Source: an uncultured Thomasclavelia sp.
GTDB lineage: Bacteria > Bacillota_I > Bacilli_A > Erysipelotrichales > Coprobacillaceae
Direction: 5' to 3'
Length of the DNA stretch: 53,225 nucleotides
Assembly (NCBI RefSeq): GCF_944324745.1
Contig: NZ_CALUXO010000053.1
Coordinates: forward strand, 1-53,225
The notes beneath the pieces were generated by a model, which worked only from the letters and a program-made list of their open reading frames with translations, made no database searches and had not been told where the DNA came from. Every line of letters starts with the position of its first letter. Positions within the stretch are counted from its first letter, which is position 1. Below, piece after piece: positions 1-53,225 of the stretch. Both the position numbers and the translations under genes were made by a program.

Positions 1-127
1 ATATATTCCTCCAATGGATCATCCTTGGAGAAATAGCAATTTTCTTGGTTTCTTATCAAAACAGAAGCATCGTTCTAACGGTGCTAATGTTTAACTTTTT
101 TTAGGACATTTTCAATTTCGCTTGACA
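1..127 (+). mobile_element. Right end of an insertion sequence (left part outside window)
   Basis: The window opens inside a transposase reading frame that stops at 94. About 30 bases of AT-rich sequence follow, with the end-like segment GACATTTTCAATTTCGC and then TTGACA at 122-127. Read on the other strand this gives a terminus beginning TGTCAAGCGAAATTG, typical of IS ends that start with TG. The exact boundary is inferred, because the opposite terminal repeat is not in the window. No other IS copy was recognised here. Confidence 0.5.
2..94 (+). CDS. Transposase, C-terminal fragment (5' end outside window)
   Basis: Thirty codons in frame with a TAA at 92-94. The peptide begins with the motif YIPPMDHPWR and continues to a basic tail containing KQKHR. 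A Pro-rich segment followed by HPWR and a basic C-terminus is typical of the ends of DDE-type IS transposases. I cannot assign the IS family from this short piece. The catalytic domain lies outside the window, so whether the element is intact cannot be judged. Confidence 0.5.
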   Translation, partial: YIPPMDHPWRNSNFLGFLSKQKHRSNGANV

Positions 128-185
128 GCAGATAATTCTTAAGTTAAAGTAAAATATATGAATTAAAGAAAATGATAACAAAATA

Positions 186-214
186 TTGATATTATTTTAT
201 CACTATGATAATAT
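186..214 (+). promoter_or_regulatory. Sigma-A-type promoter of the glutamine amidotransferase gene
   Basis: TTGATA at 186-191 and TAATAT at 209-214 are separated by 17 bases. The pair lies just upstream of the GAGGGG ribosome site at 224-229. It falls outside the IS end at 127, so the gene appears to keep its own promoter. Confidence 0.5.
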
Positions 215-236
215 ATTTTCATGAGGGGTGTGGATA

Positions 237-947
237 ATGAAAAGTTTAATTGCGATAATACCGTTGTACGATGAAACTAAAAATAGTTATTGGATGTTGC
301 CAGGCTATATGCAGGGAATAGAAATGGCTGGCGGGCTTCCAATAATGTTGCCTTTAAGCGATGATGAACAATTATTAATGCAAGTTGCTAATACATTTGA
401 TGGATTTTTATTTACTGGGGGTCATGATGTATCACCAGCACTATATAACCAGCAGCCAATTGAACAATGTGGTATGCCATGCTTAAAAAGAGATAGTATG
501 GAAAAGAAATTATTTGAATTAGTGCTTAAACAAAATAAACCAGCATTAGGAATATGCCGTGGCATTCAATTGTTTAATGTTCTTTCTGGTGGTACTTTAT
601 ATCAAGATTTGCCAGCACAAAAACCAAGTACTATTAACCATCATCAAACTCCGCCTTATGATCATCCCATTCATCAAGTCAAACTCGTAGATGACACCCC
701 CTTATCTAATTTATTGAAAGAAGACGTAATTGCTGTAAATAGTTATCATCACCAGGCCATTAAAGATTTAGCACCGACTTTTAAAGCGATGGCTTATAGT
801 GAAGATTATTTAATTGAAGCTATTTATCATCCTGATAAAAAATTTATTTGGGCGGTTCAATGGCATCCTGAATTTTCTTATCAAAATGATCAAAATAGTC
901 AAAAAATCCTATCAGCATTTGTCTGTGCCTGCAAAAAAGGAGCTTAA
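237..947 (+). CDS. Class I glutamine amidotransferase-like hydrolase (peptidase C26, gamma-glutamyl-GABA hydrolase type)
   Basis: About 236 residues. The nucleophile elbow LGICRGIQ carries the catalytic Cys. A GGHDVSP segment lies upstream, and the His/Glu pair is in AVQWHPEFS near the C-terminus. This arrangement is typical of the PuuD/peptidase C26 branch, which hydrolyses gamma-glutamyl amides in the cytoplasm. A stand-alone subunit with no synthetase partner fits a hydrolase better than a biosynthetic amidotransferase. The ATG at 237 is chosen because GAGGGG ends eight bases upstream; the GTG at 228 would overlap that site. The stop overlaps the stop of convergent hslO by four bases. The true substrate is unknown. 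Confidence 0.85.
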   Translation: MKSLIAIIPLYDETKNSYWMLPGYMQGIEMAGGLPIMLPLSDDEQLLMQVANTFDGFLFTGGHDVSPALYNQQPIEQCGMPCLKRDSMEKKLFELVLKQNKPALGICRGIQLFNVLSGGTLYQDLPAQKPSTINHHQTPPYDHPIHQVKLVDDTPLSNLLKEDVIAVNSYHHQAIKDLAPTFKAMAYSEDYLIEAIYHPDKKFIWAVQWHPEFSYQNDQNSQKILSAFVCACKKGA

Positions 948-1831
948 TTAAGCTCCTGATTTTTTAATTTATTTAAAATTTCCTGTAATTCACTTTCATC
1001 AAAATGATACTTAGAATTACAGAACTGGCAAGACAATTCAGCTCCGTGATCTTCATCAATCATTGCCTGCAGTTCATCTTGACCAACAGTCATCAATGCT
1101 GCGGCCATCTTTTCTTTTGAACAATCACATTCAAAATACAAATCTTGAGTTTCTGTAATTTCAACATCTTCAAATAAAAGTTTTAAAATTTCTTCTGGTG
1201 TTTTCCCTTCATTAATTAAGGTAGAAACTGGGGGACATTTTTTTACCGCCTGTTCAATATAATCAATATCCTCATCAGTAGCATCTGGAAACAACTGAAT
1301 AATAAACCCTCCAGCTGCTAATACTTCATTAGTTTCACCAACTAAGACCCCAAGAGAAACAACTGATGGTGTTTGTTCACTAACAGCAAAATAATAACTA
1401 AAATCATCACCAATTTCTCCAGTTTGTAATGGTACTGATCCAGTAAACGGCTCTTTTAATCCCATATCACGAACGACTTGTAAAGTCCCTTGATTTCCAA
1501 CAGCAACGCCTACTGCTAATTTACCAGTATCATTATAAGTATAATGAACTTCAGGATTAGCAACAAAACCTTTAATTTTACCATCACCATTAGTTACACA
1601 CATCATTGTTCCAATCGGACCACCACCATTAATGATAACTGTCATCTTCTCTTGATCTTTATTCATTTTAGCCATCATCAAAGAAGCAGACATCATTCGA
1701 CCAATTGCTGCCGATGCTGTTGGCCATAAGTTATGTTTTTTACGCGCTTCATCAACTAAATTTGTGGTTTTACAGGCAAATACTCGACAATTTTTACTAT
1801 TAACTATACCTCTTACTAAATAATCTTTCAT
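944..1831 (-). CDS. hslO: Hsp33 redox-regulated chaperonin
   Basis: Hsp33 family, 295 residues, the usual full length. It starts MKDYLVRGI and has the conserved GPIGTMM and GEIGDDFSYYFA core segments. The C-terminal redox switch is visible as CDC followed by CQFC, the CxC...CxxC zinc site. Oxidation of these Cys releases zinc and unfolds the linker, turning the protein into an ATP-independent holdase. AGGAGG lies six bases before the ATG. In Bacillus hslO follows ftsH, and the same neighbourhood is kept here. It is probably co-transcribed with the 30-codon gene that ends nine bases upstream. Confidence 0.97.
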   Translation of the reverse strand: MKDYLVRGIVNSKNCRVFACKTTNLVDEARKKHNLWPTASAAIGRMMSASLMMAKMNKDQEKMTVIINGGGPIGTMMCVTNGDGKIKGFVANPEVHYTYNDTGKLAVGVAVGNQGTLQVVRDMGLKEPFTGSVPLQTGEIGDDFSYYFAVSEQTPSVVSLGVLVGETNEVLAAGGFIIQLFPDATDEDIDYIEQAVKKCPPVSTLINEGKTPEEILKLLFEDVEITETQDLYFECDCSKEKMAAALMTVGQDELQAMIDEDHGAELSCQFCNSKYHFDESELQEILNKLKNQELN

Positions 1832-1840
1832 ATTAACCTC

Positions 1841-1933
1841 CTAAAAAAATATCGCAATTGATGATAAAACCATCCAAATTAACATACAAAATATAATAAA
1901 CCAAATAAATATTTTTCTTCCACGATTAGACAT
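1841..1933 (-). CDS. Small single-pass membrane peptide (30 aa) between ftsH and hslO
   Basis: An intact 30-codon frame with an AAAGGA ribosome site eight bases before the ATG and its stop nine bases before the hslO start. The peptide begins MSNRGRK, a basic stretch that should stay cytoplasmic. About 22 hydrophobic and aromatic residues follow (IFIWFIIF, then MLIWMVLSS), so it is a single membrane helix covering nearly the whole protein. I do not recognise a family. Tiny membrane proteins near ftsH can be substrates or modulators of membrane proteases, but that role here is only a guess. Translation signals and position support a real gene. Confidence 0.6.
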   Translation of the reverse strand: MSNRGRKIFIWFIIFCMLIWMVLSSIAIFF

Positions 1934-1966
1934 ATATATTCCTTTCATATTAATATTGCTTTAACA

Positions 1967-1995
1967 AACTAATAAAGAACAATAATTTTTGTCAA
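1967..1995 (-). promoter_or_regulatory. Promoter of the small-peptide/hslO unit
   Basis: A perfect TTGACA -35 box reads on the minus strand at 1995-1990. The -10 is weaker: TTAGTT at 17-base spacing or TATTAG at 15. It lies between the ftsH terminator and the 30-codon gene, so hslO seems to be transcribed apart from ftsH. Confidence 0.5.
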
Positions 1996-2013
1996 ATCAA
2001 AACGAAAACTATG

Positions 2014-2037
2014 AAAAAAAAGCGACTAGCGCTTTTT
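2014..2037 (-). terminator. Intrinsic terminator after ftsH
   Basis: On the minus strand AAAAAGCG, loop CTAGT, then CGCTTTTTTTT. The stem begins at the ftsH stop codon and runs directly into a T tract. Confidence 0.75.
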
Positions 2038-3985
2038 ATTTCATATCATCTAATAAATCATCAGCATCATCATATGAAGAGTTTTTTGATGAATCATTAC
2101 TATCATTATCGATAATTTCGACATCATCTCTTCCATTATGACGATCTAACATTTTACCAGTATTAAACAATGATTCAATTTGTTCACCAGCTAATGTTTC
2201 ATATTCTAACAATGCTTCAGCAATAATTGACAATTTATCCTTATTAGCTTCAATAATTTCTTTAGCTTTAGCATAACTTTCATCAATTATTTTACGAACT
2301 TGAACATCAATTTCATAAGCAATTTGGCCAGAATGCGAATTATTATGCTGAGTATAATCACGACCTAAGAAAACATTTCCTTGACCTGAATCATATTTAA
2401 TAGGTCCTAAATCAGACATCCCTAATTCAGTTACCATTAAACGAGCAATTCTTGTTGCTTGTTCAATATCGTTTTGAGCTCCAGAACTTACATCACCAAA
2501 GAAGATTTCTTCAGCAACACGACCACCCATAAATCCGGCAATATTGGCCATTAACTGTGATTTAGTTTGGAAATATGTTTCTTCTTTAGGGGTCATTAAG
2601 TTATAACCACCAGCTTGTCCACGAGGAATAATAGTAACTTTCTGTACTTTATTAGCATCTTCCAAAGTTAAACCAATAACCGCATGTCCAGCTTCATGAT
2701 AAGCAACTAAACGACGTTCTCTTTCAGTATATTTACGAGATTTTTTAGCTGGTCCTCCTAAAACTCTATCAACAGCTTCATCAATATCATCCATTGAAAT
2801 TACTTTATGGTTTTCACGAACCGCTAATAATGCTGCTTCGTTTAAAACGTTTTCCAATTCAGCTCCAGAGAATCCTGGTGTTCTTTGAGCAATGTTTTTA
2901 AAATCAACATCTGGTGCAAATTTCTTATTTCTAGCATGTACTTTTAAGATTTCAGTACGAGCATTTTTGTCTGGATTTGCCACTTGAATTTGACGATCAA
3001 AACGACCTGGACGTAATAATGCAGGGTCTAAAACGTCAGCACGGTTAGTTGCAGCTAAGATAATGATACCTTCATTACCACTAAATCCATCCATTTCAAC
3101 TAGTAACTGGTTAAGAGTTTGTTCTCTTTCATCATGGCCGCCACCCATACCAGTTCCTCTTTGACGCCCAACAGCATCAATTTCATCGATGAAAATAATA
3201 CATGGTGCAGTTTGTTTAGCTTTTTTAAACATGTCACGGACACGTCCAGCCCCTACCCCAACAAACATTTCAACGAATTCAGAACCAGAGATTGAGTAAA
3301 ATGGTACACTAGCTTCACCAGCTACAGCACGAGCTAATAAAGTTTTCCCAGTTCCTGGAGGACCTACAAGTAAGACCCCTTTAGGAATACGGGCACCCAT
3401 TTGAGCAAATTTTTTCGGATTTTTCAAGAATTCCACTAACTCTTTTAATTCTTCTTTTTCTTCATCGGCACCAGCAACATCACTAAAACGTGTATTTTGA
3501 TTCTTCTCTAATTTAGCACGAGAATTACCAAAATCAAAAGCTTTAGCATTGCCACCGCTTTGTCCCATCATCTTGAAGATAATATACATACCTCCAAGTA
3601 ATAGTACATAAGGTAATACACTAATTAAAACTTGTACAAATACTCCACGATCATTAGCATCAACGATAGTTGTATCAATATCTTTTTCACTTAATAACGC
3701 TGTAAGTGACTGCATTTCTGCTTCAGTATTAGGAATTGTTGTAGTAAACTCAACTGTTTGGTTTTTACCATCAACTTTAGTTTCATAACTTCCTGTTACA
3801 TCAACTACTAATGAAGATGGAACAATTTCAACTTCTTCGATATCTTCTTCTTGAACAATTTTAACGAACTCGTTATATTTAATTTCTTCACTGCTACTTT
3901 GATTCATGAAGGTTACAAAACCAGCAATCAAAAATAGAACAATGACCCAAGGAAGTATCGATTTGATTAATCCACTTTTGTTCAT
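2036..3985 (-). CDS. ftsH: ATP-dependent zinc metalloprotease FtsH
   Basis: About 649 residues. There are two N-terminal membrane helices (residues about 8-25 and 110-130) flanking an extracytoplasmic segment. The AAA+ module has Walker A GPPGTGKT and Walker B IIFIDEID, and the M41 protease domain has the zinc motif HEAGH. The C-terminus is acidic and Asp/Ser-rich. FtsH extracts and degrades membrane and short-lived cytosolic proteins as a hexamer. The ATG at 3985 follows AAGGAGTG; the GTG two codons earlier is part of that ribosome site. It lies nine bases after hpt in the tilS-hpt-ftsH order known from Bacillus. Confidence 0.98.
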
Positions 3986-3994
3986 ATACACTCC

Positions 3995-4525
3995 TTATTT
4001 ATAACATTCTTCTTTTAATATTCCAACATATGGCAATTGGCGATATTTTTCATTAAAATCTAATCCATAGCCAACGACAAATGCGTTAGGAATTTTAAAT
4101 CCAATGTAGTCAGCTTTCATATCAAAAACATGACATTCTTCTTTATCCAACATGGTAACAATCTTAACACTATTCGCATTTCGCTTCAAGAGCATTTCTT
4201 TTACGTTAAATAAAGTTTTTCCAGTATCTAAAATATCTTCTACAATCAAGATATTTTTACCACTGACATCATCTTTTAAATCTTGTTTAACAACTAATGT
4301 TTTCGATTCAACACCTTCATAGCTGCTTACATCCATATAATCAAATCGAGCATCGAAATCTAAATATTTAGATAGTTCAGCTAAAAAAGGTACTGACCCT
4401 TTTAAAAGTCCTACTAATAATACTTGTTTTCCTCGATAATCTTCATTGATTGTTTTTGCCAGTTCCTGGCATTTTGCACTGATTTGTTCACCAGTAAATA
4501 AAACTTCTTTTATATCCTTATGCAT
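3995..4525 (-). CDS. hpt: Hypoxanthine-guanine phosphoribosyltransferase
   Basis: About 176 residues, normal for the family. The PRPP-binding loop is IVEDILDTGKT, and the Gly-rich VGLLKGSVPFL loop lies upstream. It salvages hypoxanthine and guanine to IMP and GMP using PRPP. The ATG at 4525 follows AGGAGTG with about eight bases of spacing; the GTG three codons earlier lies inside the ribosome site. It sits between tilS and ftsH on the same strand, an order shared with Bacillus. Confidence 0.96.
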   Translation of the reverse strand: MHKDIKEVLFTGEQISAKCQELAKTINEDYRGKQVLLVGLLKGSVPFLAELSKYLDFDARFDYMDVSSYEGVESKTLVVKQDLKDDVSGKNILIVEDILDTGKTLFNVKEMLLKRNANSVKIVTMLDKEECHVFDMKADYIGFKIPNAFVVGYGLDFNEKYRQLPYVGILKEECYK

Positions 4526-4546
4526 ACTTTCCACTCCTAGTCATGT

Positions 4547-5791
4547 TCATAATTTTACCACATATAAATTAGGTTTTAAATATAAATACCTAATATTTTT
4601 TGCCAGATGGGGTACTAAAACAATCTCACCTTGATTATTTACGACAATCGGCCAAATACTTCGTTGTTTACGAGGTATTTTATTGTTGATAAATAATCTG
4701 GAAACCTTCTTTCTACCACCAGCTGTCATGATTTCATCACCAGGAAGAACTGTTCTTACAACAATTGGAAATTCCTGTTCATTCAAATAAACGCCTTCAT
4801 TTAAATGACCTACTTCACTTAAATAAAAGTATTTATGATAATCATAGGTTAGATGATCATATTGAATGAAATAGCCATGGTTATCCTCATAACTAGCGAC
4901 ACGTATATTATTATACTCTTTTATGAACCTAATATTAACGGGAAGCGACATCTCAATATTTGGTTTAGAACTTTTCAACTGCTTAATGATTTCTAGAATC
5001 AATGTTTCACTAATCAACGGTGGATAGACCTGTTCCTTAACAATTTCATAAATAAAACTTTCTAATAAAGTTTCAGGAATCAACGTATAATCAATCACCC
5101 CGTTTTGATGATAAAGCTGCAAATATTTATCAATCTTTTTTAATTGATTAAAATAGCGTTGATTATGTTCATCTTTCCATTGTAATAGTTTAGCCACTTT
5201 TGCTTCATCATAATCTTTCAAAACAATATTTCTAACATAATCTCTAGTAAAATCAGTTTGAAAATTAGTATAATCATCGCGATAAGGCACATGATGTTCA
5301 TGACAATAATTTCTTAAATATTCTTTTTTTACCGATAAGCAAGGTCGAATAACTTCTAAATTAAAAATATGGCTCACTTGCTTAATTCCTAGATACCCTT
5401 TAGTATTATTTCTTTTAAGCTGCATAACTACGGTTTCAATGATATCATCTAAGTGATGAGCTAAAATCACCTTTTTTGTCTTAAACTTTCTACCTGTTTC
5501 TAAATAAAAATGATACCGCAAGTTTCGTGCTTGTTCCTGAAAATTATCTTTTCCATAACTATCAGGATCGATTTCTTTAACAAAACAAGGAATTTGATTT
5601 TTTTTGCAATAATCGCTAACTGTCTGTTGATCCAAATCACTATCATCTCGTAAATGATAATTTACATGACAAACAACAATTTGATATTGGCTTTTAAATA
5701 ACATATCTAATAAAGCCATTGAATCACAGCCACCAGAAACCCCTACAATATATAGCTGTTCCTTTTCTAACAATCGTTTAAAGCTATCCAT
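4547..5791 (-). CDS. tilS: tRNA(Ile)-lysidine synthetase
   Basis: About 414 residues. The N-terminal PP-loop ATPase is marked by VSGGCDSMAL near residue 20 and HHLDDIIETV further on. A C-terminal TilS substrate-binding domain ends with GGRKKVSRLFINNKIPR. The enzyme makes lysidine at C34 of the AUA-reading tRNA-Ile. GAGGTGG lies just before the ATG. It is the first gene of the tilS-hpt-ftsH unit and has a clear promoter upstream. Confidence 0.96.
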   Translation of the reverse strand: MDSFKRLLEKEQLYIVGVSGGCDSMALLDMLFKSQYQIVVCHVNYHLRDDSDLDQQTVSDYCKKNQIPCFVKEIDPDSYGKDNFQEQARNLRYHFYLETGRKFKTKKVILAHHLDDIIETVVMQLKRNNTKGYLGIKQVSHIFNLEVIRPCLSVKKEYLRNYCHEHHVPYRDDYTNFQTDFTRDYVRNIVLKDYDEAKVAKLLQWKDEHNQRYFNQLKKIDKYLQLYHQNGVIDYTLIPETLLESFIYEIVKEQVYPPLISETLILEIIKQLKSSKPNIEMSLPVNIRFIKEYNNIRVASYEDNHGYFIQYDHLTYDYHKYFYLSEVGHLNEGVYLNEQEFPIVVRTVLPGDEIMTAGGRKKVSRLFINNKIPRKQRSIWPIVVNNQGEIVLVPHLAKNIRYLYLKPNLYVVKL

Positions 5792-5815
5792 AATTCCACC
5801 TCGATTATCTTTAAC

Positions 5816-5844
5816 ATTATAGCAAATTATTACCTTAATGCCAG
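5816..5844 (-). promoter_or_regulatory. Promoter of the tilS-hpt-ftsH unit
   Basis: On the minus strand CTGGCA (5844-5839), 17 bases, then TATAAT (5821-5816), preceded by TGC as an extended -10. The predicted start is about 18 bases before the tilS ATG. Confidence 0.75.
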
Positions 5845-5893
5845 ATAATTTGCACTTCTTTTTTTGAAAAAATTAGATATTTAGACTTTAAAA

Positions 5894-5927
5894 AAAATAA
5901 TGAATCGCATTCAAGCGACTTATTATT
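5894..5927 (-). terminator. Terminator-like hairpin upstream of the tilS promoter
   Basis: On the minus strand a stem AATAATAAGTCGC / GCGATTCATTATT with a six-base loop is followed by eight T. It lies about 220 bases past the GH106-type gene, which already has a hairpin at 6097-6140. It is either a second stop signal or the end of an unrecognised short transcript between about 5930 and 6090. I see no gene in that AT-rich stretch. Confidence 0.5.
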
Positions 5928-6096
5928 ACTAATCATACTTAAAAATAATATTTTTCAATTATATTTTATTTCTAAATTTAATTGTCACCCGCTCTAGATG
6001 AAAAAGACAAAATTTATAACCTGTTTTACAAAACATAAACTACTTAGTTGCTATTCTACTTAAAACTATTAATCTACTGTCTTCCAATAAGAGTAA

Positions 6097-6140
6097 AATC
6101 CCACTAAGATAGGTTGATTTTTATCTATCTCGGTGGGACT
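6097..6140. terminator. Hairpin after the GH106-like gene
   Basis: TCCCAC at 6099-6104 pairs with GTGGGA at 6133-6138, and AGATAG pairs with CTATCT inside, around an 11-base loop. Short A/T-rich flanks on both sides make it usable in either direction. It starts nine bases past the stop of the minus-strand gene. Confidence 0.65.
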
Positions 6141-6148
6141 TTATTTAA

Positions 6149-9100
6149 TTAATATCTTTTTTTCAATTGATAAATAATGATTCCTGAAGCTACTAAAACT
6201 AATAATGCTGCTGTAAACATCGTTTCATCACCAGTAGCAACTTTTTTAGTCTGTTGCTTAGTAACTTGATCACTAGTCTGATCATCTACTTGACTTTGAC
6301 TATCATCAATTACTTCATTAGTTTCATCGTTTGTTATTTCTTGATTAACTAATGTATAGTTGTATGGAATTACTGTCACATCATTTAAAATACCATATTC
6401 ATCACCATCACGATCATCATCTTGATTGACAGCTAAAACTGCATTTAATAATGTAGAAGCAACTTTAACTTCAATTGTATTAGTTCCACTATTTAAATAT
6501 GGCCCAATATCAACTAATGTATCAATTTGATTTACTGGAATTGTTTGTCCATTGATCAATAATTCATAAGTATCTGTTATGGTACCTAAATCTAAATAAG
6601 CGCCACTACCTTCTTGCCAACCTTGATCAACTTCAAAAGTAGCTTTATATGTTCCAATTCCTGATACATCCTGACAACCATCAAGTTGATTCCAAGGGAC
6701 TAATTGTTTTAAATCAGCAAATTCAAGATATTCTTTTTTCGTACTAGTAGGATTATCTCCTGGTAGCCAGCTTTCAATCGTTAAGTCCCAATTATCAATG
6801 ACAAAACTATCTTGAGCCTGTGGCAATGATATAGCTACCTGTTTACCATCTGATAAGACCACATTAGCTTCTTGATTAGAGCCGATTGCAATTAATTGAT
6901 CATTTTCATTATACGCTACTTTAATATCGCTGCTAGTAGCTGTGGCTACATCTTTTAATGGTTCATCCATTAAAACAATTATAGTTGAATCATTACCACT
7001 TAAACTTAAATCTACCGTTACCGTATTACCATCACTGCTATATTTAGCTATAGGCGTAATCTTACCAGTCCAAGTATTAAATTGATAAGGAATACCACTA
7101 CCTTTTAATGTTACTATCGTATTAATATCTGCAATCGATGGAGCTTCACGATAAGTATCCACATCACCATAATTATAGAAATAATAAATATCCTTGTCTT
7201 CATCTTGACGATGAACATTTAGTAATTTTGTTTGCTGACTATAAGCTGCTGCCGGTGTAATTTGTAATTCTTGTAACACTTGATATACTTGATCAACACT
7301 GGCAACCTGACGCACATTTGTTTGTTGCATTAATTCACTAATAATTGGATTAATATCACTTTCTTGATAGAAAGCATTTTGACTTGGTAAATCTCCCACA
7401 ATAATAATTGGTAAACCATTTTTAGCATATTCTAAAAATCTCTTTGCCGTTTTTTCTGGTAGATCCTCCTGATAATTTAAGATCAGTGCCTGATAAGCAG
7501 GACCATCATAATCCAAACGGCCATTAGTTACTGTGGCATTTTCTAAATCAAGACTAGCTGGTGAAACAAAATCATAAGTATAACCATTTTGTTCCAACAA
7601 ACCATTATCTTCGTATATTTTCTGACATCCAACAAAGTCAATATTTTCATAATAACTATGATCATAAATAGCTAAATCAACTTTAGCTTCGCCTTGACGT
7701 AACAGATATTGATTACGGGCAATAAAATCTGTATAACTACGCGCATCGGTCCAGTTAGGTTGTCTTTCACCCCAGCTATTTGACCATGTTGACGCTTCAA
7801 AACCATCAAAACCTGGCCATTGAACCCCATCGACATATCCATTAACACTACCTGGTCCATCATATTGTCCATTATAAGCATAACCATGGAAAACAACCTG
7901 ATTTACACCTCCGGCAAAAGCTCGCTGAACATGCCACGCCTGGCTTTGGAAAGTTTGTTGATAGTTACCACAATCTTTTTCACCATTACCCCGAGTCTTG
8001 TATTCTCCAGTTTCCGGATCTTTTTCATTCCATTGTTCGGTCCATTCAGCAGCTGACTCAATTGAATAAAGTTCTTTATCAGTTAAATGAACCGCTCCTG
8101 ATTGTAAACGATAAAAATCTAAATAATCATCACCATATAAAGTTTCTGTTTCTGGAATATCAACATACATCGCTGTTCTTGCTGTTTCTAATGTTTTTCC
8201 ATATGATGTTTGATAACGTAATTCTAAACCATACTTTTGGCAAAATTCTTGTAATGGTTTAAGATGATTTTCAATATACAAATCAGTCAAATAATCTTTA
8301 AAATCATTTTGCAGCGCTTCATTATTTTTATTAAATGAAAAATCTGGTTCTGGTTCTCCCATATAATTACCTATAGCATCTTGGTCATAGATAGCTGGTA
8401 AATAAGCTGCAACATCATAATTATTTTTTTCTTCAAAACCGGTTAATAAACCGTAAGTCCAATCTAAATGAGTTTCAAACTCTAATGAATCAATAAATAA
8501 AGATTTTACATTCTTAAAACCATCACCATAATATGGTATCAAGTTATTTTCCCAATAATCAATAATCATTTGACTACCAGCTTTACTGTAATGATCAACT
8601 TGATTATTTCCATATTTTTGATTTCCTGATGGATGCTGCCACCAGGCAAATAACACATATTCTCCATCATCTTCAGGAGTCCATGAAGTCGTATAAGTAC
8701 CATCTTCATTAGTGATAACGTTGTTAATGTCTAATGATATACAACTATCAAAATCTAATACTTTATTTTCCTTATCGACATATTTGGCAATCGTAACTGC
8801 CGCTAATTCAATTTTTCCATTAACTAAACTAACATCTTCCAATGCTTCATCAGACATTGGTAACTGACCATTAAATGGATTATCCTTAGTAATTCCATCT
8901 TGATAAGCCCCGTCTAATTCCATTTGAGCTCCTTGACTTGGATCATTGACATCTTTGATTGTTGGTAAAGCTAGTGGCCAAGCAGGAGTCATCGTAAAAT
9001 CAATTGTAAAAACATATTCTCCGGCCACTTCTAACATATGTTTGATCATTTCATTCCATTGTTCACTGCCCCAATCAATTGAATCGCCACCTTCACCGCC

Positions 9101-9355
9101 AGTAGCTACTGGAACTATCTCAGCCCCACCAAAACCAGCATTGACCATTGATTTAATTTCAGCTTCAATCTCGGCTTTAGTCATATGTGATCCCGGAACC
9201 CACCAACGTGTCCGAGGACGATTTTCCATTGCAACATCAACAAATCCATCTATAAACGGATCATTCCCAGCTGCCTGACTAGGAATAATTAAACCACCGA
9301 CTAATAATGTAGTTGCCATAATTCCTACTAATCCTTTTTTCCATGTTTTTTTCAT
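6149..9355 (-). CDS. Secreted, cell-wall-anchored GH106-like glycosidase (alpha-L-rhamnosidase family)
   Basis: About 1068 residues. Residues 1-28 form a signal peptide (MKKTWKKG, hydrophobic core, cleavage near SQAAG). The mature start RPRTRWWVPGSHMT followed by AGFGGAEIVPVA matches the N-terminus of GH106/alpha-L-rhamnosidase-like enzymes. A beta-sandwich, sugar-binding-like domain (about 860-1010) precedes a polar Gln/Thr/Asp linker. The C-terminus carries VATGDE, a hydrophobic helix and KKRY, a TGD-type sortase signal. The enzyme probably displays on the wall and trims rhamnose-containing or related plant or host glycans. The true sugar is not established. GGAGG precedes the ATG. The divergent AraC regulator suggests substrate induction. 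Confidence 0.8.
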   Translation of the reverse strand: MKKTWKKGLVGIMATTLLVGGLIIPSQAAGNDPFIDGFVDVAMENRPRTRWWVPGSHMTKAEIEAEIKSMVNAGFGGAEIVPVATGGEGGDSIDWGSEQWNEMIKHMLEVAGEYVFTIDFTMTPAWPLALPTIKDVNDPSQGAQMELDGAYQDGITKDNPFNGQLPMSDEALEDVSLVNGKIELAAVTIAKYVDKENKVLDFDSCISLDINNVITNEDGTYTTSWTPEDDGEYVLFAWWQHPSGNQKYGNNQVDHYSKAGSQMIIDYWENNLIPYYGDGFKNVKSLFIDSLEFETHLDWTYGLLTGFEEKNNYDVAAYLPAIYDQDAIGNYMGEPEPDFSFNKNNEALQNDFKDYLTDLYIENHLKPLQEFCQKYGLELRYQTSYGKTLETARTAMYVDIPETETLYGDDYLDFYRLQSGAVHLTDKELYSIESAAEWTEQWNEKDPETGEYKTRGNGEKDCGNYQQTFQSQAWHVQRAFAGGVNQVVFHGYAYNGQYDGPGSVNGYVDGVQWPGFDGFEASTWSNSWGERQPNWTDARSYTDFIARNQYLLRQGEAKVDLAIYDHSYYENIDFVGCQKIYEDNGLLEQNGYTYDFVSPASLDLENATVTNGRLDYDGPAYQALILNYQEDLPEKTAKRFLEYAKNGLPIIIVGDLPSQNAFYQESDINPIISELMQQTNVRQVASVDQVYQVLQELQITPAAAYSQQTKLLNVHRQDEDKDIYYFYNYGDVDTYREAPSIADINTIVTLKGSGIPYQFNTWTGKITPIAKYSSDGNTVTVDLSLSGNDSTIIVLMDEPLKDVATATSSDIKVAYNENDQLIAIGSNQEANVVLSDGKQVAISLPQAQDSFVIDNWDLTIESWLPGDNPTSTKKEYLEFADLKQLVPWNQLDGCQDVSGIGTYKATFEVDQGWQEGSGAYLDLGTITDTYELLINGQTIPVNQIDTLVDIGPYLNSGTNTIEVKVASTLLNAVLAVNQDDDRDGDEYGILNDVTVIPYNYTLVNQEITNDETNEVIDDSQSQVDDQTSDQVTKQQTKKVATGDETMFTAALLVLVASGIIIYQLKKRY

Positions 9356-9378
9356 ATCCTACCTCCATCGCTGTCTAA

Positions 9379-9407
9379 ATAATACCGTTTTACTAAATAA
9401 ATTAATA
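9379..9407 (-). promoter_or_regulatory. Weak promoter of the GH106-like gene
   Basis: On the minus strand TATTAT (9384-9379) is preceded at 17 bases by the poor -35 TATTAA. The predicted start is about 15-20 bases before the GH106 start codon. A weak -35 next to the upstream repeats fits activator dependence. Confidence 0.35.
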
Positions 9408-9416
9408 TTGACGAAT

Positions 9417-9452
9417 CGGACATTTATTATGAAAAAAAACGACATTTTTTAT
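9417..9452. promoter_or_regulatory. Tandem 22-bp-spaced repeats, candidate AraC operator
   Basis: CGGACATTTATTAT at 9417-9430 and ACGACATTTTTTAT at 9439-9452 match at 11 of 14 positions with a 22-bp period, two helical turns. They lie immediately upstream of the weak GH106 -35 and overlap the AraC gene's promoter region. Confidence 0.45.
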
Positions 9453-9467
9453 CTTCATGTCAAATAA

Positions 9468-9476
9468 TGCTATAAT
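9468..9476 (+). promoter_or_regulatory. Extended -10 of the AraC-family gene
   Basis: TGC followed by TATAAT at 9471-9476 with no good -35. It falls inside the longer possible frame, which supports the downstream start at 9499. Confidence 0.5.
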
Positions 9477-9498
9477 TAAGGTAACGGAGGCGAATATT

Positions 9499-10539
9499 AT
9501 GAGCAAATTATTTTTAGATACTTTAACCGATCAAGAAAAACAACATCCAACTTTTTCTAAGCATAATCCTAATTCTTATTTAAGCAATCAGCCAGTAAGC
9601 AACAATAATTTTGAATTACGAAAAATTTTAAAATACTTTGATTCTAGTAAGACTTATATGTCATTAAATGCATCAGAAGAATTTAATAATTCACTTTCTA
9701 TTGATATTAAATTGGAACAGCTAAATCAAATAGATAAAGATTTAAAGGTTACTTATCGAAAAAGCGTCTATCATAATCATGATTTCTTTGAAATAATCTA
9801 TGTCTATGCTGGTAAATGTATTACAATTATCAATGATCATAAAATCGAACTACCAGTTAATCACCTTTGTCTATTTGACTTACAAACCGTCCATCAATTA
9901 ATCATCCCTGATGACCAAACAAAAGTATTTAATATTTTAATTAGTCAGGAATTATTAACTCAAACTTTTTTACAATTATTAGATAATAATGATTTTGTTT
10001 CTAATTTCTTTATTAAATCAATTTATAATATCTCCAAACAAAATGAATTTCTAATTTTTGACTTAAACCAATATGACACCGCTTTATCTTATGTTAAACA
10101 AATCCTGGTCGAATTTTTTAGCCATAAGCCTTATTACAATAGTATGATTCAAATACTACTAGCAGCATTATTTCTATCATTAGCTAGACTATATCAATCA
10201 AAATTAGTCACTACAACAAAACAAGATCATAAAATTGATATCCAGCAATTATTGACTTATATCCAAGATCATTATCAAACTATCACTTTAAAACAGCTGG
10301 CTGAACATTTTGGCTATACAACTAGAACGATGATGCGTTTTCTTCAAAAGTATACTGGTCATACTTTTACAGAAATTCTTAAAGATTATCGCTTACAAAA
10401 TGCCTGCTACTATTTAAAAAATACTTCGACTCCAATTGATGAAATCGCTCAAATGACCGGTTATGGTGATCGCAGTTATTTTGATAAAGTATTTAAACAA
10501 ACATACCATCTTACACCAAAAGAATATCGTGATGCTTAA
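9499..10539 (+). CDS. AraC-family transcriptional regulator
   Basis: About 346 residues. A cupin-like sensing region carries YRKSVYHNHDFFEIIYVYAG and a following beta-rich stretch. The C-terminal 100 residues hold the AraC double helix-turn-helix: the first helix pair is near LKQLAEHFGYTTRTMMRFL and the second near IDEIAQMTGYGDRSYFDKVF. The signature ends with YHLTPKEYR. CGGAGG lies before the ATG at 9499; a longer frame from 9457 would run across its own -10 box. It is divergent from the wall-anchored glycosidase and is likely its sugar-responsive activator. The ligand is unknown. Confidence 0.9.
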   Translation: MSKLFLDTLTDQEKQHPTFSKHNPNSYLSNQPVSNNNFELRKILKYFDSSKTYMSLNASEEFNNSLSIDIKLEQLNQIDKDLKVTYRKSVYHNHDFFEIIYVYAGKCITIINDHKIELPVNHLCLFDLQTVHQLIIPDDQTKVFNILISQELLTQTFLQLLDNNDFVSNFFIKSIYNISKQNEFLIFDLNQYDTALSYVKQILVEFFSHKPYYNSMIQILLAALFLSLARLYQSKLVTTTKQDHKIDIQQLLTYIQDHYQTITLKQLAEHFGYTTRTMMRFLQKYTGHTFTEILKDYRLQNACYYLKNTSTPIDEIAQMTGYGDRSYFDKVFKQTYHLTPKEYRDA

Positions 10540-10618
10540 AAAGACTAATGGATATTGAAATGACTCCTTATTTAAGCCTCCTAGCTTATTTTTGTTCATT
10601 TCCCATCCACTAGTCTTT
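10540..10618. terminator. Long bidirectional terminator between araC-type gene and spoIIE
   Basis: The arm AAAGACTAATGGA...GAAATGA at 10540-10563 pairs with TCATTTC...TCCACTAGTCTTT at 10596-10618. An inner TAAGC/GCTTA stem sits in the apical part. T-rich flanks on both strands serve the convergent genes. Confidence 0.75.
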
Positions 10619-12819
10619 TATTCACTAGTATTTTCAATTATCTTAATAACCAGGATCGTTATATCATCAAGATTATTTTCATTTAACACTTGATCCATTA
10701 AGTATGTCGCAATTTCTTGCGGATGTTTACTTGCCAAGATATCTAAATGACTGCTTAGAATCTGTTCAAAACGACTACCAGTACCATCACTGGACATGAT
10801 GATTACATCGTTATTTTGTAGACGCATTTCATAACTGTGCATTTTTAATTTAGAGACGACCCCAACCGGTAATGATTTAGTGGCTATTTTTTCTAATTTA
10901 CCATCTCGTAAATGATAGCTGGGATTAGCACCATATTTAATCATCTTCATTTTAGCACTAGCTAAATTAATATTGCACAAATCTAAGGTCGTAAAGATAT
11001 CATTGCGGTTTTTTATTTTTAATAATGAGTTAACGGAATCAATCGTATCTTTTAAACTGATTCCATTTAAAATTAACTTTGATAAAACTTCCAATGTCAG
11101 CTTGCTTTCATCTGCGGCTAATTTTCCTTGGCCCATGCCATCGCTTAAAGCTAAATAATGTAGATTATTTTGATGAAAGACACTAAAAGAATCGCCACAA
11201 TGCATAGGATCTAGTGAATATTGCTGGATTCCATATTGTAATGAAAAGTTTTGCTGGTGTTTTAAAACTACTGAAGTATATCCCAGATAATGCATTGTAT
11301 CCTTGACGGAAACCACATCTAATGTTTCATTTAAATAGGTTTCAATAATTGGGATCAATTCATTGATAACACCATTTTTATCAATATCTAATAAACCAAT
11401 TTCTAATGTATAAGTATGCATAGAAATTTGATGACGATATAAATATGTAATATTGAAATGATAAGCTAATAAATGTTCTTTTAAACTATCGTCATTTAAT
11501 GGTGTTTGTGATAATGAAGCGCTAAAGTTATCAAAAACATCACTCAATAGTGAAAATTCATAAAATAAATCTTTTTTTAAATGCGAATTTTCCTGATTGA
11601 CTCTTTTTATCTTTTCATAACTTTCCCGATATTCATTTACAGCACTAATAAATTTATCAGGATTAATGCAATTTTGTTCAATATACTTCAAATCTTCTTT
11701 ACTATAACTACTTTTAAATCCTTTATTAATCAATTTACCTAAACGACTGACATTACCATCATGATAGAAACACAAATCACGACTTGGACAATGACTACAA
11801 ATATCTTCATAAACATATCCGACAAATTCACCAACATTAACGTCACGATTAGCTTCTTGAAAAATTGATGTCAATTGTTTAAATAAAGAGGCGAATGTAC
11901 TGGCTCGTTGAATTAGTTTATTACGACTAGTAACTTGCTTATATTCTTCACTTAATATGCCGGGCTTTAGCTTTAAAGTGGGAATAAACAAAAATAAAGC
12001 TGCACTTATTACAATGACAAATCCATGATAAAAATAGTCGTATGTAATAAAAAACGGCAAAATCAAATGGCTCAATAAATACTGTGATGTACAGATTAAT
12101 TTATTTTCTGGTTTATACATAAAGAAAATACTAAAAGGAAGGATTAATGATAATATCTCATCTTTAAGTAACGAATTAATAAACATCAAAACAATTGATA
12201 TATATAAGATCGTGGGCATCGTACTTTGAATACCTAGGTAGTAAACGCTAAGTAATAAGTAGAATCTTAATAATATCATGGTATAAACCTGATTGATTTC
12301 CATTAATGAAATAATCGCCAGCATGATTATCACTGATAAAATCATCATTCTCTTATTAGTATAAACTTCTATCGTATTATGGACAAAGAGAGGGATAACT
12401 TCCAGGTAAAGTAAACTATGTATAATAGTAAAGGATAATATAACCAATATTTCTACATATGAATATTGGTAAATGTATAGAAAAATCGAACTTACTAAAG
12501 TAATTATCAGGGCTAAATACTTACTTTTAATAAACTTTAAATACATCAATATTTGCATCAAAATGATACTAGTAAGGGAGACTATCAATAGCATGTAACC
12601 ATCATTATTTATATAAGTCACCAATATAATTGCCAGGGTATAAGTGATTATATAACGATAGCCACACGCAAATGATATTACTAGCATGGGCAGGACAAAA
12701 CAAATAGATGTGTCATAAATTTTTACTAAACCTAGAAGGAGGGTCAGCCCAAAGATTGATAGATACGCCATTTTACCTTTTTTGATTTTTGTTTTTGCTT
12801 TCGTTACTGTCAAATCCAT
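10618..12819 (-). CDS. spoIIE: Stage II sporulation protein E (PP2C phosphatase)
   Basis: About 733 residues. There is an N-terminal block of about ten membrane helices (residues 20-285), a central region with the Cys cluster CSHCPSRDLC, and a C-terminal PP2C phosphatase. Metal-binding motifs are LSDGMGQGKLAADES and MSSDGTGSR. SpoIIE dephosphorylates SpoIIAA-P in the forespore to release sigma-F and helps polar division. It is shorter than the 827-residue Bacillus protein. The ATG at 12819 follows GAGGTGA; the longer frame would start inside the promoter. It implies a spore-forming organism. Confidence 0.93.
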   Translation of the reverse strand: MDLTVTKAKTKIKKGKMAYLSIFGLTLLLGLVKIYDTSICFVLPMLVISFACGYRYIITYTLAIILVTYINNDGYMLLIVSLTSIILMQILMYLKFIKSKYLALIITLVSSIFLYIYQYSYVEILVILSFTIIHSLLYLEVIPLFVHNTIEVYTNKRMMILSVIIMLAIISLMEINQVYTMILLRFYLLLSVYYLGIQSTMPTILYISIVLMFINSLLKDEILSLILPFSIFFMYKPENKLICTSQYLLSHLILPFFITYDYFYHGFVIVISAALFLFIPTLKLKPGILSEEYKQVTSRNKLIQRASTFASLFKQLTSIFQEANRDVNVGEFVGYVYEDICSHCPSRDLCFYHDGNVSRLGKLINKGFKSSYSKEDLKYIEQNCINPDKFISAVNEYRESYEKIKRVNQENSHLKKDLFYEFSLLSDVFDNFSASLSQTPLNDDSLKEHLLAYHFNITYLYRHQISMHTYTLEIGLLDIDKNGVINELIPIIETYLNETLDVVSVKDTMHYLGYTSVVLKHQQNFSLQYGIQQYSLDPMHCGDSFSVFHQNNLHYLALSDGMGQGKLAADESKLTLEVLSKLILNGISLKDTIDSVNSLLKIKNRNDIFTTLDLCNINLASAKMKMIKYGANPSYHLRDGKLEKIATKSLPVGVVSKLKMHSYEMRLQNNDVIIMSSDGTGSRFEQILSSHLDILASKHPQEIATYLMDQVLNENNLDDITILVIKIIENTSE

Positions 12820-12840
12820 TTCATTCACCTCATAATCAAG

Positions 12841-12873
12841 ATTATAGAGAGTAGTAAATGAATATTTTGTCAC
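12841..12873 (-). promoter_or_regulatory. spoIIE promoter with 21-bp spacing and 0A-like box
   Basis: On the minus strand GTGACA (12873-12868) and a perfect TATAAT (12846-12841) are separated by 21 bases. The opposite strand at the -35 reads TTTGTCACA, matching 7 of 9 of a Spo0A box TTTGTCGAA. The Bacillus spoIIE promoter also has an over-long spacer and Spo0A sites. Confidence 0.55.
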
Positions 12874-12933
12874 ATTTTTTATTATGGATAAAAAATAACG
12901 ATATTATTTTAATTTTTACTATTTAAAAGTATC

Positions 12934-13884
12934 TTAATGGCTGGTAGATTGTAGATATCGTTGATACGCTTCATTCCAGCTTTGATAATTTTCATCATTT
13001 CGATGATCACCTAATTGAAAATTATTTTTTAAATAATCTCCTAAATAACTGGTGACTTTTTTAGCACCATAATGATTTAAATGATCTCCTTGATCACGGC
13101 TATCTTGATTCCAATCGATACCAGGTGAGGTTTGGGGTAAATTCAAATCTAAATAAGGAATTTGATGTTCATTGACAAATTGTGATATTCCATTATGGCG
13201 TGGATAATTCCAGTTAATAGTACTTGGCGTACTTAAAAGCATAAAAGTTACCCCGTTTTCTTGACAAAATTTCGCCATATCTAAAACATAGTTTTCATTT
13301 ATTTTATTAATTTTTTGAATTTGATCACTGTAAGTCATATAATTACTATCGTCGGCTTTAGCTACTACCGTACTATAAGAATATCCTTTATAATCATCTC
13401 TCCAAGTATATTCAACATCACCACCAAAATCAATTACCTTTAATGACTTCCAGCGATTATGATATTTAAAAATCGGTAATTTATTTTCAAATATGTTTGT
13501 TAAGGCGGTGGCTAAAGAAAAGTTACGATAAATAGCATCAGTCTCTAAGATCACCAGTTTGGGTTTTTGTTTTTCAAAAGCCTGAAGTAAAAAGTATTTA
13601 CTTTCAGTCAATAGTTGACCAGAAGTTCCACAAACATAGCTAGTAATTCCATGGTCATTCCATAACTGCATTGGTGTAATTGCCGAATAGGATTCACTAT
13701 CACCAATTACTAAAACATCAATACTATTTTCTTTTTCACCTAATATGCCATTAGCTGATAAATTATCCATTCCAAACACATCAAGATTATTTTTAGGAAT
13801 AACAATCAGTGAAGCTCCTAATAAAAATAATCCCAAACCAATAATAAATAATGTACTATACAAGATATTTTTCACTTGCTGCAT
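12934..13884 (-). CDS. DltD-like SGNH-fold membrane protein of the Dlt-like operon
   Basis: About 316 residues. One N-terminal membrane helix (about 7-30) anchors an extracytoplasmic SGNH domain. The nucleophile motif is VIGDSESYSAI with Ser63, and the partner motif DQGDHLNHYG lies near the C-terminus with the Asp-x-x-His-like pair. DltD proteins act with the MBOAT protein DltB in moving D-alanyl groups onto teichoic acid. GAGGTG precedes the ATG at 13884, 13 bases after the MBOAT gene. It is the last gene of the five-gene operon. The group it transfers is not known here. Confidence 0.8.
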   Translation of the reverse strand: MQQVKNILYSTLFIIGLGLFLLGASLIVIPKNNLDVFGMDNLSANGILGEKENSIDVLVIGDSESYSAITPMQLWNDHGITSYVCGTSGQLLTESKYFLLQAFEKQKPKLVILETDAIYRNFSLATALTNIFENKLPIFKYHNRWKSLKVIDFGGDVEYTWRDDYKGYSYSTVVAKADDSNYMTYSDQIQKINKINENYVLDMAKFCQENGVTFMLLSTPSTINWNYPRHNGISQFVNEHQIPYLDLNLPQTSPGIDWNQDSRDQGDHLNHYGAKKVTSYLGDYLKNNFQLGDHRNDENYQSWNEAYQRYLQSTSH

Positions 13885-13897
13885 AATTACACCTCGA

Positions 13898-15490
13898 TTA
13901 AAAATTTGCATAAATCGGATCAACTGGTATATATCCAGTTCCATAAGCCCCAAATACAATAATGAAAATAATTAATGCATAATATAGGCCCCATCTTATT
14001 ACAATATTTTGCTTAGCAACTGTCTGTCTGATCTTAATATTTTTTTCTTTAAGAATACTAATGATCAAAACAATGATCACAGCGATGGCCAGAATGAAAA
14101 AATCATATTTATCCATACCTAATTCATATATTTTTCCATTAGTAAATGATTGCAATGAAAAATCACTAAAAATTTTGATAAACATTCTTATACCAACTTT
14201 TAATCCTTCTGCTCTAAAAAATAATTCTCCGATAACTACTAGTATACTTGTTTTAATTATCCGAATAAGTTTATATCCAAAACTTGCTGGATTGATATGT
14301 AATTTGTTTTGAATCTTTTTAATTGTTGGCTCAATAAAATTAGCCGTTAAAATTAAAGCAAAGTGATATAATCCAAAAAAGATATAATTCCAACCGACTC
14401 CATGCCACAACCCATTACCTAACCAGACTGCCAGTAATGCAATCCCGCCAGCCAATACGGCACCATGATGATTACCAAACCGTTTTCGAAGTTTTGATGA
14501 TAAATTTTTTATCGGTTTACTCATTGAAAGGGGATAAAACAAATAATCCTTAAACCACAAACCTAAAGAAATATGCCAGCGCTGCCAAAATTCTGAAATA
14601 CTTTTAGAAAAAAATGGTTGCTTAAAATTTTCTGGCATTCTAACTCCAAAAATCTGGCCACTTCCAATGACGACATCCATTGTTCCAGAAAATTCCATAT
14701 ATAATTGGCAAGTATATAACAAAGCGCCAACAAAAATAATACCACCATCATAACTGCTATAATCTTGAAAAACATTACTAATAAATGCATTAAGACGATC
14801 AGCAATGACCATTTTTTTAAACAGCCCATAAAATATTCTCTGGATTCCAAAGGTTAGATTTTGATATGTAACAGGATTTCCTTGATATAAAGATTCTGTA
14901 ACTTCACTATATCGACAAATTGGCCCTTCCATTGTTAGTGGAAAAAAACTCATATACAAAGCTAATCGTCCTAGACTTTGATCAGCTTTTATTTTTTCAT
15001 AATAGACATCAAATAAATATGATATCGCTCTTAAAGTATAAAACGATATTCCAATTGGAATAATAAATGCTGGAACACTCAATGAAAAATCTAATTTAAA
15101 TATAGCTAGCAGGCTATTTAGATTCTTGATTAAAAAGCCACTATATTTTAAAACAACTAAAATACCTAAATTTAAAGTTACTGCCAAAGCCAAAATCTTT
15201 CTTTGTTTATTGCGATAACAAAGTTTAAGACTTTTGCGCTCACTTTTGGCAACCGTTTTTAATTCTTCATTCTGACGGTTTTGAACTAAAGTCAACCAAA
15301 TACCAAAATGATGAATACCAAAAGTAGCTAAGACTAAATAAATGACTAATTCTTTACTGATCAAATAGAAAAAACAATAACTACATAATAGTAATACCAG
15401 CCACCGATATTTCTTTTTTACCAAATTATAAACAATGACAACAAGTGGTAAAATGATTCCTAAATACTCAAAGGAACAATATGAACGCAT
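13898..15490 (-). CDS. MBOAT-family membrane acyltransferase (DltB/AlgI-like)
   Basis: About 530 residues with about a dozen hydrophobic segments. The MBOAT signature regions are present: FWQRWHISLGLWFKDYLF and GNGLWHGVGWNYIFFG, the latter holding the conserved catalytic His. DltB uses a carrier-protein thioester on the cytoplasmic side and passes the acyl group outward; AlgI acetylates alginate. The adjacent carrier protein favours the DltB-like mode. The start codon lies one base after the carrier stop, with AGAGG inside the carrier's last codons, so translation is coupled. The recipient polymer is unknown. Confidence 0.85.
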   Translation of the reverse strand: MRSYCSFEYLGIILPLVVIVYNLVKKKYRWLVLLLCSYCFFYLISKELVIYLVLATFGIHHFGIWLTLVQNRQNEELKTVAKSERKSLKLCYRNKQRKILALAVTLNLGILVVLKYSGFLIKNLNSLLAIFKLDFSLSVPAFIIPIGISFYTLRAISYLFDVYYEKIKADQSLGRLALYMSFFPLTMEGPICRYSEVTESLYQGNPVTYQNLTFGIQRIFYGLFKKMVIADRLNAFISNVFQDYSSYDGGIIFVGALLYTCQLYMEFSGTMDVVIGSGQIFGVRMPENFKQPFFSKSISEFWQRWHISLGLWFKDYLFYPLSMSKPIKNLSSKLRKRFGNHHGAVLAGGIALLAVWLGNGLWHGVGWNYIFFGLYHFALILTANFIEPTIKKIQNKLHINPASFGYKLIRIIKTSILVVIGELFFRAEGLKVGIRMFIKIFSDFSLQSFTNGKIYELGMDKYDFFILAIAVIIVLIISILKEKNIKIRQTVAKQNIVIRWGLYYALIIFIIVFGAYGTGYIPVDPIYANF

Positions 15491-15491
15491 C

Positions 15492-15722
15492 TTAATTATC
15501 CTCTTGTAAAGACATGATCATTGTATAGATAGCTTTTACTGAATTAAAATTAGCAGGAACGATAGCTACTGCCGGAACAGTAACATCAAATTCATCTTCA
15601 ATTTCAGCAACTAATGATAATATCGTTAGTGAATCTAAAATGTGATTATCAACTAATCTTTCATTATTTTCTAAATCTTCTCCTGGTAATAAGTCTTCTA
15701 AAATTTCTAATAATTTATCCAC
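15492..15722 (-). CDS. Acyl/peptidyl carrier protein (DltC-like)
   Basis: Seventy-six residues, the usual carrier size. The phosphopantetheine attachment site is NHILDSLTILSL with Ser31. An acidic helix AEIEDEFDVTVP follows, as in DltC and other carriers. It should be converted to holo form by a PPTase; an Sfp-type gene lies 5 kb away. The start is GTG, with AGGAGG eight bases upstream. It sits between the decarboxylase and MBOAT genes, so its thioester cargo is probably loaded by the adenylating ligase and used by the MBOAT protein. Confidence 0.88.
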   Translation of the reverse strand: MDKLLEILEDLLPGEDLENNERLVDNHILDSLTILSLVAEIEDEFDVTVPAVAIVPANFNSVKAIYTMIMSLQEDN

Positions 15723-15734
15723 CTTTATTTCCTC

Positions 15735-16913
15735 CTATTGAATTGCTCGATTTAATAAATCGGTTCTAACTGAATCACGAATACAAATAAAACTATTATC
15801 GGGATTAACGCGAATTATCATTGGTAAATCCCGGCTTAAAAATAACGAAATACCTTCCATCATACAATATGCACCAGTTTGCCTAAATACCAATAAATCT
15901 CCTATTTGTAAATTGGAAATAGGCAACTGTTTAACTAAAATGTCATTGACAGTACATAAAGCCCCACAAATATTCCAATTAATTTCATTTTGCTTATTTC
16001 TAGCTGGATAAATATCCATCAATGGATGTTTCATTGCCATTGATTGTCCATAATAAACTAAATGATTGATACCCCCATCAACAATGGCATAGTTTTGATT
16101 ATTATTAGTTTTTGTATCAACAACTTTTGTCAAATAATAGCCACAACTCGCTGCAATGCTGCGCCCTAATTCTAAAGTAATCGTGGCTGGATAATTAATT
16201 GTCTGCAATAACTTGGAAAATTCCACCAAATGATTGCTTTCATTAAAATTATCCTCTTTAAAATACGTTACTGGTAACCCGGGTCCAAATTCTAAATTAT
16301 GAATTTTAATTCCTGTTTGATCAGTAATTTCATTTAAAAATTCTTCAAGAAATTTCACTTCTTTAGTTAATTTTTTTAATGAATATTTTTGAGTTCCAGA
16401 AAAATATTGAATCCCAAAAACTTCAATATACGGATTTGATTTTGTTTCTTGCAATAATTGTAATACTTCTTCTTTATCTAATCCAAATTGATTACCACTA
16501 GTCAATCGGATCAACATTGGAGTTATTTGCTGATGCTTTTTAGCACATTGTTCTAATAAACTAAATTGATTTAACGATTCGACTGTATATGCTCGAACTG
16601 ATAAATGAGAACCAATTAACTCGTCAATCACTTCTGGTGTTTTATATACACCAGAAACAACTAATTGTTTTGGCGCAATCTGTTCTTTTTGGCAAATCCG
16701 AAGTTCCCCTGGTGAACAAACTTCAAAACAGGTAACTTGTGATTTTAAAGAGCTAATGATAAATGGATTAGCTTTCATGGCATAACAGATTTTGATTTTA
16801 TCAGTTAAAATTGTTGATAAAAGTTTTATTCTTTCATTTAAGCGATTGATGTCAAAAACATACATCGGGGTAGGATATTTTTCAACCAATTTTTTTACCA
16901 TTATCTCATTCAT
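15735..16913 (-). CDS. Fold-III PLP-dependent decarboxylase (DAP/ornithine decarboxylase family, BtrK-like context)
   Basis: About 392 residues in the Orn/DAP/Arg decarboxylase-2 family. The PLP lysine is Lys47 in CYAMKANP. Later motifs are IQYFSGTQK, the phosphate-binding FGPGLP, ELGRSIAA in the place of EPGR, the catalytic Cys/Asp region CGALCTVNDIL, and RQTGAYCM. These point to a working decarboxylase rather than an alanine racemase. The ATG at 16913 overlaps the ligase stop by eight bases. BtrK of butirosin synthesis, from the same family, decarboxylates a glutamyl group held on a carrier. A similar on-carrier reaction is my inference. Ordinary lysine biosynthesis (LysA) is the alternative but fits the operon poorly. 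Confidence 0.75.
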   Translation of the reverse strand: MNEIMVKKLVEKYPTPMYVFDINRLNERIKLLSTILTDKIKICYAMKANPFIISSLKSQVTCFEVCSPGELRICQKEQIAPKQLVVSGVYKTPEVIDELIGSHLSVRAYTVESLNQFSLLEQCAKKHQQITPMLIRLTSGNQFGLDKEEVLQLLQETKSNPYIEVFGIQYFSGTQKYSLKKLTKEVKFLEEFLNEITDQTGIKIHNLEFGPGLPVTYFKEDNFNESNHLVEFSKLLQTINYPATITLELGRSIAASCGYYLTKVVDTKTNNNQNYAIVDGGINHLVYYGQSMAMKHPLMDIYPARNKQNEINWNICGALCTVNDILVKQLPISNLQIGDLLVFRQTGAYCMMEGISLFLSRDLPMIIRVNPDNSFICIRDSVRTDLLNRAIQ

Positions 16914-18405
16914 GAACAACACTCCTTTTCAATAATAATTTTCGATCTATTTTTCCATTTTTATTTAATATAAAATTATCAACTTGTTTAATTTTACTAG
17001 GAATCATATATATCGGTAACTTTTGTTTAAGATCCTGGTAAATAGCCTCTTTTAAACAATCACCTTGATAAAAACAATAAATACGACTTTTTTTATCATC
17101 ATAGACAACACAGCTGCGTATAACACCATTAACACCATTGACTGCCAGTTCAATTTCTTCTAATTCAATTCGATGTCCCTGATGTTTAATTTGAAAATCT
17201 TTACGACCACAAAAATACAAACTGTCATTTTGATCAATGCGTCCTAAATCACCCGTTCGATAAATAATATCAGGATATTTGTCATTTAATGGATTTTGGA
17301 CAAATTTAGTATTAGTTTGTTGTAAATCGTTATAATAACCCAAAGCCAAATTGCCACTAACGACTATTTCGCCAAAATCACTCTCTTGATCATGTTCATC
17401 TAACAAAAATACTCGTCGATTTGAAAAAGGATGATCAATAGGAATTCCCTGTTGATAATCATGATAACAATCAATAATATGATAACTACAGTTACAAGTT
17501 ACTTCAGTTGGTCCATATAAATTAACAAATTCAACTTGTGGTAAACTGCTCATCCATTGTTTTAAATGTGATAATGGCATAACTTCACCACTAAATAATA
17601 CTTTTTTTAAACTTCTGGGTACTTTATAATCTAAACCGTGAAATGATGTAATCAAACATAAAGCCGAAACTGCCCAGATCAAAACAGTTACTTGATGCTG
17701 ACATAAATAATCAATTAATACGACTGGCTGTAAAAACATTTTTTTATCAACAATCACCAAAGTCGCTCCCACTTTTAATGATGTGTAGATATCTTTAACT
17801 GAAACATCAAAATCAAACGGTGCCTGATTAGCCAATATATCTCGATGACCAAATTCAAAAGTTCTGACAAAATCATTGATAAAACTAATTACGCTACGAT
17901 GAGATACGACTACTCCTTTAGGAACACCAGTTGAACCAGAAGTAAAAATTGTATATAACGGATCGATATCTATCATTTTTTGACGAATACTTTTTAGTTT
18001 CTTATAATCACCTGATTGCGTTAGTATTTCTTCAATTAAAACAATCTCTTGTAATCCAAATATTTCTTCAGCCATTTTCAAGTGCTGTTTATCAGTAATC
18101 ACTACCTGACTTTTTAAAATCTGTTTCATTTGTTTTAACCGTGAAACTGGTAAATCAGGATTAAATAAAACATAAAAATTACCTGAATAAACAATCCCTA
18201 AAAAGGATATTAATGTCAAACTGCTTTTTTCCATCAAAACAACAATTGGCTGTTTTGTAAGTTCGTATTTAGCTAGATAACTACCACATATTTGACTTAA
18301 CGTTTCTAGCTTACCGTAAGTAAACGTTCTTTTTTCATCAATAACAGCAACTTTATCTGGTCTAATCTTCGCCTGATATTCTAAATATTCTAATACATTT
18401 TTCAT
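16906..18405 (-). CDS. Amino-acid adenylating ligase (DltA-like A-domain protein)
   Basis: About 499 residues, a stand-alone adenylation enzyme. Core motifs are TSGSTGVPKG (155-164), YGPTE (297-301), YRTGD (382-386) and the C-terminal catalytic Lys485 in NKNGKIDRK. In the pocket-forming segment APFDFDVSVKDIY, Asp200 corresponds to the alpha-amine-binding Asp. Lys204 falls where DltA proteins carry a neutral residue. It should activate an amino acid as adenylate and load the DltC-like carrier. GGAGG precedes the ATG. First gene of the operon. The substrate is not known; an acidic amino acid is inferred from Lys204 and the decarboxylase. Confidence 0.85.
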   Translation of the reverse strand: MKNVLEYLEYQAKIRPDKVAVIDEKRTFTYGKLETLSQICGSYLAKYELTKQPIVVLMEKSSLTLISFLGIVYSGNFYVLFNPDLPVSRLKQMKQILKSQVVITDKQHLKMAEEIFGLQEIVLIEEILTQSGDYKKLKSIRQKMIDIDPLYTIFTSGSTGVPKGVVVSHRSVISFINDFVRTFEFGHRDILANQAPFDFDVSVKDIYTSLKVGATLVIVDKKMFLQPVVLIDYLCQHQVTVLIWAVSALCLITSFHGLDYKVPRSLKKVLFSGEVMPLSHLKQWMSSLPQVEFVNLYGPTEVTCNCSYHIIDCYHDYQQGIPIDHPFSNRRVFLLDEHDQESDFGEIVVSGNLALGYYNDLQQTNTKFVQNPLNDKYPDIIYRTGDLGRIDQNDSLYFCGRKDFQIKHQGHRIELEEIELAVNGVNGVIRSCVVYDDKKSRIYCFYQGDCLKEAIYQDLKQKLPIYMIPSKIKQVDNFILNKNGKIDRKLLLKRSVVHE

Positions 18406-18432
18406 TTTGTCCTCCTTATCTTTACATCTATC

Positions 18433-18486
18433 ACTATAAAACAGCTACCTTTATTAAAGATTTATTGAACCTTAATGTTTGTTAAG
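18433..18486 (-). promoter_or_regulatory. Promoter region of the Dlt-like operon with CTTAA palindrome
   Basis: On the minus strand a -10 TATAGT lies at 18438-18433 without a good -35. CTTAA-N6-TTAAG occurs at 18471-18486, also readable as an imperfect CTTAAC/ATTAAG direct repeat. A weak -35 with an upstream repeat would suit activation by the neighbouring OmpR-type regulator. Confidence 0.35.
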
Positions 18487-18494
18487 ATTTGAAA

Positions 18495-18525
18495 AAAAAC
18501 AACTATCCTCTTTGATAGTTGTTTT
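18495..18525 (-). terminator. Intrinsic terminator after the histidine kinase gene
   Basis: ACAACTATC / GATAGTTGT stem around a six-base loop, extended by A/T pairs, with eight T on the minus strand. It separates the two-component genes from the Dlt-like operon. Confidence 0.85.
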
Positions 18526-20077
18526 ACTTTCGATTAAAAACGATAATAAATTGCGTATGATATGGTTTATCTGGTGGTACTTTAAGGATAATCGTTCCTT
18601 GATGCAGTTCGACAATCTTTTTAGCAATCGATAAACCTAAACCAGTTCCTTTGCCACTGGTTCTGGCCTTATCTGCCATAACAAAGGGTTCAAAGATCGA
18701 TGATGCCAGCTGATGATCGATTCCGATGCCATCATCCCCGATAGTAATGATTATTTGTTTATTAGTTATTTTTAAAGCAACATAGATGGTTGTTCCTTCT
18801 TTATTATATTTTAAACTATTAGAAATTAAATTATCTAATAGACGATTAATTAGTTTAGTATCAAGTTCAAAATAAATGGGTTCATCAGGAATATCAACTT
18901 CTAAATTAAATCTCGATGCAATAATTTCATTATATTTTTGTATCAACATTAATTTTAAGGTTTCACATAGTTCGACTTGTTTTAATTCTATTTGATATTT
19001 AGGATGATCCATGGAAACATAATCAAATAATGTATTGATTAAACCAATTGCATCATCGGCTTTTTTTATCATTATACGTAAATATTTTTCAGCCTGCTTA
19101 TCATCAATCTTGTTATCAATAAAAGCTTTAGCATAACCTTGAACAACTGTCAGTGGTGTTTTTAGATCATGGGATATATCGACGATTAACTGTTCTTTTT
19201 CTTGCCTTGCTGTTTTTAAACGTTCTAACAGATCACGAAACTTGTCTAACACCGTTTGGAATTCACTTGGTAAATGATTATTCTCCACTATTAAATTACC
19301 GTTTTGACATGAATCAATAGCTTTATTTAATGGCATAACTAGTTTTTTGATTTTTCTTGCAAATAATAAACTTTGAACAATTGCTACTAACAAGATAACA
19401 ACTGCGGCGATTAACCAAAGCCAGTTTGTTTCTATAACTACTTTTTCATAAGTTAGATCATTGATTATCGGTGAGATAAATACCAGGGTTCTTTCATCAT
19501 CATTAACAGTAGTATATGAAGTTTTTGTAATTTCATGTTTATTATCATAAAAACCTTTCAAATAATAAAATTCTTTTTTCGTTAACTGTTGTTTATCATT
19601 AAACAAAGTTCCACTAACAATTATCAAATCTTGGTCTAAAACACACTCATCAATAATATACTCCTGTTCATCATCTTGACCATATAAAGTAACATAATAC
19701 AGTTTTTGATTAGTATCTTGATCAATACCCTGATAAACTGAATATGACATCGATTCTTGATTATCATTAATATAAACCAAGTCAGTGTAGCTAACATTTT
19801 CAACTACTTCCTGTCTAGTTCCATAAAGAACTTTTCCATTTTCATCAAAAATAATAAAATCACAGTTTCTAAGCCTATTGGCATCAATTTGAGCAAACTG
19901 ATCATTTTCTAATTCTGTTTGATATTCATATAAAGTATCAATTGTAGGAAAAGCATTTGTAAGATGATTACTAATCCAATAATTAAATAAAATATAAATT
20001 CCTAATAATAAAATGGAATATAAAAAGAATTGTCGTAAACAGATCGTAACAAAACTTCGTTTACGTCTTATTTTCAA
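18524..20077 (-). CDS. Sensor histidine kinase
   Basis: About 517 residues. The order is: a basic start, membrane helix 1 (about 10-32), an extracytoplasmic domain of about 185 residues, membrane helix 2 (WLWLIAAVVILLVAIV), a HAMP-like linker, HisKA with DISHDLKTPLTVVQGYAK, and HATPase with NLISNSLKYN, GDDGIGID and GKGTGLGLSIAKK. It phosphorylates the response regulator encoded just upstream in response to an envelope signal that I cannot name. The start is uncertain. I chose TTG at 20077, which overlaps the regulator by 17 bases; an ATG at 20131 would overlap by 71 bases. Confidence 0.88.
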   Translation of the reverse strand: MKIRRKRSFVTICLRQFFLYSILLLGIYILFNYWISNHLTNAFPTIDTLYEYQTELENDQFAQIDANRLRNCDFIIFDENGKVLYGTRQEVVENVSYTDLVYINDNQESMSYSVYQGIDQDTNQKLYYVTLYGQDDEQEYIIDECVLDQDLIIVSGTLFNDKQQLTKKEFYYLKGFYDNKHEITKTSYTTVNDDERTLVFISPIINDLTYEKVVIETNWLWLIAAVVILLVAIVQSLLFARKIKKLVMPLNKAIDSCQNGNLIVENNHLPSEFQTVLDKFRDLLERLKTARQEKEQLIVDISHDLKTPLTVVQGYAKAFIDNKIDDKQAEKYLRIMIKKADDAIGLINTLFDYVSMDHPKYQIELKQVELCETLKLMLIQKYNEIIASRFNLEVDIPDEPIYFELDTKLINRLLDNLISNSLKYNKEGTTIYVALKITNKQIIITIGDDGIGIDHQLASSIFEPFVMADKARTSGKGTGLGLSIAKKIVELHQGTIILKVPPDKPYHTQFIIVFNRK

Positions 20078-20759
20078 TTTTATAACCCAGCCCTCTAATT
20101 GTTTTAATATATTTAGGATTTGTTGGATCATCTTCAATTTTAGAACGAATATTTGAAATATGAACCATCATGGTATTATCATCATTATCATATAGCTCAC
20201 CATTAATACAACTATATAGCTGAGCTTTAGTAAAAACTCGTTCTGGTTCTTTCATCATCTTAGCTAATATTTTTAATTCCGTTACTGTTAATGAAACTAC
20301 TATACCATTTTTCTTTAATCTAAATTTATCTAAATCAAAATCTAGTTCTCCTAAGATTAAATGATTATCTTGTTTGTTTTGGGTTTCTATTTGATAATTA
20401 TAACGTCTTAACATTGCATTAACATAAGCCAATACTTCTAAAGGATTAAATGGTTTGGTAATATAGCCATCTGCTCCTAAATCTAAACTAGTAATTCGAT
20501 CAACATCCATCGTTCGGGCTGAAATAATAATAATTGGAAAATTTTTAATTTTTCGAACTTCTTTAATAAACTCATAACCATTCATCACTGGCATCATAAT
20601 ATCAACTAAAGCAATTGATATATCTTGCTTACGAATAATTTCCAGTCCTTCTTCACCATTAAAAGCCGTATAAACATTAAAATCTTGCCCATCAAAATAT
20701 AACAGTAATAATTCAACGATATCTTGATCATCTTCTACTATCAGCACATTCGGTTTCAT
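20061..20759 (-). CDS. OmpR-family response regulator
   Basis: About 232 residues. The receiver domain has acidic residues at VEDDQD, the phosphoacceptor Asp53 in LVDIMMPVMNG, and the Lys of YITKPF. A C-terminal winged helix (about 130-230) ends in TIRGLGYKIE. AGGAGG precedes the ATG. It pairs with the overlapping histidine kinase gene. Its position between the PPTase and the Dlt-like operon suggests control of that operon; dlt genes in several Firmicutes are controlled by such systems. Confidence 0.93.
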   Translation of the reverse strand: MKPNVLIVEDDQDIVELLLLYFDGQDFNVYTAFNGEEGLEIIRKQDISIALVDIMMPVMNGYEFIKEVRKIKNFPIIIISARTMDVDRITSLDLGADGYITKPFNPLEVLAYVNAMLRRYNYQIETQNKQDNHLILGELDFDLDKFRLKKNGIVVSLTVTELKILAKMMKEPERVFTKAQLYSCINGELYDNDDNTMMVHISNIRSKIEDDPTNPKYIKTIRGLGYKIENKT

Positions 20760-20835
20760 TAATAATTCCTCCTGTTCTTTAGTATAGCGAATCTAATTCT
20801 AAAAAAGATTATTTCAAAACTAAAGGAAATAAATA

Positions 20836-20861
20836 ATTCCCTTAATTTTTCTTAAGGGAAT
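20836..20861 (-). terminator. Hairpin at the end of the PPTase gene
   Basis: ATTCCCTTAA / TTAAGGGAAT stem with a six-base loop. It includes the last codons of the PPTase gene. The following sequence is AT-rich rather than a pure T run. Confidence 0.55.
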
Positions 20862-21465
20862 CTACTTGCTTAAATTGAATATCTACTAAATTATCGGTAG
20901 CTAGACAAAATAAATAATTACTAGCGATTATTTTTTGATAATAATATATATTATCAACTTTCCATTTTATTAATTTTGAATCTACAGTAAACAAAGCATC
21001 GTTATCGAGTAAACAACTAAATCGATCAAAAGTATTGCTAATACCACTGCCCAAATATTTAACATAACTTTCTTTAGCACACCAGATTTGAAAAAAGCTT
21101 TGTTTTATGTCTAAACTATTATTAAGATAATTAATTTCGCTAGGATTAAAAAAACGTTTTGCTAGTTTTAAATAATGGTCATTACTATTTTTTTTCTTTA
21201 ATTCCATTAATTGGACATCAATACCTAAATTTTGATGACCAAAAGCAACCAGCCAATAAAGACCACTATGAGAAATTGAAAAATGAATTTGGGGATATTT
21301 AATATTTGATGGCTTACCTCGATCGTTATACGTAATTTGCCAGTCATTTTTATTTAAGACTAATCCAAGTGTTTTAAAATAATCTTGGGCCATTAAAAAT
21401 AATAATTCATGTGAAGCTATCTTAGCTTCATTTTTTACTATATATACTATTACAGCATTTTCCAT
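20842..21465 (-). CDS. Sfp-type 4'-phosphopantetheinyl transferase
   Basis: About 207 residues. Family motifs are GKPS then HFSISHSG, the Mg-binding LGIDVQ, RFFNPSE, and FFQIWCAKESYVKYLGSG. It moves phosphopantetheine from CoA to a carrier-protein Ser. The class is Sfp-like rather than the short AcpS, so broad carrier use is expected; the DltC-like carrier nearby is an obvious substrate. No strong ribosome site is present. The ATG at 21465 has a TGGA seven bases upstream; an ATG at 21477 is also possible. It starts about 20 bases after the PrsW terminator. Confidence 0.88.
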   Translation of the reverse strand: MENAVIVYIVKNEAKIASHELLFLMAQDYFKTLGLVLNKNDWQITYNDRGKPSNIKYPQIHFSISHSGLYWLVAFGHQNLGIDVQLMELKKKNSNDHYLKLAKRFFNPSEINYLNNSLDIKQSFFQIWCAKESYVKYLGSGISNTFDRFSCLLDNDALFTVDSKLIKWKVDNIYYYQKIIASNYLFCLATDNLVDIQFKQVDSLKKN

Positions 21466-21484
21466 AATAAAATCCATTAGAGAA

Positions 21485-21508
21485 AAAAGTTGATTAAAAT
21501 CAACTTTT
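21485..21508 (-). terminator. Terminator after the PrsW-family gene
   Basis: AAGTTGATT / AATCAACTT stem with A/T extension and a T run on the minus strand. It lies directly between the PrsW stop and the PPTase start. Confidence 0.7.
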
Positions 21509-22725
21509 TATTCAATCATATTCTCTTTCTTTTTAGCTAACATAGCATATTGTGAAACTTGTCGTAACCCGGCATTTAATAACACTAAAACTGTCACCAC
21601 AGCAATAAATGTTAATAACCATTGCACTAAATAAATATCAGCGCCAAAAGTAATTGGCATATCCCAGATAGCATGTAATGCAATAACATAAACTAAAAAT
21701 TTTAAGAATTGACCACTTAAAAGATGTTTGCTGGTAAGCGGTTCTTCTTTTTTAGCTACGATCAAACCAACCCCGGCAATTGCACTCCAAGTAGTATGAC
21801 AGCCAAAAGATAAAATAGATCTTAATAATAAGATATTTAACATCACACTAATTTGACCATTACTATAGATAAAAGCATTAAAAGCATAACCAGCCGTTTC
21901 AAACACGGCAAAACCAGCTCCAACACAAGCACCAATTAACATTCCATTTAAAATGTATTTAGTATTTTTTCTTCTTACATAAAAAATTACAACGGCTATC
22001 TTTCCAATTTCTTCAATAATTCCTACTAAAATAGCTCCAATATAATCAAGCTGCTCAACATTAATAATTTCATAAAGAATTAAAGTACAAACTAACGATA
22101 AAGCCCCACCGACAAAAAACATCGTTACCACATCAAATATACTAATATTTCGAGGAACATTGACTTCCCAGAAGAAAATTAATGCTGAAAATGGAACCAT
22201 CAGTGCTCCAATAAAAATTGCTCCAGGAATTGCATTGGTGTTATAAAAATTATTAACCATCACAAATAAAGCAATGAAAACAATTAAAAACATCAAAAAA
22301 ACTCGAGAATATAACCAGGGCTTAGGCCAGCTGGAAACCATATCAGCCTCTTTAGGAGTAGTAGTTTTAGTACCGGTTATAAATAACTCTTCCCGTTCTG
22401 CTACAGAATGTTTCTTAAAAACTTCAGAAAATAATTCCTTTAACTTAATTTCAACTTTACCATCTTCACCAGTCATACTATTAATAGTATTAGTAAAATT
22501 ATCTAGCCCCTTTTTTAAATAAGCTTGAATATTTTCACTATTATTATCATTGACTAACTTAGCCCCACAACTAGGACAATAATTCATTACACCGGTATAT
22601 GGCTTGCCACATTTATAACAATAGTGAACTTTGTTATCTTCTACCTTATTTTCATGACCACAATATTTACAAAACTTAGCATTTGCATCAATTGTTCTGC
22701 CACAATTGGAACATACTTTTTCCAT
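21508..22725 (-). CDS. PrsW-family intramembrane metalloprotease with N-terminal zinc ribbons
   Basis: About 405 residues. Two zinc ribbons lie at residues 4-60: CSNCG...CKYCG, then CYKCG...CPSCG. A linker and about eight membrane helices follow. PrsW-type motifs are EEIGK, FAVFETAGYAF and HAIWD, with the His in FGCHTTW. In Bacillus PrsW starts degradation of the anti-sigma factor RsiW. The target here is unknown, and some family members with zinc ribbons have no assigned substrate. AAGGTG precedes the ATG at 22725. Confidence 0.85.
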   Translation of the reverse strand: MEKVCSNCGRTIDANAKFCKYCGHENKVEDNKVHYCYKCGKPYTGVMNYCPSCGAKLVNDNNSENIQAYLKKGLDNFTNTINSMTGEDGKVEIKLKELFSEVFKKHSVAEREELFITGTKTTTPKEADMVSSWPKPWLYSRVFLMFLIVFIALFVMVNNFYNTNAIPGAIFIGALMVPFSALIFFWEVNVPRNISIFDVVTMFFVGGALSLVCTLILYEIINVEQLDYIGAILVGIIEEIGKIAVVIFYVRRKNTKYILNGMLIGACVGAGFAVFETAGYAFNAFIYSNGQISVMLNILLLRSILSFGCHTTWSAIAGVGLIVAKKEEPLTSKHLLSGQFLKFLVYVIALHAIWDMPITFGADIYLVQWLLTFIAVVTVLVLLNAGLRQVSQYAMLAKKKENMIE

Positions 22726-22799
22726 CAAATCACCTTCTTTTTTACTACATTATATACTATATTTAAACAAACGACTATCATTTTTATCTTTACAAAAAA

Positions 22800-22823
22800 C
22801 AAGCAGATAAAATTATCTGCTTG
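22800..22823 (-). terminator. Terminator after the GNAT gene
   Basis: CAAGCAGATAA / TTATCTGCTTG, an 11-bp perfect stem, followed by TTTTTTG on the minus strand. Confidence 0.85.
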
Positions 22824-22831
22824 CAACCAAA

Positions 22832-23326
22832 CTATAACTCCAATTTAAAACTAATATCACCTAAAATTTTAGATGAATCAAATTGTTTAAAATTCATACT
22901 TTCTAATAATCTAATCGAACGATAATTATCATCATAAACATGAGCAAAAACCATTTTAAAGCCATATTCTTCTTTTAAAACACGCAATAATACCTTCAGG
23001 GTTTCTCTTGCATAACCATGATGCCAATAAGTACTATCGAAAGTATAACCAATAATCAAACTTTTTTCATCAATAACTTCTAAATAATAATCACCGATCA
23101 TTTCCTCATTTTCTTTTAAAATAACTGCTAAATGATAATTGCCGATCTTTCCTTCAAAAGGATGCTTTAAACAATATTCAACTCTTTTTACCGCTTTTTT
23201 ATAAGGATAACGCCACCATGACTGGTAAAAAGCCACTTCTTTTTTATTACGATATTCACTCATCCTTACAGCATCTTCGCGTTGTAATTCCCTAAGATAT
23301 AAACGCTGGGTATCAATCCTTTCCAT
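22832..23326 (-). CDS. GNAT N-acetyltransferase (RimJ/RimL-like)
   Basis: About 164 residues. It starts RIDTQRLYLRELQREDA, typical of the RimJ/RimL and spermidine-acetyltransferase branch. The acetyl-CoA region is near HHGYARETLKVLLR, and the closing motif NYRSIRLLESMNF is well kept. It should transfer acetyl from acetyl-CoA to an amine of unknown identity. The ATG at 23326 follows GGAGTG; the preceding TTG is less well spaced. It is a single-gene unit with its own promoter and terminator. Confidence 0.88.
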   Translation of the reverse strand: MERIDTQRLYLRELQREDAVRMSEYRNKKEVAFYQSWWRYPYKKAVKRVEYCLKHPFEGKIGNYHLAVILKENEEMIGDYYLEVIDEKSLIIGYTFDSTYWHHGYARETLKVLLRVLKEEYGFKMVFAHVYDDNYRSIRLLESMNFKQFDSSKILGDISFKLEL

Positions 23327-23349
23327 CAAGTCACTCCAATCTAACTTTT

Positions 23350-23378
23350 ATCATACACCAACCAGTAGTTAATTACAA
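23350..23378 (-). promoter_or_regulatory. Promoter of the GNAT gene
   Basis: TTGTAA (23378-23373), 17 bases, TATGAT (23355-23350) on the minus strand, about 24 bases before the ATG. Confidence 0.6.
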
Positions 23379-23689
23379 TTAAGCCGAATCTAAAAATAAG
23401 TAAAAATTTGATTTTAATTCACAAATTAATTTACTTTAATGTCTTTTGTTTATAATATTGTTGCATTGTTAATTCATCGTGCTATCGAAACTGTTAATTA
23501 AATGGTAAGCAATCTGCCAATTATATCAAATCAAATATAAAAGTTAAAGCTAATCTGCTTATTTAAAAATGTATCTTGATATAATTAGGTCAGCTGGTTA
23601 GATGATTGTAATATAGCTGGTAGCTACTAATAAAAAAAATATAAAAACATAAAATAATCGGTCTTTTAAAAGAATAATTTTATTTATGT
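23379..23689. other. AT-rich intergenic region without a recognisable gene
   Basis: About 310 bases with stops in all frames and no coding region that I can support. A second promoter-like pair, TTTAAC-N17-TATAAT, reads on the minus strand at 23548-23520 toward the GNAT gene. The plus strand has a short TAGCT/AGCTA inverted repeat near 23620. It may be a decayed gene. Confidence 0.4.
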
Positions 23690-23722
23690 AAAAGAGGTAA
23701 GAACTTATTTCTTACCTCTTTT
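23690..23722 (-). terminator. Terminator after the YgbA-family gene
   Basis: AAAAGAGGTAAGAA / TTCTTACCTCTTTT, a 14-bp perfect stem spanning the stop codon. It is followed by an AT-rich tract on the minus strand. Confidence 0.75.
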
Positions 23723-24001
23723 GGCTTGCAGAGTATTGATCATATGTCTAATAGCAATAATCGGATGCTTATAAATCATCCTTGGTCCCGCATATTTCAT
23801 GACTTCACGAATTTTTTGTCGATAACTTGGAGCATAGCAATGGATCGGACAGCTGGAACAAAAAGTTTTTTCAGCTTTACGGGGACAGCGATCAATTCTT
23901 TGGTAAGCATAATTTTTTAACTCAGTCAAATCCTCATGATTGCCTTTTTCATACATTTCAATCATTAAAGTAATCATTTCTTTTTCCTGCTCGATCGTCA
24001 T
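23705..24001 (-). CDS. YgbA-family (nitrous-oxide-stimulated promoter family) Cys-rich protein
   Basis: Ninety-eight residues. The conserved block is RCPRKAEKTFCSSCPIHCY, four Cys in CxnCxxCxxxC form, followed by YRQKIREVMKYAGPRM and HPIIAIRHM. This matches the YgbA_NO family. E. coli YgbA is linked to recovery from nitric-oxide damage to iron-sulfur proteins; the Cys set could bind metal or a cluster. The start codon overlaps the preceding ABC gene's stop by one base. It is the last gene of a four-gene operon with DUF454 and two CydDC-like transporters. Confidence 0.8.
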   Translation of the reverse strand: MTIEQEKEMITLMIEMYEKGNHEDLTELKNYAYQRIDRCPRKAEKTFCSSCPIHCYAPSYRQKIREVMKYAGPRMIYKHPIIAIRHMINTLQAKRGKK

Positions 24002-25647
24002 TAGCTTTGTCGCCCCCGTTCAATCTTAATAATGCGATGGCAAATTTTTAATGATGAAGGTCGATGACTAACCATGATGATTGTTTTACCGGCACTATTT
24101 TCACTTAACGCCTGTAATACTAATGCTTCATTTAAACTATCTAAATTACTAGTTGGTTCATCTAATAAAATCATTGGCGTATTGTGTAAAAAAGCTCGTG
24201 CTAATGATAAACGCTGTAATTGACCACCAGATAATGACTGGTAAAGACTACCTATCATTGTTTCATAACCATCAGGTAATGATTGGATAAATTCATCTAA
24301 ATTAGCTTTACGACAAGCATCCACTACTTTAGCATCGTCAACATCTAAACCTAACTTGATATTATTTTTAATACTATCGTTAAAAACATATGTATCTTGT
24401 GTTACATAACTCATCAGTCCAATCAAAGAATCACTATTCCATTCTTTAATATTATGATGATTGATCAAAATTTCACCACTAGTTGGATCATAAAAGCGCA
24501 TTAATAGCTTCAACAACGTCGTTTTTCCATTACCGCTCTTTCCTTGAATTCCAATTATCTCACCTGGTTTGATCGTTAAATTAATATTATCTAAAATCAA
24601 ATCATCCTGATAACTAAATGATAGATTTTTTATTTCAATATCACCTAAATTTCCCGAATATCCATTAGTTACTGGAGTAACTTGTGGCGATTCTTCCAAT
24701 AAATCTAAGACCCGATTACCACTGGCAAAAGTGATAATTAAATTATGGGCTAATGAAGATAAAGCTAAAACTGGTCCAAATGATGACATTAATGCAATTG
24801 TACTTAAAATTACCCCATTAAAACCAATAGCTCCTTGACGATATAGATAATATGCCAATAATAACATTGCCAAGGAAAAAAGACTAACTAATCCATCACT
24901 AATCATTTGAAAACGACCTTCTAAACGTTTTAAATATTCATTTTGATAATTTAAATTAGTACTTTTTCTTTCAATATCTTCTAACCGTTTATTACCTCGT
25001 GTAAATTGATCAACAATTCTTAAACCATGAACTGCTTCTAAAACATAACTAGTATATTTTCCATAATCATTACGATACTCTAATCCTTTATCTTGAGATA
25101 TCTGATTGATAATAACAGGAATTACTACACCAATAACCAGATAAGCTACTAGCGCTAACAAGGCTAACGATAAATGGAAGGTACCTAAAAATACCACCAT
25201 AATTATTGAAACGATCAAAGCAATCATCACCGGTGATATGGTATGGGCATAGAATACTTCTAATAACTCGACATCACTAGTAATCATCGCTACTAAATTT
25301 CCCCGGTCTTTACCATCAAGTTTTGCCGGAGCTAGCGTTCTTAATTTTCCAAAGACAATATCACGAATCATTGCTAGTAATTTAAAAGCAATAAAATGGT
25401 TACACCATTGCTCACCATAGCGTAAAAAGCCTCTAACTACACCACAAATAATCAATAAATAGCCTAAATTAATAAAACTTTGACGATCAATAATTTTTAA
25501 AATTATTTCCCCGGCAATAACTGTTAAGAAAATAGCTGCCAGATAACCTAATACCCCTAGAATAATAGCGATAAACATGATTAACAGCATTGACTTAACT
25601 AGGGCAATCAAGCTAATTACAACTTTAATATTACTTCGTTTTTTCAC
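24001..25647 (-). CDS. ABC transporter half (CydC-like, membrane domain fused to ATPase)
   Basis: About 548 residues. An ABC-type membrane domain with six helices (about 1-310) is fused to an ATPase with Walker A GKSGNGKTTLL, signature LSGGQLQR and Walker B LLDEPTSNLD. Together with the upstream gene it would form a heterodimeric CydDC-type exporter; in E. coli CydDC exports cysteine and glutathione and affects haem-protein assembly. The start is GTG at 25647: GGAGG lies eight bases upstream and the gene overlaps its partner by 17 bases. The substrate here is not established. Confidence 0.85.
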   Translation of the reverse strand: MKKRSNIKVVISLIALVKSMLLIMFIAIILGVLGYLAAIFLTVIAGEIILKIIDRQSFINLGYLLIICGVVRGFLRYGEQWCNHFIAFKLLAMIRDIVFGKLRTLAPAKLDGKDRGNLVAMITSDVELLEVFYAHTISPVMIALIVSIIMVVFLGTFHLSLALLALVAYLVIGVVIPVIINQISQDKGLEYRNDYGKYTSYVLEAVHGLRIVDQFTRGNKRLEDIERKSTNLNYQNEYLKRLEGRFQMISDGLVSLFSLAMLLLAYYLYRQGAIGFNGVILSTIALMSSFGPVLALSSLAHNLIITFASGNRVLDLLEESPQVTPVTNGYSGNLGDIEIKNLSFSYQDDLILDNINLTIKPGEIIGIQGKSGNGKTTLLKLLMRFYDPTSGEILINHHNIKEWNSDSLIGLMSYVTQDTYVFNDSIKNNIKLGLDVDDAKVVDACRKANLDEFIQSLPDGYETMIGSLYQSLSGGQLQRLSLARAFLHNTPMILLDEPTSNLDSLNEALVLQALSENSAGKTIIMVSHRPSSLKICHRIIKIERGRQS

Positions 25648-27367
25648 TTGTATTTCCTCCATAATTTTCAATTCTTTGCTGTGTCATCACTAATTGATAA
25701 TAATCATCATTATTTTCCATCAATTGCTGATGGCTGCCAGTACCTGATAAACGCCCATGACTAAAAACAAAATTTCGTTTACAGTTAATGACATTAGCTA
25801 ATCGATGACTAATTAAAATAACAATTTTATCTTCTTTCATTTTTTCAATTACAGTTAATATAATTTCTTCACTTTCAATGTCAATATTGCTCGTTGCCTC
25901 ATCAAAGATATAAACATGGCTATCATGTAATAACGCCCTGGCAATACTTAAGCGTTGTTTTTGACCACCAGAAAGATTATTACCACGTTCTTCAATTTCA
26001 CTATCCAAGCCCTCTAATTGACTAAAATAATTCCATAAATTAACTTGTTTTAAAACATTGATTAACTGTTCGTCAGTTGCCTGATAATTACCATCTAATA
26101 AATTAGACCGAACATTTCCAGCAAAAATATATGGATCATGTTCTACTAAAGTGATTTGTTTCATCAAGCTATCATGTCTAATATCTCGAACTTCACAATC
26201 ATTATAAGTTAAAGAACCCTGGTAATGATCATAATATCCCATTAATAACTTAGCAATCGTACTTTTACCACTTCCAGAACTTCCAACCACTCCATAAATA
26301 CCTGGTTCATCTATTAAAATATTGATATCTTGTAAAACCAATTCTTTATCGTAAGCAAATGAAAGATTCTGCATTTTAATATTAACAACTTCACTTAATT
26401 CTTGATTAGCTTTTGTAACAACAGGAGTATCTAATAATCTAAAGATTTTTTCACTGGCTGCATTACCATTCATAGCAATATGGAAAAAAGATCCTAACAA
26501 TCTTAATGGTATAAAAAACTCCGCTGAAAGCATGATCATCATAAAAGTCTGTCCTAAATTGATTTCCTGATGATAAAAAGCATATAATGATAAAATAATT
26601 CCGGCTGCCGCCCCACCATAAGCAACCAAATCCATGATACTTATGGAATTTAATTGCATTACTAGCACTTTCATCGTAATTGTTCGAAAACGCTCGGCTT
26701 CTTCATTCATTTCAAAATGTTTACTTTTATCACCACGATAACCTTTTAAAGTTGTTAAACCACTAACATTATCTAAAAAACGATCTGCTAAATTTCCATA
26801 AAGGCCCCAATATTTACTTAATAATCTTTTAGCAAACTTTTGAACTAGAACAATTGATATTGGAATTAATGGGACGCAAATAAATAAAACTAATGCCGCT
26901 TTAAATTCAACTTGTCCTAAAACTACAAATAAAGTAACTGGCGCTAACATACTATAGAAAAACTGTGGCAAGTATTTTCCAAAATAAGTTTCTAGCTGTT
27001 CTACACCCTCACTCATTAACTGTGTTAATGATGCCTTACTAATTACTTCTTGATAGTGATTATTTAAAACTAAGACTTTCTTATAAATATCACTCCGTAA
27101 TTTTCCTTTAATACTCTTAGCCGCTTTAAATGATAAAATTGCTGTTTGTTTAGTAAAAATTCCTTTAATAATTATCAAAACAACAATCGTAACTATTTTA
27201 AGTTCTAAAGAACTAATGACATTTTTTTGATAAATATCATTAATCATCGAAGCTGTAATGGCAATAATAATTATTTGACATATTAAGCCTAACCACTGCA
27301 TCAAAACTTGCAGATAAATATATTTCTTATCTTCTTTTAAATAACTAACTAATCTTTTATTAATCAT
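25631..27367 (-). CDS. ABC transporter half (CydD-like, membrane domain fused to ATPase)
   Basis: About 578 residues. A six-helix membrane domain (about 15-300) is followed by an ATPase with Walker A GSSGSGKST, signature NLSGGQKQR and Walker B IFDEATSNID. The ATPase end carries the H-loop ILISHRLANV. It is the first half of a CydDC-like pair. The start overlaps the DUF454 stop by eight bases, so the operon is tightly coupled. No cytochrome bd genes appear in the window, so the role may be thiol or haem handling rather than oxidase assembly. Confidence 0.85.
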   Translation of the reverse strand: MINKRLVSYLKEDKKYIYLQVLMQWLGLICQIIIIAITASMINDIYQKNVISSLELKIVTIVVLIIIKGIFTKQTAILSFKAAKSIKGKLRSDIYKKVLVLNNHYQEVISKASLTQLMSEGVEQLETYFGKYLPQFFYSMLAPVTLFVVLGQVEFKAALVLFICVPLIPISIVLVQKFAKRLLSKYWGLYGNLADRFLDNVSGLTTLKGYRGDKSKHFEMNEEAERFRTITMKVLVMQLNSISIMDLVAYGGAAAGIILSLYAFYHQEINLGQTFMMIMLSAEFFIPLRLLGSFFHIAMNGNAASEKIFRLLDTPVVTKANQELSEVVNIKMQNLSFAYDKELVLQDINILIDEPGIYGVVGSSGSGKSTIAKLLMGYYDHYQGSLTYNDCEVRDIRHDSLMKQITLVEHDPYIFAGNVRSNLLDGNYQATDEQLINVLKQVNLWNYFSQLEGLDSEIEERGNNLSGGQKQRLSIARALLHDSHVYIFDEATSNIDIESEEIILTVIEKMKEDKIVILISHRLANVINCKRNFVFSHGRLSGTGSHQQLMENNDDYYQLVMTQQRIENYGGNTSEKTK

Positions 27368-27734
27368 TTCTTACTTCTTTGATTGTCGCTATCTTCATTG
27401 TAAAATAATAATATTTAAAGATTACTAATAGAACAATCACGATCCTTCCATAAATATTGTTCATCATTAAAAAAGCAATTAATAGCATAGTACTGGCAAA
27501 ACTTAATAACATTACTTTAGTTTTTAAAGTCATTGATCTTCTTTGAACAAAACTATCTAAATGATTTTGATATAGCTTTGTTCCCTCAAACCAGATTTTA
27601 GCGCGCTTAGAGCTCTTGGTAAAAAAGAACATCGCTAACAATAAAAATGGTGTTGTTGGTAAGATTGGTAAAAACACCCCAATCATCCCTAATACCATTG
27701 CAATTAAGCCTAATCCAAAATATAAGTATTTCAT
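27360..27734 (-). CDS. DUF454 (YbaN-family) small membrane protein
   Basis: About 124 residues. The family signature is clear: GLIAMVLGMIGVFLPILPTTPFLLLA, broken by the FFFTKSSKRAKIWF segment, then two more membrane helices. Family members are inner-membrane proteins of unknown function, often near redox or haem genes. AGGAG precedes the ATG. It is the first gene of the operon and is read from a promoter covered by a tandem repeat. Confidence 0.88.
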   Translation of the reverse strand: MKYLYFGLGLIAMVLGMIGVFLPILPTTPFLLLAMFFFTKSSKRAKIWFEGTKLYQNHLDSFVQRRSMTLKTKVMLLSFASTMLLIAFLMMNNIYGRIVIVLLVIFKYYYFTMKIATIKEVRND

Positions 27735-27749
27735 CGTTTTCTCCTTTTT

Positions 27750-27784
27750 GTTATATCAAACTAACTTAGTTATACCAGACTAAC
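27750..27784. promoter_or_regulatory. Tandem 16-bp operator repeats at the DUF454 operon promoter
   Basis: GTTATATCAAACTAAC at 27750-27765 and GTTATACCAGACTAAC at 27769-27784 match at 14 of 16 positions, period 19. Each is also an imperfect palindrome, GTTA-N8-TAAC. One copy overlaps the -10 and the other the start of transcription, which suits repressor binding. Confidence 0.6.
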
Positions 27785-27798
27785 TTTAACATTATCAA
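27769..27798 (-). promoter_or_regulatory. Promoter of the DUF454-ABC-ABC-YgbA operon
   Basis: On the minus strand TTGATA (27798-27793), 18 bases, TATAAC (27774-27769). A second TATAAC preceded by TGA occurs 19 bases further on, inside the other repeat copy. Confidence 0.5.
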
Positions 27799-27853
27799 CG
27801 AATCTTTGCAACTAAAATAATAAATGTTTCCGAGCTTTTTTTAAAATTAACAT

Positions 27854-27882
27854 ATGAAATTTTAATTTTTTAATGGTAAAAT
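27854..27882 (+). promoter_or_regulatory. Promoter of the CarD-like gene pair
   Basis: ATGAAA at 27854-27859, 17 bases, then TAAAAT at 27877-27882 preceded by TGG as an extended -10. The transcript would start near 27889, just before the leader hairpin. Confidence 0.45.
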
Positions 27883-27895
27883 AAAAGTAGTTAAC

Positions 27896-27943
27896 GTGCG
27901 GTTTGGATAACGTAAGTCCAGTTACAGACCGCACTTTTATTTT
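27896..27943 (+). terminator. Leader hairpin / candidate attenuator before the CarD-like genes
   Basis: GTGCGGT at 27896-27902 pairs with ACCGCAC at 27928-27934 and TTTTATTTT follows at once, the form of an intrinsic terminator. It lies between the promoter and the AAGGAG ribosome site at 27946-27951. The 25-base loop can fold as GGAT/GTCC or GTAA/TTAC, which are mutually exclusive. Confidence 0.55.
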
Positions 27944-27959
27944 CTAAGGAGATGATTAA

Positions 27960-28472
27960 ATGTATCAAATCGGAGATTCTTTTTTATATGGTCGCGAAGG
28001 TGTTTGTAAGATAACAGATATTGTAACTAGACAAATCAAAGGAGAAGATAAACAATATTATGTTTTAGAGCCTCAAGATCAACACATTAAGATCTTTATT
28101 CCAGTTGATAACAATCAGGCAGTTTCGAAAATGCGACGGGTACTATCTAAAGAAGATATTTATAAGTTAATTAAAGCCATGCCTGATAATGAAACAATCT
28201 GGATTGAAGATAAAAATGTTCGTAAGCAAAAATATAATAATATTATCATCAACGGTGATCACGAACAACTAGTTAAGTTAATTAAAACTCTCTATTTACA
28301 TCGTGAAGAAAAACTTAAAAGTGGCAAAAACTTCCATGTCCAAGATCAACAATTTTTAGATACTTGTGAAAAAATTTTATATGATGAATTTTCAACTGTT
28401 TTAAACATTAAGCCAGACCAAGTAATTCCATTTATTATTAATACAATCAATGAGGAAAATAGCGATGTATAA
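27960..28472 (+). CDS. CarD-like transcription factor (CarD/CdnL/TRCF RNA-polymerase-interacting domain)
   Basis: About 170 residues. The N-terminal Tudor-like domain (1-60) has MYQIGDSFLYGREGVCKITDI and YYVLEPQ...KIFIPVDN, typical of CarD/CdnL proteins that bind the RNA polymerase beta subunit. The C-terminal helical part (about 75-165) includes LIKTLYLHREEKLKSGKNF. Such proteins stabilise open promoter complexes. AAGGAG precedes the ATG by eight bases. The gene overlaps a second, diverged copy by eight bases. Regulation through the leader hairpin is likely. Confidence 0.85.
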   Translation: MYQIGDSFLYGREGVCKITDIVTRQIKGEDKQYYVLEPQDQHIKIFIPVDNNQAVSKMRRVLSKEDIYKLIKAMPDNETIWIEDKNVRKQKYNNIIINGDHEQLVKLIKTLYLHREEKLKSGKNFHVQDQQFLDTCEKILYDEFSTVLNIKPDQVIPFIINTINEENSDV

Positions 28473-28911
28473 AATTAATGATTGTGTCATCTTAAATAAT
28501 TATCACGTCTATCAAATCATCAAAAACAATCAGGACAAATATACGCTCACTTCATTTACCAGCCAGGATACTATTGAAGTCACCAGTAAACAAATTATTA
28601 AAGCTCTACCAACAGTAGAACAAATTAATGAAGTCATTGAACGAATTCCTTATATTCGAACATTACAAATTGAAAATGAGAAGTATCGTCAGGAAATTTA
28701 TCAAAAAACAATCAGTACTTTTGATGAGGTTGATTTAATTAAAATTATTAAATCGGTTTATCTCCGTCGTAAAAGAAACAAATATCATGATTATGAAGAA
28801 AAATACTATCATTTAGCTAAAAATCTCTTTCATGAAGAAGTTGCCGTTAGTTTAAAAATGCCATTAGATACAGTAGAAGCCTATATTAATGAAAAAGTGT
28901 TGGAATTTTAA
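28465..28911 (+). CDS. Diverged CarD-like paralogue
   Basis: About 148 residues. The N-terminal 45 residues (MYKINDCVILNNYHVYQI, then TIEVTSKQIIKALP) follow the same beta pattern as the upstream CarD-like protein but have lost most of its signature. The helical C-terminus is better kept: LIKIIKSVYLRRKRNKYHDYEE and AKNLFHEEVAVSLKM align with the neighbour. The ATG at 28465 follows GAGG and overlaps the upstream stop. A partner or antagonist role is possible but unproven. Confidence 0.65.
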   Translation: MYKINDCVILNNYHVYQIIKNNQDKYTLTSFTSQDTIEVTSKQIIKALPTVEQINEVIERIPYIRTLQIENEKYRQEIYQKTISTFDEVDLIKIIKSVYLRRKRNKYHDYEEKYYHLAKNLFHEEVAVSLKMPLDTVEAYINEKVLEF

Positions 28912-28912
28912 A

Positions 28913-28940
28913 AAACCTATCAGGTGAGCCTGATAGGTTT
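28913..28940. terminator. Bidirectional terminator between the CarD-like pair and prmC
   Basis: AAACCTATCAGG / CCTGATAGGTTT, a 12-bp perfect stem with TGAG loop and T/A-rich flanks on both sides. Confidence 0.9.
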
Positions 28941-29797
28941 TATTTTAAATTATGATAAATAAATAACATTCGATCCTTACCATTCATATCTTTAATGATT
29001 TCATAAGGTTCGTTTGGAAAATAGGTTGCTAGAGCTTCTTCCATCAATTCTCGTTGATCAAACCCCATTTCAAAAGCTAATAATGCTCGATGATTCAATA
29101 ATGGCTTTACTTCATTAAAAATTCGCCGATAGAAATATAAGCCATCATTACCACCAAATAAAGCTAAATGCGGTTCATTATCTTTTACCATTGCTTCAAT
29201 TTCTTGATTATTAGGAATATATGGGGGATTAGAAACAAAGATATCCACTTTAATTTGTTTTTCTAATAATGGTTCTAATAAATCACCAACCATAAAATCT
29301 ACATTAGCCTGCAATCTTGCAGCGTTTTCTTTAGCTACTGCGATTGCTTTATCAGATATATCACTGGCATAAACTTTTGTTTTTGGTTCTTCTAAAGCTA
29401 AGCTGATGGCAATCGCCCCACTTCCAGTACCAACATCACAAAGACTAATTGTCTGATAATCATTAAAATAATCATCAATTCGATACAAGATATTTTCAAC
29501 TAATTCTTCTGTTTCATAACGAGGAATCAAAACATCTTCGTTGACAATAAAATCCCGTCCAAAAAAAGTTTCCATTCCTATAATATATTGAATTGGTTTC
29601 CCTTGATAATATTCTTCCATCCCAGCTAAAAACTTAGCTTCCAATTCTGGTTCAACTTCCTGATCATACATTAGATATAATTCATGAGGCTGTTTATTAG
29701 CTAAATGATAGAATAAAACTTTAGCCGCATTTACATCTTGATAATTTTCATCAAGTTTGCTTTCTGCCGTTTTGATTAACTCCTTGACTGTGGCCAT
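28940..29797 (-). CDS. prmC: Release factor glutamine methyltransferase
   Basis: About 285 residues. An N-terminal helical domain is followed by a SAM-dependent methyltransferase with DVGTGSGAIAISLA and the catalytic NPPYIPN. It methylates the Gln of the GGQ motif in release factors. The ATG overlaps the prfA stop in a TAATG junction, and AAGGA is in the last prfA codons. The prfA-prmC pairing is conserved in many bacteria. Confidence 0.97.
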   Translation of the reverse strand: MATVKELIKTAESKLDENYQDVNAAKVLFYHLANKQPHELYLMYDQEVEPELEAKFLAGMEEYYQGKPIQYIIGMETFFGRDFIVNEDVLIPRYETEELVENILYRIDDYFNDYQTISLCDVGTGSGAIAISLALEEPKTKVYASDISDKAIAVAKENAARLQANVDFMVGDLLEPLLEKQIKVDIFVSNPPYIPNNQEIEAMVKDNEPHLALFGGNDGLYFYRRIFNEVKPLLNHRALLAFEMGFDQRELMEEALATYFPNEPYEIIKDMNGKDRMLFIYHNLK

Positions 29798-30873
29798 TAA
29801 TGTTGTCCTTCCATTTTTAAACGTTGATCTTCATTAATTAAAGCGGTAATAATATCATCTAATTTACCTTCCATAATTCGATCTAACTGTTGAATTGTTA
29901 AACCGATTCGATGGTCAGTAACTCGGTTTTGTGGATAGTTATAAGTTCTAATTTTTTCAGCACGATCCCCTGTTCCGATTTTACTTTTACGTTCACTATC
30001 AACTTGTTGATTTTGTTGCTGTTGATAATAATCATAAATACGTGCAATTAAAGCTTTCATCGCTTTATCTTTATTATCGTGTTGTGAACGACCATCTTGG
30101 CTGGCAGCAACTATTCCCGTAGGTAAATGGGTAATCCGGACTGCAGAGTCAGTTTTATTAATATGCTGTCCTCCAGCACCACTAGCACGATAAGTATCAA
30201 TTCTCAAATCATTTTTATTAATTTCAACATCAACTTCTTCAACTTCTGGCATAACTAGAACTGTAGCTGTTGAAGTATGAACACGACCTTGAGTTTCTGT
30301 CTTTGGTACTCTTTGAACCCGATGTGAACCCGATTCAAATTTTAATTTACCATAAACATCTTCACCTTTAACCATGAAAGAAATTAAAGAATAACCACCA
30401 GCTTCAGCTGGATCAGCTTCCATAACTTCAATCTTCCAACCTTGTGATTCAGCATATTTTACATACATCCGATATAAATCACCGGCAAAAATATTTCCTT
30501 CATCACCACCAGCAGCTCCACGAATTTCCATAATAACATCTTTGTTATCATTAGGATCTTTAGGAATTAATTCAATTTCTAATTTATGAATTAGATCAGG
30601 TAATTTATCTTCTAAATCAGCTAATTCCATTTTTGCCATTTCTTTAATTTCAGGATCATTTTCCTTAGTTAACTCTTTAGCTTCTTCAATTCCTTTTTCA
30701 ATCTTTTTATACTCTTGATATAAATCGTAGGCGCTTTGAAGTGAAGCTTGTTCTTTAGTGACTTCAGTCATTTTTTTAATATCACTACCAATATTAGGAT
30801 CCATCAACATCTGACTTAATTCTTCATATCTATTTTCCATTGTTTTTAATCGTTCTAACATGCTTTCATTCAT
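29797..30873 (-). CDS. prfA: Peptide chain release factor 1
   Basis: About 358 residues, full length. The catalytic GGQ is in ASGAGGQHINK, and the family signature RVPKTETQGRVHTS precedes it. RF1 releases peptides at UAA and UAG. GGAGG lies seven bases before the ATG. It is first in the prfA-prmC operon with its own promoter upstream. Confidence 0.97.
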   Translation of the reverse strand: MNESMLERLKTMENRYEELSQMLMDPNIGSDIKKMTEVTKEQASLQSAYDLYQEYKKIEKGIEEAKELTKENDPEIKEMAKMELADLEDKLPDLIHKLEIELIPKDPNDNKDVIMEIRGAAGGDEGNIFAGDLYRMYVKYAESQGWKIEVMEADPAEAGGYSLISFMVKGEDVYGKLKFESGSHRVQRVPKTETQGRVHTSTATVLVMPEVEEVDVEINKNDLRIDTYRASGAGGQHINKTDSAVRITHLPTGIVAASQDGRSQHDNKDKAMKALIARIYDYYQQQQNQQVDSERKSKIGTGDRAEKIRTYNYPQNRVTDHRIGLTIQQLDRIMEGKLDDIITALINEDQRLKMEGQH

Positions 30874-30896
30874 GACAATACCTCCAAACCTATCAT

Positions 30897-30925
30897 ATTA
30901 TATAATAAAGCGTCTAAATAAGCAA
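30897..30925 (-). promoter_or_regulatory. Promoter of prfA-prmC
   Basis: On the minus strand TTGCTT (30925-30920), 17 bases, perfect TATAAT (30902-30897), about 24 bases before the prfA ATG. Confidence 0.7.
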
Positions 30926-30978
30926 AATAAATTTTTAGTTGGCTTAATCGTCATTTTTTTTAATAAAAAATTTTTTTA

Positions 30979-31016
30979 GTTCACATTGAGTTCACTAAGT
31001 TACTTTATTATATAAG
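30979..31016 (+). promoter_or_regulatory. Promoter with 11-bp-period GTTCAC repeats upstream of a candidate small RNA
   Basis: GTTCAC occurs at 30979-30984 and 30990-30995, an 11-bp period, with a weaker GTTACT at 30999-31004. They overlap a -35 TTGAGT at 30986-30991. TATATA at 31009-31014 is 17 bases away; TATAAG at 31011-31016 is an alternative. Such direct repeats are typical of OmpR/PhoB-type regulators. Confidence 0.45.
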
Positions 31017-31017
31017 T

Positions 31018-31091
31018 GTAGTAAGAAAACTACCCTCCCTTTAATCATAAAAACTAGAGACAAGTTACTGATGTAACTTGTCTTTAATTTT
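31018..31091 (+). ncRNA. Candidate small RNA with unpaired CCCUCCC and terminator
   Basis: Between the promoter at 30979-31016 and a terminator hairpin there is about 75 bases with no reading frame. The 3' hairpin is AGACAAGTTAC / GTAACTTGTCT (31058-31068 and 31073-31083), an 11-bp perfect stem, then TTTAATTTT. Unpaired CCCTCCC at 31033-31039 is complementary to GGAGG ribosome sites, as in several Gram-positive regulatory RNAs. The hairpin could instead be a second stop for tdk on the other strand, though its T run there is displaced by four bases. Confidence 0.45.
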
Positions 31092-31142
31092 GTAATCTTT
31101 TCTAATTAACTACTTATTATATCCTTTTAATGACAAAAATTA

Positions 31143-31173
31143 AAAGATTAAATGATTTTCTCATCTAATCTTT
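31143..31173 (-). terminator. Terminator after tdk
   Basis: AAAGATTAAATGA / TCATCTAATCTTT stem with one mismatch and a five-base loop. TTTTAATTTTT follows on the minus strand. Confidence 0.75.
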
Positions 31174-31765
31174 ATCTAAATTTATATGGTTTATTATTAA
31201 CTTGATGACAATGCCGACAACGTGGCTCATAGTGATCTTTAGCTCCAACCAAAACAATTGGGTCTTCAAAATCAGCAGGTTTACCATTAACTAAACGTTG
31301 TGTTCTAGTTGCTGGTGCTCCACATTTAGCACATACTGCCGTTAGCTTAGTAACAAACTCTGCCCTAGTTAATAATTCAGGCATTACCCCAAATGATTCG
31401 CCCCTAAAATCTTTATCTAATCCAGCAACCATAACTCTTAGTCCTTTATCAGCCAGATATTCACATACTTCAATAATATCTTCATCAAAAAATTGCACTT
31501 CATCAATGGCAACCACTTCTACTTCTGGTTTGACCTTTTTTAAAATATCCTGAGCTTTTTTGACCACTAAACAAGGAACATGAGCTCCTGAATGTGAAAT
31601 AATTTCACTATCAGAATAACGATTATCAATTTTAGGTTTAAATACGACGATTTCTTTTTTAGCATAGCTTAAAACATTGATTCTTCGAATCAGTTCCTCG
31701 GTTTTCCCGGCAAACATACAACCACAAATTACTTCAATCCAGCCATCACGAAATAAATGATACAT
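31172..31765 (-). CDS. tdk: Thymidine kinase
   Basis: About 197 residues, class II thymidine kinase. The P-loop is GCMFAGKTEELIRR, the Asp-containing AIDEVQFF follows, and the zinc site is built from CAKCG and CRHC. It phosphorylates thymidine for salvage. GGAGTGG precedes the ATG. It starts 11 bases after dnaB and probably ends the DUF2232-gdpP-rplI-dnaB-tdk transcript. Confidence 0.97.
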   Translation of the reverse strand: MYHLFRDGWIEVICGCMFAGKTEELIRRINVLSYAKKEIVVFKPKIDNRYSDSEIISHSGAHVPCLVVKKAQDILKKVKPEVEVVAIDEVQFFDEDIIEVCEYLADKGLRVMVAGLDKDFRGESFGVMPELLTRAEFVTKLTAVCAKCGAPATRTQRLVNGKPADFEDPIVLVGAKDHYEPRCRHCHQVNNKPYKFR

Positions 31766-31775
31766 CTTTCCACTC

Positions 31776-33152
31776 CTAACTTCTTAAATCACGAACGCCT
31801 TCACCCGTACCATCAGGACCAACTTGAGCCAAATCAGAAAAACGACTGTAATTTTTTTCAAATGCTAAATTAACTTCACCAGTAGCCCCATTACGATGTT
31901 TAGCGATAATAATTTCCGTTAAACCACTGTTACTTTCGTTTTGTTCCTCAACATTTTTATAATAGTCTTCACGATAGATAAAGGAAACAATATCGGCATC
32001 TTGTTCGATTGCTCCAGATTCACGTAAGTCCGACAACATCGGACGTTTATTAGGGCGTTGTTCTACCGAACGTGATAATTGTGATAATGAAATTACCGGT
32101 ACTTCCAACTCTCTGGCCAATGCTTTTAAAGCTCGAGAAATATCAGATACTTCTTGTTGTCGACTTTCACGATTTTTAGAAGCAGTTGTAATTAACTGCA
32201 AATAATCGATAACGATCATCTTTAAACCATGTTCGCTTTTTAATTTACGACTTTTAGCAATGATATCATTGATCTTAATTCCCGGACTATCATCAATATA
32301 TAAATTACATTTTGAAACTCGTTCTGCTGCTGCATAATATTTATTAGCATTAGTTTTTAAAATTTCACCAGTTCTAATTGCTGAACCTTCAATCCCACCC
32401 ATAGAGCAGATAATTCTTTGCACCAGCTGTTCAGCTGGCATTTCTAGTGAGAAAATAGCTACCGGTTCATCTGATTTATAGGCAGCATTATGAGCAATAT
32501 TTAAAGCAAAAGCGGTTTTCCCCATTGCTGGACGAGCCGCTAAAATAATCAAATCGCCTTTTTGAAAACCTGATGTTATTTTATCAAGATCTCGAAACCC
32601 CGATTTAACTCCAGAAATATTTCCTTCTACTTTCTGTAATAAATTTAAACGATCGGTTACGCTTCTAATTACTCCTCGAATATCACGAAATTCACCAGCA
32701 TTACGTTCTTGGGTCACATTTAAAATTGCTTTTTCGGTATCATCAATAAAAGCATCGACATCTTCAACATCATCATAAGCTGCTTCGGCTATTCGCGTTG
32801 TTTCCCGAATTATTTTTCTCAACGTTGCTTTATTATGTAACATTTTTAAATAATGATCACTGTGAGATACGGTTGGTATTGATTCACTTAGCTGTAATAA
32901 ATAATCAACGCCACCAACTTTTTCCAATAAATTATGATCCATTAAATAAGAAGTTACGGTAGTAACATCAACAACACTGCCGGCATCATTTATATCAGAC
33001 ATCGCTTTAAAAATAGTTTGATGACTATTTTCATAAAAGTCATCTTCTACTGCTTTATTTAATATATCAATACACTTATCTTTAGATATCAGCATCGCTC
33101 CTAATAACGATCTTTCTGCTACGATATCATGAGGATATTCACGACCAGCCAT
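31776..33152 (-). CDS. dnaB: Replicative DNA helicase DnaB (DnaC of Bacillus)
   Basis: About 458 residues. The N-terminal helical domain begins HDIVAERSLLGAML. The RecA-like domain has Walker A AARPAMGKTAFALN, Walker B LKMIVIDYLQL and an ERRQ-region followed by LSDLRESGAIEQDAD. It is the ring helicase at the fork. AGGAGA precedes the ATG. The order gdpP-rplI-dnaB matches Bacillus. Confidence 0.97.
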   Translation of the reverse strand: MAGREYPHDIVAERSLLGAMLISKDKCIDILNKAVEDDFYENSHQTIFKAMSDINDAGSVVDVTTVTSYLMDHNLLEKVGGVDYLLQLSESIPTVSHSDHYLKMLHNKATLRKIIRETTRIAEAAYDDVEDVDAFIDDTEKAILNVTQERNAGEFRDIRGVIRSVTDRLNLLQKVEGNISGVKSGFRDLDKITSGFQKGDLIILAARPAMGKTAFALNIAHNAAYKSDEPVAIFSLEMPAEQLVQRIICSMGGIEGSAIRTGEILKTNANKYYAAAERVSKCNLYIDDSPGIKINDIIAKSRKLKSEHGLKMIVIDYLQLITTASKNRESRQQEVSDISRALKALARELEVPVISLSQLSRSVEQRPNKRPMLSDLRESGAIEQDADIVSFIYREDYYKNVEEQNESNSGLTEIIIAKHRNGATGEVNLAFEKNYSRFSDLAQVGPDGTGEGVRDLRS

Positions 33153-33164
33153 AGTAATTGTCTC

Positions 33165-33611
33165 CTAACGTTCTTTTAAATGAACAGTCACTGTTCCCAT
33201 AATTCCTTTATATAAATCCACCTTTAATTTTGTATATCCTAATGCTCCAATTGGGTGTGCATCAACAAATTTTCTTTTATCAATTTTAATATCATATTTT
33301 TCTCTTAATTGTTGGACAATTTGCTTAGTTGAAACACTTCCAAAAGTTTTACCTTCTTTACCAGATTTTAAAGTAAACTCTAAAGTAATTTCTTCAAGTC
33401 TTTTGGCTAAAGCTTTAGCATCAGCTTGATTTTGAAGATCTTGTTCATGTGCTGCTTCTTTTTCACTTTCAACTATTTTACGACTAACTGTTGTTTCCAT
33501 AACTGCTAATTTATTTTTAATTAAATAGTTTTGTCCATAACCATCGGCAACTTTAACAACATCACCTTTTTTCCCTAATTTTCTAACATCTTGTAATAAA
33601 ATAACTTTCAT
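33165..33611 (-). CDS. rplI: 50S ribosomal protein L9
   Basis: About 148 residues. MKVILLQDVRKLGKKGDVVKVADGYGQNYL would cover the N-terminal domain; the visible marker here is LLQDVRKLGKKGDVV, then a long connecting helix and a C-terminal domain. It binds 23S rRNA near the L1 stalk. The ATG overlaps the gdpP stop in a TAATG junction. Confidence 0.97.
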   Translation of the reverse strand: MKVILLQDVRKLGKKGDVVKVADGYGQNYLIKNKLAVMETTVSRKIVESEKEAAHEQDLQNQADAKALAKRLEEITLEFTLKSGKEGKTFGSVSTKQIVQQLREKYDIKIDKRKFVDAHPIGALGYTKLKVDLYKGIMGTVTVHLKER

Positions 33612-35569
33612 TAATCATTCGTCCTTTCATCTAAATATTCATCAATTGCTTCTTCTAAAGCATTGATTGCCATTTTAATATCTTCATATTTTAATTGGCA
33701 GGCCGCCATTGTAAAATGTCCCCCACCACCTAACTTTTCCATTACTAACTGAACATTAAATTCTTTAGTTCCACGGGCACTAATTGATATTTCCTCTTTA
33801 CCAGTTCTTCCAACAATAAATACCGCTTTTATGCCACTAATACCTAATAACTCATTTCCAGCTTTAGCTAGTAAAGTACGACTATAAATACTATCTTGTT
33901 TTCCATAAGCAATTAAAATATTTTTACCAAAACGGTAGGCTGTTTGAGTAATTGATAATTTAGTTAAGGTCGTATCATAATCATCCTCTAAATATTTATA
34001 AGCCTCACCAACATTTGCCTGCATTTCTTTTAATTTAGCAGCAGACTGAAATGTTCTCGTTCCAACTCGCGTTTTAAAATAATTAGTATCAATCAACATT
34101 CCAGCATACATAATTGTGGCTTCCCGTTCTGTAACATTAATGTTTTCTTTTTGATAATCAAACAACTCAACAATTAATTCGACAGTTGAAGAAGCTGAAG
34201 GCTCTAAATATGTTAATAACGGTAAATCAATAAATTCCTCACCACGACGATGGTGATCAATAACAACTTTATTTTGAATAATATCTAATACATTACCATC
34301 GATGGCTAAAGAAGGCTTATGATTATCAACACTAATTAATAAACTATGTGGGCGCTTAAAATCATCGACCCGTTGTGGGGAAATAAAAACACCACGATAC
34401 CGCCCATCACTTTGTAAACTTTTAGCCACAACCGCTGTTTTTTCCTCTAATGAATCATTATCAATAATAATCTTGGCTTCTTTTTCATAAGCTTTAGCCA
34501 TTGCATACATTGCAATTGAAGCTCCAAAAGAATCAAAATCAGATTGCTTATGCCCCATGATAAAAACATTGTCGGCTTGTTTGATCAATCCTGCCAAAGT
34601 TTGACCTATTACTCGAGCTCTGATTTTATTAGATTTTTCGGTACTTTCAGTATTACCACCAAAATAACGAATTGGCTCATCACTAGATTTAACAGTTACC
34701 TGATCCCCACCACGTGAATAAGACAACGATAAAGCTGAAAAGGCCATTTGATCTAGCTCCCTTAAAATATTACTGCCACGACCAATCCCAATTGATAGAG
34801 TCATCATTTGGCCTAATTCATCGGCTTTTTCTTTAAAATAATCGAGAATTCTAAACTTATCTTCTACTTGTTTACGATAAGTTCTTTCGTTGAAAATAGC
34901 AAAATAGCCATCGCTTTTATACCTTTTTAAAACTACACCATTTTCCTTGCCCCAATCAAGCATAACTTGTCTTGTAGTTGATTGAATTGAAGCAACAGTC
35001 TGTTCATCAGCCTGTTCAATTGACTCTTCATAGTTATCAATTGTTATATAGGCAACAGCAATTTGCTGGTCAACAAACTCTTTACTAACTGCGGTATAAT
35101 CAGTTACATCTTTTAAATATAATAATCTTTTTTCTTTACTATTATATACTTCATATTTTCTCGAATTAATATCAATAACTTTAATATCATCATCTTCAAA
35201 TAGTGAAGCTAATAGTGGTTGCCATTCAAGTAGTTTTTTTCCAACAATATCTAATTTTAATTCAGTAAATAAATCACTAATCCAGGTGATATTACGACTT
35301 TCATCATATTGAATCAAACCAACGCCACCAAAGATAAAAGCGTTTTTTGCCTCATCATTTAATGCTTCACTGACACTTAAATTATTTTCATGAGCAATAC
35401 TTGAAGCATATAAGATAAAACCAATAATAACAGCATTTTTAATCCAGGCATATAACATGAAAAATAAGAAATTACTTGAAACAAATAAATATAAAAATAA
35501 CGCCAAAACACTTTCAATTGCTAAAAGAATTGCGCCAAAATTTCTTAAACGTATCATTTTTACTGTCAC
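33611..35569 (-). CDS. gdpP: Cyclic-di-AMP phosphodiesterase
   Basis: About 652 residues. Two membrane helices (about 10-55), a PAS-like region, a degenerate GGDEF domain and DHH/DHHA1 domains follow in order. Catalytic motifs are GHKQSDFDSFGAS, VVIDHHRRGEEF and LGGGGHFTMAA. It cleaves c-di-AMP to pApA and so tunes potassium and wall homeostasis. The start is GTG with GAGGTGA nine bases upstream. Order with DUF2232, rplI and dnaB is as in Bacillus (yybS-yybT-rplI-dnaC). Confidence 0.95.
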   Translation of the reverse strand: MTVKMIRLRNFGAILLAIESVLALFLYLFVSSNFLFFMLYAWIKNAVIIGFILYASSIAHENNLSVSEALNDEAKNAFIFGGVGLIQYDESRNITWISDLFTELKLDIVGKKLLEWQPLLASLFEDDDIKVIDINSRKYEVYNSKEKRLLYLKDVTDYTAVSKEFVDQQIAVAYITIDNYEESIEQADEQTVASIQSTTRQVMLDWGKENGVVLKRYKSDGYFAIFNERTYRKQVEDKFRILDYFKEKADELGQMMTLSIGIGRGSNILRELDQMAFSALSLSYSRGGDQVTVKSSDEPIRYFGGNTESTEKSNKIRARVIGQTLAGLIKQADNVFIMGHKQSDFDSFGASIAMYAMAKAYEKEAKIIIDNDSLEEKTAVVAKSLQSDGRYRGVFISPQRVDDFKRPHSLLISVDNHKPSLAIDGNVLDIIQNKVVIDHHRRGEEFIDLPLLTYLEPSASSTVELIVELFDYQKENINVTEREATIMYAGMLIDTNYFKTRVGTRTFQSAAKLKEMQANVGEAYKYLEDDYDTTLTKLSITQTAYRFGKNILIAYGKQDSIYSRTLLAKAGNELLGISGIKAVFIVGRTGKEEISISARGTKEFNVQLVMEKLGGGGHFTMAACQLKYEDIKMAINALEEAIDEYLDERTND

Positions 35570-35607
35570 TTATCATCACCTCACAGCAATACCATTATAC
35601 ATTAATT

Positions 35608-36174
35608 TCACTTTCTTTTCATCATTTTGACAATCAATAGATTGGAATATACTCTAATAATATAAGATTCACAAAAAAACATTATGATCCACAATAAAAC
35701 AAACGTAATTTCTGGACTAATAATATTTTTTAAAACTGGTATCATTCCAATTATTCCCTGATATATTTCCAATCCTTCTTGCATTACATTAATTCCTAAT
35801 AACGTACCTAAAACAAAAAAGATTACTAGATTTTTTATCGCCGATAAAATAATCATTCCATACTTACTAAAACGTAAACTTTTTTGTCGTTTTAAACACC
35901 AGCCATAAAACACTCCTAAAATTAATGTAAAGCTAGTAAAGAAAGTAAAAAACATTTCACCAACTAAAAACAAGACAACAAATGCTGCCAAAACCACCAT
36001 TAATCCAGCTTGATAATCATACTTATAAGTATAATAGGCTAAAAAAACAACCATTACATAGGCAAATACGATATCAAATAAACTGCCAGTATAAAGATTA
36101 ATGATCCCTAAAACACCAAATAATGCACTCAACATTGCGCCACTAGTCAGCATCTTGATCCGTTGATGATTCAT
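35608..36174 (-). CDS. DUF2232 (YybS-like) membrane protein
   Basis: About 188 residues with about six membrane helices, starting MNHQRIKMLTSGAMLSALF. Position directly upstream of gdpP and the fold match YybS-type DUF2232 proteins, shorter than the Bacillus form. Function is unknown; some resemble S components of vitamin transporters. The ATG at 36174 follows GAGGAGG; the TTG five codons earlier overlaps that site. Confidence 0.8.
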   Translation of the reverse strand: MNHQRIKMLTSGAMLSALFGVLGIINLYTGSLFDIVFAYVMVVFLAYYTYKYDYQAGLMVVLAAFVVLFLVGEMFFTFFTSFTLILGVFYGWCLKRQKSLRFSKYGMIILSAIKNLVIFFVLGTLLGINVMQEGLEIYQGIIGMIPVLKNIISPEITFVLLWIIMFFCESYIIRVYSNLLIVKMMKRK

Positions 36175-36207
36175 AATAAGCCTCCTCAAGATTTTGATAA
36201 AACTTTT

Positions 36208-36240
36208 TATGATTATATCATAATCTTATTCCTTCATCAA
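36208..36240 (-). promoter_or_regulatory. Promoter of the DUF2232-gdpP operon with palindrome over the -10
   Basis: On the minus strand TTGATG (36240-36235), 17 bases, TATAAT (36217-36212) preceded by TGA. The -10 lies in the palindrome TTATGAT-TAT-ATCATAA at 36208-36224. Confidence 0.6.
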
Positions 36241-36273
36241 TTCCACTTCAGTTGTCTAATTACAACAAAAAAA

Positions 36274-36296
36274 GGAAAATATCGTCTATATTTTCC
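36274..36296 (-). terminator. Terminator after the NTF2-like gene
   Basis: GGAAAATAT / ATATTTTCC, nine perfect pairs with a five-base loop. TTTTTTTG follows on the minus strand. Confidence 0.85.
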
Positions 36297-36305
36297 CAAA
36301 ACTAA

Positions 36306-36695
36306 TTATTCTTTTGAATAGTGTAAATGAACTATTTTCCAGTGACCATTTATTTTTTGAATGACTTGAGTTTCTAGTCCATGAATTCCATATTCTTCAT
36401 TGCTATCTCTTTTAATACATTCTGTTCGATATTCAAAAATAACTAATGCCAGCTCATTAGTTATAAACTTAATTTCTAAATCTTGGGCAATCAAGTCAAT
36501 TTTGGCATAATTTTTTTGAATCGACCCAATTAAAAAATCTTGATAAATATTTTCAAGTCCCTCATATTTGTTAATGACCGATATCAAAGTATTATTTTTC
36601 CCGGTCCATAAATTCATAAAATCATCTTTATCTTGGCTGCTAATAGCTTTGATATAATTATTTACTAACAGCTCAATTTGTTTATAATCATCCAT
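36306..36695 (-). CDS. NTF2/SnoaL-like small protein
   Basis: About 129 residues. The pattern of an N-terminal helix pair (IELLVNNYIKAISSQDKDDFMNLW) followed by a curved beta sheet ending GHWKIVHLHYSKE is typical of SnoaL/DUF4440 proteins. These bind small ligands or act as minor enzymes; no function can be named. The ATG at 36695 follows GGGGTG, and the earlier GTG is part of that site. Single-gene unit with terminator. Confidence 0.65.
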   Translation of the reverse strand: MDDYKQIELLVNNYIKAISSQDKDDFMNLWTGKNNTLISVINKYEGLENIYQDFLIGSIQKNYAKIDLIAQDLEIKFITNELALVIFEYRTECIKRDSNEEYGIHGLETQVIQKINGHWKIVHLHYSKE

Positions 36696-36743
36696 TATTT
36701 TCACCCCACTTATTTATCAAAATTATATCATATTTTAAAAAAA

Positions 36744-36764
36744 AGAATATCCTAATAGGATATT

Positions 36765-36766
<2 letters not shown>
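36744..36766 (-). terminator. Terminator after the GH1 gene
   Basis: AGAATATCCT / AGGATATTCT, ten pairs with a tight loop. Eight T follow on the minus strand. Confidence 0.85.
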
Positions 36767-38243
<1,477 letters not shown>

Positions 38244-38306
38244 TTATATACCTCCATAACTTTATCTAAGTAAATATTAACATTTTTATCATCTTTTCAT
38301 TTAGTT

Positions 38307-38323
38307 ATTTCACTTCATGAAAC
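38307..38323. promoter_or_regulatory. Inverted repeat upstream of the GH1 gene
   Basis: ATTTCA-N5-TGAAAC lies 67 bases before the GH1 start in a region without other genes. It does not match the CcpA site pattern. It is a candidate sugar-regulator operator. Confidence 0.3.
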
Positions 38324-38461
38324 AACTTTTTATTCATAGCCCTGATCAACAAGCAGCCAATTCCCCTTATCCTTAGTTATAATAAAGCGATAATCACATT
38401 AATTGCTTTTATCATATTAATCGGTAAAATAATAACTAATATAATCAATAGGAGTTATCAA

Positions 38462-39046
38462 ATGGAACTAAAAAAAATACACGAACTAATTATTAATGAT
38501 CCTCATAATCAAAGCTATACCAGCAAACAGATTCCACCAGTATATCAAGTTAGCCCTGATGCTAAAATCTTAATTATCGGTCAAGCTCCTGGCAGTCATG
38601 TTGCCAAAACATTTATTCCTTTTAATGATAAATCTGGTGAAAAACTAATGCAGTGGTTAAGAATTGATAAAAATATTTTTTATTCTAACCAGATTGCGAT
38701 CTTACCGATGGATTTTTATTACCCTGGAAAAGGAAAAACTGGCGATTTGCCACCGCGAAAATTCATTAGTGAAAAATATCATCATTTATTTTTAGAGTTA
38801 ATGCCTCAAATTCAATTAACGATCTTAACTGGTAAATATGCCATTGACCATTATTTAAAAAATCAAACATATAAAAATTTAACTGAAACTGTTTATCACT
38901 ATCAAGAATATTTACCGGAATATTTTCCAATTGTCCATCCTAGCCCGTTAAACTTTCGCTGGCATGCCAAAAATCCCTGGTTTGAACAAGATGTTATCCC
39001 CGTATTACAACAATTAGTTAATGAAATAATAGAATATCCCCAATAG
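38462..39046 (+). CDS. Uracil-DNA glycosylase superfamily protein
   Basis: About 194 residues. Motif A is ILIIGQAPGSHVAKT with the nearby IPFNDKSGEKLMQWL, and motif B is the C-terminal HPSPLNFRWHAKNPWF. These place it in the UDG superfamily. It resembles the short clade often found in Firmicutes and proteobacteria that is separate from Ung. It may remove uracil or other damaged bases, but activity is not established. TAGGAG lies before the ATG. Confidence 0.85.
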   Translation: MELKKIHELIINDPHNQSYTSKQIPPVYQVSPDAKILIIGQAPGSHVAKTFIPFNDKSGEKLMQWLRIDKNIFYSNQIAILPMDFYYPGKGKTGDLPPRKFISEKYHHLFLELMPQIQLTILTGKYAIDHYLKNQTYKNLTETVYHYQEYLPEYFPIVHPSPLNFRWHAKNPWFEQDVIPVLQQLVNEIIEYPQ

Positions 39047-39060
39047 TTAGGGATATTCTA
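39031..39060. terminator. Hairpin between the UDG-like gene and the ABC permease
   Basis: AGAATATCCC / GGGATATTCT, ten pairs with a nine-base loop that includes the UDG stop codon. The genes converge here; T runs are weak on both sides. Confidence 0.55.
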
Positions 39061-39065
39061 GATAT

Positions 39066-40619
39066 TTATTTACTGGCTATTTCCCAGCCGTTCATCATCT
39101 TACGACAAGAATAAAGTATTAAAAAACTAATCAATAGATTAATAACTAAACTAACATAACTGCTTAAAACTAAAGCAGTCTCTGAATTACTTTGAATTAA
39201 GACAATCGCTAATATAATTGAACTAGGAATAGCTCCAGCAATCATCACAACCATTTGCATTATGGCTTCTAACAGACCAGATGAACGATCTTTAAAGATT
39301 TTTAATGATAAAACCGAACCACTTACAAAAATAGCGATATAACCTAAAATCGTGGTAAAATAAGTCATAATAACCCCAAGACTATGCTGATAGTAAATTC
39401 CCACAATTAAAAAAGCTAAAAAAGCATAAACAAATATTTTAATAAACGTTGGAATTATTACTGCAATTAGTTTATTAAACGGCTTATCAGGAATTAAGTA
39501 AATCTGATAATTTTTTAAATCACGGCTTAACTGTGATTGTTTGATGGCACTAAATACCCAAAGAATAATCCAATAAACAAATAAGTCCAAATCAAAGTCT
39601 AATCCAATAGTCAATCCAATATAGATTCCTAAAGTAATTAAATCATTTTTATTGAAAAAATCATTACTTTTACGCATAATCAAGAAATTTTTTGATAACA
39701 GTGCCCAAGCTCCTGGTAAAAAGCCACTAGTAATTTTGGTTTTAACTTTTTGATTATTAATTGATTGTTGCAGCCCCTGCCGAACTGCTTTTAATGCTTT
39801 AGAAAATTCTAAACCATCTATTAATGCCTGTTCATAAAAATCACCACGATAATTAATAAATGCTAAATAAACTATCAACATAAAACCAAGCAATAAAGCT
39901 AAACCTAACAGCATCATTAAGATATTACTTTCAACATAAGCAACTAATACCAACTTGATCCAGCCAAAGACTGGCACAAAATAAAATAAGTCTGATTGAG
40001 CAAAATTCATTAATAAATTTTTATAATTGCCGGTTTGTAAATATACAATTCCTAAGATAAGTACAACTATGCCAATAATTATTCCTGGAATGATTTTGGC
40101 ATATTTTCGATATTTCTTATCACCAATCGATAACACATAAAGATAATCATTTAAGATAGAAAAACTGAAAAAAGCAAGTATAGAAACTAAAATTGTTATA
40201 AAAAGAAAAGTATAGGTAATTGAAACAAATAAAGCAAATGACAATAAAACCATTAAAGTAATCAAAGTAAATTGCAAAGCTTGTAATACCGTCTGTAATG
40301 TTAAATAAATCATTATTTGTTTTCTAGTAAAAGGCCCCGTAAACAAATAAAATGCATCTTCTCCATAAAACAAAGCTTTTCTTGAACTTAAAAATGATGA
40401 AAAGATTAATATCGCCAAAAAACCAATATAAACAAGGATCATTACATGTAAATAAGGATCATCATTTATCATTGCTGAGGTATTTTTTAATAGGGTTACT
40501 ACTGCCATTAAATAGAACAAACCACAAATAATTACTGTTATTCCTGCTGCTTTACTGGCAAAAAGATTTCTAAGAGCCGCTTTAGCTTTTAAGCACCATA
40601 ATTTAAATAAAACTTTCAT
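39066..40619 (-). CDS. ABC exporter permease
   Basis: About 517 residues with about twelve membrane helices and few conserved motifs. It matches the putative ABC exporter permease type of Firmicutes: two six-helix halves with a soluble segment near SINNQKVKTKITSGFLPG. Its ATG overlaps the ATPase stop by four bases, so the two form one transporter. Substrate unknown; export of a peptide or lipid is possible. Confidence 0.8.
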   Translation of the reverse strand: MKVLFKLWCLKAKAALRNLFASKAAGITVIICGLFYLMAVVTLLKNTSAMINDDPYLHVMILVYIGFLAILIFSSFLSSRKALFYGEDAFYLFTGPFTRKQIMIYLTLQTVLQALQFTLITLMVLLSFALFVSITYTFLFITILVSILAFFSFSILNDYLYVLSIGDKKYRKYAKIIPGIIIGIVVLILGIVYLQTGNYKNLLMNFAQSDLFYFVPVFGWIKLVLVAYVESNILMMLLGLALLLGFMLIVYLAFINYRGDFYEQALIDGLEFSKALKAVRQGLQQSINNQKVKTKITSGFLPGAWALLSKNFLIMRKSNDFFNKNDLITLGIYIGLTIGLDFDLDLFVYWIILWVFSAIKQSQLSRDLKNYQIYLIPDKPFNKLIAVIIPTFIKIFVYAFLAFLIVGIYYQHSLGVIMTYFTTILGYIAIFVSGSVLSLKIFKDRSSGLLEAIMQMVVMIAGAIPSSIILAIVLIQSNSETALVLSSYVSLVINLLISFLILYSCRKMMNGWEIASK

Positions 40620-41314
40620 TCTTCATTACCATCCGTTGACTCAAAGAAATATTCTTTTAATGATTCATTTTGCAGATTTTCTTTAGTTACATGATTAACG
40701 ATTTTCCCTTTATCCATAATATAAGCTTCATCAAATATATCATCAATTATGTCAATAATATGGGTACTAATCAAAATTGCACAATTTTGCTCTTTCATCC
40801 GTTTAAAAATTTCCAGAACTTTTTCAATACTAGAGGGATCTAATCCAATCATCGGTTCATCAACCAATAATGCTCTAGGTTGTATCATCAAAGCTAAAAG
40901 CATGCTCAACTTTTGGCGCATTCCCTTAGACAACTCTTTTGCCAGATTATTTCTTTTTCCCTGCAATTTAAATAACTCTAAATATTCATTGGCAATTTCT
41001 TGATAATTTTCAATTCGATATGCACTTCCAATAAACTCGATATGTTCCCAAACTGTTAAAACATCATACAAAACTGGGGTTTCTGGCACATAGCCAAAAC
41101 ATTTTTTAGCTTCGATAGAATCATTAAAATAGCCACATATTTTAATTTCCCCATCAAAAGCTACCAAATTGGCAATACTTTTAATAGTTGTTGATTTTCC
41201 AGCACCATTTGGACCCAATAAAATTGTAATTTTACCGGGTTTGGCAATTAAATCAACATTACTTACCGCCTGATAACCATCATAATTTTTAGTCAGATTC
41301 ATCACTTCAATCAT
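40616..41314 (-). CDS. ABC transporter ATP-binding protein
   Basis: About 232 residues. Walker A LGPNGAGKSTT, signature LSKGMRQKLSM and Walker B ALLVDEPMIGLDP are complete. It belongs to the drug/peptide exporter class with a separate permease. GGGAGG lies before the ATG. It is translationally coupled to the permease. Confidence 0.92.
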   Translation of the reverse strand: MIEVMNLTKNYDGYQAVSNVDLIAKPGKITILLGPNGAGKSTTIKSIANLVAFDGEIKICGYFNDSIEAKKCFGYVPETPVLYDVLTVWEHIEFIGSAYRIENYQEIANEYLELFKLQGKRNNLAKELSKGMRQKLSMLLALMIQPRALLVDEPMIGLDPSSIEKVLEIFKRMKEQNCAILISTHIIDIIDDIFDEAYIMDKGKIVNHVTKENLQNESLKEYFFESTDGNEE

Positions 41315-41397
41315 ATATCGATCCTCCCTTTACTATCATTATAGAAAAAGCCAATCAAGAAGTATATAACTGTTTTATTAATATTTATTAAGAAAAA

Positions 41398-41420
41398 CGA
41401 CTTATCAAAAAGATAAGTCG
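41398..41420 (-). terminator. Terminator after the EIIB-ROK gene
   Basis: CGACTTATC / GATAAGTCG, nine perfect pairs around AAAAA, followed by TTTTTC on the minus strand. Confidence 0.85.
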
Positions 41421-42818
41421 CTAGTCACCATCACATTCACGAATGGCCTGTATAAAACTGCCAATAAAACTATAATCTTGGAGGTAATCAATCTTCACAA
41501 TTTTAGGGCAATAATCCTTTGGTAAATATTTATACAGCTCTTTTTTTAATTTATTTACATCCAAAAGCCCATTACAGATAACCACTAGTTCTGGAGCTAC
41601 CGTAACGGTGCACAATAAAACTATCTGTGCTAATAATTCAACCGTTCCTTCAGCTGTTTTATTTAATTCAAAACGACTCTTAGATAATACTAACGGCATA
41701 TATTGGACTTCACCGCTTAAAGAATGATTTCCCACATGAAGCCGATCATTAATAATATTACCGATTCCTGCATTAGTTCCAACTGGTTGAAAAATAACTG
41801 ATATATTATGATAAGTATTTTGACAGGCATGATAACCTATTGCTACTGAATTAACATCATTGCATAAAATAATTTTTTGACGATAACGTTGTTTCAAAGC
41901 GGCTTTAATATTAGTGCCATCATCCATTCCCTCTAATTTCATCGTATCAACAATACCATCATTAATTATCCCTGGAGTCGCTATGGCAATCGCATCGATA
42001 TGTTTATGATGCAGCATCATCGTATCAATCACATCACAAATATCATCAATCGTTAAATACGTTTTAATAATCTCCCCATCTTCTAAAATATCATTATTAC
42101 GCCCAAATAACCGATAACCAACATGAATTCTAACACTATTTCTTATAAGTGCCAAAGTAAGAATTTCGCCATGTTTTCGTGTTATTTCACCTAGCGTTAA
42201 GTCCTCATGTTTCTTTTTATATTCTTTTATCCGTGTTTTAGCAATCAAATTAAGCATTTTACTAGTATCATATTTAGCAAAAACACGAGTTGGAATTTTT
42301 AAAACTATTTTATTAGGAAACTGCTCTTGAACTTTGGCATGTTGGTAAGATATCTGTGGTGCTAATAAAATGATATCATAATCTTTAGCAACATTTTTTA
42401 ACTGGTCAAAAGCTATGGCATCAAATAAATAATCCTCATCTAAAATCTTAACTGATTCATTTAATTTCATGGCAAAAAAGCCCGTAGTTAATCCACCACT
42501 ACAACTAAGTAATACTCTTGTTTTAGGTTTTTGGACCAATGTTTCGATTATCTCCAGCATTTCTTCAAATAGCTCTAATGCATGTTTCATGTTTTTCATT
42601 TGAAAATGTAAATAAAATTCATCTTCATTTTTATAAGTATTAAAAACTTTAAATTCAAAGATTTGGAGATCATAACTATTGATTTCACTATGGCTATATG
42701 CTGTTTTAATGACAACACTTTTTTCCTGTAATTCTACCTGCATGTTATTTTTATAGTGATAATTTTTAATATATTGCCAAAATACTGTAGCATTTATCTC
42801 CCGTAAAAATTCATCCAT
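41421..42818 (-). CDS. Fusion of PTS EIIB-like domain and ROK-type domain
   Basis: About 465 residues. Residues 1-95 are of unknown type. Residues 100-195 resemble Lac/Cel EIIB: RVLLSCSGGLTTGFFAMKL with Cys106 in the phosphorylation loop and DYDIILLAPQISYQ. Residues 225-465 resemble a ROK protein: AIATPGIINDG, CNDVNSVAIGYH with Asn320-Asp321, and PVGTNAGIGNIIND. The N-terminal ATP-binding DxGGT and the ROK zinc motif are not visible, so a sensor rather than a sugar kinase is likely. The ATG at 42818 follows GGGGTG. It faces a decayed DeoR gene. Confidence 0.7.
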   Translation of the reverse strand: MDEFLREINATVFWQYIKNYHYKNNMQVELQEKSVVIKTAYSHSEINSYDLQIFEFKVFNTYKNEDEFYLHFQMKNMKHALELFEEMLEIIETLVQKPKTRVLLSCSGGLTTGFFAMKLNESVKILDEDYLFDAIAFDQLKNVAKDYDIILLAPQISYQHAKVQEQFPNKIVLKIPTRVFAKYDTSKMLNLIAKTRIKEYKKKHEDLTLGEITRKHGEILTLALIRNSVRIHVGYRLFGRNNDILEDGEIIKTYLTIDDICDVIDTMMLHHKHIDAIAIATPGIINDGIVDTMKLEGMDDGTNIKAALKQRYRQKIILCNDVNSVAIGYHACQNTYHNISVIFQPVGTNAGIGNIINDRLHVGNHSLSGEVQYMPLVLSKSRFELNKTAEGTVELLAQIVLLCTVTVAPELVVICNGLLDVNKLKKELYKYLPKDYCPKIVKIDYLQDYSFIGSFIQAIRECDGD

Positions 42819-42975
42819 TGAATAACACCCCACTTTAAAATATATTATCATGTTTTTTTAAAAAATGATGTATTTAACAACTATTTTTACTTTATTTCTT
42901 TACTTATAATTATAACCGTTGTTTATCTTCTATCAATATTTAGCGAAATATGTAAAAAACAAGCATTAATACAAT

Positions 42976-43000
42976 TATAATATGATTGAAATCAATCATA
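42976..43000 (+). promoter_or_regulatory. -10 box and perfect palindrome before the DeoR pseudogene
   Basis: TATAAT at 42976-42981 runs into TATGATTG-AAAT-CAATCATA at 42981-43000, an 8-4-8 perfect inverted repeat ending just before the AAGGTGAG ribosome site. It is likely an operator for autoregulation or for the divergent EIIB-ROK gene. Confidence 0.5.
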
Positions 43001-43012
43001 GAAGGTGAGATT

Positions 43013-43563
43013 ATGATACCAAAAATACGACGGGATATAATTATTGAAGCTTTAAATGCTAGAGGATACATCTCTATTGAAGAATTAGCCCAACTTTTAT
43101 ATGTCAGTTTGGCAACTGTTAGAAGAGATTTAAATGAATTAGAAAATGAAGTTTTGTTAAAAAGAACTTATGGTGGGGCTTCATTTATTTTACAAGATCA
43201 CATGATTGTTTCAGGGGACTATCGAACTAATTTTAATAGTGATGAAAAAATTAAAATTGGTAAAAAAGCGACTGAATTAGTTGTTGTATGGTTTGCCAAA
43301 CAATTAGCTAACAAAATTAATTTACATGTTCTAACTAATAATGTCTCGATTGCCCAGATTTTAGCTAAAGAAAGCACTAATGAAATTACTTGTGATACCT
43401 ACAATTATAAACACGGTAGTATTTATGGTAGTGATGCCGCTAGTTATGTCCACCAACGTCATAGTGAATTATGACATTGCCCCTAAACAAGCATTTCAAT
43501 CATGTGCAGATTTAACAGTTTTATTATTTGTCAGGAAAACCAGATTAATGTTCTTGTTGCCAA
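43013..43563 (+). pseudogene. Decayed DeoR-family transcriptional regulator
   Basis: The first 60 codons give an intact DeoR helix-turn-helix: RRDIIIEALNARGYISIEEL, then VSLATVRRDLNELE and RTYGGASFI. After about residue 85 the sensor domain has lost the expected DGD...SSTTT segment, jumping from KIGKKATEL to LANKINLHVLTNN. The frame stops at 43474. Remains of the C-terminal part appear in another frame as YDIAPKQAFQSCADLTVLLF. This is an internal deletion plus a frameshift. AAGGTGAG still precedes the ATG at 43013. Confidence 0.7.
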
Positions 43564-43570
43564 ATAAAAA

Positions 43571-43592
43571 GGGATATCAAAATAGATATCCC
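43571..43592 (-). terminator. Terminator after parB
   Basis: GGGATATC / GATATCCC with a six-base loop. TTTTTATTT follows on the minus strand. Confidence 0.85.
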
Positions 43593-44494
43593 TAACTGTC
43601 TTCAATTACTCCCATTAATTCTAAAATACGATTTAAATCTTTAATATCAGTGTATTTTATTGTTAATGTATTATCATCAACTTTAATCTTTGTTCTAAAT
43701 TTCTTTCTTAAAATATCTTCAACATATTTATATTCTTTTGGTTTTTCAACCTTAGGCTGTTTTTTACGGCTTTTTTGCAGCTCAATTCCTTTAACAATAT
43801 TTTCAACTTCACGTACGGATAAACCTTCTTCAATACAGCGATCAGCTAAACTTTCTGCTCTTTCTTTTTCTAAAGTAATTAAGCAACGTGCGTGACCCAT
43901 CGTCAGCTTTCCTTCTAATACATAGTTTTGAATTTTCTCAGGTAACTGTAACAATCTTAATGTATTAGCAATATAGCTTCGTGATTTTCCAATTCTTTTT
44001 CCTAGTTCTTCTTGTGTTAAATCTAGCCGTTCCATCAATTGTTGATAAGCTCGTGCTTCTTCAATTGCATTTAAATCTTCACGTTGAATATTTTCAAGTA
44101 AAGCAATTTCCATCATCTGTTGATCAGTAAATTCCACAATAATAGCTGGAATATTAGATAACCCAGCCATTCTAGCGGCACGACATCTTCTTTCACCAGC
44201 AACAATTTCATAACCTTGAATTGATGATTTTAAAATTACTGGCTGGAAAACCCCATGTTCTTTGATTGATGAAGCTAACTCCTGGAGTTTTTCTTCATCA
44301 AACAATTTTCTTGGCTGATAAGGATTTGGTCTGATTTCATCTAGCGGTACTAGTACCTGTTTTGAAAGTGGGGTATTATTTTCAATATCATCGATCAAAG
44401 TCGTAATATCACCACCAAAAATCGCATCAAGTCCCTTTCCTAAACGTTTATTTTTAGGTGTTGTATTTTTCTTAGTTTTATTATTATTTGGCAT
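43592..44494 (-). CDS. parB: Chromosome partitioning protein ParB (Spo0J-like)
   Basis: About 300 residues. The start contains KRLGKGLDAIFGGD. The CTP-binding domain has NPYQPRKLFDEEKLQELA and VAGERRCRAARMAGL, the parS-binding helix-turn-helix is near LTQEELGKRIGKSRSYIANTL, and a C-terminal dimer domain follows. The ATG at 44494 follows AGAGGTG and overlaps parA by 11 bases; a longer frame inside parA has no ribosome site. No parS site was found in the window. Confidence 0.95.
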   Translation of the reverse strand: MPNNNKTKKNTTPKNKRLGKGLDAIFGGDITTLIDDIENNTPLSKQVLVPLDEIRPNPYQPRKLFDEEKLQELASSIKEHGVFQPVILKSSIQGYEIVAGERRCRAARMAGLSNIPAIIVEFTDQQMMEIALLENIQREDLNAIEEARAYQQLMERLDLTQEELGKRIGKSRSYIANTLRLLQLPEKIQNYVLEGKLTMGHARCLITLEKERAESLADRCIEEGLSVREVENIVKGIELQKSRKKQPKVEKPKEYKYVEDILRKKFRTKIKVDDNTLTIKYTDIKDLNRILELMGVIEDS

Positions 44495-45254
44495 TTCGTT
44501 TACACACCTCTTTTGTAAATTCTCGATAAGCACGAGCTCCTTCTGAATTATTATCATAATCAAAAATTGCTAACCCTTCAGATGGGGCTTCTGATAACTT
44601 TATATTACGAGGAATAACTGTTTTATATACTTTTTCTTTAAAATATTTACGTACTTCTTGAGAAACCTCAACCCCAAGATTAGTTCTTTGGTCTAACATG
44701 GTCAACAATATTCCTTCAATTGTTAATTTAGGATTGAATACACTTTGAGTTAATAAAATTGTGTTTAATAATTGAGTCAATCCTTCCAAAGCATAATATT
44801 CACATTGAACCGGAATTAATACTGAATCACAAGCTGTTAGAGCATTGGTATTTAATAATCCTAAGGCTGGTGGACAATCAATAATTACATAATCATAACT
44901 TTTTTTAACTTTATCTAATGCTTTTCTTAGTCTTTTTTCACGACCAGATTTTACATTAGCCAATTCCAAATCAGCACCAGCTAAATCAATACTAGCTGGA
45001 GCAACATCAAGTTTTGCAATATATGAAGGAACAATAACATCTTTCATATCACATTCATCAACGATGATATTATAAGTAGATAATTCCATGTTATCACGGT
45101 CGATACCGATACCTTGTGTTGCATTTGCCTGAGGGTCCATATCAATAAGAAGAACACGATAGTTATTATTAGCCAAAGCTGCCGCTAAGTTAATACTAGT
45201 CGTCGTCTTACCAACACCACCCTTTTGATTTGTAATTGCAATTACTCTTGTCAT
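44484..45254 (-). CDS. parA: Chromosome partitioning ATPase ParA (Soj-like)
   Basis: About 256 residues. The deviant Walker A is QKGGVGKTTTSINLA, followed by LLIDMDPQANAT and VIIDCPPALGLL. It works with ParB in origin segregation. GGAGG precedes the ATG, 13 bases after psd. Linking parAB to pssA-psd is not the usual arrangement of Bacillus. Confidence 0.96.
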   Translation of the reverse strand: MTRVIAITNQKGGVGKTTTSINLAAALANNNYRVLLIDMDPQANATQGIGIDRDNMELSTYNIIVDECDMKDVIVPSYIAKLDVAPASIDLAGADLELANVKSGREKRLRKALDKVKKSYDYVIIDCPPALGLLNTNALTACDSVLIPVQCEYYALEGLTQLLNTILLTQSVFNPKLTIEGILLTMLDQRTNLGVEVSQEVRKYFKEKVYKTVIPRNIKLSEAPSEGLAIFDYDNNSEGARAYREFTKEVCKRNAK

Positions 45255-45267
45255 TATTTGACCTCCT

Positions 45268-46128
45268 TCATTCCTTCTTACCTATAGTCTCTCCTAATTT
45301 TACTACTGTTTCTCGATTATTAATAGTATTTTTAATAATATCTTCATCAATTACAACCTGGTTTTCTTTCAATAAAATGATTACTGTCGAACCCCCGAAT
45401 TCAAAATAACCTTTTTCTTCACCACGATGACAAATCTTTTTAGCGTAGTTCACTATGCGGCCAACCATCATCGCTCCGACTTCCATTTGAACAATTTGTC
45501 CAAAATTTTTAGTTTCGATAATAGTATAACTACGCGTATTTTGTTTATAAATTGGAAAATAATCATTGGCAATTGGATTAACTGTATGAAACCTTCCCTT
45601 GATAAACTCTTCTTTAATTATTTTGCCATCATCAATATAACTATACCGGTGATAATCATCAACTGTCAATCTAAATACTAACCAATATCCATTTAAATAC
45701 TCCTGAGCTAGATTTTCATCATTTAAAATTTCTGAAAGTGAATAACTGGTATCTTTAATTTCAACTCGACAATTTTGATCAATTGAATAACAAGAAAGCT
45801 TAGCATCGCAAGGACTAATTAAAACATTATCATCTGTCGAAAAAGGACGCTTTCCTGGTTTTATTTTTCTAGTAAAAAAGTCATTATAACTACGATATTC
45901 CTGTTTTTCAAATTGTGACATATCAATGTTATTATGTTGAATAAATGATTTAATCTGATGTTTAGATAACCATGAATTCATATAAAAACCACCAAGGTCA
46001 CTGATAAATTTACAAACAAGAATTTTTAAAGCACATCTACCAAGAAATGTGCCATAAAGTTTCTTTAAAAAATTATTTTGTGTTTCACCATTAGTTTGAA
46101 TATTTCCTGAACGATCAACTACAATCAT
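45268..46128 (-). CDS. psd: Phosphatidylserine decarboxylase
   Basis: About 286 residues. The pyruvoyl-forming site is FEFGGSTVIILL, an LGST-like motif near the C-terminus, and catalytic His regions YHRYSYIDDG and HTVNPIANDYFP are present. It converts phosphatidylserine to phosphatidylethanolamine after self-cleavage. The ATG overlaps the pssA stop by four bases. Confidence 0.95.
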   Translation of the reverse strand: MIVVDRSGNIQTNGETQNNFLKKLYGTFLGRCALKILVCKFISDLGGFYMNSWLSKHQIKSFIQHNNIDMSQFEKQEYRSYNDFFTRKIKPGKRPFSTDDNVLISPCDAKLSCYSIDQNCRVEIKDTSYSLSEILNDENLAQEYLNGYWLVFRLTVDDYHRYSYIDDGKIIKEEFIKGRFHTVNPIANDYFPIYKQNTRSYTIIETKNFGQIVQMEVGAMMVGRIVNYAKKICHRGEEKGYFEFGGSTVIILLKENQVVIDEDIIKNTINNRETVVKLGETIGKKE

Positions 46129-46739
46129 TTCATCACCACTATCTGTATTAATTCGACAATCACTAAAACTCCCAAAGCAGCTAAACCTTTAGACTGTACT
46201 TTAGGAACTTTAAAATCTACAATAAATAAAATACCAATAATTAACATCAATGTTCCATAAATATAATCTAACCCAAAAATAACATAACGAAACGCATATG
46301 CCAGTGGCAAAATAAATGAAGATGTTGTCACTGGTAGTCCCTGATAAAATTTTCGCTTTTCATTTGTTTCCTGTTGCCGGATTTCTTCTTGAACATTAAA
46401 ATAAGCTAACCTAATAACCGCAGCAAGCACATAAAAAATTTCAATAGCCAGCCAGGCATTGGAACTTAGACCAACATTATATCCTAAAATAGCAGGAAAA
46501 ACTCCAAAAGCAACTAAATCACACAGTGAATCGATTTGAATACCAAATTTCTTTTCTTCTTCTGTCCGGTTTTTCTTACTGCGAGCTACCATACCATCAA
46601 AAGTATCACAAATACCACACATAATTAAACAAATAAATGCCCACTGATACATACCATTAAAAGATAGATGGATTCCTGCCATGGCAAAGACCAGTGATAG
46701 ATATGTAAGAATAACCGTATAACTATAATATCCGATCAT
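46125..46739 (-). CDS. pssA: CDP-diacylglycerol-serine O-phosphatidyltransferase
   Basis: About 204 residues with about six membrane helices. The CDP-alcohol phosphotransferase motif is spread over CDTFDGMVARS, then FGIQIDSLCDLVAFG. It makes phosphatidylserine, the substrate of the next gene's enzyme. GGGAG precedes the ATG. It is first in pssA-psd-parA-parB. Confidence 0.95.
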   Translation of the reverse strand: MIGYYSYTVILTYLSLVFAMAGIHLSFNGMYQWAFICLIMCGICDTFDGMVARSKKNRTEEEKKFGIQIDSLCDLVAFGVFPAILGYNVGLSSNAWLAIEIFYVLAAVIRLAYFNVQEEIRQQETNEKRKFYQGLPVTTSSFILPLAYAFRYVIFGLDYIYGTLMLIIGILFIVDFKVPKVQSKGLAALGVLVIVELIQIVVMK

Positions 46740-46912
46740 TTTTCTACTCCCTAATTAATTTTTACCAAAAACAGTATAGCACAGATTTAAATAATCCGGT
46801 ATTAAAATTAAGCTAAATTTAGGTTTATCATCATCTTAACTTAAGAAAAATTAATATACTATTTTGGCTAAAATTTTCCCAATATCACTTTAAATATTTA
46901 ATTGATCAAATC

Positions 46913-46964
46913 AAACACTTAGTGTTTCAAGTTGTTATTATAACATAAAAATTCTATTTGCAAA
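46913..46964 (-). promoter_or_regulatory. Promoter and palindromic operator upstream of pssA
   Basis: On the minus strand TTTGCA (46964-46959), 16 bases, TATAAT (46942-46937) preceded by TGT. A perfect 15-base palindrome AAACACTTAGTGTTT at 46913-46927 overlaps the start of transcription. The leader to pssA is about 190 bases; a nearer extended -10 TGCTATACT lies just before the gene. Confidence 0.5.
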
Positions 46965-46977
46965 GCCAGGTTATAAA

Positions 46978-47007
46978 AAAACAGTCTACTTTAAAAGTAA
47001 ACTGTTT
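46978..47007 (-). terminator. Terminator after nrdG
   Basis: AAACAGT-C-TACTTT pairs with AAAGTA-A-ACTGTTT, followed by seven T on the minus strand. The stem includes the nrdG stop region. Confidence 0.8.
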
Positions 47008-47518
47008 ATTGATAATAACGACTTGATTGATATAAAATGATCTGATTTTCTTTTAATGATGCTGGCACATCAATGATTCTTTGATTTGAAGAACCACGAA
47101 AACGTAATTTCCGATCACTTAAATGATCAATATAAGGACCATCAATCAAAACATCTAAATATGGTAAAATTGCCACATCAAAATCTTTTATTTTTTCATA
47201 TAAATAAGCTGAATATAACCAGATTGTTCGATTAGGACAATTTTCCCTGATCTTATGTAATAATTTAGCAACATCATAGCGATTTTCAGGTTCTAACGGT
47301 TCTCCGCCTAAAATCGTCACTCCATTGATATGAGGCTTATTGATTAAATCAATCAATGTATTTTCCATTTCCTCATTAAACAAGTCACCGCCACTAAAAT
47401 CCCAAGTTTCTGGATTAAAACAATTTAAACAATGCTGATGGCATCCTTGAACATATAAAGAAACTCGAATTCCTTCGCCATTAGCAATATCTGTTTGTCT
47501 AATTTGTGCGTATCTCAC
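47006..47518 (-). CDS. nrdG: Anaerobic ribonucleotide reductase activating protein
   Basis: About 170 residues, radical SAM. The cluster motif is QGCHQHCLNCFN (CxxxCxxC), then GGEPLEPEN. It makes the glycyl radical on NrdD. The start is GTG, four bases after the nrdD stop, with GGAG inside the last nrdD codons. Confidence 0.95.
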   Translation of the reverse strand: MRYAQIRQTDIANGEGIRVSLYVQGCHQHCLNCFNPETWDFSGGDLFNEEMENTLIDLINKPHINGVTILGGEPLEPENRYDVAKLLHKIRENCPNRTIWLYSAYLYEKIKDFDVAILPYLDVLIDGPYIDHLSDRKLRFRGSSNQRIIDVPASLKENQIILYQSSRYYQ

Positions 47519-47521
47519 AAA

Positions 47522-49681
47522 TTATTCTCCATATAAATGATTATCTAAGTGTACAAAGCGTTCTTGAATCTCTTGAGTTCGTCCCTGATTCCAGAAATTG
47601 TCACCTAAATAACCACAAGTACGACGGCAAACATTTAATGTTTTATGATTACGGTTACCACAATTTGGACAATACCATTCACGATTTTCATCTAATAAGA
47701 TTTCACCATCAAAACCACATTCTTGACAATAATCAGATTTAGTATTGATTTCAGCATATTGAATTGTTTCATACATATAATCTACTAAAGCTGACAAGGC
47801 ATCTAAGTTTTGTGACATGTTAGTTACTTCAACATAACTAATGGCTCCACCAGAAGATAATTTTTGGAATTTAGCTTCAACTTCTAATTTACTAAAGGCA
47901 TCAATGTGTTCTCTAACATTAACATGATAAGAATTTGTTAAATAATCTTTATCAGTAACCCCTGGAACAATTCCAAACCGTTTTTTCAAGGCTTTAGCAA
48001 ATGTATAAGTAGTTGATTCAGCTGGGGTTCCATATAAACCAAATCCCAGTCCTGTTTCTTCTTTCCAAGTATCACAAGCATTTCTTAAACGCTCCATGAT
48101 CTTCGTAGCTAATTCATTACCTTCTTTTGAAGTGTGGGTTTGTCCAATTAAAGCTACAACACATTCATATAACCCTATATATCCTAAACTAATTGTTGAA
48201 TAACCGTTTTCTAATAACTTATCAATTTTTTCACCAGACTTTAAGCGTGCTAAGGCACCATAACGCCAGTGAATTGGACTAACATCAGCAAGTGTTCCTT
48301 TTAAACTTTCATGACGTAACATTAAAGCTTCTTTACATAACTCTAATCTTTCATCTAAAATTTTCCAGAAATCATCAATATTATGATTTGCTGATAAACC
48401 AGCATCAGCTAAGTTTAAAGTTACTACTCCCTGGTTAAAGCGACCATACCATTTATATTCGCCATTTTCATCTTTCCAAGGTGATAAAAAGCTACGACAA
48501 CCCATACATGGGAATACTTGTCCTTCATAATTTTCACGCATGATCTTAGCTGAAATAAAATCAGGCATCATTCGTTTAGCCACACATTTTACCGCTAAAT
48601 CAGTCAAATAACGATATTTACTATCTTGTGGGACATTATTATCATCTAAGACATATAATAACTTTGGAAAAGCTGGTGTTACATAAGCACCTACTGGATT
48701 TTTCATTCCGACATAACGCTGTCTTAGAGTTTCTTCAATTAACATTGCTGTTTCTTCAATATATTCTGGTTCTTCTTTTAAATACATGAAAATTGATAAA
48801 AATGGTGCTTGTCCATTTGTCGTTGAAAAAGTGTTAATTTGATATTGAATCGTTTGAATACCGGCTCTAATTTCGTCTTGTAAACGTGATTTAGCAATTT
48901 TTTCAATTTGTTCATCACTATATTCAATTCCAATCATTTTTCCTTCATTAGCAACATTCTTTTTATGTTTTTCATAACTTACTCTTACATATGGTGATAA
49001 ATGTGCTAAAGAAATCGTTTGACCACCATATTGACCATTAGCAACTTGTTGAACTATTTGAGTAGCTACAGTACAAGCTGTTTGCAAAGACTTTGGTGTT
49101 TCAATTAATTTATCATTAATAACTGTTCCATGAGCAAACATATCTTTTAAATTAACTAAATCACAATTATGCATCTTTTGAATATAATAATCCATATCAT
49201 GAAAATGAATAATTCCATCATCATGAGCCTGAACAATTTTTGGTGGCAACAACAAACGCCGACAATAATCTTTAGAAAACTCTCCGGCAATTAAATCTCT
49301 TTGAGTTGCTAAAACGGTCGCATCTTTATTTGAATTTTCTTCCATGGCTTCTTTATTAGTCTGATTGACAATACCATAGATTTCATTATCAATTGTATTG
49401 GTTTCTCGTTGAAATTCCCTAACTTTACGATAACCTTCATATGCTTTAGCAGTCAAAATCTGCCCTTTTTCAATTAACTTTTCAAATACTTGACCTTCAA
49501 TTCGATAGATTGAAATATCACTATCACTATAACGATGCCACTCTTCAATTTCTCTGGCAATATCTTTTGCACATTGTTCATCTACAATACCACTACCACA
49601 TTTCATGGCCTTTAAAATAGCATTTTCAATTTTCGTCGCATCAAACTCTACAGTGTGACCGTCTCTTTTTATAACTCTCAT
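47522..49681 (-). CDS. nrdD: Anaerobic ribonucleoside-triphosphate reductase (class III)
   Basis: About 719 residues. An N-terminal ATP-cone starts MRVIKRDGHTVEFD. The zinc site is CQECG...CPNCG, and the glycyl radical Gly is in RRTCGYLGDNFW near the C-terminus. It reduces ribonucleotides without oxygen. AGGAGGG precedes the ATG. It forms an operon with nrdG and indicates anaerobic growth. Confidence 0.97.
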   Translation of the reverse strand: MRVIKRDGHTVEFDATKIENAILKAMKCGSGIVDEQCAKDIAREIEEWHRYSDSDISIYRIEGQVFEKLIEKGQILTAKAYEGYRKVREFQRETNTIDNEIYGIVNQTNKEAMEENSNKDATVLATQRDLIAGEFSKDYCRRLLLPPKIVQAHDDGIIHFHDMDYYIQKMHNCDLVNLKDMFAHGTVINDKLIETPKSLQTACTVATQIVQQVANGQYGGQTISLAHLSPYVRVSYEKHKKNVANEGKMIGIEYSDEQIEKIAKSRLQDEIRAGIQTIQYQINTFSTTNGQAPFLSIFMYLKEEPEYIEETAMLIEETLRQRYVGMKNPVGAYVTPAFPKLLYVLDDNNVPQDSKYRYLTDLAVKCVAKRMMPDFISAKIMRENYEGQVFPCMGCRSFLSPWKDENGEYKWYGRFNQGVVTLNLADAGLSANHNIDDFWKILDERLELCKEALMLRHESLKGTLADVSPIHWRYGALARLKSGEKIDKLLENGYSTISLGYIGLYECVVALIGQTHTSKEGNELATKIMERLRNACDTWKEETGLGFGLYGTPAESTTYTFAKALKKRFGIVPGVTDKDYLTNSYHVNVREHIDAFSKLEVEAKFQKLSSGGAISYVEVTNMSQNLDALSALVDYMYETIQYAEINTKSDYCQECGFDGEILLDENREWYCPNCGNRNHKTLNVCRRTCGYLGDNFWNQGRTQEIQERFVHLDNHLYGE

Positions 49682-49734
49682 TTTGTTCCCTCCTAAAATT
49701 ACAAAACCTATAATACCATTAAAAAAAATATTTT

Positions 49735-49753
49735 GATAATGATATACATCATA
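49735..49753. promoter_or_regulatory. Fur-like or Fnr-like operator upstream of nrdD
   Basis: GATAATGATATACATCATA at 49735-49753 matches 15 of 19 positions of the Fur consensus. The same sequence holds ATGAT-N4-ATCAT (49739-49752), close to the Fnr pattern TTGAT-N4-ATCAA. It lies about 55 bases before the nrdD start. Confidence 0.4.
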
Positions 49754-49936
49754 AACCTCGAATTTTTTTTACACAAACTTAAGACTCATAATTCACCAAT
49801 TGCCTACTCTATCATAAATTATCCGATAAATCACGCTTTTTTTGTCTAATTGTTTAAAAAAAGGATAAACTATTACCACAATTAATAATTATTAATTTAT
49901 TCTTTAGAAAGCTTTAAAAACTTTAATAAAAGACTA

Positions 49937-49945
49937 TGTTAAAAT
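49937..49945 (+). promoter_or_regulatory. Extended -10 of the PIG-L gene
   Basis: TGT followed by TAAAAT at 49940-49945. Transcription would start about seven bases later, at or next to the ATG at 49952. Confidence 0.4.
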
Positions 49946-49951
49946 ATGGCT

Positions 49952-50635
49952 ATGAAAAAAATAATTATCGTTATCACATTAATATTATTAAATTGTTCCA
50001 GTCATGTTAAACCGACAATCTATCAACCACTCCATCAAGAACTATTTGATCAGATCAATTTTGCCGAATACGATAAAATCATGATTGTCGCCCATCCTGA
50101 TGATGAAACAATCTGGGGTGGTATGCATTTGCTTCAAGATAAATATTTCGTGATTTGCCTGACAAATGGTAACAACAAAGTTCGAGCTAATGAATTTATG
50201 AATGTTTTAAAGAATACAGCATCCTTTGGAATTATTCTAGATTATCCTGATAAAGTCAATGGTAAAAAAGATAACTGGGCAACTTGTAAAAATAAAATAA
50301 GAAACGATTTATATTATGTATTATCTAAACATTCATTTAATCTTATCGTAACTCATAATCCTGATGGTGAGTATGGTCATATTCATCATAAAATGACTAA
50401 CTCAATAGTTACCAAGATTCAAGAAAATTTACATGCTACCGATAAACTTTATTATTTTGGCAAATATCACAAAAAAAATAGTGCATATCTGCCAATGACT
50501 CCAACTTACGATGCTAAACTATTAGAAGAAAAAAATAATCTTTTAAAATTATATTCTTCTCAAAAGAAGGTATGCAAGCATCTGCAACATATGTTTCCAT
50601 ATGAATATTGGATTAGTTACCAGGATTGGTCCTAA
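49952..50635 (+). CDS. PIG-L/LmbE-family deacetylase, probable lipoprotein
   Basis: About 227 residues. The zinc motif AHPDDETIWGG and the later HNPDGEYGHIHH define the PIG-L/LmbE family, which removes acetyl from N-acetyl-glucosamine conjugates. The N-terminus KKIIIVITLILLNCSS has a lipobox-like LLNC, suggesting an exported lipoprotein. No ribosome site is present. An ATG at 49946 lies directly on the -10 box, so the one at 49952 is preferred and the message may be leaderless. Substrate unknown. Confidence 0.8.
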   Translation: MKKIIIVITLILLNCSSHVKPTIYQPLHQELFDQINFAEYDKIMIVAHPDDETIWGGMHLLQDKYFVICLTNGNNKVRANEFMNVLKNTASFGIILDYPDKVNGKKDNWATCKNKIRNDLYYVLSKHSFNLIVTHNPDGEYGHIHHKMTNSIVTKIQENLHATDKLYYFGKYHKKNSAYLPMTPTYDAKLLEEKNNLLKLYSSQKKVCKHLQHMFPYEYWISYQDWS

Positions 50636-50643
50636 TCCTTTTT
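50610..50643 (+). terminator. Terminator at the end of the PIG-L gene
   Basis: GGATTAG pairs with CTAATCC across the stop codon (50610-50616 with 50632-50638), followed by TTTTTAC. Confidence 0.6.
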
Positions 50644-50689
50644 ACTTTTGAATTAAAATTTAATATACTTAAGCATATAGGGGGATAAC

Positions 50690-51715
50690 ATGAAATTTGA
50701 TCAAATTACCAATAGTAGAATTGTTCAAGCTATCAATCAATCTTTAAATCCAATTTATTTAATTTTGAATCTAGCATCAATTGCTCTAATCATTAATCAA
50801 TTGGTTGATGAAGCATTGATTCAAACTATAGCTTTAACAATTATTAAGCTGCTGCCTTTTTTCATGGCAATTGCTTTAACTTACTTTCTAACTAACAAAA
50901 TCCAATCATGCGTATTGGTACTGGCTATTTTGGCAATAACTAAACAAAATAATCTTTTAGATGCCATTGTTTTAGCAATTATTATCTATCTAATTGATCA
51001 TCTCTATCAAAAGCAATTGTTTTCTAAACATTTTATAACTAGTCTTCCAAAATTTGTTGAAGATTCTTTAAAAAACATCATTTTACTATTAACGATCATT
51101 ATAATAATAGTAATCTTCAAATATCTTACTTTACCATTAAATTGGTTAACGATCTTTGATTGGCCAATTACTTGTATTGGGATTATTTTTCTATATTGTT
51201 TATTGTTTTATTATGGTTATCATCCAGCTTTATTATTAGCTTTTCTAGGACCAATTCAAATATTATTTTTAAGTGAAAATATTCAGGCTTTTTTATTAAA
51301 CGAACCCTTAATTCATTTATTTACTCATGGTTCAATGTCCGCTTTTGCTAATCTATCAGGAACTGGGGTTACCATTGGAATTGCTTTACTTTCTAAACGG
51401 CTACCAAAAGATTGCTTTAAAGCCGGCTGGTTTGGGGTTAATGAAAGTGTTATTTTTGCCCTGCCCATTACTAGAAATAAAAAAGCGTTTATTCCTTATG
51501 TCCTTGGTGGCACTATTCTTGGCAGTTTTCCTTTTGTATTAATGGCTTTAGGATATTTAAATAAACCAATTTTTGATGCTCCATATTTAGGTCTTTTTAT
51601 CGAAGGGTTTCTTGTCAATTTAGATTGGCGCAGTATCTTAGTTAATCTTGTTCAAATCATTGGTTCAATTATTATTTGGAAATTTTTATATCGGGAGGAA
51701 AATCATGAAATATAA
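50690..51715 (+). CDS. Compact Lac/Cel-type PTS EIIC-like permease
   Basis: About 341 residues, about 100 shorter than usual EIIC of this family. Family landmarks are LSGTGVTIGIALL and FGVNESVIFALPITRNK, where the common NEP is NES. About ten membrane helices are visible. It lacks EIIA and EIIB. The next gene, a MalY/PatB-like lyase, overlaps by 11 bases. It might take up a sugar with an EIIB from elsewhere, or act as a sensor or facilitator. Confidence 0.75.
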   Translation: MKFDQITNSRIVQAINQSLNPIYLILNLASIALIINQLVDEALIQTIALTIIKLLPFFMAIALTYFLTNKIQSCVLVLAILAITKQNNLLDAIVLAIIIYLIDHLYQKQLFSKHFITSLPKFVEDSLKNIILLLTIIIIIVIFKYLTLPLNWLTIFDWPITCIGIIFLYCLLFYYGYHPALLLAFLGPIQILFLSENIQAFLLNEPLIHLFTHGSMSAFANLSGTGVTIGIALLSKRLPKDCFKAGWFGVNESVIFALPITRNKKAFIPYVLGGTILGSFPFVLMALGYLNKPIFDAPYLGLFIEGFLVNLDWRSILVNLVQIIGSIIIWKFLYREENHEI

Positions 51716-52886
51716 CTTTGATCAAGTAATTAATCGTAAAAATACCTATAGTACGCAATGGGACTTTATCAGTGATCGTTTTGGTCGTGATGATATTTTA
51801 CCGTTCTCTATCTCAGATACTGATTTTTTAGTTCCTCAGCCAGTAACTGATGCTTTAAAAAAAGCTACTGATCTCCAGATTTTTGGTTATAGCCGCTGGA
51901 ATCATGATGACTTTTTTAATGCCATCGTCAATTATTTTAAAAATAATTTTGCTACAAATATTAACTCCAAGTGGATCGTCTACAGTCCTTCAGTAATGTA
52001 TAGTTTATCAACATTAATGGCTATTTTAACTGATCCTGGTGACTATGTTGCCACCTTTTCACCGATGTACCCAGATTTTGAAGATGCTATCATTAATCAC
52101 CAGCGTCAAAGTCTTCGCGTAGAATTACAAAACCAGGACGGTTACTATACCATTAACTTTAAAAGCTTAGAACAGGCTTTTAAACAGGCAAAAGTCTTTT
52201 TACTTTGTTCGCCTCATAATCCAACTGGAAGAGTCTGGAATGAAGATGAATTAACAAAAATCATTATGTTAGCTAAAAAATATGATGTTAAGATTATTGC
52301 TGATGAAATTCACATGGATATTGTTTATCATAAAAAGCATCTACCAATTGTATCTTTTCTTGATGAATATTTACAGTTGTACTTAGTTTCATCTGGATCT
52401 AAAACATATAATTATCCTAGTCTTGGTGGCAGTTATGCCTTAATTCCTGATGCTAAGATCAAAGAAAGATTTTTAAATATTACCAAACACCGTGATTTTG
52501 TTAATTCGGCAAACTTTATGGGTATGAACGCTTTAATTGCTTCATATAATCAATGTCATGATTATCGTCAACAGTTAGTGGCTTATTTAGAAAATAATAT
52601 GAATATTATTGAGCAGTTTATCAATGAAAAATGTCAGCCCCTGCACTTTGTAAAACCAGAAGCAACTTATTTAGCTTGGATTGATTGCCGGCAATTACCA
52701 GTTGACTTAAAAACATTTCAAGATGTTTTAGTTAACTATGGTAAAGTTGGAATTATGCCTGGAACTACTTATTTTGGCGACGGTTATTTAAGAATGTGCG
52801 TTGGCTGTAGTCAAACAAAATTACTTGATGGTTTAAATCGGTTAAAAAGAAGTTTAGATTATCTAAAAAGCAACAACTACAAATAA
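51705..52886 (+). CDS. MalY/PatB-family PLP enzyme (cystathionine beta-lyase type)
   Basis: About 393 residues, fold-I aminotransferase. It starts NRKNTYSTQWDF and has DILPFSISDTDF, typical of MalY/PatB. The PLP Lys is in SSGSKTYNYPSLGGSY, and LCSPHNPTGRVW and ADEIHMDIVY are well kept. Members cleave cystathionine or act as aminotransferases; E. coli MalY also affects the maltose regulator. The ATG at 51705 follows GGGAGGA. Coupling to a PTS EIIC recalls malX-malY. Confidence 0.88.
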   Translation: MKYNFDQVINRKNTYSTQWDFISDRFGRDDILPFSISDTDFLVPQPVTDALKKATDLQIFGYSRWNHDDFFNAIVNYFKNNFATNINSKWIVYSPSVMYSLSTLMAILTDPGDYVATFSPMYPDFEDAIINHQRQSLRVELQNQDGYYTINFKSLEQAFKQAKVFLLCSPHNPTGRVWNEDELTKIIMLAKKYDVKIIADEIHMDIVYHKKHLPIVSFLDEYLQLYLVSSGSKTYNYPSLGGSYALIPDAKIKERFLNITKHRDFVNSANFMGMNALIASYNQCHDYRQQLVAYLENNMNIIEQFINEKCQPLHFVKPEATYLAWIDCRQLPVDLKTFQDVLVNYGKVGIMPGTTYFGDGYLRMCVGCSQTKLLDGLNRLKRSLDYLKSNNYK

Positions 52887-52902
52887 TTACATCACATACT
52901 TA

Positions 52903-52939
52903 AAGCCACTACAATTTAATTTGTAGTGGCTTCATTTTT
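52903..52939 (+). terminator. Terminator after the EIIC-MalY pair
   Basis: AAGCCACTACAA / TTGTAGTGGCTT, 12 perfect pairs with a six-base loop, followed by CATTTTTG. Confidence 0.9.
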
Positions 52940-52968
52940 GTAAACGATGAATAAACTCTTTTGATTAG

Positions 52969-53225
52969 TTATCTTTTTGGCTTCCACAATACTTCACATT
53001 GTTTTTGACGATGCGCCAGTCCGATATATATTACTCGCCCCTTTAATCCCATGTCATATTGATTAGTGATAATTTGGTCAACAGCTTCTTTAGCCAGGTC
53101 TTTTAAATCTACTTTCTTATCTCTTGTATATTTAAATTCTATTACATATGATGGCTTGTTTTCATTTCTGGCCTTTAAGATTATATCACTTCTTCCTTTT
53201 CCACTTTCCTGATTGCTTTTTATTT
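52969..53225 (-). CDS. PD-(D/E)XK nuclease-superfamily protein, C-terminal part (5' end outside window)
   Basis: An open minus-strand frame runs from the window edge to a TAA at 52971-52969, about 85 codons. It reads GKGRSDIILKARNENKPSY, then VIEFKYTRDKK, the D...ExK catalytic pattern, and ends with GRVIYIGLAHRQKQCEVLW. This matches the C-terminal PD-(D/E)XK domain of proteins that usually carry an AAA-ATPase-like domain in front, common and repeated in gut anaerobes. The N-terminal domain is not in the window. Confidence 0.8.
   Translation of the reverse strand, partial: IKSNQESGKGRSDIILKARNENKPSYVIEFKYTRDKKVDLKDLAKEAVDQIITNQYDMGLKGRVIYIGLAHRQKQCEVLWKPKR

Follow-up and report, generated by a model that had tools for sequence, protein, structure and literature searches.

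A conserved ligase-decarboxylase-carrier operon with an MBOAT-SGNH pair in an uncultured Thomasclavelia, a candidate pathway for decorating the envelope with decarboxylated acidic amino acids

What would a pyridoxal phosphate (PLP) decarboxylase do inside an operon that otherwise resembles the one for D-alanylation of teichoic acids? Charge modification of these polymers governs cationic peptide resistance, autolysis and host recognition. Given that the DltA equivalog cut-off (TIGR01734) was passed in just 1 of the 295 genomes of the order Erysipelotrichales, how surface charge is tuned in this group is a question in itself. We found no description of Dlt in Erysipelotrichia in the open-licence literature searched, and canonical DltA was absent from the genome studied here, that of an uncultured Thomasclavelia sp. 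The window, a stretch of 53,225 nucleotides (NZ_CALUXO010000053.1), carries the operon in question (Table 1).

A preliminary description of this DNA had reported five tightly spaced or overlapping genes, and these are real and lie at the coordinates given, all on the minus strand. The genes are contiguous and co-directional, and profile searches matched four of them to the AMP-binding, fold-III PLP decarboxylase, PP-binding and MBOAT families. The decarboxylase gene indeed lies between ligase and carrier and overlaps the ligase gene by 8 nt (16906-16913), as had been claimed, while the remaining gaps are 12, 1 and 13 nt. The interpretation attached to this layout stood in part, as discussed below. 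The ligase ATG is directly preceded by AGGAGG. For the SGNH gene, a TTG ORF reaching 13959 is an unlikely start because it would overlap the MBOAT gene. The decarboxylase ORF has an additional in-frame GTG at 16922, and residue numbers for this enzyme follow the resulting 395-aa GTG ORF.

Table 1. Coordinates of the operon and of associated features in the window
Feature	Position	Strand	Remarks
Ligase gene	16906..18405	-	499 aa; amino-acid-adenylating, ANL/NRPS A-domain-like
Fold-III PLP decarboxylase gene	15735..16913	-	ATG start
Carrier protein gene	15492..15722	-	76 aa; phosphopantetheine site D30-S31-L32
MBOAT O-acyltransferase gene	13898..15490	-	WHIS and WHG histidine motifs
C-terminal acyl-shuttle motif PIYANF of MBOAT (FxYxxF-type, acceptor Tyr)	13901..13918	-	Sequence ends ...DPIYANF
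SGNH/GDSL-fold extracytoplasmic acyltransferase-like protein (DltD/PatB analogue)	12934..13884	-	ATG; N-terminal TM helix
Putative response-regulator operator TTAACAAACATTAAGGTT, upstream of ligase gene	18468..18485	-	
Terminator-like hairpin between kinase and ligase genes	18496..18525	-	
Sensor histidine kinase of linked two-component system	18524..20137	-	Same order in L034/L035
OmpR-family response regulator	20061..20759	-	67% identical in L034/L035
Sfp-type phosphopantetheinyl transferase (PPTase)	20842..21477	-	PF01648, 64 bits
Block of ~10 kb: five-gene operon, kinase, regulator, PPTase, PrsW-like protein	12874..22831	.	

The decarboxylase has the PLP lysine (K50) and a catalytic cysteine (C323), and the best PDB fold match of its predicted structure (pLDDT 91.5) was BtrK (7ru7). 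It carries C-T-x-x-D instead of the C-E-x-x-D of diaminopimelate decarboxylase (DapDC) and also lacks RPxxY, so that the DapDC residues for the distal end of the substrate are missing, while 10 residues were common, among the reference sequences, to BtrK only. With 192 bits against the lysA profile TIGR01048 (cut-off of at least 297.9), lost DAP-recognizing residues and a separate LysA-type gene elsewhere in the genome (L002), we rejected an identity as LysA/DapDC. This supports the earlier comparison with BtrK. In the tree, the operon-type decarboxylases formed their own long-branched clade (support 100/99) and, at the deep branches, did not group firmly with BtrK.

It had been proposed that the reading would fall if comparative genomics showed the decarboxylase not to be conserved with the other four genes. 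A decarboxylase of this subfamily was present in 40 of the 295 genomes of the order, and all five genes occurred together, on a single strand and within 6.5 kb, in 39 of the 43 loci with such an enzyme (a count that includes the window, a rumen MAG and two additional families). This co-occurrence exceeds chance. The decarboxylase is thus a conserved part of the operon in these Gram-positive bacteria of gut type, and the comparison does not refute the reading. Among conserved loci, the MBOAT-SGNH pair was placed on either side of ligase-decarboxylase-carrier, and the order PPTase-regulator-kinase-ligase-decarboxylase-carrier-MBOAT-SGNH was common to the window and L034/L035, which belong to another family. 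In L064/L065, ligase and decarboxylase had neither a carrier nor an MBOAT gene in their vicinity.

We mapped the ligase pocket via motifs A4-A5, checking the mapping on a canonical DltA (L101), and obtained D200, V201, K204, I243, L270, S272, L296, C304, N305 and K485. The pattern D-V-K...S...C-N hardly varied across 39 of the 40 loci compared. D-V-K...S replaces the D-L-M...C of DltA, with Lys versus Met at position 239 and Ser versus the D-Ala-selecting Cys at position 301; the pocket of a D-alanine ligase, which the preliminary description had named as the alternative, is therefore not the one found here. The enzyme also resembled NRPS adenylation domains more closely than DltA (LgrA, 309 bits; DltA, 193 bits) and scored 277.5 bits against the DltA equivalog TIGR01734 (cut-off of at least 559.85). 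Given scores below every Dlt cut-off and a non-D-Ala pocket, we rejected DltA as its identity. By pocket analogy, Asp or Glu is the predicted substrate. D235 is conserved, and it counts against loading through the side chain, as this residue normally contacts the amino group when an acid is activated at the alpha-carboxyl. In a sister clade, four ligases whose pocket is identical or almost identical belong to operons that have no decarboxylase, so the one does not always go with the other. Among the decarboxylase-free sister operons, some likewise carry K239 and follow immediately downstream of a gene for an Asp-type amino-acid racemase; the serS gene next to SMS-type operons, which also have no decarboxylase, was judged a positional neighbor.

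The remaining proteins point to export of an acyl group. The carrier exceeded the PF00550 cut-off (30.7 bits), and D-S-[LF] was kept in nearly all homologues. The MBOAT protein, the only one in the genome, scored 56.6 bits against PF03062 and 151 bits against the DltB equivalog TIGR04091 (cut-off 375), and DltB was rejected as its identity; WHIS/WHG motifs were found in 56 of 58 homologues and a Y-x-x-F terminus in nearly all. Its PIYANF has Pro in place of the first Phe of FxYxxF, a C-terminal motif that acts as acyl shuttle in PatA-type systems (PMC12148441), and still belongs with the shuttle motifs of MBOAT-SGNH systems. The SGNH protein had no Pfam or NCBIfam match, and its model (pLDDT 95.7) shows a GDSL/SGNH fold together with a helix at the N-terminus; G61, S63, D264 and H268 are fully or almost fully conserved across 47 homologues. 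This fold with Ser/Asp/His places it among MBOAT-SGNH shuttle acyltransferases.

The view that all dltABCD parts are present consequently holds only as a functional analogy. As in the Dlt pathway (DltA-DltC-DltX-DltB-DltD), an amino acid would be loaded on a carrier and exported by MBOAT and SGNH proteins. The operon differs in its extra decarboxylase, its ligase pocket and its shuttle Tyr, which is fused to the MBOAT protein as in PatA, whereas DltB relies on a separate DltX, and no gene product passes a Dlt equivalog cut-off. The MBOAT-SGNH pair is closer in design to PatA/PatB-type systems, and Neisseria PatA ends in FIYANF, but PatAB uses acetyl-CoA. Fused-motif systems of this kind are reported to lack a carrier protein (PMC12148441); the operon here has one.

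The front half of the operon resembles natural-product pathways. The butirosin system BtrJ/BtrK/BtrI contains the closest fold to the operon decarboxylase, although BtrJ is an ATP-grasp ligase and the product is destined for an antibiotic. There, BtrK converts Glu-S-BtrI to GABA-S-BtrI (PMC7857480). VinN/VinO/VinL and FlvN, which provide beta-amino-acid starters for macrolactams, likewise combine an adenylating enzyme, a PLP decarboxylase and a stand-alone carrier (compared by description), and the thioester precedes decarboxylation, with VinO working only once it has formed (PMC11284099). They serve actinomycete polyketide synthases, however, with a second aminoacylation step and no MBOAT or SGNH protein. 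The order ligase-decarboxylase-carrier also occurs in the "exosortase A system-associated" set, e.g., on S. meliloti pSymA (L137), but with an unrelated ligase pocket and no MBOAT/SGNH annotated next to L137; TIGR03098 and TIGR03099 both gave 183.5 bits (cut-offs 592 and 478).

We therefore favor, at a probability of about 0.55, a pathway in which an acidic amino acid is loaded, decarboxylated on the carrier and exported to an envelope polymer, with the order of steps, substrate and polymer inferred. The PPTase, homologues of which adjoin the operon in several relatives, likely activates the carrier. The ligase would adenylate Asp or Glu via the side-chain carboxyl and load it, after which the decarboxylase would strip the free alpha-carboxylate, by analogy with VinN/VinO/VinL and BtrK/BtrI, to yield beta-alanyl- or 4-aminobutyryl-S-carrier. 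A beta-alanyl product is no less probable than a GABA-like one. The MBOAT protein would then carry the acyl group across the membrane to the Tyr of its own PIYANF, from which the SGNH protein would hand it to a hydroxyl group outside the cell; the motifs and the fold were found here, and the reaction itself has precedents in PatAB and Dlt. A teichoic-acid-type polymer is a plausible acceptor, and the resulting ester would add positive charge. The genome carries a teichoic-acid-type locus with TagGH/TagD/TagB-F-type genes, and CDP-glycerol glycerophosphotransferase genes adjoin the operon in some relatives; the neighbors of the window operon itself are core genes, not polymer genes.

Several other readings deserve consideration. 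The decarboxylase could act before the ligase, turning an unbound amino acid into an amine (for instance Asp into beta-alanine) that the ligase then loads. The four decarboxylase-free operons with this pocket would make sense on such a reading if their amine comes from elsewhere, but the reading is unlikely, since the enzyme has BtrK-type residues in place of those with which DapDC grips a free distal amino-acid end, D235 fits an amino acid with its amino group near the activated carboxyl, and both characterized carrier-linked cases decarboxylate the loaded form. Conserved D235 would equally suit, in its normal geometry, meso-diaminopimelate loaded via its L-center and decarboxylated on the carrier at its D-center, giving lysyl-S-carrier and lysyl esters. 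The kinship with DapDC (seen in the lysA score) and the loss of RPxxY and Glu, as expected of an L-end held as thioester, speak for this route. We consider it quite improbable given that the pocket seems too small for DAP, Lys239 would better suit a short acidic side chain, and DAK-type sister ligases adjoin the Asp-type racemase.

If the decarboxylase were unrelated or moonlighting, an ordinary D-alanylation operon would account for the shared set of ligase, carrier, MBOAT and SGNH genes and for the partial DltA/DltB scores. This reading is very hard to reconcile with replacement of the D-Ala pocket residues Leu, Met, Cys and Thr, with scores far under the Dlt cut-offs and with a decarboxylase kept in 39/43 operons. 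Finally, the same chemistry might serve a capsule, exopolysaccharide or membrane glycolipid: L072 lies among glycosyltransferase and polymerase-like genes, and the decarboxylase-free sister operons L085 and L087 adjoin sugar-nucleotide or polysaccharide genes. We regard such an acceptor as possible but doubtful, as CDP-glycerol glycerophosphotransferase was the commonest Pfam family among scanned neighbors, though with just 4/65 proteins, and the window genome has its teichoic-acid-type locus.

Under the favored pathway, the linked two-component system would switch the operon on from a site that lies ~80 nt ahead of the ligase gene, as the motif distribution suggests. The TTAACAAACATTAAGGTT pattern (≤3 mismatches) occurred in 9/14 loci with an adjacent two-component system and 0/50 without, a descriptive contrast rather than a p-value given that the pattern was derived from the same loci. 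The hairpin between kinase and ligase genes suggests that the two are transcribed separately. The ~10-kb block is missing from two genomes of the same genus, where SpoIIE and GNAT genes are adjacent. Its G+C content (29.4% versus 30.7–31.6%) does not mark it as foreign, and PADLOC returned no matches linking it to defense.

We found no description of this gene combination in the literature (open-licence papers) and databases searched, nor of GABA or beta-alanine on teichoic acid in the open-licence literature searched. The chances seem about even that the operon produces a new envelope decoration, with beta-alanyl or 4-aminobutyryl esters formed via on-carrier decarboxylation and transferred by an MBOAT protein with a built-in shuttle. 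If so, it would be, to our knowledge, the first known envelope-modification pathway to remodel the acyl group on its carrier, and would link carrier-bound decarboxylation of natural-product biosynthesis with MBOAT-SGNH envelope acylation. The pathway would then replace D-alanylation in bacteria without canonical dltA. Because the operon is conserved, linked to a two-component system and equipped with a chemistry of its own, it makes the question of surface charge in these bacteria directly testable.

The preliminary description had proposed a five-gene operon in which the decarboxylase gene overlaps the ligase gene by 8 nt, and the layout of open reading frames, family matches, and a structural model of the SGNH protein confirmed it. 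The ligase stop runs into the decarboxylase ATG, and the remaining intergenic gaps are 12, 1, and 13 nt. Pfam and NCBIfam matches back the first four assignments. The SGNH protein matched no Pfam or NCBIfam model; its AlphaFold model (pLDDT 95.7) shows a helix at the N-terminus and resembles GDSL/SGNH enzymes, C. jejuni PatB among them, and across 47 homologues G61, S63, D264, and H268 show little or no variation.

Coordinates of the operon and of two further features of the window
Feature	Position	Strand
Ligase, decarboxylase, carrier, MBOAT, SGNH protein, in that order	18405 to 12934	minus
PrsW-like intramembrane protease with zinc ribbons	21508-22728	
GH106-like secreted glycosidase (1068 aa) and AraC regulator	6149-10539	

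Among 295 genomes sampled from the order, 40 carry the decarboxylase subfamily (16/79 genera); it is also present in a rumen MAG (L004) and extends to two other families within the class. All 15 matches in a phylum sample of 392 genomes belong to this class. Because all five genes lie on one strand within 6.5 kb in 39 of 43 loci (window counted), the decarboxylase is conserved with the other four, and comparative genomics does not refute the proposed unit. Of the four incomplete loci, L040 and L049 are truncated where their contigs end, and L064 and L065 contain only ligase and decarboxylase. The MBOAT-SGNH pair lies upstream or downstream of ligase-decarboxylase-carrier. In L068, a second carrier-MBOAT-SGNH copy follows the complete operon in tandem, which suggests that there are two acceptors or two acyl groups; in L055 (genome G073), decarboxylase and MBOAT frames are broken, by decay or assembly error.

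The ligase is an NRPS-like adenylating enzyme, scoring 309 bits against the adenylation domain of LgrA, compared with 193 against DltA, and under every curated cut-off in the family-model scan. Its pocket (PheA numbering) is D235 V236 K239 I278 L299 S301 L322 C330 N331 K517. With adjacent positions, D-V-K-[IVT]-W-A-V-[LM]-F-S-[LV]-C-N is common to 39/40 comparison loci, the exception being L072, where gene order also differs. The same mapping on canonical DltA (L101) gave D-L-M...C-T, matching the published D-Ala pocket (PMC8972799); since the ligase pocket differs, D-Ala is an unlikely substrate.

Related operons without a decarboxylase form three ligase-pocket groups (SMSYWVP..., DAK..., and DVK or near-DVK). 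The SMSYWVP... group lacks D235: L078-L083, L088, L089, and L092-L094 carry SMSYWVPLFALDIC, or close to it, with Asp at 330, and perhaps load an omega-amino acid directly, for example GABA or beta-alanine. In the DAK... group, L084, L086, and L091 (pocket DAKCWVAAFGLGMS) have an Asp/Glu-type racemase gene directly upstream (TIGR00035, 204 bits; also just above the cysteate-racemase cut-off), making D-aspartyl or cysteyl surface modification possible. Four DVK or near-DVK operons form the sister clade of decarboxylase-bearing ligases in the ligase tree. As Lys239 accompanies the decarboxylase and, in separate operons, a racemase of acidic amino acids, it suggests that K239 binds an acidic group; the occurrence of the DVK pocket in operons that lack a decarboxylase suggests that the ligase substrate is the amino acid in its undecarboxylated form.

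In the decarboxylase (numbered by the 395-aa GTG ORF), neither the PLP lysine K50 nor C323 varies. Where DapDC carries RPxxY and C-E-x-x-D, its signatures for the distal DAP end, this family has YxG... and C-[TS]-x-x-D, and ten of its conserved residues recur in BtrK but are absent from three DapDC references. The top PDB fold match of the model (pLDDT 91.5) is BtrK (7ru7), with DapDC and related enzymes scoring closely. The family forms a clade (100/99) apart from DapDC (100/100), its deeper placement relative to BtrK lacking firm support, and a canonical LysA-like gene (L002) lies elsewhere in the genome. BtrK decarboxylates Glu-S-BtrI on the carrier (PMC7857480); VinO decarboxylates 3-MeAsp-S-VinL only once the thioester has formed, and FlvN selects Asp (PMC11284099). 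On chemical reasoning, a PLP alpha-decarboxylase cannot use an alpha-carboxyl held as thioester, so decarboxylation on the carrier implies loading through another carboxyl. A ligase-decarboxylase-carrier trio annotated 'exosortase A system-associated' also lies inside a glycosyltransferase cluster on S. meliloti pSymA (L137), with a ligase pocket unlike that of the window.

Both WHIS and WHG motifs are present in the MBOAT, whose last residues are PIYANF, and nearly all homologues end in Y-x-x-F. In PatA, whose Neisseria C-terminus is FIYANF, the C-terminal Tyr is acylated and the group passed to PatB; DltB relies on a separate DltX, and a carrier protein is reportedly absent from fused-motif MBOAT systems (PMC12148441). 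The operon has a fused shuttle motif, as in PatAB, together with a carrier-protein donor, as in Dlt, and is intermediate in architecture between the two.

Searching the window's genome revealed no canonical DltA and no second MBOAT. One locus there holds an ABC exporter pair, a glycerol-3-phosphate cytidylyltransferase (TIGR01518, above cut-off), and three CDP-glycerol glycerophosphotransferases; two LtaS-like sulfatase-family proteins are also encoded. L004 adjoins cytidylyltransferase and glycerophosphotransferase genes, and CDP-glycerol glycerophosphotransferase is the commonest Pfam family among scanned operon neighbours, but at just 4/65 proteins. L072 lies within a polysaccharide cluster, and the decarboxylase-free sister operons L085 and L087 adjoin sugar-nucleotide or polysaccharide genes. 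Our best guess for the acceptor is teichoic acid.

In two genomes of the same genus (G003, G059), SpoIIE and GNAT genes are adjacent; in the window, a ~10-kb block with the operon, a histidine kinase (HK), a response regulator (RR), a phosphopantetheinyl transferase (PPTase), and the PrsW-like gene lies between them. L034/L035, which belong to another family, are the nearest relatives; they have an identical eight-gene order and group with the window in the ligase tree (99/95). This absence, shared order, and ligase clade fit transfer of the whole set at once; by G+C content, the block does not stand out as foreign. The PrsW-like gene, beside the PPTase, is a possible regulatory link. A second variable insertion, with the glycosidase and the AraC regulator, separates SpoIIE and TilS, genes that in G003 (L136) have about 105 bp between them.

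A hairpin terminator lies between HK and operon, and a putative operator, TTAACAAACATTAAGGTT, ~80 nt upstream of the ligase. With up to 3 mismatches it occurs in 9/14 loci with a linked two-component system (window counted) and 0/50 without, a descriptive contrast, as the pattern was built from the very sequences counted. The linked regulator is predicted to control the operon through this site. In L045, L048, L051, and L055, from a genus that has a linked two-component system without the main operator, another conserved motif, CTTAAGAATCTATAAG.CGTTCTTAAGATTGTGTTAAG, lies upstream of the ligase.

Gene content, conservation, the loss of D-Ala and DAP signatures, the shuttle motif, the folds, and the absence of the block from two relatives are observed, while an acidic substrate, its loading through the side chain, its decarboxylation on the carrier, the acceptor, and the regulation are inferred. 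No description of such a system was found in the open-licence papers searched. The operon would work as a cross of Dlt with PatAB and VinN/O/L, but the tests place it only in the broad MBOAT-SGNH shuttle kind.
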